From Thermoplasmata archaeon (GTDB lineage: Archaea > Thermoplasmatota > Thermoplasmata > Lutacidiplasmatales > UBA184), in NCBI GenBank assembly GCA_030040625.1, contig JASHTI010000044.1, positions 1 through 34,380 of the forward strand: 34,380 nt of DNA, written 5' to 3'. This document shows positions 1-34,380 of the stretch, one piece after another; positions within the stretch are counted from its first letter, which is position 1, and every line of letters begins with the position of its first letter. A program made the translations under genes and the position numbers. Below the pieces are notes generated by a model, which worked only from the letters and a program-made list of their open reading frames with translations, was not told the origin of the DNA and did no database searches.

Positions 1-570
1 TCGTCAGCTGGTTTCAGGCTCTTTTCACCTCCCTTCCGAGGTACTTTTCAGCGTTCGCTCGCGCTACTAATGCGCTATCGGTCTCGGGACGTATTTAGGA
101 TCGGAAGACTGTACCTCCCAGCTCCCCGCGCGATATCCAACGCACGGTACTCAGGATCCCTCCAATCCGGCCTCTTCCGTTCGCCTACGGGACTTTCACC
201 CTCTACGGTCCGACGTTCCAGGCACGTTCGGCTTGAGAAGCCTGCCGGTACGGAGGTCCACTACTCCACATCTCCCCGCCCTCGTCGGGTGGGGATTCGG
301 TTTGTCCTCTGCCGTTTTCGATCGCCTTTACTTACGGCATCTCGATTGATTTCTTGTCCTCCCCCTACTAGAATGCTTTACTTCGGGGGGTTCCCCTTCC
401 TTTCGGAATGTCCCTTGCGGGACCGGAGTTCCGATTCGGTGATCGGTGGACCACAGGTTCCTTGCGCCTACCCACCGCTTATCGCAGCTTGGCACGACCT
501 TCATCGGCGCCCGAGCCTAGCCATTCCCCAACTGACAGGAGTCAGCTACACTGATTACGCTCGACAAGCG
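1..570 (-). rRNA. 23S rRNA, 5' portion (gene runs off the left edge)
   Basis: Reverse complement contains archaeal-type 23S domain I sequence (CTGTCAGTTGGGGAATGGCTAGGCTCGGGCGCCGATGAAGG... through ...CGAGACCGATAGCGCATTAGTAGCGCGAGCGAACGCTGAAAAGTACCTCGGAAGGGAGGTGAAAAGAGCCTGAAACC). Mature 5' end is approximate. Confidence 0.93.
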
Positions 571-720
571 TCCAGAACGCGTGTGATCGGCGTCATCGGT
601 CCCCAGCGCCGGCACGGCGAAGGGACCCTCGCCCTTCCCCGGAGAGGCCCCGGCCTCCGCGGGTGCACGTGCCGACCGAACAGCTGCGCCGTGGCGCGGC
701 CTCGGTTTGTAGTGGACCTC

Positions 721-730
721 TCTATTAAGG
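721..730 (-). promoter_or_regulatory. Putative TATA box for the 23S rRNA transcript
   Basis: Minus-strand CCTTAATAGA, the only clearly A/T-rich segment between the 23S 5' end and the divergent gene at 798. Implies a leader of roughly 130 nt. Confidence 0.45.
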
Positions 731-797
731 CCTTTCGTGCGCGAAGCCGGGCCCCGGTCGGCCCGACGGGCCGCGCGGCGGTCGGGGGCCCGGCACG

Positions 798-1286
798 ATG
801 ACGGCGGTCGGCTGGGAGAACTTCTTCGTCGCCGAGGTCGGCGCCTCGGCAGCGCTCGCCGGGCTGCTGTTCGTGGGCCTGTCGCTGAACATGTCGAAGA
901 TCGTCGCCGCGGCGGCGCTCCCGAACCGGGCGCTGGAGGCGCTCGGACTGCTGGTGGCGATCCTGATCGTCGCCTCCACGCTGCTGGTCCCCGGCGAGGG
1001 GACCCGGCTGGAAGGGCTCCAGCTCGTCCTGATCGGCGGGACCGTCTGCGCCGTCACGACCGGGGTCAGCTATCGGAGCCTGCGCCTGGTCGAGCCGCGC
1101 TACCGACCGTTCCACGGGGTGGAGACCGCCCTGATCGGGCTCGCGACCGGCTTCTACGCGCTGTCGGGCGTCGTCCTGATCGCCTGGGGCGAGCCGGGCC
1201 TCTACCTCACCGTCCCGGCGGTGCTCGGCTCCTTCCTGATCGCGATCCTCGACTCCTGGGTCCTGCTCGTCGAGGTCAACCGCTGA
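798..1286 (+). CDS. Small multi-pass membrane protein, function unknown
   Basis: 162-aa ORF with about four hydrophobic segments (AALAGLLFVGLSL, LGLLVAILIVAST, LVLIGGTVCAVTTGV, VLGSFLIAILDSWVLLV). Confidence 0.75.
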   Translation: MTAVGWENFFVAEVGASAALAGLLFVGLSLNMSKIVAAAALPNRALEALGLLVAILIVASTLLVPGEGTRLEGLQLVLIGGTVCAVTTGVSYRSLRLVEPRYRPFHGVETALIGLATGFYALSGVVLIAWGEPGLYLTVPAVLGSFLIAILDSWVLLVEVNR

Positions 1287-1296
1287 GGTCTCCGAG

Positions 1297-2046
1297 ATGC
1301 CGACGCGCTGCCGATGGGCGGAGGGGGACCCGCTCCTTCGGGCCTACCACGACCAGGAGTGGGGCGTGCCGGAGACGGACGGACGCCGCCTGTGGGAGAA
1401 GCTGATGCTCGACGGCTTCCAGGCGGGCCTCTCCTGGCTGGTCGTGCTGCGCAAGCGGGAGGCGCTCCGGCGGAGCTTCCGCCGGTTCGACCCCGCGCGC
1501 GTCGCCCGGCTGGGCTCGGCGGAGGTCGCCCGGATGCTCCAGGACCCGGCGATCATCCGCTCGCGGGCGAAGATCACCGCCACGATCGGCGGCGCGCAGG
1601 CCTACCTGGCGATGCGCGACCGCGGGGAGGAGTTCTCCGCGATGCTCTGGCGGCTCGCGGGCGGACGCCCGGTGCAGAACTCAGGTCCGATCCCCGCGTC
1701 GACCCCCCTCTCCGAGCGGATCTCACGGGAGCTCAAGGCCCGGGGGTTCCGCTTCGTGGGCCCGACGATCGTCTACGCCTGGATGCAGGCGGTCGGCATG
1801 GTGAACGACCACGCTCCGGGCTGCTACCGACGGCCGGTCGTCGCCCGGCTCGGACGACGATTCACCCCGCCCGAGGGCCCCGGCGCGCCGTCTAGCGCCG
1901 GAGCGCCGCCGCCCAGGCGCGGTGGTGCGGACCCTCGTAGCGCGCCGCGGCGTACCGGCAGAGCCCGTCGCCGTTCGGGGCGCAGCCGGCGCAGTTCCGC
2001 TCGGCCGGGACCGGCGCGCGGACAGCGTCGGCGCGGACCGTCGTGA
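1297..2046 (+). CDS. tag: DNA-3-methyladenine glycosylase I
   Basis: RCRWAEGDPLLRAYHDQEWGVPETDGRRLWEKLMLDGFQAGLSW and VNDHAPGC: Tag family with the Cys/His...His/Cys zinc-snap residues. The open frame runs past the expected C-terminus into an Arg/Pro-rich tail. Confidence 0.9.
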   Translation: MPTRCRWAEGDPLLRAYHDQEWGVPETDGRRLWEKLMLDGFQAGLSWLVVLRKREALRRSFRRFDPARVARLGSAEVARMLQDPAIIRSRAKITATIGGAQAYLAMRDRGEEFSAMLWRLAGGRPVQNSGPIPASTPLSERISRELKARGFRFVGPTIVYAWMQAVGMVNDHAPGCYRRPVVARLGRRFTPPEGPGAPSSAGAPPPRRGGADPRSAPRRTGRARRRSGRSRRSSARPGPARGQRRRGPS

Positions 2047-2689
2047 GCGCATAGCGGAGCCAGCCGGCCTCCGCCTCGCCGTACGGGACCTCCACCCAGC
2101 CCTCGTGCAGGCCGTCGCCCGCGGCGTCCCCGTAGAGGATGATCCCGTAGCGGGGCCGGCGGCCGAACGCCGCCTCGACCAGGCGGCACTGGGCGATCGC
2201 CTGCACGGTGTCGAAGAGGCGCCCGTGCGCCTCGTGGTAGCCGACGAACAGGTGGGTCGCCTTGTACTCCAGCGGGACGAGCTCGCGGCCCGCCAGCGCG
2301 ACGACGAGATCCGGGCGCCCGGCGAAGCCGAGCGCCGGGTCGACGAGGTTCTCCGGAGCCTGGCGGAAGCGGGGGTCGAGCCGGATCTGCTCCGGCGGGA
2401 ACAGGACCGGAAGGTCGTCCTCCTGCGCGTCCTCGTAGACGAGCTGGTCTCCGGCGCCGAAGGCGAGGCGTCCCTGGTTGACCCGCACGGCGCCGAGCGG
2501 CGGGGCGAGCAGCGGGGAGTGCCGGAGCGGCACCACATCCGCCGGGGTCCGCACGGCCGCCGGAACGCCGGTCGCGTCACGGTGGCGGCGGGACTTCTCG
2601 AGCTCCATCTCGTGCGGGCAACGGAAGTAGGCGACCAGGTCGTGCGGCGTCAGGTGCTCGGCGGGTACGGCGACAGGGGGGGCGAGCAT
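1892..2689 (-). CDS. Cas4/RecB-like PD-(D/E)XK nuclease with predicted 4Fe-4S cluster (solo, no CRISPR nearby)
   Basis: YFRCPHEMELE (first Cys), GRPDLVVAL...LVPLEYKAT (nuclease Asp and ExK), NCAGCAPNGDGLCRYA (three C-terminal Cys). Confidence 0.8.
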   Translation of the reverse strand: MLAPPVAVPAEHLTPHDLVAYFRCPHEMELEKSRRHRDATGVPAAVRTPADVVPLRHSPLLAPPLGAVRVNQGRLAFGAGDQLVYEDAQEDDLPVLFPPEQIRLDPRFRQAPENLVDPALGFAGRPDLVVALAGRELVPLEYKATHLFVGYHEAHGRLFDTVQAIAQCRLVEAAFGRRPRYGIILYGDAAGDGLHEGWVEVPYGEAEAGWLRYALTTVRADAVRAPVPAERNCAGCAPNGDGLCRYAAARYEGPHHRAWAAALRR

Positions 2690-2712
2690 CGCCCGAGCCT
2701 GCCGGTCTCGGT

Positions 2713-3678
2713 CTAAGAAGGTGCGGCTCCAGCGGAACCGCCCGCGGGGCGGCTGGACGGGTCCGCCGCGCGCCGGAGCGCGGCGCGGTCGCCCGCCGAC
2801 AGCGCGCTCTGTGCGAGGAGGACCTCGAGCAGCTCGCGATCGCTCCCGCCGAGCCGCACGGCGGCCCGCAGCGCGGCGTCGAGCGCCGCGGGACGGTGCC
2901 GCTCCTGCGCCCGCACCATGGCGTACTCGGGCCGGCTCACCTCGATCTCGGTCCCCTCGAAGTTCACGCAGGCCGTTCGGGCGGCCCCCGGTACGCCCGA
3001 GAACTCCGGCCACCGCAGGTCCGTGCGCTCCTCGAGCGGAACGGACCACTCGACCCGCAGCCCGTCACGAGGGGAGCCGACGAAGGCCCGGGCGCCGACG
3101 ACCAGCCGCTCCCCCGGCGGCCAGTCGGTCGGGGCGACCGGCTCGACGAGGTACTCCGCGAGCAGCGTGCCGAGCCGATCGACGCCGGCACGGCTCGTTC
3201 CCAGGTCGATGTCGTTCGGCGTTCCGCCCCCGCCCGCGAGGGTGACCCCCGCCGAGCCGCCGATGTACCAGGGGATCCCTTCGGACCGAAGGGGGCCGGC
3301 GATCCGTCCGACCAGCTCACGGAACCCGCTCTCGAACGGCACCGGCGCCCCCGCGTAGAGCTGGCGGAGCATCGTCTCGAGGACGAACCGGTGGCGGGCG
3401 TAGGCGGCGCGTACCCGGCCGGTCCCGGCGAACGGAAGGAGGTAGCGCCGATGCCAGCAGCGGGGTCCGCCGAACATGCACGGCGCCGCCGGGTGAACGA
3501 ACCCGAGCGGCTCCAGTGACCCGATCGGAGGGCCGCCGGCGTCGTCCCCGCCGTCCTGCGCGTGGTGCGTGAACGTCGTCGCCTCCCCGAGGCGGTCGAT
3601 CGAAAGCTGGTGAAGGAACCCACCCCCGAGGTCCGGCCCGCTGAGCATCTCGCTCGGGGCGGGAGGGCTCGCGGGCAT
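2713..3678 (-). CDS. Nucleotidyltransferase-fold protein
   Basis: IPWYIGGSAGVTLAGGGGTPNDIDLGTS: GGS plus D-x-D pattern of the Pol-beta-type NTase fold. N-terminal part uncharacterised. Confidence 0.6.
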   Translation of the reverse strand: MPASPPAPSEMLSGPDLGGGFLHQLSIDRLGEATTFTHHAQDGGDDAGGPPIGSLEPLGFVHPAAPCMFGGPRCWHRRYLLPFAGTGRVRAAYARHRFVLETMLRQLYAGAPVPFESGFRELVGRIAGPLRSEGIPWYIGGSAGVTLAGGGGTPNDIDLGTSRAGVDRLGTLLAEYLVEPVAPTDWPPGERLVVGARAFVGSPRDGLRVEWSVPLEERTDLRWPEFSGVPGAARTACVNFEGTEIEVSRPEYAMVRAQERHRPAALDAALRAAVRLGGSDRELLEVLLAQSALSAGDRAALRRAADPSSRPAGGSAGAAPS

Positions 3679-3699
3679 CGGGAGGCGGGCCGGCCGGTC

Positions 3700-4566
3700 C
3701 TAGGTCGGCGGGGGATCGAGCTCCAGGGTCCGGGGCAGCGGGATGGCTCCGGTCTTGACGTCCACGTGGCCGTCGGCGCGGACGGCGTGCAGGTACTGGC
3801 CGCTGTGCAGGGAGGTCCAGCCCCCGCGCTCCCCGTCGAACGGCTCGCTTCCGACGATGACGTGGTGCGGGCTGGCGAGGTAGGTCATCTCGTAGTACCT
3901 CCGGCCGGCGTCCAAGAGACCCGGTCCATGGTCTCCGGTCCACAGGCAGAACGCCCAGAGGTCGGACGGGGACGGGGCGAACAGGACGTTCAGGCCGGAG
4001 AACGGCGGCAGTCGCGGATGGCCGAGCGCCTGCCAGACGCGCACCAGGTCCTCGACGCAATGGACGTAGCCCCGGAGCGGATCGTGCGTCTCTTCGGTGT
4101 TGCGCACCAGGAGCCAGAAGAGGACCTCGCTATCGTTCACCCCGCGCACCTGGCCCTCGTGGACCCCGAGGAACGGTCGCGTCTCGACCGGGAACGGGAT
4201 CGAGCCGTTGTGGGCGAACAGGGCCGCGTGGGAGTCGAACGGCTGGGAGTTCTCGGGCCCCAGCAGCTTCTCCGCCGGCAGGTTCAGCGGATTGCTGGCG
4301 TGCCGCAGGTGCCCCAGGACGAGCGGCGGTTCGCTCGCCTCGGCCGCCTTCACGAAGCGCGGACGCTCCGACTCCTCGAACGCCCCGTGGATCCCCTTCT
4401 CGACGTGGGGCCGGCCCGTCGGCGTGAACCAGCCGATGCCCCAGCCGTCGCGCTGGGCGGTCTCGGGGGTCGCGTGCGACTGGGCGAGCAGGGAGCGGTC
4501 GGCGCGGACCAGCCAGGCGTCGGCTGGGTGGACATCCGTCGTCAGCAGGCCGAAGAGTCGACACAC
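3700..4566 (-). CDS. Class II glutamine amidotransferase-like protein (YafJ/EgtC-like)
   Basis: GTG start then Cys: MCRLFGLLTT...; AQRDGWGIGWFTPTGRPHVEKG; LGHLRHASNPLN; NSQPFDSHAALFAHNGSI; NDSEVLFWLL. Confidence 0.88.
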   Translation of the reverse strand: MCRLFGLLTTDVHPADAWLVRADRSLLAQSHATPETAQRDGWGIGWFTPTGRPHVEKGIHGAFEESERPRFVKAAEASEPPLVLGHLRHASNPLNLPAEKLLGPENSQPFDSHAALFAHNGSIPFPVETRPFLGVHEGQVRGVNDSEVLFWLLVRNTEETHDPLRGYVHCVEDLVRVWQALGHPRLPPFSGLNVLFAPSPSDLWAFCLWTGDHGPGLLDAGRRYYEMTYLASPHHVIVGSEPFDGERGGWTSLHSGQYLHAVRADGHVDVKTGAIPLPRTLELDPPPT

Positions 4567-4587
4567 GCCCGACCGAGCCGGGTCGCG

Positions 4588-4595
4588 TAGATAAC
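4588..4595 (-). promoter_or_regulatory. TATA-like element for the 3700..4566 gene
   Basis: Minus-strand GTTATCTA centred about 26 nt upstream of the GTG start at 4566. Confidence 0.5.
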
Positions 4596-4679
4596 GGCCC
4601 TCCGCGCGGGGACCCTGGTGGCCCTCCCGCCAGCAATCATTTAGAAGGCCCCGCGGGCTAGTCCCTTCGGGAACGGGCG

Positions 4680-5009
4680 ATGGTCGCGGTCGAGGTGACT
4701 CCGGCGGCGCGGGATCAGGTCCTCAAGATCATGGACCGGCAGCAGAAGCCCGGCGCGGCGCTCCGGCTCTACGTGCAGGGAGGCGGCTGCTCGGGACTCA
4801 CCTACGGCATGAGCTTCGACCACCAGGAGACCGGGGACGAGGTCGCCTACCGGGACGGGGGCCTGACCGTCGTCGTCGACCGGGCCAGCGCTCCGCTGCT
4901 CGACGGGCTCCGGGTCGATTTCCTGCTCGGCCTCGAGCAGTCCGGCTTCAAGATCGTGAACCCGAACGCGAAGGCGACCTGCTCGTGCGGCAAGTCGTTC
5001 TCGGCCTAG
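4680..5009 (+). CDS. A-type iron-sulfur cluster carrier (IscA/HesB family), canonical
   Basis: VTPAARDQVLKIM...LYVQGGGCSGLTYGMSFD...SGFKIVNPNAKATCSCGKSF: the C and CxC cluster ligands are all present. Confidence 0.93.
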   Translation: MVAVEVTPAARDQVLKIMDRQQKPGAALRLYVQGGGCSGLTYGMSFDHQETGDEVAYRDGGLTVVVDRASAPLLDGLRVDFLLGLEQSGFKIVNPNAKATCSCGKSFSA

Positions 5010-5081
5010 TGCGCGGCGGGCCACCGCGCTTTATACTCGGCACGGCGTCTAGGCTTGGGGTACGGAAGGAGGGCCCCGCGC

Positions 5082-5522
5082 ATGAGCGATAGTGAAGGAT
5101 TGAAACTCAACGTTACGCAAGAGGCGCAGGATCAGGTCCGGGAGCTCATCAAGGGCCAGAAGCCCGGAACGGCGGTCCGCGTCTACCTCCAGTCCGGGGG
5201 CGGCGGCGGTGGCTGCGGCTCCGGCGGCGGTGGCTGCGGATCGGGAGGCTGCAACTGTGGCGACAGCCACGGCGGCGGCGGCCCGGCGTTCGGGATGGCG
5301 TTCGACCGGCCCCGCAACGGCGACCAGGTCGTTCCGATCGACGGCTTCTCGATCGTCGTCGACGATCTGAGCGCGGAGCTCCTGAAGGGCGCGACGATCG
5401 ACTACGTCCAGGACCTGAACGCCTCCGGATTCAAGATCACCTCGCTGACGGCGCCGACCCCCCCGACGGGGGCCGGTGGCGGTGGCTGCGGGTGCGGATC
5501 CGGCGGCTGCGGGTGCGGCTAG
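5082..5522 (+). CDS. A-type carrier paralogue with Gly/Cys-rich insertion and Cys-rich C-terminal tail
   Basis: MSDSEGLKLNVTQEAQDQVRELIKGQKPGTAVRVYLQSGGGGGGCGSGGGGCGSGGCNCGDSHGGGGPAFGMAFDRPRNGDQV...DYVQDLNASGFKITSLTAPTPPTGAGGGGCGCGSGGCGCG. Aligns by eye to the upstream paralogue. SD-like GGAAGGAGGG lies upstream of the ATG. Confidence 0.85.
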   Translation: MSDSEGLKLNVTQEAQDQVRELIKGQKPGTAVRVYLQSGGGGGGCGSGGGGCGSGGCNCGDSHGGGGPAFGMAFDRPRNGDQVVPIDGFSIVVDDLSAELLKGATIDYVQDLNASGFKITSLTAPTPPTGAGGGGCGCGSGGCGCG

Positions 5523-5576
5523 ACCGGGCCCGTCCAACCCCTTCCCCCCTTCTCCGCGACGCGGGCGCGCGACGCC

Positions 5577-5584
5577 GCTAAGCG
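5577..5584 (+). promoter_or_regulatory. TATA-like element for the gene at 5607
   Basis: CGCTAAGC centred about 27 nt upstream of the GTG start at 5607. Confidence 0.4.
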
Positions 5585-5606
5585 GACGCGTCGCTACGCT
5601 GCCGAT

Positions 5607-6587
5607 GTGCCCTCCGCTCGCAAGCGTTCCGGCGCTGCGCCGGCGGTCGTCGACTGGCTGCTGGAGCCGGAACAGCCGGCGGTCCGCTACCGGACGCTGA
5701 CCGAGCTACTCGGGCGCCCCGCCGCGGACCCGGAGGTCCGGGCCGCCCGATCGGCGATCCCGAAGGTCGGGTTCGTCCCCGCGTTGATGGAGGGGCGCAC
5801 GCCGGACGGCGGGTGGAGCGCGGACCGCACCCTGTACGTGCCGAAGTACCTCTCCACCAACTGGCGAATGAACGTCCTGGCCGACCTCGGCGTCGACCGT
5901 TCCTGGCCGGCGATCGCGAAGTCGAGCGAGTTGTGGATGGCGCGATACCCGCTCGCCGGCGGCGGCGTCGGCGGCAACTCGAAGGGGACCGGCCACCACT
6001 GCCTGGTCGGGAGCATGACCCGCTCGCTGATCCGGCTCGGCTACGGCGACGACCCGCGGATCCGTCGGAGCCTCGACTGGCTGGTCGAGACGGCCGACCC
6101 GAAGGGGGGCTGGTCTTGCTTCGGCCGCGGTCGCAACCTCGACTCCTGGGAGGGGCTGAGCGCCTTCGCGGCGTACCCCCGCGACCGATGGACCGCGCCG
6201 ATGCAGCGGACCGTGGAGCGGGCGAGCGAGTTCTTCCTGGAGCGGGAGCTGCACCGGCAGGGGGCCGAGTACCCGCCGTGGTTCCGCTTCCACTATCCGG
6301 TCCACTACTACTACGATCTCCTGATCGGGCTCGATCTGCTCACGTCGCTCGGGTACTCCGACGACCGCCGATTGCGGTTCGCCCGCGAACACCTCCTCGC
6401 GAAGCGCCGACCGGACGGCCGCTGGCTCCTCGACGCTCAGCACCCGGATGTCGAGGGGGGCATGGCGGCGTGGTTCGCGCGACACCCGAAGGACCGGCCG
6501 ACCCCGCTGGAGCTCGAGGCGGCCGGCGCGCCGAGCAAGCTCGTGACCCTGACGGCCCTCAAGGTGCTCGCCCGACTCGGCGCTTAG
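5607..6587 (+). CDS. Terpenoid cyclase/prenyltransferase (alpha/alpha toroid) fold protein
   Basis: Repeated toroid-type motifs: TPDGGWSADRTLYVPKY, RIRRSLDWLVETADPKGGWSCFGRGRNLDSWEGLSAF, AKRRPDGRWLLD. Confidence 0.7.
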   Translation: MPSARKRSGAAPAVVDWLLEPEQPAVRYRTLTELLGRPAADPEVRAARSAIPKVGFVPALMEGRTPDGGWSADRTLYVPKYLSTNWRMNVLADLGVDRSWPAIAKSSELWMARYPLAGGGVGGNSKGTGHHCLVGSMTRSLIRLGYGDDPRIRRSLDWLVETADPKGGWSCFGRGRNLDSWEGLSAFAAYPRDRWTAPMQRTVERASEFFLERELHRQGAEYPPWFRFHYPVHYYYDLLIGLDLLTSLGYSDDRRLRFAREHLLAKRRPDGRWLLDAQHPDVEGGMAAWFARHPKDRPTPLELEAAGAPSKLVTLTALKVLARLGA

Positions 6588-6603
6588 CGCGCCGTCGCCG
6601 AGC

Positions 6604-6611
6604 CCTTTAGA
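6604..6611 (+). promoter_or_regulatory. TATA-like element for the gene at 6635
   Basis: CCTTTAGA centred about 27 nt upstream of the GTG start. Confidence 0.5.
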
Positions 6612-6634
6612 GGGCCGGGGCGCGTCCGTCCGGC

Positions 6635-8584
6635 GTGTCCGAAGGCTCGCGGCACCTGGCGGCGATCATGTTCACGGACATGGTCGGCTATTCGGCGCTG
6701 GCGCAGGCCGACGAGGCGACCGCGCTGAAGGTCCTCGACCGCCACAACCGGCTTCTGCGGCCGCTCTTCGCCCAGCACGGGGGACGCGAGGTGAAGACGG
6801 TCGGCGACGCGTTCCTCGTCGAGTTCCCGAGTGCGCTGGAGGCGGTCCAGGGGGCGGTCGCGATCCAGCGGGCGCTGCACGAGTACAACGAAGGATCGGC
6901 CGAAGCATGGCGGATCCGGCTGCGGATCGGCGTCCACGTCGGCGACGTCGTGCGCGCCGGCGACGACGTCCTCGGCGATGCGGTGAACCTGGCGGCGCGG
7001 ATCGAGACCCTCGCCGAGCCCGAGGGGATCGCCCTCTCGCAGCAGGTCGTCGACCAGGTCCGCAACAAGCTGGACCTGCCGCTGGCCCGCCTCCCGAGCG
7101 TTCCGCTCAAGAACATCACGAACGCGCCGGCGGTCTATCGCGTGGTGCGCACCTGGCGGGGCGAGTCCGGACCGGCCGGGACGGCTCCCGCCCCGGCCGA
7201 CGGCCGCCACCTCGCGGTCCTCCCGCTCGCGAACATCAGCCCGGATCCGGCCGACGCCTACTTCGCCGACGGGCTCACCGAGGAGCTGATCTCGGTGCTC
7301 TCGCACGTCCCGGATCTCGGCGTGATCGCGCGGACGTCGGTCATGCCGTACAAGAGCCAGGCGAAGTCGATCGCTCAGGTCGGCGCCGAGCTGGGCGTCG
7401 ACACGGTCCTCGAAGGGAGCGTCCGGAAGGCCGGTCCCCGGATACGGATCACCCTGCAGCTCATCGACGTCGGCACCCAGCGCCACCTCTGGGCGGAGAG
7501 CTACGACCGGGAGCTCGACGACGTCTTCGCGGTCCAGAGCGACGTCGCCCGGCGCACCGGCGAGGCGCTGCGGCTCCAGCTGGCGCGGCGCGAGGGGAGC
7601 GCCGCGAGCCCGCGGCCCACCCCGAACCCGGCGGCCTACGATCTCTACCTGCGGGGCCTCGTCGCCGGCAACGACCTCACCCCGAGCCACCTCGCGGAGG
7701 CGGCGGCCTGCTTCCAGCAGGCGACCGAGCTCGATCCGACGTTCGCGGAGGCGTACGCGACGTGGGCCGACTTCTACGTCGCGGCGGCGGGCGACTCGGT
7801 CGCCATGCGCGAGGTGATGCCCCGGGCCCGCCAGCTCGCCGCCCGTGCCGTAGCGCTCGACCCCGCCTCCTCGGAGGCGCACGCCGCGCTCGGGAACATC
7901 GCCTTCCAGTCCGACCACAACTGGGAGCGGGCGGAGGAGGAGTTCCGCCGGGCGATCGCGCTCAACCCCAGCAACGTCTCGGCGCACCGCTTCTACGCCC
8001 TGATGCTGATCGCGCTCGAGCGGTTCGACGAGGCTCGGGAGATGACCCTGCGGGCGGCCCGGCTCGACCCCCGCGGTTCCCACCGCATGACGCTCGGGCT
8101 CGTCGAGCTTGGCGCCGGGCACTACGACCGAGCGATCGCGCTCGCCCAGGAGGAGGTCGACGCCGATCCGACGTCACTGAGCCGGCACATCGCCCGTGGG
8201 TTCTTCTGCGCCCGGGCGGGACGGCTGGAGGTCGCCCGCGCCGAGGCGGCGACCCCGGCGGCCGGGGCGAACGATGAGGAGCGGTACGATCTCGCCCTAC
8301 TCCGCGCCGTCGTCGGGCAGCCCGAGGCGGGGCGGGCGATGCTCGCCGAGATCGCGGGGGGCGGGCTGCGGACCTACATCTCCGGCACGCACCGTGCGAT
8401 GCTCCACGGCGCTGTGGGCGAGGGAGCGCGGGCGCTCGACCTCCTGGAGGAGGAGTTCCGGGAGGGCGACGCCGTGCTGTGGCTCTACTACCGGGGGCCC
8501 TGGTTCGACTCGATCCGGGGCGAGCCGCGGTTCCTCGCGCTCCTGCGCAGCTACGGCTTGTCGCCCGGTGCCCCGAGCGCTTAG
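6635..8584 (+). CDS. Class III adenylate/guanylate cyclase with TolB-like and TPR domains
   Basis: IMFTDMVGYSALAQADE; HGGREVKTVGDAFLVEFPSALEAVQGAVAIQ; GDAVNLAARIETLAEP. Then LAVLPLANISPDPADAYFADGLTEELISVLSHV (TolB-like) and C-terminal TPR repeats. Confidence 0.9.
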   Translation: MSEGSRHLAAIMFTDMVGYSALAQADEATALKVLDRHNRLLRPLFAQHGGREVKTVGDAFLVEFPSALEAVQGAVAIQRALHEYNEGSAEAWRIRLRIGVHVGDVVRAGDDVLGDAVNLAARIETLAEPEGIALSQQVVDQVRNKLDLPLARLPSVPLKNITNAPAVYRVVRTWRGESGPAGTAPAPADGRHLAVLPLANISPDPADAYFADGLTEELISVLSHVPDLGVIARTSVMPYKSQAKSIAQVGAELGVDTVLEGSVRKAGPRIRITLQLIDVGTQRHLWAESYDRELDDVFAVQSDVARRTGEALRLQLARREGSAASPRPTPNPAAYDLYLRGLVAGNDLTPSHLAEAAACFQQATELDPTFAEAYATWADFYVAAAGDSVAMREVMPRARQLAARAVALDPASSEAHAALGNIAFQSDHNWERAEEEFRRAIALNPSNVSAHRFYALMLIALERFDEAREMTLRAARLDPRGSHRMTLGLVELGAGHYDRAIALAQEEVDADPTSLSRHIARGFFCARAGRLEVARAEAATPAAGANDEERYDLALLRAVVGQPEAGRAMLAEIAGGGLRTYISGTHRAMLHGAVGEGARALDLLEEEFREGDAVLWLYYRGPWFDSIRGEPRFLALLRSYGLSPGAPSA

Positions 8585-8621
8585 GTGGACGCCGGCCGGG
8601 TGCCCCCCGGCCCGCCGCGGC

Positions 8622-9935
8622 TCACGCGAGCGCCGCCGGCGGGGTCGGGGCCTCACGGCGTCCGGCGAGGAATGCCGGCAACAGCATCGCCGCCCCGGCG
8701 AGGGAGAGCGCGGCGGAGACCTCGAAGGCGAGCCCAGCGGTCCGATAGGTCCAGAGCGCTCCGACCAGGAGCGAGCCGCCGAGGATCGCCATCCCCTGGA
8801 TGAGGCCGAGCCAACCGTAGGCGGTCCCGGCGAGCGCCGCCGGCACGCGGCGGCCGACCCACGCCGACTCCGCGACCCCCTGGAGCGACACCTGGACCCC
8901 GGCGACCGAGAACGCCAAGATCCCGCCGAGGAGGCCCGAGTCGCCGATCAGGAACAGGTCGACGAGCGCGAACAGGGCGAACGACAGCGCGACGAACCCG
9001 AGTCCGGGAAGCCGGTCGACCCCGCGGCCGACCGGGTACGACAGGCCCGCGAAGATCAGGTTGTACAGCAGGTAGAGCAGGAGCGCGGCGACGACGGCCC
9101 CGGTCGCGGAGCCGCCCGAGCTCGGCAGAAGGTTCTCGCCGACTCTCAGGAGCGCGAGGAGGATGCTGAAGTATCCGAGCCCGAAGACCGCCTCCGCCAG
9201 CAGGAAGAGGCGGAACGAGGCCGGGAATTCGCGCCAGCCGGGCCGCGGGGCGGTCGGCTCGACGGCCGCGGGGCGCGCCGCCCGGTCCCGGACGAACAGC
9301 AGCAGGATCGCCACCGCCGCGAAGCCGGGGAGGACGCTGACCGCGAAGATCGTCCGGAAGCCGCTGAGGCCGCGGTCCAGCAGGAGCAGGATCGCCGTCA
9401 GCGTCCCCAGCACCGCGCCCAGCGAGTCGAGCGCCTGCTCAAGGCCGAAGGCGATCCCCTGGCTCTCGGCGGGGGTCGCGTTCGAGACGATCGCGCTCTT
9501 GATCGGCTGACGGGAGCCCCGCCCGAGCCAGGCGCCGACCCGGAGGATCAGCACCTCGGGCCAGACGACGGCGATCGCCAGGAGGCCGTGGCTGACCGTC
9601 GTCGTCAGGTAGCCGTAGGCCCCGCGGACCTTGCGCCCGGTCCCGGCCGCCCAGCGCGAGCCGGCGACCGTCTGGATGCCGCTCTGCGCGAACTGCGCCG
9701 CCCCGTCGACGAGCCCGACGATGAACGGGGAGGCGCCGAGCGAGAAGGCGAGAAAGAACGGTACGACCGGAAGGATCATCTCGTAGGACCAGTCCGCGAA
9801 CAGGCTGACGATGGAGATCGACCAGACGTCCGGGGGGATCCGCGGTCGACGGCCCGGTGTCCCGGGACCTCCCCTGCCCGGCGTCGGCGCGCCCATCGGC
9901 GGGGCTACGGGCCGTCGCTTATCCCTCCGCGGCAC
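8622..9935 (-). CDS. Major facilitator superfamily transporter
   Basis: About 12 hydrophobic segments; MFS-like GLVDGAAQFAQSGIQTVAGSRWAAGTGRKVRGAYGYL and LRVGAWLGRGSRQPIKSAIVS. Confidence 0.82.
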   Translation of the reverse strand: MPRRDKRRPVAPPMGAPTPGRGGPGTPGRRPRIPPDVWSISIVSLFADWSYEMILPVVPFFLAFSLGASPFIVGLVDGAAQFAQSGIQTVAGSRWAAGTGRKVRGAYGYLTTTVSHGLLAIAVVWPEVLILRVGAWLGRGSRQPIKSAIVSNATPAESQGIAFGLEQALDSLGAVLGTLTAILLLLDRGLSGFRTIFAVSVLPGFAAVAILLLFVRDRAARPAAVEPTAPRPGWREFPASFRLFLLAEAVFGLGYFSILLALLRVGENLLPSSGGSATGAVVAALLLYLLYNLIFAGLSYPVGRGVDRLPGLGFVALSFALFALVDLFLIGDSGLLGGILAFSVAGVQVSLQGVAESAWVGRRVPAALAGTAYGWLGLIQGMAILGGSLLVGALWTYRTAGLAFEVSAALSLAGAAMLLPAFLAGRREAPTPPAALA

Positions 9936-9950
9936 CGGCCCGCGGGGCCG

Positions 9951-10026
9951 TGGGCCCGGACGGATTTGAACCGTCGGTCAACCGGTTATGAGCCGGACGC
10001 TCTGAGCCGGGCTAAGCTACGGGCCC
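9951..10026 (-). tRNA. tRNA with CAU anticodon (elongator Met or Ile2)
   Basis: GGGCCCGUAGCUUAGCCCGGCUCAGAGCGUCCGGCUCAUAACCGGUUGACCGACGGUUCAAAUCCGUCCGGGCCC+A. Acceptor GGGCCCG/CGGGCCC, T-arm GACGG-UUCAAAU-CCGUC, anticodon loop CUCAUAA. No encoded CCA. Confidence 0.93.
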
Positions 10027-10045
10027 TTCGCCGGTGACGGAGAGG

Positions 10046-10149
10046 CGCCGCCGAGCGGAATTTGGGGCGCGCGGCGTGCGGCCGCGGGCCTTTCGAACCG
10101 CTGACCTTTCGGTTAACAGCCGATCGCTCTGCCGCTGAGCTACGGCGGC
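10046..10149 (-). tRNA. tRNA-Asn (GUU) interrupted by a 32-nt T-loop intron (intron about 10060..10091)
   Basis: 5' exon GCCGCCGUAGCUCAGCGGCAGAGCGAUCGGCUGUUAACCGAAAGGUCAGCGGUUCGAA; 3' exon UCCGCUCGGCGGCG. Joined exons give acceptor GCCGCCG/CGGCGGC, T-stem AGCGG/CCGCU, T-loop UUCGAAU, discriminator G. Confidence 0.88.
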
Positions 10150-10175
10150 ACCGGAGCGTCCGAGCCGGCATCGGT

Positions 10176-10184
10176 CTAATAGCC
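10176..10184 (-). promoter_or_regulatory. TATA-like element of the tRNA-Asn/tRNA-CAU operon
   Basis: Minus-strand GCTATTAGA about 31 nt upstream of the tRNA 5' end, overlapping the stop codon of the upstream wHTH gene. Confidence 0.5.
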
Positions 10185-10568
10185 TTTCCGGCTCGCGGGA
10201 GGCCGGTGCTCGTGCTCGGCGGCCCGCGCCTTGAGGTGCTGGATCTGTTCGGTCATCCGCTCGAGGGAGCGGTTGAGGGCGGCCCAGAACTCGCGCGCCC
10301 GATCGGTGACGACGGCGCCGTCGGCGCTCGGCTGGATCACGCCGTCCCGCTCGAGGAGGTGCAGCGAGTAGCGGGTCTTGTGGATCGGCAGCCGGAGCGC
10401 CTCGCTCAAGCGGATGATGCCGAGCGGGGGGCTCTTGGAGAGCCGCTCGAGGATGTCGACGTTCCGCACGAGCAGCCCCAGCTCCTCCTCGATCCGGTCG
10501 GCGAGGTCGGTCGGGCCGCTGCTGCCGGGCTCCGGCTCCACCTCCGGCGGCTCCTCGCGGTCGGCCAC
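10176..10568 (-). CDS. Winged-helix DNA-binding regulator
   Basis: VDILERLSKSPPLGIIRLSEALRLPIHKTRYSLHLLERDGVIQPSADGAVVTDRAREFW: wHTH pattern. Confidence 0.75.
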   Translation of the reverse strand: MADREEPPEVEPEPGSSGPTDLADRIEEELGLLVRNVDILERLSKSPPLGIIRLSEALRLPIHKTRYSLHLLERDGVIQPSADGAVVTDRAREFWAALNRSLERMTEQIQHLKARAAEHEHRPPASRKGY

Positions 10569-10639
10569 AGTGCTCGCCGCCGAACGCGTCTGCGGTTACT
10601 TGAGGGTTGTCCGCGCCGGCCGGCCCGGCGCTCCGTCGG

Positions 10640-11860
10640 ATGAGCGGCGGGACCTCCGTTCCCGGGGACGGCGGCGCGCCCCGCCTGGTCCTCCTCACCG
10701 GCCTCGACCTCCGGGCCTACCGCGGCGGCGAGAAGTACGCCGCGACGCTCGCGCGCGAGCTCCAGGCCCGCGGCGTCCGGGTCCTGCTCTACAGCAAGGT
10801 CGATCCGAACGAGCCGCCGAGGCTCGCGATCGGAGAGCTCGCGACGACGGTCGGGGTCCCGTACCGCTTCTACCGACTCTTCTGGCTCCCCCGGCTGCCG
10901 CCGCTCCCGCTCGCCCCCCTCGCGTTCGTACGAACCCTCCGGGCGAGCGACACGATCTTCACGCTCGAGTCGACGCCGCGGTTCACCGCGCTCGTCGTGC
11001 TCCTCGGGCGCCTCCTCGGACGACGGGTCGTCGTCGGGCTCCACGACCCGACCCAGGTCGATCGGCTCGCCGCCGAGGTCCGGGGACCCCCACCCGCCCG
11101 CTGGCGGGCCCGCCTCTTCGTCCGCTTCCTTCGGGGAGCGGACGCCGTCCACACGATCAATGCCGCCCAGGCGGCGACGCTCCGGGCCGCGGGCGCCCGG
11201 TCGAACGTCGCGATGGTCAACTCGTTCACGACGGCGGAGCCTCGCCCGCGCCGCCCCGGCCGTCCGTCGACGTTCGAGGCGTTGTTCGTCGGCCCGCTCG
11301 AGCGGGAACAGAAGGGGATCGACCTCCTGGTCGAGGTCGCCCGGCGGGTGCTCGCCGCAAGGCCCGAGGTCCGGCTCACGATCGTCGGGGCCGGCCGGGA
11401 CCGGGGGCTCGTGGAGGCGCTGGCGCACGACGAGCCGGACCGGGTGCGGCTGCTCGGTTTCGTCGCCGAACGCGAGCTCGCCGACGTTTACGCGTCGGCC
11501 GACGCGCTGTGGTTGACCTCGCGGGCCGAGTCGTTCTCGCTGGTCGCCCTCGAGGCGTTCACCCAGGGCGTCCCGGTCGTCGGCTTCGCGCTGCCCGGCC
11601 TCCACGACGTGACGGAGATCTACCCCGAAGGGCGGGTCGCGCCGTTCGACACCGAGGGCTTCGCCCGCTCCGCGGAGACGCTGGTGGATCGGTGGAGGGA
11701 GACCCCGGCGGAGTATGCGACCCTGCGGGAGCGCCTGCGCCGGGAGGCCGTCGCCCGCCTCGGAGCCCGCGTCCAGGTCCCGAAGCTCGCCGCGATGCTC
11801 GGGCTCCGGATCGAAGAGCTCGCCGTCCCGCCGGAGGCACCGCGGCCGGGAGTCGGCTAG
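10640..11860 (+). CDS. Glycosyltransferase family 4-type
   Basis: RGGEKYAATLARELQARGVRVLLYSK; ALFVGPLEREQKGIDLLVEVARRVLAARPEVRLTIVGAGRDR; WLTSRAESFSLVALEAFTQGVPVVGFALPGLHDV. Confidence 0.9.
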   Translation: MSGGTSVPGDGGAPRLVLLTGLDLRAYRGGEKYAATLARELQARGVRVLLYSKVDPNEPPRLAIGELATTVGVPYRFYRLFWLPRLPPLPLAPLAFVRTLRASDTIFTLESTPRFTALVVLLGRLLGRRVVVGLHDPTQVDRLAAEVRGPPPARWRARLFVRFLRGADAVHTINAAQAATLRAAGARSNVAMVNSFTTAEPRPRRPGRPSTFEALFVGPLEREQKGIDLLVEVARRVLAARPEVRLTIVGAGRDRGLVEALAHDEPDRVRLLGFVAERELADVYASADALWLTSRAESFSLVALEAFTQGVPVVGFALPGLHDVTEIYPEGRVAPFDTEGFARSAETLVDRWRETPAEYATLRERLRREAVARLGARVQVPKLAAMLGLRIEELAVPPEAPRPGVG

Positions 11861-12264
11861 CGCCGCTTCCGACGGGGGCGGGCCGGCCCGAACGCCTCGA
11901 GCCAGTTGCCGTCCGGGTCCTTGACGTAGACGATCCGCTGCCGCCCCTCGACGAACTCGAGGGCCGGGCGGGCGCCGGCGCGGAGCGCGCGGCGCTTCCA
12001 GGCGAGCGGGTCCTTCGCGTAGAATCCGAGGTGGTCGAACTCGGTCCCGTGCCGGATCGGCTCGAAGTAGCGGCTCTTCGGCGGGTAGTAGTTCAGCTCG
12101 AGCCGATGGTACGAGCCTGGGAAGCGGAGCTGGATCCAGACCCCGCCGTGCTCCATCGTGCCCCGGCTCCGCACGCGAAAGCCGAACCGCTCGTAGAACC
12201 GGAGCGCCCGGGCCACGTTCCGCACTCGGAGACCGGAGTACAGGAACCGCACGTCCCGCGTCAT
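11857..12264 (-). CDS. VOC/glyoxalase-family protein
   Basis: LYSGLRVRNVARALRFYERFGFRVRSRGTMEHGGVWIQLRFPG...FDHLGFYAKDPLAWKRRAL...RIVYVKDPDGNWLEAFGP. Start at Met5 of the longest ORF is preferred from the TATA spacing. Confidence 0.85.
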   Translation of the reverse strand: MTRDVRFLYSGLRVRNVARALRFYERFGFRVRSRGTMEHGGVWIQLRFPGSYHRLELNYYPPKSRYFEPIRHGTEFDHLGFYAKDPLAWKRRALRAGARPALEFVEGRQRIVYVKDPDGNWLEAFGPARPRRKRR

Positions 12265-12287
12265 TGGAGCGGCCATCGCCCCCGGGG

Positions 12288-12294
12288 GAATAAC
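12288..12294 (-). promoter_or_regulatory. TATA-like element for the VOC gene
   Basis: Minus-strand GTTATTC about 27 nt upstream of the ATG at 12264. Confidence 0.45.
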
Positions 12295-12322
12295 CCTGCG
12301 TGGGCGCGTGGGCGCCCGCCGC

Positions 12323-14467
12323 TCAGGCGTCCGGGCTCGCGGCCGGGGCGAGGACGATCCGTGCGTCGACCGCGATCGCGCCCTGCCCCTCGGGGCGGAC
12401 GATCAGCGGGTTGAGGTCGAGTTCGGCGATCTCCGGCCGCTCGACGGCGAGCTGGGAGATCCGCTCGATCGCCTCGGCGAGCGCGGGCAGGTCGCTCGGC
12501 GGCTCGCCACGGACCCCCCGCAGGATCGGATAGCCCCGGACCGACTGGATCATGTGCTCGGCCGACAGCGGGCGCATCGGCGCCAGGCGGAAGGCGACGT
12601 CGCGCAGCGTCTCCACGTAGATGCCCCCCATGCCGAACACGACGATCGGTCCGAAGACCGGATCGCGCTGGAGCCCGACGAGCACCTCCTTGCCCCCCCG
12701 GACCTCGGACTCCACCTCGTAGCCGTCGATGCGCGCGTTCGGCGCCGCGGCTCGGACGGCGCGCTCCATGCGCCCCCAGGCGTCCCGCAGCGACGCCGCG
12801 TCGGCGAGCCCGACCGCGACCCCCCCGACGTCCGTCTTGTGCGAGATCGCCGCGGAGGCGACCTTCAGAACGACCGGGTAGCCGAGGCGTCCGGCAGCGT
12901 CCACGGCCTCCGCTTCGGAGTGGACGAGGGTCGACGGAGGGAACCGGATGCCGTACGCCGTCAGAACGCCGCGGGCGGCGAACTCGGGGAGAACGGTCTG
13001 CCCGGCCCGCCGCGCCCGCGCGATCTCCTCCGTCGCCCGGGCGCTGTCGACCTCGAACGAGCGGACCGGGCGGTGCGGCCGGGTGCGCCAGTCGTGGTAG
13101 CGGGCGAGGCCGGCGAGCCCCTCGACCGCCTCCTCCGGGAACGTATACGTCGGAACTCCGGCGCGCTCGAGGAGGGCGACCTCGCTCGAGAGGTCGGTCA
13201 GCCCGAAGAGGCAGGCGACGACCGGCTTCGCGGCGGTGGCCCGCGCCTCGAGAAGCGCTTGTGCCACGGTCTCGCCGGTCATGGTGCCGGTCGGCGTCGC
13301 GATCACCAGCGCTCCGTCGATCCCGTCGGCCCCCAGCAGGCTCCGCAGCGCGAGCCGGTACTCCTCCGCGCCGGCGTCCGCGGTCATGTCCAGCGGGTTC
13401 GCCACCGCCGCGATCGACGGGAGCCGGCTCGCGAGACCGCGGCGGATCGTCTCGGGGAGCGGGGGGAGCTCCAGGCCCTGCCGTATGGCGGCGTCCGCGG
13501 CGACGATCCCCGGGCCGCCGGAGTTCGTGAGGATCACGAGCCGGGGACCGCCCAGCTCGAGCCCGGTGGAGAAGATCTTGGCGAGGCGGAACAGCCCGCC
13601 GAGCGAGTCGACCCGCTGCACCCCCGACTGGGCGAAGACGGAGTCGTACAGCTGGTCGCGACCGGACTGGGCGAGCGAGCCCGTGTGGCTCTTGGCGGCC
13701 CGCTCCCCGACCGAGGTGCGACCGCTCTTGATCACGAGCACGGGCTTGCGTTCCGTGACCTCCCGGGCCGCCTCGAGGAAGCGCCGCCCGTCCGCGAGGC
13801 TCTCGACGTACAGCAGGATGACGCGGGTCCGCTCGTCGCGGCCCAGCGCGGCGAGCAGGTCGTTCTCGTCGACGCCGGCTCGGTTCCCGACCGAGACGAA
13901 CCGGGAGAAACCGATCCGCTCCGCCGCGCCGTACTTGAGGATCCCCGCGCCGAGGGCGCCGCTCTGCGAGACGAAGGCGATGTTGCCCGCCGGGGGGAGC
14001 GACTCGCTGAACGTCGCGTTCAGGCTGACGGCCGGGTCGGTGTTGAAGACGCCGAAGCAGTTCGGGCCGACCAGCGACATCCCGTGGTCGCGGGCCCGCC
14101 GGACGACCTCCGCCTCGAGCACCGCCCCGGCGTCGCCGACCTCGCGGAACCCGGCGGAAATGACGATCGCGCCGCGTGCGCCGACCCGCCCCAGCTCGTC
14201 GATCGTCTCGGCGACCCGCGGGGCCGGCACGATCACGACCCCGAGCTCGGGCGGCTCCGGCAGGGAGCGAAGGTCCGGGTAGCACCGGACCCCGCCGACG
14301 CTCTTCCAGGACGGGTTCACCGGATAGGCGACGCCCTGGAAGCCCGCGGCGAGCAGGTTGCGGAAAAGACTGGTGCCGACCTTACCGGGCCGGTTCGACG
14401 CGCCGATCACGGCGACCGACGCCGGCCGGAACAGCTCGTCCAGCTCCTCGGACCGCCCGACGCTCAT
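12323..14467 (-). CDS. ADP-forming acyl-CoA (acetate-CoA ligase type) synthetase, fused alpha-beta
   Basis: RPASVAVIGASNRPGKVGTSLFRNLL; SQSGALGAGIL; GERAAKSHTGSLAQS (catalytic His region); ATP-grasp half KVASAAISHKTDVGGVAVGL...ELDLNPLIV. Confidence 0.92.
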   Translation of the reverse strand: MSVGRSEELDELFRPASVAVIGASNRPGKVGTSLFRNLLAAGFQGVAYPVNPSWKSVGGVRCYPDLRSLPEPPELGVVIVPAPRVAETIDELGRVGARGAIVISAGFREVGDAGAVLEAEVVRRARDHGMSLVGPNCFGVFNTDPAVSLNATFSESLPPAGNIAFVSQSGALGAGILKYGAAERIGFSRFVSVGNRAGVDENDLLAALGRDERTRVILLYVESLADGRRFLEAAREVTERKPVLVIKSGRTSVGERAAKSHTGSLAQSGRDQLYDSVFAQSGVQRVDSLGGLFRLAKIFSTGLELGGPRLVILTNSGGPGIVAADAAIRQGLELPPLPETIRRGLASRLPSIAAVANPLDMTADAGAEEYRLALRSLLGADGIDGALVIATPTGTMTGETVAQALLEARATAAKPVVACLFGLTDLSSEVALLERAGVPTYTFPEEAVEGLAGLARYHDWRTRPHRPVRSFEVDSARATEEIARARRAGQTVLPEFAARGVLTAYGIRFPPSTLVHSEAEAVDAAGRLGYPVVLKVASAAISHKTDVGGVAVGLADAASLRDAWGRMERAVRAAAPNARIDGYEVESEVRGGKEVLVGLQRDPVFGPIVVFGMGGIYVETLRDVAFRLAPMRPLSAEHMIQSVRGYPILRGVRGEPPSDLPALAEAIERISQLAVERPEIAELDLNPLIVRPEGQGAIAVDARIVLAPAASPDA

Positions 14468-14492
14468 CCACCGACTCCGACCGCGCTGGGAC

Positions 14493-14499
14493 GCTTAGC
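14493..14499 (-). promoter_or_regulatory. TATA-like element for the acyl-CoA synthetase gene
   Basis: Minus-strand CGCTAAGC about 29 nt upstream of the start; identical octamer to the one at 5577. Confidence 0.4.
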
Positions 14500-14580
14500 G
14501 CCACGCCCGAGGAGTGCCCCGCCCGTCAAGGGTGGCGGTCGAGCCCCGGAGGGCCCGGGCCCGACCGCCGGGGGGCGTTC

Positions 14581-15237
14581 CTACGGCGGACTGGCGAGGT
14601 GACCCCAGGCCGCCGCGATGCCGTAGCCGACGGCCGCGGCGCCCGCGAGGACGATCAGCAGCAGGAAGCCCGAGAGCAGGATGCGCCAGAGCCACGGCCA
14701 CTGCGGCGTCGGCGTCGAGGGGAGGGGGTCGGCGCCCGGCGTCGTCGGACCCACGACGAACCAGTCGATGTACAGGGTCGCCGGATAGGCGCCGATGGCG
14801 GCGGCGCCGAAGCCAAGGTACAGGTACAGGGTGTCTCGGGGGTCCAGGGTCAGGCCGAGGTTGTAAGCGCGGACCCCGTAGAAGAGCACGCCCAGCCCCG
14901 CGATCACCGAGAGCATCCCGACAAAGTGCGTCGGGAAGCGGTACCAGACTGCGAGCGCGAAGGCGATCAGGATGATGCTCAGCATGAGCGTCGCGTCGAA
15001 GAAGAACAGATTGAACTGACCCGGGAGCGGCCAATCGGTCTCGCCCCATACCGAGATGACGCCCAGGAAGAAGCCGAGCAGTCCGAGGAGCAGCGCCCCC
15101 TCGCGAAGGTGGCTGTTCGCGCGCACCAGGTCCTTTCGGCGTACCTCGAACCAGACCAGCACGGCGGTGTAGAACACCGTGGCGGTCACGAGGATCAGCA
15201 GGTCCAGCACCAGGGTCAGGTCGTCCAAGAACGTCAT
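14581..15237 (-). CDS. Archaeal membrane protein, DUF981-like
   Basis: MTFLDDLTLVLDLLILVTATVFYTAVLVWF...WPLPGQFNLFFFDATLMLSIILIAFALAVWY...YPATLYIDWF. Multiple TM segments; family name is from recollection. Confidence 0.65.
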   Translation of the reverse strand: MTFLDDLTLVLDLLILVTATVFYTAVLVWFEVRRKDLVRANSHLREGALLLGLLGFFLGVISVWGETDWPLPGQFNLFFFDATLMLSIILIAFALAVWYRFPTHFVGMLSVIAGLGVLFYGVRAYNLGLTLDPRDTLYLYLGFGAAAIGAYPATLYIDWFVVGPTTPGADPLPSTPTPQWPWLWRILLSGFLLLIVLAGAAAVGYGIAAAWGHLASPP

Positions 15238-15494
15238 CGTTCTACCTTCCGTACGACGTGGGTCAGAGGCTCGCCTCGCCCGACATCGGACGGGGGAGGC
15301 GGGAGTGGGGTTATCGAGGTTGCGTTGATTCCAATTCACGCACGGCGGACCGCCCCGGGCCGCGCGTTCGTCCCTCGGCCCCGACGCTTCATCTGCGCGC
15401 CCGCGCCTAGGGCGACCACGGGAGTTGGACACGGCGCCGGGCGGGGGATGATCCCCGGGCGACGCCGTCACCGCGGGTCCGGAAAAGGCGTCGA

Positions 15495-16511
15495 ATGAGT
15501 GAACGGACGGGGCGGGATCGGCGCGAGCGGATCGTCGTCGCCCTCGGTGGCAACGCGATCCAGCGGGCCCACGATCATGGCACCTGGGCGGAGGCCGTTC
15601 GCCAGGTGCGGCGAACGGCCCGGGTGCTCGCTTCCCTCGTGGGGCCGGCTCGGGAGCTGATCGTCACGCACGGCAACGGCCCGCAGGTCGGCAGCCTGCT
15701 CCGCGAGGCCGAGCTCGGCGCCGCGGAGGTCCCGGTCCCCCCGATGCATGTCCTGGACGCCGAGACCGAGGGACAGCTCGGCTACCTGATCGCCGGCGAG
15801 CTCGAGGCGGCGCTTCGGCGCCGGGGCCGTCCGCGGACCGTCCTGCCGATCATCAGTCGCACGGAGGTCTCGGCGGCGGACCCGGCGTTCCGCCGACCGA
15901 CCAAGCCGGTCGGCAGGTTCTACACGGCCGAGGAGGCGCAGCGTCGCCAGCGCGACGCCGGATGGGTGATGCGCGAGGACCGGGCGCGCGGCGGCTGGCG
16001 CCGGCTGGTGCCGTCGCCGCGGCCCCGGCGCTGGCTGGAGGGACCGGCCGTTCGACGGATCCTCGACGCCGGCCTCGGCGACCGCTGTCTGTTCATCGTC
16101 GCCGGTGGGGGCGGCATCCCCGTCGTGCGCCGCGGGGACGGCTGGGTCGGGGTCGATGCGGTGATCGACAAGGATCGCGGCGCCGCGCTGGTGGCGGACG
16201 CGCTGGGAGCGGAGACGCTCGTGGTCGTCACCGACGTCCCCGGGGCGGCCGTCGGCTTCCGGACCGCACGGCCCCGCTGGCTCGGGAAGGTCCCCCGCGC
16301 GGAGCTCGCCCGCCTCGCGCGTCGCGGCGAGTTCGAAGAGGGGAGCATGGGCCCGAAAGTGGAGGCCGGCCTCACGTTCCTCACGGGGCCGCGACGGCGG
16401 TTCGCCATCACCGACCTCGGCTCGCTGCCGAAGGCGCTCGCCGGCCGCGCCGGCACCCGCGTGTGGCCCCGGTCGGCGGGCCCCCGGGCGCGACGCGCGC
16501 GGCCCAAGTAG
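15495..16511 (+). CDS. arcC: Carbamate kinase
   Basis: IVVALGGNAIQRA; ELIVTHGNGPQVGSLL; CLFIVAGGGGIPVV; GVDAVIDKDRGAALVADALGAETLVVVTDV; GSMGPKVEAGLTFL. Confidence 0.92.
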   Translation: MSERTGRDRRERIVVALGGNAIQRAHDHGTWAEAVRQVRRTARVLASLVGPARELIVTHGNGPQVGSLLREAELGAAEVPVPPMHVLDAETEGQLGYLIAGELEAALRRRGRPRTVLPIISRTEVSAADPAFRRPTKPVGRFYTAEEAQRRQRDAGWVMREDRARGGWRRLVPSPRPRRWLEGPAVRRILDAGLGDRCLFIVAGGGGIPVVRRGDGWVGVDAVIDKDRGAALVADALGAETLVVVTDVPGAAVGFRTARPRWLGKVPRAELARLARRGEFEEGSMGPKVEAGLTFLTGPRRRFAITDLGSLPKALAGRAGTRVWPRSAGPRARRARPK

Positions 16512-16550
16512 TCGCCGTCAACCCCGGCTGACATCGCGGCGAGCGCGGGA

Positions 16551-16557
16551 GTTAACT
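16551..16557 (+). promoter_or_regulatory. TATA-like element for ilvE
   Basis: GTTAACT about 26 nt upstream of the ATG at 16580. Confidence 0.5.
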
Positions 16558-16579
16558 CGGCCCGCTCGTCTGACCGGGC

Positions 16580-17503
16580 ATGGTCGCGCTGCAGCCGCTC
16601 TCGAAGATCTGGATGGACGGCGCGCTCGTGGACTGGCCGGACGCCCGGGTGCACGTGCTCACGCACGCGTTGCACTACGGCTACGCGGTCTTCGAGGGGA
16701 TCCGCTGCCACACGACATCGCGCGGTCCGGCGATCTTCCGGCTCGACGAGCACCTGGACCGCTTCCTCAACAGCGCGAAGATCTACCGGATGAAGCTCGC
16801 GTACGGCCGCGAGGAGCTTCGGCGAGCCTGCATCGACCTCGTCCGGGCGAACGGGGGGGTCGCGGCCTACCTTCGTCCGATCGCCTTCTCCGGCTACGGA
16901 GAGATGGGGCTGGACCCGACGCGCGCCCCGGTCCAGGTCGCCGTGGCGATGTGGCCCTGGGGCGCGTACCTCGGCGAAGAGGGTCAGGCGCGGGGGGTCC
17001 GATCGCTCGTCTCGAGCTGGACCCGGGTCGACTCGCGCATGCTCCCGCCGCAGGCGAAGTGCGCGGCGAACTACGCGAACTCGGCGCTGGCCAAGATGGA
17101 GGCGGTCGCCGCGGGCTACGACGAGGCGATCCTGCTGAACTCCGCGGGAATGGTCGCCGAGGGCCCCGGGGAGAACATCTTCCGCGTGAAGAACAACGTC
17201 GTGAGCACGCCACCGGCGAGCTCCGGTATCCTTCGGGGTATCACCCGAGACACGGTGATCCAGTTCCTCGCCGACGAAGGGCTGCTGTTCCGTCGGAACG
17301 ACTTCACCCGCGAGGAGCTGTTCACCTCCGACGAGGTCCTCTACACGGGGACCGCGGCCGGGATCACGCCCATCCGCGAGGTTGACGGCCGACCGATCGG
17401 CACCGGCGACTACCCGGTGACGCGGCGGCTGCAGCGCCGGTACACCGACGCGATCGAGGGGCGGCTGCCGGAGCGCGAGGCCTGGCTCACGTTCGTCCGC
17501 TAG
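16580..17503 (+). CDS. ilvE: Branched-chain amino acid aminotransferase
   Basis: IWMDGALVDWPDARVHVLTHALHYGYAVFEGIR; PPQAKCAANYANSALAKMEAVAAGYDEAILLNSAGMVAEGPGENIF; EVLYTGTAAGITPIREVDGRPIG. Confidence 0.95.
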   Translation: MVALQPLSKIWMDGALVDWPDARVHVLTHALHYGYAVFEGIRCHTTSRGPAIFRLDEHLDRFLNSAKIYRMKLAYGREELRRACIDLVRANGGVAAYLRPIAFSGYGEMGLDPTRAPVQVAVAMWPWGAYLGEEGQARGVRSLVSSWTRVDSRMLPPQAKCAANYANSALAKMEAVAAGYDEAILLNSAGMVAEGPGENIFRVKNNVVSTPPASSGILRGITRDTVIQFLADEGLLFRRNDFTREELFTSDEVLYTGTAAGITPIREVDGRPIGTGDYPVTRRLQRRYTDAIEGRLPEREAWLTFVR

Positions 17504-18251
17504 CGGGGGGATCGAACGATACCACCCCGAGCGCCGGCAGCGCTTGGTTCGCCGCGTCCAGCGATCGCTGCGTCCACTGCTCGAGCCGGGCGGCGCTCCG
17601 GGGGTCCGGGAGGAGCGCCGGCCAGGACCAGTGCAGGACGACCGCTCGACCGACGCCCACCCCCTCGAGGACGCGGGGATCGTAGGCGACGGTCCGCTCG
17701 GCGTGCCCGCGCAGGACGAGCCCGGAGGGTCCGGGGGCGAGCGTCGGGCCGGCGACCGTGAGCGCGTCGGCCCCGACGGCTCGGACCTCGGCGGCGGCGG
17801 GGCGGCACGCCTCCAGGTTCGACAGGGTCGTCGGCACGTGGCCGGTCACCGCACCGACCCCGACGTAGGCGACATGGAAGACGTGGTGCGGGAGGGGCCG
17901 CTCGGGGAGGTGCTCGGCGAGCCGCCGGGCGATCGAGGCGGGCAGGCCCCGCCCCCGCAGCGCCTCGAGGAGCCGAAGGAACCCGGGGCGGTCGACCGCC
18001 TCCAGCAGCTCGTTGCCGAGCCAGTACGCCGCCACGACCTCGGGGTCGAACGGGTCCCGTCCGGTGGCGCTCCCGATCGCCTCCAGGTACGGCATGAGCG
18101 CCTCGAATCGGGCGAGCGCCGCACGTGCGGCCGGCGAGCCACGGCCGCTCGTGATCGCCGCGTAGAGCGCCGGCTCCGCGTCCTCCGGGCCGCAGTAGCG
18201 CAGCCGGTTGGTCGCGATCGAGAAGCGAGCGCAGAGGGCGACGCCGTCCAT
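17487..18251 (-). CDS. Uncharacterised hydrogenase-operon-associated protein (DUF6390-like by recollection)
   Basis: MDGVALCARFSIATNRLRYCGPED...; last gene of the tight hydrogenase gene string. Confidence 0.6.
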   Translation of the reverse strand: MDGVALCARFSIATNRLRYCGPEDAEPALYAAITSGRGSPAARAALARFEALMPYLEAIGSATGRDPFDPEVVAAYWLGNELLEAVDRPGFLRLLEALRGRGLPASIARRLAEHLPERPLPHHVFHVAYVGVGAVTGHVPTTLSNLEACRPAAAEVRAVGADALTVAGPTLAPGPSGLVLRGHAERTVAYDPRVLEGVGVGRAVVLHWSWPALLPDPRSAARLEQWTQRSLDAANQALPALGVVSFDPPASGRT

Positions 18252-18252
18252 G

Positions 18253-19206
18253 CTAGCCGCGCCACGGCCGCGGGGTCCGGCCGAGCAGCAGATCGCGGAC
18301 CGCGACGAGGTGGGGGGAACCGAGCGCCACGAGGACCCCGCCGACGACCACCACCGCCCCCACCGCCGCGAGCGGCGGGACGACCGCGTGGCTCACCGTT
18401 AGGTCGAGCGCCCAGGAGATCGGGAACCCGAGGACGAGCACGCTGGAGGCGACGCCCAGCTCCACCCGGGCGAGCCCCGGATACCAGGTGAGCACGAAGG
18501 CGGCGAGCAGCGCGGCGCTGATCCCGACCCACATCCACTCGGCGGGGGAGTAGCTCACGACCGTTCCCCAACCGCCGAGGGCCAGGAGGTACGCCGAGAG
18601 GAACACCGCGCCGAACCCCATCCGCCCGAGGGCGACGACCGATCCGCGCAGCCGGCGCAGCGCGTGCTTGGAGACCGTGTACTCGGCGGCCCAGAGGAGG
18701 GTCGCCGCCAGCACGTAGGCCGAGCCGTCGGTCCAGATCGGCGACAGGAGCGAGAGCAGGAGCAGATTGCCGCCCAGGATGAGCGCGGCCGCGAGGGCGA
18801 GACGCGGATGGGCCCGCTCTCGCAGCGCGACGATCCCGAAGACGGTGGCGAAGATGAACAGCGTCCGGTAGACGAACGAGGCGGTCAGGGTGCCGTGCGC
18901 CGCGGTCGCCAACTGCAGCCCCCGGAAGAAGAGGACGAACGGCACCGCTCCCCCGATCAGCCCGATGACCGCGAGGGTGCCGAGGTCCCGGGGACGGAGC
19001 GAGGAGCCGGAGCCCACGAGGGCGAGCGCGCCGAACGGTAGGACGACCGCCGCGACCGCGAGGTTTCGGATCGTCACGAACGCGGTCGAACCGGTCCCGG
19101 CGACCGCGTAGCCGTTGACGAAGGTGGAGACGCCGCTGATCACGGCGGTCGCGAGCACGAGCAGCACGCCCGCCCCGAGCGCCCCGCGTCCGCCCAGATC
19201 GCTCAT
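18253..19206 (-). CDS. EamA/DMT-family transporter
   Basis: Ten hydrophobic segments; FVTIRNLAVAAVVLPFGALALV, AVPFVLFFRGLQLATAAHGTLTASFVYRTLFIFATVFGI. ATGA overlap with the hypC stop. Confidence 0.8.
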   Translation of the reverse strand: MSDLGGRGALGAGVLLVLATAVISGVSTFVNGYAVAGTGSTAFVTIRNLAVAAVVLPFGALALVGSGSSLRPRDLGTLAVIGLIGGAVPFVLFFRGLQLATAAHGTLTASFVYRTLFIFATVFGIVALRERAHPRLALAAALILGGNLLLLSLLSPIWTDGSAYVLAATLLWAAEYTVSKHALRRLRGSVVALGRMGFGAVFLSAYLLALGGWGTVVSYSPAEWMWVGISAALLAAFVLTWYPGLARVELGVASSVLVLGFPISWALDLTVSHAVVPPLAAVGAVVVVGGVLVALGSPHLVAVRDLLLGRTPRPWRG

Positions 19207-19502
19207 CGGGGTCCGTCCTCCGGAGCCGACGGATCCCGGGTCCCCGGGCCCTCCCGGCCCGTCGCCGTCCCTGTCGGGGCGACCGTCACCGACTCGAGCA
19301 ACCCCAGCGCCTCCCGGGCCTCGGCCTCCGACAGGCGGCGGTAGACGAAGCCGGCCTGTACCAGCACCCAGTCGCCGACCTGCGCTTCGGGGAGGTAGAC
19401 GAGCTGGGCTCGCCGTCGGCTTGCGCCATACTCGATCTCGGCGACGGGGACGCCCCCCTCGTCATGGACGGCGACCAGGCGTCCGGGGATCGCGAGGCAC
19501 AT
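19203..19502 (-). CDS. hypC: Hydrogenase maturation chaperone HypC
   Basis: MCLAIPGRLVAVHDEGGVPVAEIEYGASRRRAQLVYLPEAQVGDWVLVQAGFVYRRLSEAEA: MC(L)xIPG signature with OB-fold body. Confidence 0.92.
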   Translation of the reverse strand: MCLAIPGRLVAVHDEGGVPVAEIEYGASRRRAQLVYLPEAQVGDWVLVQAGFVYRRLSEAEAREALGLLESVTVAPTGTATGREGPGTRDPSAPEDGPR

Positions 19503-19511
19503 CGGCGGACC

Positions 19512-19817
19512 TCACCCGTCCCGAACGGAAGAAGGCGGCGACGGCCGCACGGCCGCCGGTCCAAAGGTAACGGTACGCAGCAGCAGGGAGGCCGCGCGAG
19601 GGTCGGTCGGGGACGGCAGCAGCTCGACCTCGAGGACGGCCGCTTCGGCGGGGCCCCCGGCCATCGCCCGGGCCCAGAGCTGCCGGAGCCGGGGCTCATC
19701 GACGTGGGCGAGCGGCCCCAGCGCCACCGAGGCACGAAGGATCGCTGCTCCGCCCGCGCCGCGGGAGAGCTCTTCGACCTTACGGCGCAGGTCGCGCATG
19801 AGCGCCTCTTCGTGCAT
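19512..19817 (-). CDS. hypA: HypA-like nickel metallochaperone lacking the zinc domain Cys residues
   Basis: MHEEALMRDLRRKVEELSRGAGGAAILRASVALGPLAHVDEPRLRQLWARAMAGGPAEAAVLEVEL: N-terminal MHE and HypA fold pattern. No Cys in the whole protein. Confidence 0.72.
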   Translation of the reverse strand: MHEEALMRDLRRKVEELSRGAGGAAILRASVALGPLAHVDEPRLRQLWARAMAGGPAEAAVLEVELLPSPTDPRAASLLLRTVTFGPAAVRPSPPSSVRDG

Positions 19818-19820
19818 CGC

Positions 19821-20303
19821 TCACCCCGTCTCCGTCGGCCACGCTTGCAGCTCGCGGACGATCGCCTCGGCCGCCCGCGGCACCCCGGCGGCGACCTCCT
19901 CGCTCAGCGTCGGTCCGAAGCCGAGCTCTCCGGCCTCGATCAGATACACGACCAGCCGGCGCGGCGCCCGGCCGAGCTCGACGGCGAGGGCATAGGCGTC
20001 CGGCAGCGAGAGCGCGTGCGACGAGGTCGACGGGCCGATCGGCGCCCGGGCGAGCGCCGCGCCCTCGAGGCGAAGTACGCTCCCGGCGGTGGCGCCGGTG
20101 CGGCCGGCGTCCACCACGATCGCCGGCGCGGCGTCGCTCCAGAGCTCCAGCAGCTGCAACGGCTCGGCGACCCGCTCGACGAGCGCGACGGAGGGGGAGA
20201 GGCGTCCCCGCAGCGCCCGAACCACGCGCGGCCCGCATCCGTCGTCCCGGCGGGCGGGCTCCCCGAGGCCGAGGACCATCGGTCGGCCGGCGGGGGTGCT
20301 CAT
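19821..20303 (-). CDS. [NiFe]-hydrogenase maturation protease (HycI/HybD family)
   Basis: VLGLGEPARRDDGCGPRVVRAL; AIVVDAGRTGATAGSVLRL; SSHALSLPDAYALA: Asp/Asp/His metal-site residues in order. Confidence 0.85.
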   Translation of the reverse strand: MSTPAGRPMVLGLGEPARRDDGCGPRVVRALRGRLSPSVALVERVAEPLQLLELWSDAAPAIVVDAGRTGATAGSVLRLEGAALARAPIGPSTSSHALSLPDAYALAVELGRAPRRLVVYLIEAGELGFGPTLSEEVAAGVPRAAEAIVRELQAWPTETG

Positions 20304-21604
20304 GCCGCGCCCTCGCGCCGGAGGTCCAAGCGAAGGAAGTGCGTGGCGCAGGAGATGCAGGGGTCGTGGTTGCGGATCGCCTTCTCGCAGGCGTCCGCGA
20401 TCCCGGCGTCGTCCCGGTCGACGGAGCGCCGCACGACGCCGCGGAGGTCGTCCTCGATCCGCATCTGGTTCTGCGAGGTCGGCGCCACGATCCGAGCCTC
20501 CTCGATGCGGCCGTCGGCCCCGAGGCGGTAGCGGTGGTACAGCATCCCGCGCGGCGCCTCGGTGATCGCCGCACCGGTGCCGCCGGACACGCGATCGGGG
20601 GCGGCCACCCAGGCCCGCTCGGGAGGCTGGTAGCGGTCCAGCAGGCGGAGCGCCTCCTCGCACGCGAAAAGGATCTCCACGGCCCGGACCTGGATCGACC
20701 GGTACGGGTTCCGCACCTCGCGACCGAGGCCGGCGTGCCGCGCGGCCGAGGCCGCCCGGGGGGTGAGCCGATCCGAGTTCAGGCTGTACCGGGCGAGCGG
20801 CCCGACCAGGTACGAACCGCCGCCGCGACGACGGCAATGCAGGGCGTGGGAGTGGGCGACCTGGACCTCCTCGAACTCGCGTTCGAAGTCCGCGGCGTCC
20901 AGCGAGAGCCCGGCGCTGGAGGTGATCCGTCCCTCGTTCATCGGATACTCCTCGGGGTGGCGGAGCGCGACGAACTCGTACGGTTCGTCGACGTCCGGGT
21001 AGGCGAGCTCCTCCGTGAAGCGGACGGTCGCCTCGGCGAGGTCGATCGCCGACCGAAGGGTCGTGCGCAGCGCCCCGAGCTCCTCCGTCGACGGGAGACG
21101 GTAGAACCCGCCGACGCGCACGTTCACCGGGTGGATCTCTCGCCCCCCGAGGACCGAGAGGACGGTGTTGCCGGCCTTCTTCAGCGCGAGCCCCTGCCGG
21201 ACGAGCTCCGGCCGCTCCTTGGCGAGGCGCACGGCGTCCGGGAGCCCCAGGAAGTCGGGGGCGTGGAGCAGGTAGAGGTGCAGGGCGTGGCTCTCGATCC
21301 ACTCGCCGCAGTACAGCACCCGCCGGAGGTCCCGGAGGGCTCCGTCGACGCGGATCCCGAGCGCCCGCTCGACCGCGTGGCAGGCGCTCATCTGGTAGGC
21401 GACCGGGCAGATCCCGCAGATCCGCGCGGTGATGTCCGGCGCCTCGCCGTACATCCTCCCGCGCAGCAGCGCCTCGAAGAAGCGGGGCGGCTCGAAGATG
21501 CGCAGTTCGATCTCCGCCACCTCGCGTCCCGCGAGCCGAACCCGCAACGCCCCCTCCCCCTCCACCCGGGCGAGGTAGTCGACGGCGATCGTCCGCTCCG
21601 TCAC
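20300..21604 (-). CDS. hydA: Group 3b-type [NiFe]-hydrogenase large (alpha) subunit
   Basis: L1 [20 protein letters not shown]2 [21 protein letters not shown], with a short C-terminal extension for proteolytic maturation. GTG start in GTGA overlap with hydD stop. Confidence 0.92.
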
Positions 21605-22398
21605 GGGGCGCCTCCGGCCGGGGCGGCGGCGGACTCGGAGGCCTCGCGGAAGGCGGGGGCCGCGGCGTTGAACGTCCGGAAGACCCGCTGGACATCCGCC
21701 GGGGCGAGGCCGAGCTCGCGGAGCCGGCGCACGAGGGAGGGGGCGTTCGGCGTGTCCTGCGGGCCGAAGCAGCCGTAGCAGCCGCGGTGGTACGCCGGGC
21801 AGATCGCCCCGCAGCCGGTCTGGGTCACCGGGCCGAGGCACGGGGTCCCGTGCGCGACCACGACGCAGACGTTGCCGCGGCGTTTGCACTCCCCGCAGAC
21901 GCTTTCGGTCGGGACGTTCGGGGCACGGTCCCCGAGGAACGCCGAGATCACCTCGAGAAGCTGGCCTTTGTTGATCGGGCAGCCGCGGAGCTCGAAGTCG
22001 ACCGGAACGTGCGCCGAGATCGGCGTCGAGGTCGCGAGCGTCGCGATGTACTCCGGCCGGGCGTAGACGGCCCGCGCGAACTCCGCGACGTCCCCGAAGT
22101 TCCGGAGCGCCTGGATCCCCCCGGCCGTCGCGCAGGCGCCGATCGTTAGGAGGAAGCGCGCCTCCGCCCGCACCTGGCGTACGAGCTCGAGGTCGTGCGG
22201 GGTCGTCACGGAGCCCTCCACGATCGCCAGGTCGTACGGCCCCTCCACCGTAGCGCTGGACGCCTCGCGGAACAGGGCGATCTCGACCGCCCCGGCGACG
22301 GCGAGCAGCTCGTCCTCGCAGTCGAGCAAGGTCAGCTGGCAGCCGTCGCACGAGGCGAACTTGTAGACCGCCACGCGGGGACGGGGGACCCGCGGCAT
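21601..22398 (-). CDS. hydD: [NiFe]-hydrogenase small (delta) subunit
   Basis: [101 protein letters not shown]. Confidence 0.93.
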
Positions 22399-22399
22399 G

Positions 22400-23263
22400 C
22401 TACAGCTCCCGAACGCCGAGGTACGGCGCGATCCGCGCGTACGGAAGGACCGGACCGTCGCGGCAGACGAACTCCGGACCGAACTGGCAGTGGCCGCAGA
22501 AGCCGACGGCGCACTTCATGTTCCGCTCCATCGACAGGAAGATCGCCTCGGCGGGGACGCCCCGCTCGAGCAGCGCCTTCGCCGTGAACCGCATCATCAC
22601 CTCCGGGCCGCAGACGAACGCGACGGTGTTCGCCGGATCGAAGCGTGCATCCGGCAGCCGGGTCGTGACGACGCCGACGTCGCCGTACCAGTCCCGTCCG
22701 GCGGCGTCGACGGTCACCTGGAACCGAAGGTCGCTCCGCGCGCGCCAGCGCTGGATCTCCTCGTAGAAGACCAAGCTCTTCGGCGTCCGGGCCCCGTAGA
22801 CGACCTCGATCCGCCCGAATCGCTCCCGCTCGGCGAGCAGCCGATAGAGCAGCGGTCGAAGCGGCGGCAGGCCGAGGCCTCCGGCCGCGAGCACCACATC
22901 GCGGCCGACCGCTCGCTCGAGGGGCCAGCCGTTCCCGTACGGCCCGCGAACGCCGACGCAGCTGCCCGGGGGCGCGGCGAACAGCGCCCGGCTCGTCGCC
23001 CCCAGCGCCTGCACCGTGTGCACGAGCGCACCGTCCGGGGCGCCGGAGATCGAGATCGCGGCCTCGCCGATCCCGAAGGCGTACAGCATGTTGAACTGCC
23101 CGGGAGCGGACGACGGGGTGACGGCGCCATCGACCGGGGCGAGGACGAGGGTCGCGATGTCCGCCGTCTCCTCGGTGCGGCTCCGCACGCGGTACGGCAC
23201 CGGGGCGTACGGGCCCGCCGGCCCGACCGGAAGGCCCCCCGAGGTCGCCCGTTCAGAGGACAT
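22400..23263 (-). CDS. hydG: Hydrogenase gamma subunit: FAD/NAD(P)-binding oxidoreductase
   Basis: [115 protein letters not shown]. Confidence 0.92.
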
Positions 23264-23723
23264 CGGCCTCCAGCAGCTGGACCCGGAGGCCGTGGAGCCG
23301 GCCGGCGAGGACCGGTAGAAGGCGCAGCAGGAACGCGTAGCCCTCCTCGGGGTGCGCGGCGAGCCGCTCCCGCAGGACCGCGGCGTTGACCGCGACGACC
23401 TGCGTCGGCTTGGAGGCGATCGCGTCGAGGGTCCAACGGTGCGGGGAGAGGAGCCAGGACCAGCCGAGGACCTCCCCCGGCCCGACCGTCTGGACCGTCA
23501 GTCGCGCCCGGTCGGCCGCGAACACCTCGAGAGCCACCTTCCCCTGTTCGACCGCGATGAACTCCTCGGCGTCCCGCCCCTCGCGGAGGAGGAACTCTCC
23601 GACGCGGTAGCTCCGGAGGGCGGCTGCGCCCGCCGCCGCGCGAACGAGCCCGGCCGGGAGTCCGCGGAAGAACTCGTGGGCCTCCAGGCGGGCGATCCGC
23701 GCGGTCGGGGACTCCGTGCTCAC
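23253..23723 (-). CDS. CRP-like cyclic-nucleotide-binding-fold domain protein without HTH
   Basis: [51 protein letters not shown]...[37 protein letters not shown] start in GTGA overlap with hydB stop. Ends without a DNA-binding domain. Confidence 0.85.
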
Positions 23724-24895
23724 GGACTCCTCCGCGCAGGTCCGCTCGCCCCGGGCGTCGCCCGGATCGCCGCGACCTCCTCGGTGATGTCGATGCCGAC
23801 GGGGCACCAGGTGATGCAACGGCCGCAGCCGACGCAGCCGGAACTATCGAACTGGTCGTGCCAGCTGGCGAGCTTGTGGGTCATCCACTGCCGGTAGCGG
23901 GAGGACGTCGACTTCCGAACCGGGGCGTGGTGGAGCTCGGAGAACGCGCTGTTGAAGCAGGAGTCCCACCGCCGCCACCGCTCGACCTTCGCCCCGGAGA
24001 GGTCCGGCACCTCCTCGCTCGAGCTGCAGAAGCAGGTCGGGCAGGCCAGCGTGCAGTTGGTGCACGCCAGGCAGCGCTCGGCGACCAACTGCCACCGCGG
24101 ATGTTCCGGGTTCCCGAGCAAGAGGTCGCGGAGCCCGGCGGGATCCAGGCGACGTCCCATCGCGCCCGCGGCCGACTCGACCCGCGCCGCGGCGGCGCGC
24201 GCGTCCTCGTCCGTCGCCGGCCGTGTCGGTACCCCGGCGAGGATCGCCGCGCCCCGCTCGCTCCCGGCCCGGATCAGGAACTCGTGGCGTTCGGGCGAGA
24301 GCAGTTCGGTGAGGATCAGGTCGGCGGAACCCCCCCGCACCGCGGGGCCGGTTCCCATCGACGTGCAGAAACAGGTCGCGCCGGCCTGCCCGCACTCGAC
24401 GGCGATGCGCAGGCAGGCCTGCCGACGGGCGTGGTACCCCGGGTCCGGAACGCGCCCGTCGAAAACGCGGTCCTGGATCGCGACGGCGGCGAGCTCGCAG
24501 CCGCGCATGCCGAGGAAGGCGAGCGGCGCCTCGTCGCGGGGCTCCGCCTGGACGGTGAAGCCGCCGTCGGCGGTTCCCGTCGCCGAGAACAGTCGCTCCC
24601 GGGCCGGAAAGAGGTACTTCTTCCAGCTGTGCGGGCCGACATTGTAGCCGAAGAGCGCGGCGTCGTCGCGGCGCTCCAACCGGTACGTACCGGCTTCCTG
24701 GCGGTCCGTCCACCCGATGGGCAGATCCTCGACCCGCGCGATCTCACCGTAGACGATCGCGCCGTCCCGAATCGTCGGGCCGACGATCCGGTAGCCGGCG
24801 GCGCGGATCGCCTCCAGGAGCCGTGGGAAGGCCTCCCGCGAGAGCACGCTTGCGCTCGACCCACCGGCTGTCTCCATCATCGCCCTCCGCTGCAT
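23720..24895 (-). CDS. hydB: Hydrogenase beta subunit: 4Fe-4S protein
   Basis: [22 protein letters not shown]...[72 protein letters not shown]. Confidence 0.92.
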
Positions 24896-25064
24896 TGCGG
24901 CCCGCGGAGCCGGCCGCCGTCCGAGGGAACGGACGCGGTCAAAAGAGGGTTTGGTCGAGGGGACTTTACCCCCCGTTTCGGGAGCGACCCCGAGCGGACC
25001 GCCGGCGGCCGTCAGGCCCACTTCACCCCGGCTTCATCGGCTCTCGGCCCGGTCCCCGGTTCGC

Positions 25065-25673
25065 ATGCCGCGCACCCGGGGCCCCGCTGGCGAACGCGCG
25101 CCGCCGCGGCTGCGGAGCGAAGGCGCGTTCCTGCGGGACGGCACCGAGGTCTGGGTACGGCCGATCCAGCCCTCCGACCGCGACATGGTCCACGAGCTCG
25201 TCGCGTCGGAGACGGTCGACACGCTCGAGTCGCGGTTCTTCGGAGCGGTGCGGCCGGAGGTCGCCGAGGAGGAGATCGCACGGCCCTGCGGCGACGATCG
25301 GCTCTGCCTGCTCGTGCTCGGAGATCGGGCCGGGCGTCCGGGGATCCTCGGCGTCGGCGAGTACGTCACCACGCCCGGGGCCGTGGCAACGGTCGAGGTC
25401 GACTTCCTGGTCGCGACGCCGTTCCGTCGCCGCGGGATCGCGACGCTCCTCCTTCACCGGCTCGGGCGCGCCGCCGCGGAGTCCGGCATCGCCCGGTGCA
25501 CGGCGCGGGTCCGGCCGGAGAACCTCGAGATGCTCGGCGTCTTCCGGCGGAGTGGCTGGCCGGAGCGCGAGCGGACGGAGGCCGGCGAGGTTCTGGTCGA
25601 CCTGGCGCTTCCCGCGGCGTCGGGGCCTCCGCGCGCCGGCCGTGGCCCCCCCATGGTCGCCGCGGGCGGATGA
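25065..25673 (+). CDS. GNAT-family N-acetyltransferase
   Basis: WVRPIQPSDRDMVHELVAS...VEVDFLVATPFRRRGIATLLLHRLGRAAAESGIARCTARVRPENLEMLGVFRRSGW: acetyl-CoA-binding motif. Confidence 0.82.
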   Translation: MPRTRGPAGERAPPRLRSEGAFLRDGTEVWVRPIQPSDRDMVHELVASETVDTLESRFFGAVRPEVAEEEIARPCGDDRLCLLVLGDRAGRPGILGVGEYVTTPGAVATVEVDFLVATPFRRRGIATLLLHRLGRAAAESGIARCTARVRPENLEMLGVFRRSGWPERERTEAGEVLVDLALPAASGPPRAGRGPPMVAAGG

Positions 25674-26726
25674 CTAGGCGCGATCCGGTTCGGACCGCTC
25701 GTGGGCCACGGCCGCGGCGAGCGAGGCGCCCGGTCGGGCGAGCGCGTCGATCTCGCTCAGCCAAAGGAGCGCCTCGCGCCCCTTCGGCGTGATCCGGTAG
25801 CTCTCCTGGTCGTGGAGGAGAAGTCCGTCGTCGACCAGACGGCGGAGGTGGAAGGCGAGCTTGGGGGAGTCCTCCAGATCCGCGGCCTTGAGGGCCTCCG
25901 TGAACGAACAGGGGCCGTCGAACGCACGGCGAAGCACCGCGCGTCGGATCGGGTTGCCGAGGGTCTCCAGGGTCTGGTGGGTCGCCGGACCGGCCACAGC
26001 GGCCCGGAGGTCGCGGACGGCGCTCGCGGAGGTCCGGCGGGGATCGAAGGTGACGACGAGGGGACCGTGCCCCTCGAGCCGGCTCCGGAGATCCGAGAGG
26101 AAGGCGAGGATGTCCGCGCGCCGGTGGTGCGCAAGGAGCCGGTCGGCGTCCTCCAGGATGACCCCGGCGCGCGGGTGCTGGGTGAGGAAATCGGCGACCT
26201 GCGCCCGGATCGCGGCCGGGTTCTCGAGGTCGGGCGCCGCCACGCTGACGCCCGGAGCGGCCCGCACGGCGCGGGTCGTGAGATGGAGGACGGCCGTCCC
26301 CTCCTGGCGCGCCCACGCCCGGGCCAGCGCCTCCGGAGTCGGGGGGTTTGCGCCCCCGGCCGCGAAGCGCGCCTCCTGCTCGATCTCCTCGAGCACCTTG
26401 CGGACCTGCCCGATCTGGAACGGCTTCTGGACATACTCCGCCGCGCCGGCCTTCATCGCGGCGACGGCCGTCTCGACCGTCGCGAAGCCGGTGACCATCA
26501 CCACCGGCGTCGACGGGTAGTGCGCTCGGACCTCGCGCAGGAGGTCGAGGCCCCCCTGGCGGGGCATGCGCAGGTCCGAGAGGACGACGTCGAACTCGTC
26601 GTGGGCCAGCTCTTCCAGCGCCTTCGGCACGGACGGGCTCGCCGTCACCTCGTGCCGGTCGTCCCGCAGGAGCTCGGCGAGCTCCTCGCGGAAGACGCGA
26701 TCGTCGTCGACGATGAGGATGCGCAC
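25674..26726 (-). CDS. Response regulator: REC + DUF835-like + ArsR-type winged helix
   Basis: ILIVDDDRVFREELAELLRDD...FDVVLSDLRMPRQGG...YVQKPF (REC); AGVILEDADRLLAHHRRADILAFLSDLRSRLEGHGPLVVTFDPRRTSA (DUF835-like); ETLGNPIRRAVLRRAFDGPCSFTEALKAADLEDSPKLAFHLRRLVDDGLLLHDQESYRITPKG (wHTH). GTG start. Confidence 0.85.
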   Translation of the reverse strand: MRILIVDDDRVFREELAELLRDDRHEVTASPSVPKALEELAHDEFDVVLSDLRMPRQGGLDLLREVRAHYPSTPVVMVTGFATVETAVAAMKAGAAEYVQKPFQIGQVRKVLEEIEQEARFAAGGANPPTPEALARAWARQEGTAVLHLTTRAVRAAPGVSVAAPDLENPAAIRAQVADFLTQHPRAGVILEDADRLLAHHRRADILAFLSDLRSRLEGHGPLVVTFDPRRTSASAVRDLRAAVAGPATHQTLETLGNPIRRAVLRRAFDGPCSFTEALKAADLEDSPKLAFHLRRLVDDGLLLHDQESYRITPKGREALLWLSEIDALARPGASLAAAVAHERSEPDRA

Positions 26727-26734
26727 GGGTCGGC

Positions 26735-28243
26735 CTACGCGGAATCTCGGTCTTGAGGTTTCGCGCGGGGCGCGGCCGCGGGGGCTTCCGCCGCCGGCGG
26801 CAGCGCCGGCGCCAAGGGCAGCTCGAGCCGGAGCCGGGCTCCGCCCTCCGCGGCGACTCCCGCCTCGATCGTCCCCCCGTGCGCCTGCAGGATCCCGAGG
26901 CAGATCGCGAGCCCGAGACCGGTGCCGCGGCCCTCGCCCTTCGTCGTGAAGAACGGCTCGAAGATGCGCGGAAGCGACTCCCGCGGGATCCCGGGGCCGG
27001 AGTCGCGGACCTCCGCCTCGGCGCGGTCCTCGGCCGACCGCAGCTCGACGACGATCCGACCGGCCGGTCGTTGCCCCAGCGCGTCGTAGGCGTTGAGCAG
27101 GAGGTTGGTGAAGACCTGCCGGAGCTGGCCGCGATCGCCCAGGACCGTGATCGGGACGTCCGGGTAGCGCTCCTCGACGTCCACGTTCTCGGGCCGCTTG
27201 CCCCGGACGAACGCCACCGACTCGCGCGCCACGTCCCGGAGATCGAGGCGGACGGTCTGCGGTTCCGTGCGCCGGGCGAAGTCGAGCAGTCCCCGGACGA
27301 TCCGCGCGGCGACGTCGACCTGGTCGGCGATCGTCTCGGCTCGGCCCCGCGTCCAGGGATCCGGGGCCCGCCGTCGAAGGCTCTCCGCGACCAGCGAGAT
27401 GTTCGCGAGCGGCGTGTTGATCTCGTGGGCGACGCCGGCGGCGAGCTGGCCGAGGGACGTCAGCCGGTCCGAGTGCGCGGCCGCTCGCTCCCACGCCTTC
27501 TGCTCGGTCAGGTCCACCGCGACGCCGAGGTAGTGGGTGGTCGTGCCGGCAGCGTCCCGGATGGAGGAGATGGCGAGGAAGACCGGGTGCTCCCGCCCCC
27601 AGCGGTCGCGGTTGACGATCTCCCCGGCCCAGTGGCCCCCGGCGGGGTCCAGGAGCTGGGCCCACATCCGCGCGTAGACCTCCTTGGGCGTCCGCCGGCT
27701 CCGGACGAGGTTCGGCTTCCGCCCGATGCACTCCGCCCGGCGGTAGCCGTAGGTCCGCTCGAAGGCGGGATTGACGTCGACCAGGACACCGTCGCGATCG
27801 GTGAGCTCGATCGCGTTGGTCGAGCTCAGGAAGGCGGCGTAGTGCATCCGGTCCCGCTCCTCCTCCCTCCGCCGCTCCGTGACGTCGACGAGGACGACGA
27901 TGAGCCGGGGCGCACGGGCGTCCAGGGCGACGACGCCGACGCTCGCGTCCAGCACCCGCGCTGCCCGGCCGGGACCTCGCGGGACGACGAGCCCGGCCAC
28001 CGACCACGAACGGCCGGGCGTCGCTCCCGGGAGCGCGGCGAGGCCCGCCGCGATCGCCGCCCCCATCGGACCCTCGGCCAGGAAGGGATCGTCGCGGTAG
28101 GTCGGCGCCGGGTCGCCGCGCTCCGCGCTCCAGTCGCGGTAGGTGGTGTTCGTCCAGGCGACCGCCCCGCTCGCCTCGATCAGGGCCAGGCCCACCGGCG
28201 CACCATCGAGCGCGGCGGCCAGCGCACGGATCGTCTCGGGCAT
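26735..28243 (-). CDS. PAS-containing sensor histidine kinase
   Basis: AFLSSTNAIELTDRDGVLVDVNPAFERTYGYRRAECIGRKP (PAS); HSDRLTSLGQLAAGVAHEINTPLANISLVAESL (HisKA); VFTNLLLNAYDALGQ...VRDSGPGIP...GRGTGLGLAICLGILQAHGGTIE (HATPase). Confidence 0.92.
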   Translation of the reverse strand: MPETIRALAAALDGAPVGLALIEASGAVAWTNTTYRDWSAERGDPAPTYRDDPFLAEGPMGAAIAAGLAALPGATPGRSWSVAGLVVPRGPGRAARVLDASVGVVALDARAPRLIVVLVDVTERRREEERDRMHYAAFLSSTNAIELTDRDGVLVDVNPAFERTYGYRRAECIGRKPNLVRSRRTPKEVYARMWAQLLDPAGGHWAGEIVNRDRWGREHPVFLAISSIRDAAGTTTHYLGVAVDLTEQKAWERAAAHSDRLTSLGQLAAGVAHEINTPLANISLVAESLRRRAPDPWTRGRAETIADQVDVAARIVRGLLDFARRTEPQTVRLDLRDVARESVAFVRGKRPENVDVEERYPDVPITVLGDRGQLRQVFTNLLLNAYDALGQRPAGRIVVELRSAEDRAEAEVRDSGPGIPRESLPRIFEPFFTTKGEGRGTGLGLAICLGILQAHGGTIEAGVAAEGGARLRLELPLAPALPPAAEAPAAAPRAKPQDRDSA

Positions 28244-28362
28244 GCCGGACTCCCGACCGGAGCGGAGAGCCTTCCGGACCTCAAAGCCTCCGGCGGTCCC
28301 CGGGGCCTCGTCAACCCCGCTCGACCTATCCCTCATCGGCTCCCGGCCGAGCTAGCCCGGGT

Positions 28363-28728
28363 GTGGGGCCCGAGGTGCTGGTCGTCGACGAGGCCGCGAG
28401 TCTGGGCTCGGCCGTGGTGGCCCTCCTCGAGGTCGAGGGGCTCCGCGTCCGGCGATTCCCGGACCTGGCGGCCGCCGAGGCCCACCAGCAGGGTGCGGGG
28501 GGCCCGCTCCCCGTCCTCGTCGTCGCCTCCAACGCCCACCAGAGCCCCAGCCTGACGCGGTGGCCGCAGGGGTCGCTCCGCGACGCGAAGCTGGTCATCG
28601 TCGGCACGCGGGATCCGACGCTCACCTCCCACGGCGCGCTGCACGTCATCCGCCTCCCGCTCGACCCCGGCCGGCTGCTGGAGCTGGTCCGACAACTCGC
28701 CCGAGCCGACCCGCCGTCCGGTCCGTGA
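28363..28728 (+). CDS. Receiver-like (pseudo-receiver) domain protein
   Basis: MGPEVLVVDEAASLGSAVVALLEVEGLRVRRFPDLAAAEAHQQ...LPVLVVASNAHQSPSL...KLVIVGTRD...HVIRLPLDPGRLLELV: receiver-like pattern, but no Asp at the expected phosphoacceptor position. Confidence 0.55.
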   Translation: MGPEVLVVDEAASLGSAVVALLEVEGLRVRRFPDLAAAEAHQQGAGGPLPVLVVASNAHQSPSLTRWPQGSLRDAKLVIVGTRDPTLTSHGALHVIRLPLDPGRLLELVRQLARADPPSGP

Positions 28729-28752
28729 GCGCGACGCCGGCCCGCGCCGCTC

Positions 28753-29682
28753 CTACGCCGTCAGGGGGATCGGCGGGGGGCGAGCGACCGCCGCGGTCTC
28801 GCGTTCGCGCCGGCAGAGCCGCTCCCAGCCGGCCCGGGCCTGGGCGCCCAGCTCGCGGATCTCGGCGTCCGTCCAGTGCCGGAAACGGCCCTGGGCCCGG
28901 ACGTACTCGTCGACCGGCTTGAGCGTACCGTACGGCCGCGTGATCCGATAGACGCCGTCCTCGACCTCGTACAGCGGGAAGAGGCCGGTCTCCGTGGCGA
29001 GACGCCCCAGCGCGATCGTCTCCTCGCTCGAGAAACGCCAGCCCGGCGGGCACGGCGCGAGGATGTGGAGGAACCTCGGCCCCCGCGCCGCGCGGGCCCG
29101 CTCCGCCTTGCGGACGAGATCCTCCGGGAACGCCGGGTTCGCGGTCGCGGCGTAGCTCGGGTGGTGCGCGAGGACGACCTCCATGATCTCCTTCTTCGGC
29201 TCGCGCTTGCCGCGCCGCGTCCCGGCGACCGGGGTCGTCGTCGTCCAGGCGCCCTGCGGCGTGGCGCCGCTGCGCTGCACGCCGGTGTTCATGTAGCCCT
29301 CGTTGTCGTACATCACGAAGATCGCGTCGGTCCGGCGTTCCAGCATCCCGCTGAGCGCCTGGAGGCCGATGTCGGCGGTCCCCCCGTCGCCGGCGAATCC
29401 CGCGACGGTCACGTCCGCGAGCCCCAGCGCGTCCGCCGCCGCGCGGAGACCGGCGAGCGACGCGCCCGTGGACTCGATCGGGTTGTCGAGGACCGCGACC
29501 GCCAGCGCCGTCGTCGGGAACGGCGTGGCGATGACGGTCCAGCAGCACGCCGGGATCGCCAGGATCGTTCGGGGCCCGAGCCCCTTGAGCAGCAGGCGCA
29601 TCGCCAGCGCCGGCCCGCAGCCGGGGCACGCGGCGTGGCCCCGGTACATCCACTCCTCGGCGGGCAGCGTGAGCTTAGCCAT
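28753..29682 (-). CDS. 2-oxoacid:ferredoxin oxidoreductase (POR/VOR type) beta subunit
   Basis: GHAACPGCGPALAMRLLLKGLGPRTILAIPACCWTVI; FAGDGGTADIGLQALSGMLERRTDAIFVMYDNEGYMNTGVQRSGATPQGAWTTTTP: TPP-binding subunit. Confidence 0.92.
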   Translation of the reverse strand: MAKLTLPAEEWMYRGHAACPGCGPALAMRLLLKGLGPRTILAIPACCWTVIATPFPTTALAVAVLDNPIESTGASLAGLRAAADALGLADVTVAGFAGDGGTADIGLQALSGMLERRTDAIFVMYDNEGYMNTGVQRSGATPQGAWTTTTPVAGTRRGKREPKKEIMEVVLAHHPSYAATANPAFPEDLVRKAERARAARGPRFLHILAPCPPGWRFSSEETIALGRLATETGLFPLYEVEDGVYRITRPYGTLKPVDEYVRAQGRFRHWTDAEIRELGAQARAGWERLCRRERETAAVARPPPIPLTA

Positions 29683-30856
29683 GGACGTCGACCTCCAGGG
29701 GGGCGAGGTCCGCCCAGCGCGGCTCGGGATCGGCCGGCCCGAGGAGCTCCGCGAACATCCGTCGAATGTGGGCGGGGGTGACGTCCCGCCCACCCACGCC
29801 GGCCAGGAAGCCGGCGACGAGCGGTCGGTGGGGTCCCCGGTAGAGCGCCGCCTGCACCTCGGTCGCGGCCGCCCCCGAGGCACCGAAGGTGTACGAGCGG
29901 TCGACGACCCCGAGCCGGTCGACGGTCGCCGCGAGGCGACGCAGTTCCGTGTCCGGGAACGGTCGGAAGAGTCGGAGCTTGGCGAGACCCACGCGCTGGC
30001 CGGCCGCCCGGAGCTCGTCGACGACGGTCCGCGCGGTCGTGGTCATCGTACCCATCGTCACGAGCACCGCGTCCGCGCCCTCGGCGCGATAGGTCGGCAG
30101 CGCCCCCCCGTGCGAGCGGCCGGTGAGACGGCGGTACTCCTCCTCGACCTCCGGCAGGACCCGGGGCACCTGGGCGGAGGCCCGGGCGAGCTCGCGGCGG
30201 AACTCGACGTAACGGTCGGGCCCGGTGAACGAGCCGAGGCGACCAACGGTCCCCGGCACGAGGATCGCATGGCCGGTGCGGGGCGGCAGGAACCGGTCGA
30301 CGATCTCCGGCTCCGGAACGTCGACCGGCTCGACGGTGTGCGACAGGTAGAAGGCGTCCTCGCTGACCATCACCGGCAGCCGGACCTCGGCCGTCTCGGC
30401 CAGCCGGTAGGCGACCAGGACCGTGTCGAGGACCTCCTGGTTGCTCTCGGGATAGAACTGGATCCAGCCGGTGTCCCGCTGGCTCATCGTGTCCGTGTGG
30501 TCGGCGCCGATGTTCCAGGGCGGCGCCACGGCGCGGTTCACCACGCCCATGACGATCGGGGCGCGCAGTCCGGCCGCCCAGTGCAGCAGCTCGTGCATGA
30601 GCAGCAGGCCCTGGCTCGAGGTCGCCGTGTAGGTCCGCGCCCCGAGCGCCGAGGCGCTCACGACGGCCTGGAGCGCCGAGTGCTCGCTCTCGACCTCGAT
30701 GAGCTGGGCCTCCAGCGCGCCGGTGGCGACGAACTCCGCGAGCTTCTCGACGATCGTCGTCTGCGGGGTGATCGGGTAGGCCGAGATCACCTGGGCCCGG
30801 GCGAGCCGCACCGCGTGCGACTGCGCGTGGTTGCCGGAGAGGACCTCCCGCGTCAT
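29675..30856 (-). CDS. 2-oxoacid:ferredoxin oxidoreductase alpha subunit
   Basis: LSGNHAQSHAVRLARAQVISAYPITPQTTIVEKLAEFVATGALEAQLIEVESEHSALQAVVSASALGARTYTATSSQGLLLMHELLHWAAGLRAPIVMGVVNRAVAPPWNI. Confidence 0.93.
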   Translation of the reverse strand: MTREVLSGNHAQSHAVRLARAQVISAYPITPQTTIVEKLAEFVATGALEAQLIEVESEHSALQAVVSASALGARTYTATSSQGLLLMHELLHWAAGLRAPIVMGVVNRAVAPPWNIGADHTDTMSQRDTGWIQFYPESNQEVLDTVLVAYRLAETAEVRLPVMVSEDAFYLSHTVEPVDVPEPEIVDRFLPPRTGHAILVPGTVGRLGSFTGPDRYVEFRRELARASAQVPRVLPEVEEEYRRLTGRSHGGALPTYRAEGADAVLVTMGTMTTTARTVVDELRAAGQRVGLAKLRLFRPFPDTELRRLAATVDRLGVVDRSYTFGASGAAATEVQAALYRGPHRPLVAGFLAGVGGRDVTPAHIRRMFAELLGPADPEPRWADLAPLEVDVHG

Positions 30857-31719
30857 GGCCCCTCCGAGGCCGCGACCATCGCGATCGTGTGCGGCGGGCA
30901 GACCTCGGCGCATATCCCGCAGCCCTTGCAGGCGTCCAGCACGAGGACCGGGTAGCCGCGTCCGTCCAGCTCGATCGCGTCGTCCGGGCAGTACTTCCAG
31001 CAGAAGTTGCAGCGGGTGCACCGTCGCTCGTCGATCTCCGGGACGAGCGTCCGCCAGGAGCCCGTCCGGATCGAGCTGCTCGGGAGCCTGGCGAGCGGGC
31101 CCTCCGGGATCGGCACGGTCACCGCGAACGGTATCCGGGCCGCACCGTTCGCGCTTGGCGCGGCCGGGTCCCCGAGACGGACGGAGGCGAAGCCGTCGGT
31201 GGCCGCCGCCCGGTTCTCCGCGGGCGCCGCCGGCACGTAGCGGTCGATCGCCCGCCCGAGCGCCTCGAGGCTCACGACCCCGGTCACCCGGGCCAGGGCG
31301 CCAAGGATCGTCGTGTTGACGATCGGCATCGTCCGCGAGCCCAGCCCGTGGGCCAGGGCGATCGCCGTCGCGTCGACCGAAGCACGTCGGACCCCGTCGG
31401 GTGCCTCCAGCCGGGCCGGGGGCAGGGGGCTGTTCACGAGGAGGAGGCCGCCGGTGCGCAGTCCATCGCCGACCGAGGTCGTCCGAAGGAGGCCCGGCTC
31501 GAGCACCACCACCACGTCCGGGGTGACGATCGACGTCCGGACCCCGATGGGGCGGTCATCGACGCGGGCGTAGGCCGTCACCGGCGCCCCGCGGCGCTCC
31601 ACGCCGAAGAACGGGAAGCTCTGAGGCGAGCGGCCGTCCAGAAAGGCGGCCTGCGCGAGGAGCTCGGAAGCGAGGACCGCTCCCTGCCCGCCCCGGCCGT
31701 GGAATCGGATCTCGATCAT
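30853..31719 (-). CDS. 2-oxoacid:ferredoxin oxidoreductase fused gamma-delta subunit
   Basis: [71 protein letters not shown]...[16 protein letters not shown]. Confidence 0.93.
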
Positions 31720-31720
31720 C

Positions 31721-32665
31721 TCACCCGCTCGATCCCCGTCCGGTCGCATGAACCGTCGGTGCATCCGGGTTGACCGACGGCCGCCGGGTGCGCTGGAGGA
31801 CCAGCAGCGCGGCGAGGATCAGGGCCAGGCCGATCACCTCCTCGGGCACGAACGGCTCTCCGAAGGCGACGACGCCGACCGCGAGGGCTACGACCGGGTT
31901 CAGGTACGTGACCTGGTTCGCGCCGACCGGCCCTCGGGTCCGGAGCAGGTCGAAGAAGATCGCGTAGCCGATCGCCATCGACACGACGCCGACGTAGAGG
32001 ACGGAACCGACGACCGGCGCGACGGCCGGAAGGCGCAGGTTCGGCTCGAGCACGGCGACGGCGGCGAGCGCCGCGGCGCCGCCGCCCAGGAATTGGAACG
32101 TCGCCCCCCAGAGACCCTCGCCCCGCGGCCGAAGCCGGACGAGCCCGACCGCTCCGGCGCCCTGGCACGTCGCCCCGAGCCCGAAGGCGACGAGCCCCCA
32201 GGGGCTCGTGACGGCGGCGCCTCCCGCCGCCAGCGCGAGGACGAGAACGCCGGCGAGGCCCAGGACGAGCGCGGCGGCGCCCCCGGGACCGATCCGCTCG
32301 CGGGCGCCGAGCAGGGCGGCGAAGCCGAGGCTCAGCATCGGCGAGGTGGCGTAGACGACGGAGGCAACGCCTCCGGTGGCGAACCGCTCCCCCCAGAACA
32401 GCGGCAGATTGATCCCGGCGATCAATAGCGCACCCACGCCGGCGGAGACCGCGAGGTCGGCGGCGGACGGGCGCGGTCCGCCGTACCGAGCCGCAACGGG
32501 CGCCGTCGCCACGGCGGCGACGGCGAAGTCGACGGTCACGAGGAGGAACGGGTTACCGCCGGCGGCGACGCCGAGCCGGCTCACCGGGAAGGTGATGCCC
32601 CAGAGGACCCCGAGCACGAGGAGGCGCACGAGCGGCGAGCCCGCCGTACGGACCGTGCCGGCCAT
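31721..32665 (-). CDS. EamA/DMT-family transporter
   Basis: [44 protein letters not shown]...[35 protein letters not shown]...[22 protein letters not shown]. Confidence 0.85.
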
Positions 32666-32842
32666 GGGAACCTGCCCCGTCGGGGTACCCGGCGAGGGCG
32701 GCTCATGAACGCGGGGTCCGCTGCGCTTGACCGCCGGCGGCATCTCGGGCGCCGTCGGCGCGGCCGGCCCCAGGCCCGTCGAGCCGGCTTGAGCCCGGGG
32801 CTATCGGTCGGCGGATCGACTCCGATCCCGGGTGAACCGCCG

Positions 32843-33397
32843 ATGGACCCGCGCTCGAAGGTCTCTGAGGTGATGTCCCGTCTGGTCGTCAGCGTGCGCC
32901 CGGAAGCACGCCTCGAGGAGGCGGCGCGGCTCCTGCGGGAGTACCACGTCTCAGGCCTGCCGGTCGTGACCCCACCGGAGCACCTGGTCGGCGTGCTCAG
33001 TGAGCGCGACATCGTGCGCTCCCTCAACCGCGGAACGGGGATCGAGAGTCCCCGCGGGATGCTGGACCTACTCCTCGGCTCGGCGCCGACCAAGGGTCGG
33101 AGCCTCCTGGACGTCTGCCGACGCCACCTGCGGCGGACCCGTGTCAGCGAGGCGATGAGCTACGGGGTCGTCACGGTCGAGCCGGAGTTCCCGATCGCCC
33201 GTGCCGCAGCGCTGATGCAACTTCACCAGGTCCACCGTCTGCCCGTGCTGGACCCGGCCGGGAGGCTCGTCGGCATCGTCACGCGGACCGACCTCCTCCG
33301 GGCGATCTCCGGCGAGACGCACGTCGCCCGGGGTGCGCTCCACCCCTCCCCGGCGGTACGGCCGACCATCGCCGCCGCGCCGTTCGGCGACGCGTAG
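32843..33397 (+). CDS. Tandem CBS-domain protein
   Basis: SEVMSRLVVSVRPEARLEEAARLLREYHVSGLPVVTPPEHLVGVLSERDIV; SEAMSYGVVTVEPEFPIARAAALMQLHQVHRLPVLDPAGRLVGIVTRTDLLRAI. Confidence 0.92.
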   Translation: MDPRSKVSEVMSRLVVSVRPEARLEEAARLLREYHVSGLPVVTPPEHLVGVLSERDIVRSLNRGTGIESPRGMLDLLLGSAPTKGRSLLDVCRRHLRRTRVSEAMSYGVVTVEPEFPIARAAALMQLHQVHRLPVLDPAGRLVGIVTRTDLLRAISGETHVARGALHPSPAVRPTIAAAPFGDA

Positions 33398-33506
33398 GGG
33401 CCCGCGGCCTTTCTCTCCGCGACCGCTCCTCGCGTCGGTCCGGCCCAGCGGGGACGCGCCCCCCTACGGACGGGGCGAGCGCGTTCACCGTCGCGCTCTC
33501 CGGAGC

Positions 33507-33514
33507 TACTTATC
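33507..33514 (+). promoter_or_regulatory. TATA-like element for the methyltransferase gene
   Basis: TACTTATC about 29 nt upstream of the ATG at 33540. Confidence 0.45.
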
Positions 33515-33539
33515 GCGGGGAGCCCTCGGGGGGCCCGCG

Positions 33540-34238
33540 ATGGCGGCGACGAGGCGCTCCCCGTCCCGCCCCCGCGGCGAGGCTCGGACCGATGCGCGCG
33601 AGTTCGAGGAGTGGGATGCCTGGTACGCCTCGCAGGACTATCGGAAGATGCCGTGGCACTCGCCGGGGCCATCGCCCTGGCTCGTCCGGGCCGTCCGGAC
33701 GCGGCGGATCCCGCCCGGGAGCTCGGTGCTCGACGTCGGCTGCGGTAGCGGCAGCAACAGTCTCTGGCTCCAGAAGCGGGGGTTCCGCGCGACCGGGATC
33801 GATGTCTCGCGAACGGTGATCGCCGTCGCTCAGCGGCGGGCGCGCGCGGCCGGGCTCACGCCCAACTTCCGCGTCGCGAACGCGGCCGCGCTACCATTCG
33901 CCGATCGCTCGTTCGGGGCGGCGCTGGACACCGGCTGCTTCCACTCGCTCCCGATCCGGCTCCGCCGGCGCTATGCCCGGGAGATCGCCCGGGTCCTCCG
34001 CGCCGGTAGCCCGCTCCTCCTCACCTGGATCCCCCGCGAGGTTCGGTCCGCCGTTGGACCGCCCCATCGCCCTTCGCTCACGGAAGTCGCCGCGGTCTTC
34101 GAGCCGTCGTTCCTCTTCGCGGCCGTCGAGCGGCACGAGGCGGGGTCCCGGGGCGGCTGGCTGGTCTGCGGAGAGCGCTGCGCCCGCAGTACCGCGCTGC
34201 TGATCCGCCGGCCGGGCCGAGCCCCGCCGTCTTGGTAG
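33540..34238 (+). CDS. Class I SAM-dependent methyltransferase
   Basis: SVLDVGCGSGSNSLWLQKRGFRATGIDVSRTVIAVAQRRARAAG...NAAALPFADRSFGAALDTGCFHSLP. Confidence 0.88.
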   Translation: MAATRRSPSRPRGEARTDAREFEEWDAWYASQDYRKMPWHSPGPSPWLVRAVRTRRIPPGSSVLDVGCGSGSNSLWLQKRGFRATGIDVSRTVIAVAQRRARAAGLTPNFRVANAAALPFADRSFGAALDTGCFHSLPIRLRRRYAREIARVLRAGSPLLLTWIPREVRSAVGPPHRPSLTEVAAVFEPSFLFAAVERHEAGSRGGWLVCGERCARSTALLIRRPGRAPPSW

Positions 34239-34380
34239 TCCGGGCGCCCCGGGGGAGCGTCACGCACGGAACCCCCTGCAAAGGGGGCCCGCCCGCTCAC
34301 CGGACGGCCGAGGCGTGCCGGTGGACGGACTCGCGCCCCAGCGAGCGACGGGAACGGGGCTCCGAGGGTTCCGGCGGTTC

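Follow-up and report, generated by a model that had tools for sequence, protein, structure and literature searches.

A canonical A-type protein has three cysteines per subunit, and a partner subunit is needed to complete the cluster, as seen in IscA structures. The locus described here encodes a protein of this fold with eight. The window, the whole stretch of 34,380 nucleotides that was analysed, is one contig of a 1.5-Mb MAG (74% complete) of a Thermoplasmata archaeon. It contains a canonical carrier gene followed by a gene for a variant with glycine- and cysteine-rich expansions; the features of this gene pair are collected in Table 1.

Table 1. Features of the carrier gene pair and its leader (positions in the window).
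Feature	Position	Strand	Details
Canonical A-type carrier (ErpA/IscA-like)	4680..5009	+	109 aa; three Cys (GGGCSGL, CSCGKSF)
TATA box (TTTATA) of the variant gene	5030..5035	+	Inside the gap 3' of the canonical gene
Leader hairpin	5057..5077	+	GGGG (5057-5060) pairs with CCCC (5074-5077); Shine-Dalgarno GGAGG (5068-5072) in its loop
Variant HesB/IscA-fold protein	5082..5522	+	146 aa; 8 Cys (4 loop + 4 tail)
Gly/Cys loop, residues 38-69	5193..5288	+	32 aa; replaces the single-Cys ligand loop (alignment, loop table)
Gly/Cys tail, residues 120-146	5439..5519	+	27 aa; ends CGCGSGGCGCG, two CxC pairs (tail table)

An A-type protein with cysteine-rich loop and tail

In profile searches the variant protein matched PF01521 over residues 8-121 with 42.8 bits, above the gathering cut-off of 26.3, while the canonical neighbour scored 61.2 bits with the same profile and 112.8 bits with TIGR00049 (cut-off 58.8). 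The variant fell under the NCBIfam cut-offs (TIGR00049, 45.4 against 58.8; ErpA, 41.4 against 117; IscA, 24.4 against 150.6). Its best NCBIfam match by E-value was NF038090 (HesB-like), at 52.5 bits and under the cut-off of 85; this profile was matched at E 0.001 or better by all 32 members of the alignment.

Translation places the loop cysteines at C45, C52, C57 and C59, accompanied by one histidine, and the tail cysteines at C136, C138, C143 and C145. All eight sit in the loop or the tail and the core has none, so that the canonical ligand pattern, one loop cysteine plus a CxC in the tail, is replaced by four cysteines at each site. The sequence-only reading had the open reading frame, the loop and tail stretches that it quoted and their cysteine counts exactly as translated; its contrast of eight cysteines with three in the neighbour agrees with our counts, and its placing of the expansions exactly at the two cluster-ligand sites is borne out by the alignment and the loop and tail tables. 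The ATG at 5082 is the likely start codon, with a Shine-Dalgarno sequence (AGGAGG) at 5067-5072. An in-frame TTG at 5055 was considered and rejected as the start, being located 5' of the conserved ribosome-binding site.

The AlphaFold2 model of the variant, built on a 32-sequence alignment, had a mean pLDDT of 63.9 and a pTM of 0.51, with core values of 70-90. Loop residues 38-66 and tail residues 124-146 had values below 50, and loop and tail are predicted to be disordered. Foldseek matched the model with a probability of 1.00 to the PDB entries 2apn, 1nwb, 1r94, 1s98, 1x0g, 2k4z and 2d2a, with TM-scores by target of 0.60-0.79; the structures matched were IscA, SufA, HI1723, AQ_1857 and DsrR. 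Together with the PF01521 score, the matches to IscA and SufA uphold the HesB/IscA fold proposed from the sequence alone.

Cysteine number and spacer length among homologues

Full-length expanded-loop orthologues were present in 28 of 37 genomes of the window's genus, together with one truncated copy. Some other genomes of the genus that are nearly complete (G013, 93%; G019, 97%) yielded no copy of the gene, and it is therefore probably not essential there. The relatives that have named records are MAGs labelled Thermoplasmata archaeon, several of them with AcS or SubAcS isolate names; AcS1-45, AcS1-67, AcS4-93 and AcS5-116 are Lutacidiplasmatales genomes from acidic forest soils (PMC9287336), which makes Lutacidiplasmatales the very probable order of the window's genome.

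Loop length ranged from 19 to 37 aa, with 15 different lengths among 53 distinct homologues. The loops of these proteins had four cysteines in 40, three in 12 and five in one, and the tails four in 43 and three in 10. The core was without cysteine in 39/39 homologues checked. The commonest layouts were CxC-x6-CxC in the loop and CxC-x4-CxC in the tail. The minimum number of changes on a tree was 34 for loop length, 35 for loop cysteine spacing and 10 for loop cysteine number, and in the tail 33 for length and 7 for cysteine number; these counts are rough, as the tree was built from core residues only, without loop and tail, offers few columns and leaves many forks open. The variance of cysteine number across distinct loops was 0.21, against 3.4 expected for random placement at the observed rate, a control that ignores relatedness. 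Loop codons tabulated in the first 26 proteins included 102 for cysteine (TGC/TGT) and zero CGN (arginine); CGN, like the cysteine codons, is one change away from GGN. In the loops of the full set there were 7 arginines in about 1,500 residues. The median dN/dS of the core was 0.19 over 255 pairs, indicating purifying selection.

These data show that cysteine number is held while the length and spacing of the glycine spacers drift freely. The conserved cysteines that the sequence-only reading called for were thus found in relatives (3-5 in the loop, 3-4 in the tail), and in place of the random glycine repeats without conserved cysteines that it had set against its own proposal, the spacers were random and the cysteine number held.

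The gene pair and its neighbourhood

In 47 of 49 distinct loci the gene immediately 5' of the variant is the canonical carrier, at a gap of 70-95 bp (72 bp in the window), which bears out the earlier suggestion of a pairing with a canonical paralogue. A divergent class II glutamine amidotransferase gene is found beyond the canonical carrier in most loci; in L051, L055 and L061 a ThiS-family sulphur carrier gene adjoins it upstream of the pair. No gene next to the variant was recognised as one for metal resistance; the variant's sole strongly conserved partner is the canonical Fe-S carrier. SufB/SufD homologues were detected in all six genomes tested, the window's own genome among them.

Two other regions of the window were noted. 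A 326-aa protein without a Pfam match is encoded 3' of the carrier pair (5607-6587), and no relatives of it grouped at the same place in other loci. Further downstream, 19206-23263 contains a HypC-family gene, a hydrogenase small-subunit-like gene (Oxidored_q6) and an NAD-binding/DHODB Fe-S gene, which suggests a NiFe hydrogenase locus.

Promoter and leader hairpin of the variant gene

At about -45 to -53, the listed upstream regions have TTTATA, TTAAATA or a similar sequence. From the TATA position we infer a transcript start near the first hairpin arm, so that the hairpin may sit at the extreme 5' end. Among about 50 related leaders, GGGG was found upstream in 38 of the 38 having the CCCC arm. 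Where the arms differed they were usually matched by their partner (GAGGC/GCCTC, AGGG/CCCT, GTCGG/CCGAC), and in several leaders a shortened arm was accompanied by a shortened partner. Because hairpin loop length varies, the arms are not brought into register by MAFFT. Given the high GC content, the folding energy was unremarkable (z from 0 to -0.9, not significant); the hairpin is supported because its two arms change jointly, and not by folding energy. The inverted repeat may work either as a hairpin in the RNA or as an operator in the DNA; the joint arm changes favour RNA. The leader motif has one copy in its own genome, and the leaders inspected for the other two A-type paralogues did not show it.

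Paralogues and the origin of the loop

The sequence-only reading had taken the adjacent canonical carrier as the comparison, but the closest relative of the variant proved to be a third A-type paralogue (about 55-60% identity; loci L033, L034, L072-L086 and L123-L137). This protein shares the glycine-rich loop and cysteine-rich tail; its loop is short (about 12-17 aa, GGGGCCGGG) with two cysteines instead of four, and its tail has 4-6 cysteines. In the loci examined it sits with ABC transporter, SUI1 and rhodanese genes and not with the canonical carrier. The cluster in L072-L086 (for example L082:1006-6388) comprises an ABC ATPase, one or two ABC-2-like permeases, a SUI1 initiation-factor gene and a rhodanese-domain gene; in L072 and L074-L076 it also includes HemA, HemD and HemB genes.

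The two-cysteine-loop paralogue occurs across the archaeal family, and the four-cysteine loop in the window's genus and one other (g1, g25); the latter arose in these two genera of one family. Several genomes hold both. In the tree the canonical carriers form a clean separate group (support 100). The two variant kinds separate almost completely, with two three-cysteine members falling outside the main four-cysteine group and, as an exception, three two-cysteine members that BLAST scored with the four-cysteine kind. L120, a paralogue of the two-cysteine kind, has independently gained a similar loop (GGGCGCGGGGCGCGGG; also given as GGSGGGCGCGGGGCGCGGG).

A GGGCGCGSGGCG-like tail at the second ligand site is found, as in the variant, in several A-type proteins of bacteria (L066-L071; Chthonomonadaceae, Eisenbacteria, Chloroflexi and others). 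Their first ligand site, unlike that of the variant, has the canonical one-cysteine loop or is without cysteine. The same combination of a Gly/Cys tail with a one-cysteine or cysteine-free loop was seen beyond the archaeal family in bacteria and other Thermoplasmata (L066-L071, L083, L084). Because the bacterial proteins share the tail, only the loop looks to be the new, lineage-specific part, although the genome scan for multi-cysteine loops used short peptide patterns and could miss bacterial cases. On this point the sequence-only reading is corrected.

The tail pattern was also considered as a genome-wide repeat or motif and was rejected, as it occurs once in its own genome and a related pattern is present in just 15 of 293 genomes of this phylum. 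A search for plasmid-borne relatives gave only weak partial matches in Azospirillum, the one annotated ErpA. A degenerate, cysteine-free A-type-like domain fused to DUF59/MIP18 (SufT-like, PF01883) is encoded at L087:3854-4543 (G000:C34, about 9076-9765), and the same fusion layout was found in L088, from another genome of the genus.

Proposed role and alternatives

In the variant both canonical ligand sites have been turned into flexible Gly/Ser spacers with four cysteines each, while the folded core is kept. We put at about even chances the reading that it is an A-type carrier particular to this lineage, each subunit having two Cys4 sites. Each Cys4 set would hold one metal centre alone, giving two complete sites per subunit, and the bound centre would most likely be a labile iron-sulphur cluster or an iron ion; Fe-S clusters are the likeliest content because of the A-type fold and the canonical partner. 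The protein, made under its own promoter and leader hairpin, may take clusters from the SufB/SufD machinery of the genome and pass them on, acting alone or as a heteromer with the adjoining canonical carrier.

Counted in favour of this carrier are the PF01521 score above cut-off, the structural matches to IscA, SufA and HI1723, the position of the expansions at the ligand sites, the held cysteine number, the independent loop of L120, the adjacency in 47/49 loci, the presence of SufB/SufD, the single occurrence of the tail pattern in its own genome, and the literature on IscA (PMC6495748) and ISCA1/ISCA2 (PMC5437272). Counted against it are the scores under the NCBIfam cut-offs, the missing gene in some nearly complete genomes and the three loop cysteines of about a quarter of members. 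A CxC-paired Cys4 set also suits Zn, Cu(I), Cd or As(III) equally with Fe-S, and the variant might be a buffer or metallochaperone for thiophilic metals on an A-type fold, in which loop and tail hold such ions in the manner of a small metallothionein and cluster carriage has been lost. We regard this as rather unlikely, yet it is a serious rival because the three cysteines of E. coli IscA bind zinc as well as iron (PMC6495748). Flexible glycine-rich cysteine sets of variable spacing resemble ion binding more than a rigid cluster cradle, and an apparent ArsM-type methyltransferase from the same class (L185, G201:C29) has a tail-module-like segment, GGGCGCGTGCCG, close to its start. A high cysteine content is not in itself diagnostic of a metallothionein-like buffer. 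The retained core fold and core constraint, the lack of any recognised metal-resistance gene alongside and the conserved Fe-S partner argue the other way.

The cysteines might instead bear sulfane sulphur or form disulphides, in which case the protein would carry persulphide or sulphur or would buffer thiol redox state. The ThiS-family gene near the pair, the rhodanese-domain gene clustered with the two-cysteine-loop sister and a best NCBIfam match, under cut-off, to a HesB-like subfamily that includes selenoproteins are in keeping with such a role, but the ThiS neighbour occurs in few loci only, and the conserved CxC-pair layout and A-type fold suit metal binding better; we consider it improbable. 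A functionless GC-rich codon repeat that expanded neutrally would account for the free variation of loop length and glycine number (15 lengths in 53 proteins). Such neutral slippage is rejected as extremely improbable because the cysteine count is conserved, near constant while loop length is not, and because codon use is skewed (102 cysteine codons against zero CGN in the first 26 proteins); the conserved promoter, ribosome-binding site and hairpin and the core dN/dS of about 0.19 also speak against it.

Within the preferred reading of the variant as a cluster carrier, a bolder version would make it a new functional class of A-type protein, with two autonomous Cys4 sites on disordered tethers in each subunit, no dimer interface needed for clusters to be held or stored or to move between loop and tail, and synthesis tuned by a gene-specific 5' hairpin; as a whole this is unlikely. 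It is the ligand sites themselves that evolution has edited, with cysteine count kept and geometry not, which would imply a chemistry that requires about four thiols per site without a fixed cradle.

Comparison with known carriers

No description of an A-type carrier with multi-cysteine loops was found in the literature searched, subscription papers being mostly outside its reach. An earlier survey found A-type carriers in hardly any archaea, which had gained them by gene transfer (PMC2682760); the present archaeal family has several A-type paralogues in one genome. Whether A-type proteins are cluster carriers or iron donors is described as still controversial (PMC10301553). E. coli IscA binds metal via three conserved cysteines, both iron and zinc, with zinc uptake of about 0.94 per monomer (PMC6495748), and mammalian ISCA1 and ISCA2 form a heterocomplex (PMC5437272).

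The best NCBIfam match of the variant is to HesB-like proteins that include selenoproteins (NF038090, TIGR01911), yet the variant has a multi-cysteine loop, and no selenocysteine codon was seen in its gene. With IscA, SufA and ErpA (PF01521) it shares the fold, the conserved core, the two ligand-site positions and adjacency to a canonical member. Unlike these proteins it scores under the NCBIfam equivalog cut-offs, and where they have three cysteines (one plus a CxC) it has eight, in two flexible glycine-rich sets.

Follow-up and report, generated by a model that had tools for sequence, protein, structure and literature searches.

The window analyzed here, a 34,380-nt stretch that is contig 25 of a 1.5-Mb draft archaeal genome (~74% complete, 168 contigs), carries on its minus strand at 10149..10046 a gene for tRNA-Asn(GUU) that is split by 32 nt (10091..10060) at T-loop positions 59/60 (Table 1). 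Direct reading gave an acceptor stem GCCGCCG/CGGCGGC, a T-stem AGCGG/CCGCU, a 5' bulge AAA, a 3' bulge AUU, a central helix UUCG/CCAA with three of its four positions paired and one C·C mismatch, and an inner helix GGCCCGCGGC/GCCGCGCGCC, also with one C·C mismatch. The first-pass annotation had described this locus as a tRNA-Asn gene with a bulge-helix-bulge (BHB) intron, and its coordinates, bulges, helices, mismatches, loop, and discriminator were all recovered by direct reading and parsing. Excision of 10060..10091 leaves GCCGCCGTAGCTCAGCGGCAGAGCGATCGGCTGTTAACCGAAAGGTCAGCGGTTCGAATCCGCTCGGCGGCG, a 72-nt tRNA with a complete T-stem and acceptor, in which the predicted junction CGGTTCGAA^TCCGCT restores the T-loop UUCGAAU.

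Table 1. Features of the tRNA-Asn(GUU) locus in the window, and integrase genes adjoining tRNA genes in the complete relative G039
Feature	Position	Strand	Content or basis
tRNA-Asn(GUU) 5' exon	10092..10149	-	Acceptor 5' strand, D arm, anticodon arm (GUU), start of T-stem/T-loop
T-stem 5' strand AGCGG	10098-10102	-	In 5' exon
T-loop nt 54-59 UUCGAA	10092-10097	-	In 5' exon
5' splice-site bulge A58 A59 ^ A(+1)	10091..10093	-	Direct reading; cut predicted from BHB rule
Intron at 59/60, 32 nt	10060..10091	-	Parsing and 83/83 orthologs of the window's family
Intron inner helix	10081-10090 with 10066-10075	-	
Inner-helix loop, 5 nt	10076-10080	-	
Central helix 3' half CCAA	10062-10065	-	In intron
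3' splice-site bulge A U ^ U60	10059..10061	-	Direct reading; cut predicted from BHB rule
tRNA-Asn 3' exon	10046..10059	-	T-loop U60 (10059), T-stem 3' strand CCGCU (10054-10058), acceptor 3' strand CGGCGGC (10047-10053), discriminator G (10046)
Intronless CAU tRNA, adjacent	9951..10026	-	Next to tRNA-Asn in many relatives; ARAGORN/Rfam
tRNA-adjacent integrase genes (G039)	C14:21344-22439; C1:37042-37694		

The gene had been described as unworkable when read contiguously and as prone to be missed or mis-bounded by standard scans, and both statements hold. ARAGORN reported tRNA-Asn(gtt) for the spliced form and no gene for the unspliced form; run on the window, it missed tRNA-Asn and called only the adjacent CAU tRNA. 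The Rfam tRNA model covered 10096-10149 only, with the T-arm deleted and a score of 33.3 bits. Since these two tools miss or mis-bound such genes, the tRNA inventories of the soil archaea considered here are undercounted by simple tools. By chance, only about 0.001-0.002 stretches per 60 nt of window sequence would pair at 12/12 positions with the 5' T-stem plus acceptor. A T-arm model trained without Asn sequences (R2) ranked the tRNA-Asn site first in the window, at 22.9 versus 21.7 bits for a chance match, and is too weak by itself as proof of the window site.

The neighboring CAU tRNA is called tRNA-Met by ARAGORN and may be tRNA-Ile2(CAU), because two other such genes were found, one elongator-Met-like and carrying a 37/38 insert (L016) and, in G039, one initiator-like (L207). 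This CAU tRNA is intronless in the window, and a T-loop intron is present in the CAU tRNA of family f25 (L356, L366, L367). Elsewhere in the window, an archaeal 23S rRNA gene is represented by its 5' part at the contig edge (1-552, minus strand), frames at 19800-25000 (minus strand) resemble a [NiFe]-hydrogenase operon with large, small, and diaphorase-like subunits, and the region 28600-31800 resembles 2-oxoacid:ferredoxin oxidoreductase. Scanning viral contigs with the frame neighboring tRNA-Asn returned no match.

A search for the tRNA-Asn 5'-half pattern found matches in 82 of the 103 genomes of the window's family and exactly one site in the window's own genome. All 83 readable genes, i.e., those with an assembled T-arm, from 81 genomes and six of the seven genera of the family, contain an insert of 28-35 nt at the same nucleotide, always after UUCRA(A/U). 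The T-stem is paired at 5/5 positions and the acceptor at 7/7 positions in the 82 genes with an assembled 5' end, so that orthologs assembled at both ends have 12/12 stem pairs. These data also bear on two of the ways in which the first-pass annotation might have failed, namely an intronless tRNA-Asn(GUU) elsewhere or an assembly error in the 32-nt segment. For a genome about 74% complete in 168 contigs, in which a second gene could be missing, one might suppose that the copy in the window is a decayed pseudogene or a misassembly and that a working tRNA-Asn lies elsewhere; however, the 81 genomes were assembled separately and their 83 readable genes all carry the insert with intact stem pairs, and no intronless tRNA-Asn was found in the own genome or in the family, including the 100% complete G039, which leaves this explanation with a negligible probability.

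The insert is variable in sequence and constant in structure. Among the tRNA-Asn orthologs, the inner helix is 86% paired, compared to 58 ± 1.4% for shuffled and 40-54% for slid sequences. In the 45 gap-free T-arms, double-sided changes were observed in all ten inner-helix pairs, and the whole-structure covariation was 0.343 versus 0.124 ± 0.011 after shuffling. Pair 1 of the T-stem, whose halves flank the intron, covaries among A-U, C-G, and G-C. The inner helix is thus nearly free in sequence yet paired, so that the insert is maintained as an RNA structure. A functional RNA inside the intron was considered and rejected, as sequence conservation is lacking. Of the 76 distinct orthologs, 75 have A58-A59-N as the 5' bulge; over the 76, the central helix is 80% paired, and the geometry of bulges and helices is fixed in all. 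In alignment A4, 74% of the central-helix cells are paired, and 27 of 45 sequences, the window included, lack the C56 pair; because of this imperfect central helix, part of the genus has a relaxed BHB, and the motif is canonical in a subset of genomes. Folding of the precursor with RNAfold did not reproduce the expected structure: the minimum free energy fold differs from the BHB form and is of modest stability (z -1.75). The comparative evidence, comprising the 83/83 orthologs and the covarying helices, is decisive for the reality of the insert, and we conclude that the T-loop insert in tRNA-Asn is a real and conserved trait of the lineage.

The tRNA-Asn gene is one member of a much larger intron pattern. 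In the own genome, a 59/60 insert was also found in tRNA-Ala(GGC), Arg(UCU), Ser(CGA, GCU, GGA), Asp, His, Lys(UUU), and Gly(UCC), amounting to approximately ten tRNAs with this intron type. A covariance model of the intron-bearing T-arm was scanned against genomes of the class, including 18 of the window's family; T-arms aligned across tRNAs with MAFFT showed a one-base shift at stems ending in AG/CT, and such rows were excluded from the models. Matches to the model numbered 5-14 per genome among the 18 family genomes, 2-3 in sister families, and mostly 0-5 per genome elsewhere in the class Thermoplasmata, many other members of which have one to five tRNAs with the 59/60 intron type. G039, which has 42 tRNA-like loci by Rfam, gave 13 matches, among which the tRNAs read out were Asn, Arg(UCU), Arg(UCG), Glu(CUC), Gln(CUG), Ala(GGC), Ser(GCU, GGA, CGA), Gly(UCC), His, and Asp. 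In one checked batch, 20 of the 20 matches pulled were tRNAs with a 59/60 insert, several of them with two or three introns; an R1 match, L358, was on reading a tRNA-Lys(UUU) with three inserts. The intron type has spread through the family to roughly one quarter to one third of its tRNAs. The T-loop inserts are 13 to 38 nt long and sit at one fixed nucleotide; in family f3 they have shrunk to 13-15 nt (L197, L198, L199, and L200; genome G224), the minimal example being tRNA-Arg(UCU) with TTCAAA[AGTAAACTGAAAA]T.

The position of the tRNA-Asn intron differs among related families. In 13 other families sampled from the class, tRNA-Asn had no T-loop insert, and a 37/38 insert was found in tRNA-Asn of families f11, f29, and f30. 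In the sister family f2 of the same order (L343), tRNA-Asn has its insert at the canonical position 37/38 and its T-loop is intact, whereas the intron lies in the T-loop here; families of one order therefore differ in tRNA-Asn intron position. Recent transposition between tRNAs was rejected as a source of the pattern, as same-genome introns are hardly more alike than shuffled ones (mean z 0.57, 72 pairs), and for the same reason the route of spread is not visible.

The insert also folds into a stable hairpin beyond the T-stem, which would be consistent with a lineage-specific expansion of the tRNA, the insert being retained unspliced in the mature molecule as a longer T-arm hairpin. However, if the insert were retained, between a quarter and a third of the tRNAs, including those for Asn, Ala, Ser, Asp, and His, would lose their 7-nt T-loop, whereas the T-loop is normal in other tRNAs of this genome. 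Moreover, the 3-nt bulges and the central helix are needed by a splice site but not by a plain hairpin, and the insert varies from 13 to 38 nt in length at a single fixed nucleotide. We consider retention very improbable. In agreement with the first-pass annotation, a non-canonical BHB intron at 59/60 with exactly the proposed boundaries is the best reading: with high probability, the insert is an archaeal BHB intron in the only tRNA-Asn(GUU) gene found in the genome and is removed by the splicing endonuclease EndA and the ligase RtcB.

The own genome encodes one EndA gene (354 aa; L116:1471-2535, minus strand), a fused two-unit protein with two PF01974 and two PF02778 stretches. In the second unit, the catalytic residues Tyr269, His288, and Lys331 are invariant among 12 aligned sequences, and the first unit has no His at the place matching the catalytic His288. 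The same fused arrangement was found in ten further genomes of the order, none of which has a second PF01974 gene passing the cut-off; the single PF01974 gene is consistent with a homodimer. An AlphaFold2 model of EndA (pLDDT 91.7) matched best the Methanopyrus subunit-fusion construct 5X89 (TM 0.87-0.91), with Archaeoglobus fulgidus EndA also among the top PDB matches (TM 0.75-0.89). The closest named relatives of the protein are in the Thermoplasmata archaeon genomes UBA184, UBA61, AcS, and SubAcS; the window's lineage is Ca. Lutacidiplasmatales (Thermoplasmatota). The crenarchaeal-specific loop with its Lys (K44 of A. pernix) is absent, appearing as gaps in the alignment to 3p1z, and the second unit aligns as being as short as M. 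jannaschii 1a79. Based on sequence and model comparisons, EndA, whose subunit type the first-pass annotation had suggested inspecting, is of the fused two-unit alpha'2 type and lacks the loop linked to broad specificity. RtcB is encoded by one gene in the own genome and in six other genomes.

The intron anatomy, its conservation and covariation, and the enzyme genes were observed directly, whereas we infer from the established mechanism of BHB splicing that the precursor is cleaved, where precisely it is cut, and that the exons are joined. In the precursor, the T-stem would serve as the outer helix, the central helix would form between T-loop nucleotides 54-57 and the intron, and the intron hairpin would provide the inner helix. 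The single fused EndA would cut both 3-nt bulges, after A59 and before U60, and RtcB would ligate the exons, restoring the T-loop UUCGAAU. The first-pass annotation further proposed that such introns need an endonuclease tolerating relaxed BHB motifs. A specially relaxed enzyme is not clearly needed, since the motif is near the standard hBHBh' and the sole EndA is of the alpha'2 type without the broad-specificity loop. Reports on alpha'2 enzymes conflict. A review lists them as narrow in specificity (PMC6379350), whereas a homodimeric EndA from Ferroplasma, a member of the Thermoplasmata, is reported to cleave minimal BHB substrates at 30°C and homodimeric forms are said to accept bulge-helix-loop motifs as well (PMC8707768); the latter view fits the pattern observed here.

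Introns at 59/60 are of an already known kind (PMC4090602). In Thermoproteales and other Thermoproteota, BHB introns occupy the non-canonical positions 20/21, 25/26, 45/46, 53/54, 56/57, and 59/60 (PMC4090602), and non-canonical introns have been described from Thermoproteota, Thaumarchaeota, Nanoarchaeota, Korarchaeota, ARMAN, and three thermophilic methanogens (PMC3218864, PMC4033280), with Asgard archaea as a recent addition (PMC11291895). The Thermoproteota introns resemble those described here in their 59/60 position, BHB motif, short length, and presence of several introns in some tRNA genes, but they occur mostly with a heterotetrameric (alpha-beta)2 EndA carrying a specific loop, whereas a member of the Thermoplasmatota with one fused EndA gene is concerned here, and the T-loop site dominates, unlike in Thermoproteota. 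The Asgard Atabeyarchaeia and Freyarchaeia are likewise soil archaea with many non-canonical tRNA introns recognized by close genome reading; their introns occur in 92-95% of tRNAs, often at non-canonical positions (PMC11291895), compared to 59/60 introns in about a quarter to a third of tRNAs here. The korarchaeal alpha2 enzyme also combines a single-gene EndA with non-canonical tRNA introns, and Korarchaeum cryptofilum was called the only such case in 2014 (PMC4033280), but its EndA is said to carry the specific loop, whereas the EndA described here has no insertion relative to A. pernix around K44. Known alpha'2 enzymes (A. fulgidus 2GJW/1RLV; Thermoplasma acidophilum 2OHC; Ferroplasma acidarmanus, PMC8707768) share with it a single gene with two PF01974 and two PF02778 stretches and a catalytic His in the second unit only; however, Euryarchaea bearing them have been described with introns at canonical positions, in contrast to 5-14 T-loop introns per genome here.

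Euryarchaeal lineages with alpha4 or alpha2 EndA have been reported to possess few tRNA introns at the canonical position only, while loop-bearing EndA opened other intron positions (PMC4090602, PMC4033280). What is new here is a large 59/60 expansion in a group said to have canonical introns only, together with an EndA type that is often described as narrow; what surprises is the lineage and the number of introns. Our search of the open-access literature found no report of such introns in Thermoplasmatota, and the word 'intron' does not occur in the main text of the paper proposing Ca. Lutacidiplasmatales in this phylum (PMC9287336); a prior annotation in subscription papers, supplements, or GtRNAdb is possible. 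We suggest that an old 59/60 intron of Thermoplasmata has probably expanded in Lutacidiplasmatales to a quarter to a third of tRNAs and is spliced there by a loop-less alpha'2 EndA. If so, the rule tying broad non-canonical sets to (alpha-beta)2, epsilon2, or loop-bearing enzymes would be incomplete, and near-canonical BHB geometry, rather than a special enzyme, would suffice for colonizing new tRNA positions. With a whole family that combines 5-14 T-loop introns per genome and a fused EndA lacking the loop, the published rule on EndA type and intron position can be tested directly using a single enzyme and a single pre-tRNA, and the fast-changing inner helices provide a large natural set of BHB substrates.

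In addition to being spliced out, the intron might be kept for a function of its own, such as shielding essential tRNAs from integrases, which would extend the splicing explanation rather than replace it. According to an idea of Randau and Soell, cited in PMC3218864, a T-loop intron breaks the tRNA 3' half that is used as an integrase attachment site. Both tRNA-adjacent integrase genes in G039 adjoin tRNAs without a T-loop intron, tRNA-Met and tRNA-Thr(CGU); however, two integrases are too few, as about half of random tRNA pairs would have no T-loop introns, and the almost unconserved intron sequence makes a sequence-based role unlikely. The case for shielding is weak, and we regard a function of the intron itself as rather unlikely. 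Another idea is that the intron persists neutrally, with no role past being spliced out.

Several tRNA genes of these genomes are interrupted at other sites. D-arm inserts are present in tRNA-Arg(GCG) of the own genome and of G039 and in the CAU initiator-like tRNA of G039 (L027, L176, L207), as well as in tRNA-Lys(UUU) of the own genome. The tRNA-Lys(UUU) gene of the own genome combines D-loop and T-loop introns (L155 160-320), and that of families f16 and f25 has D-loop, 37/38, and T-loop introns (L358, L369). The anticodon-region insert of tRNA-Trp (L157/L184) is very long, about 100 nt or more.
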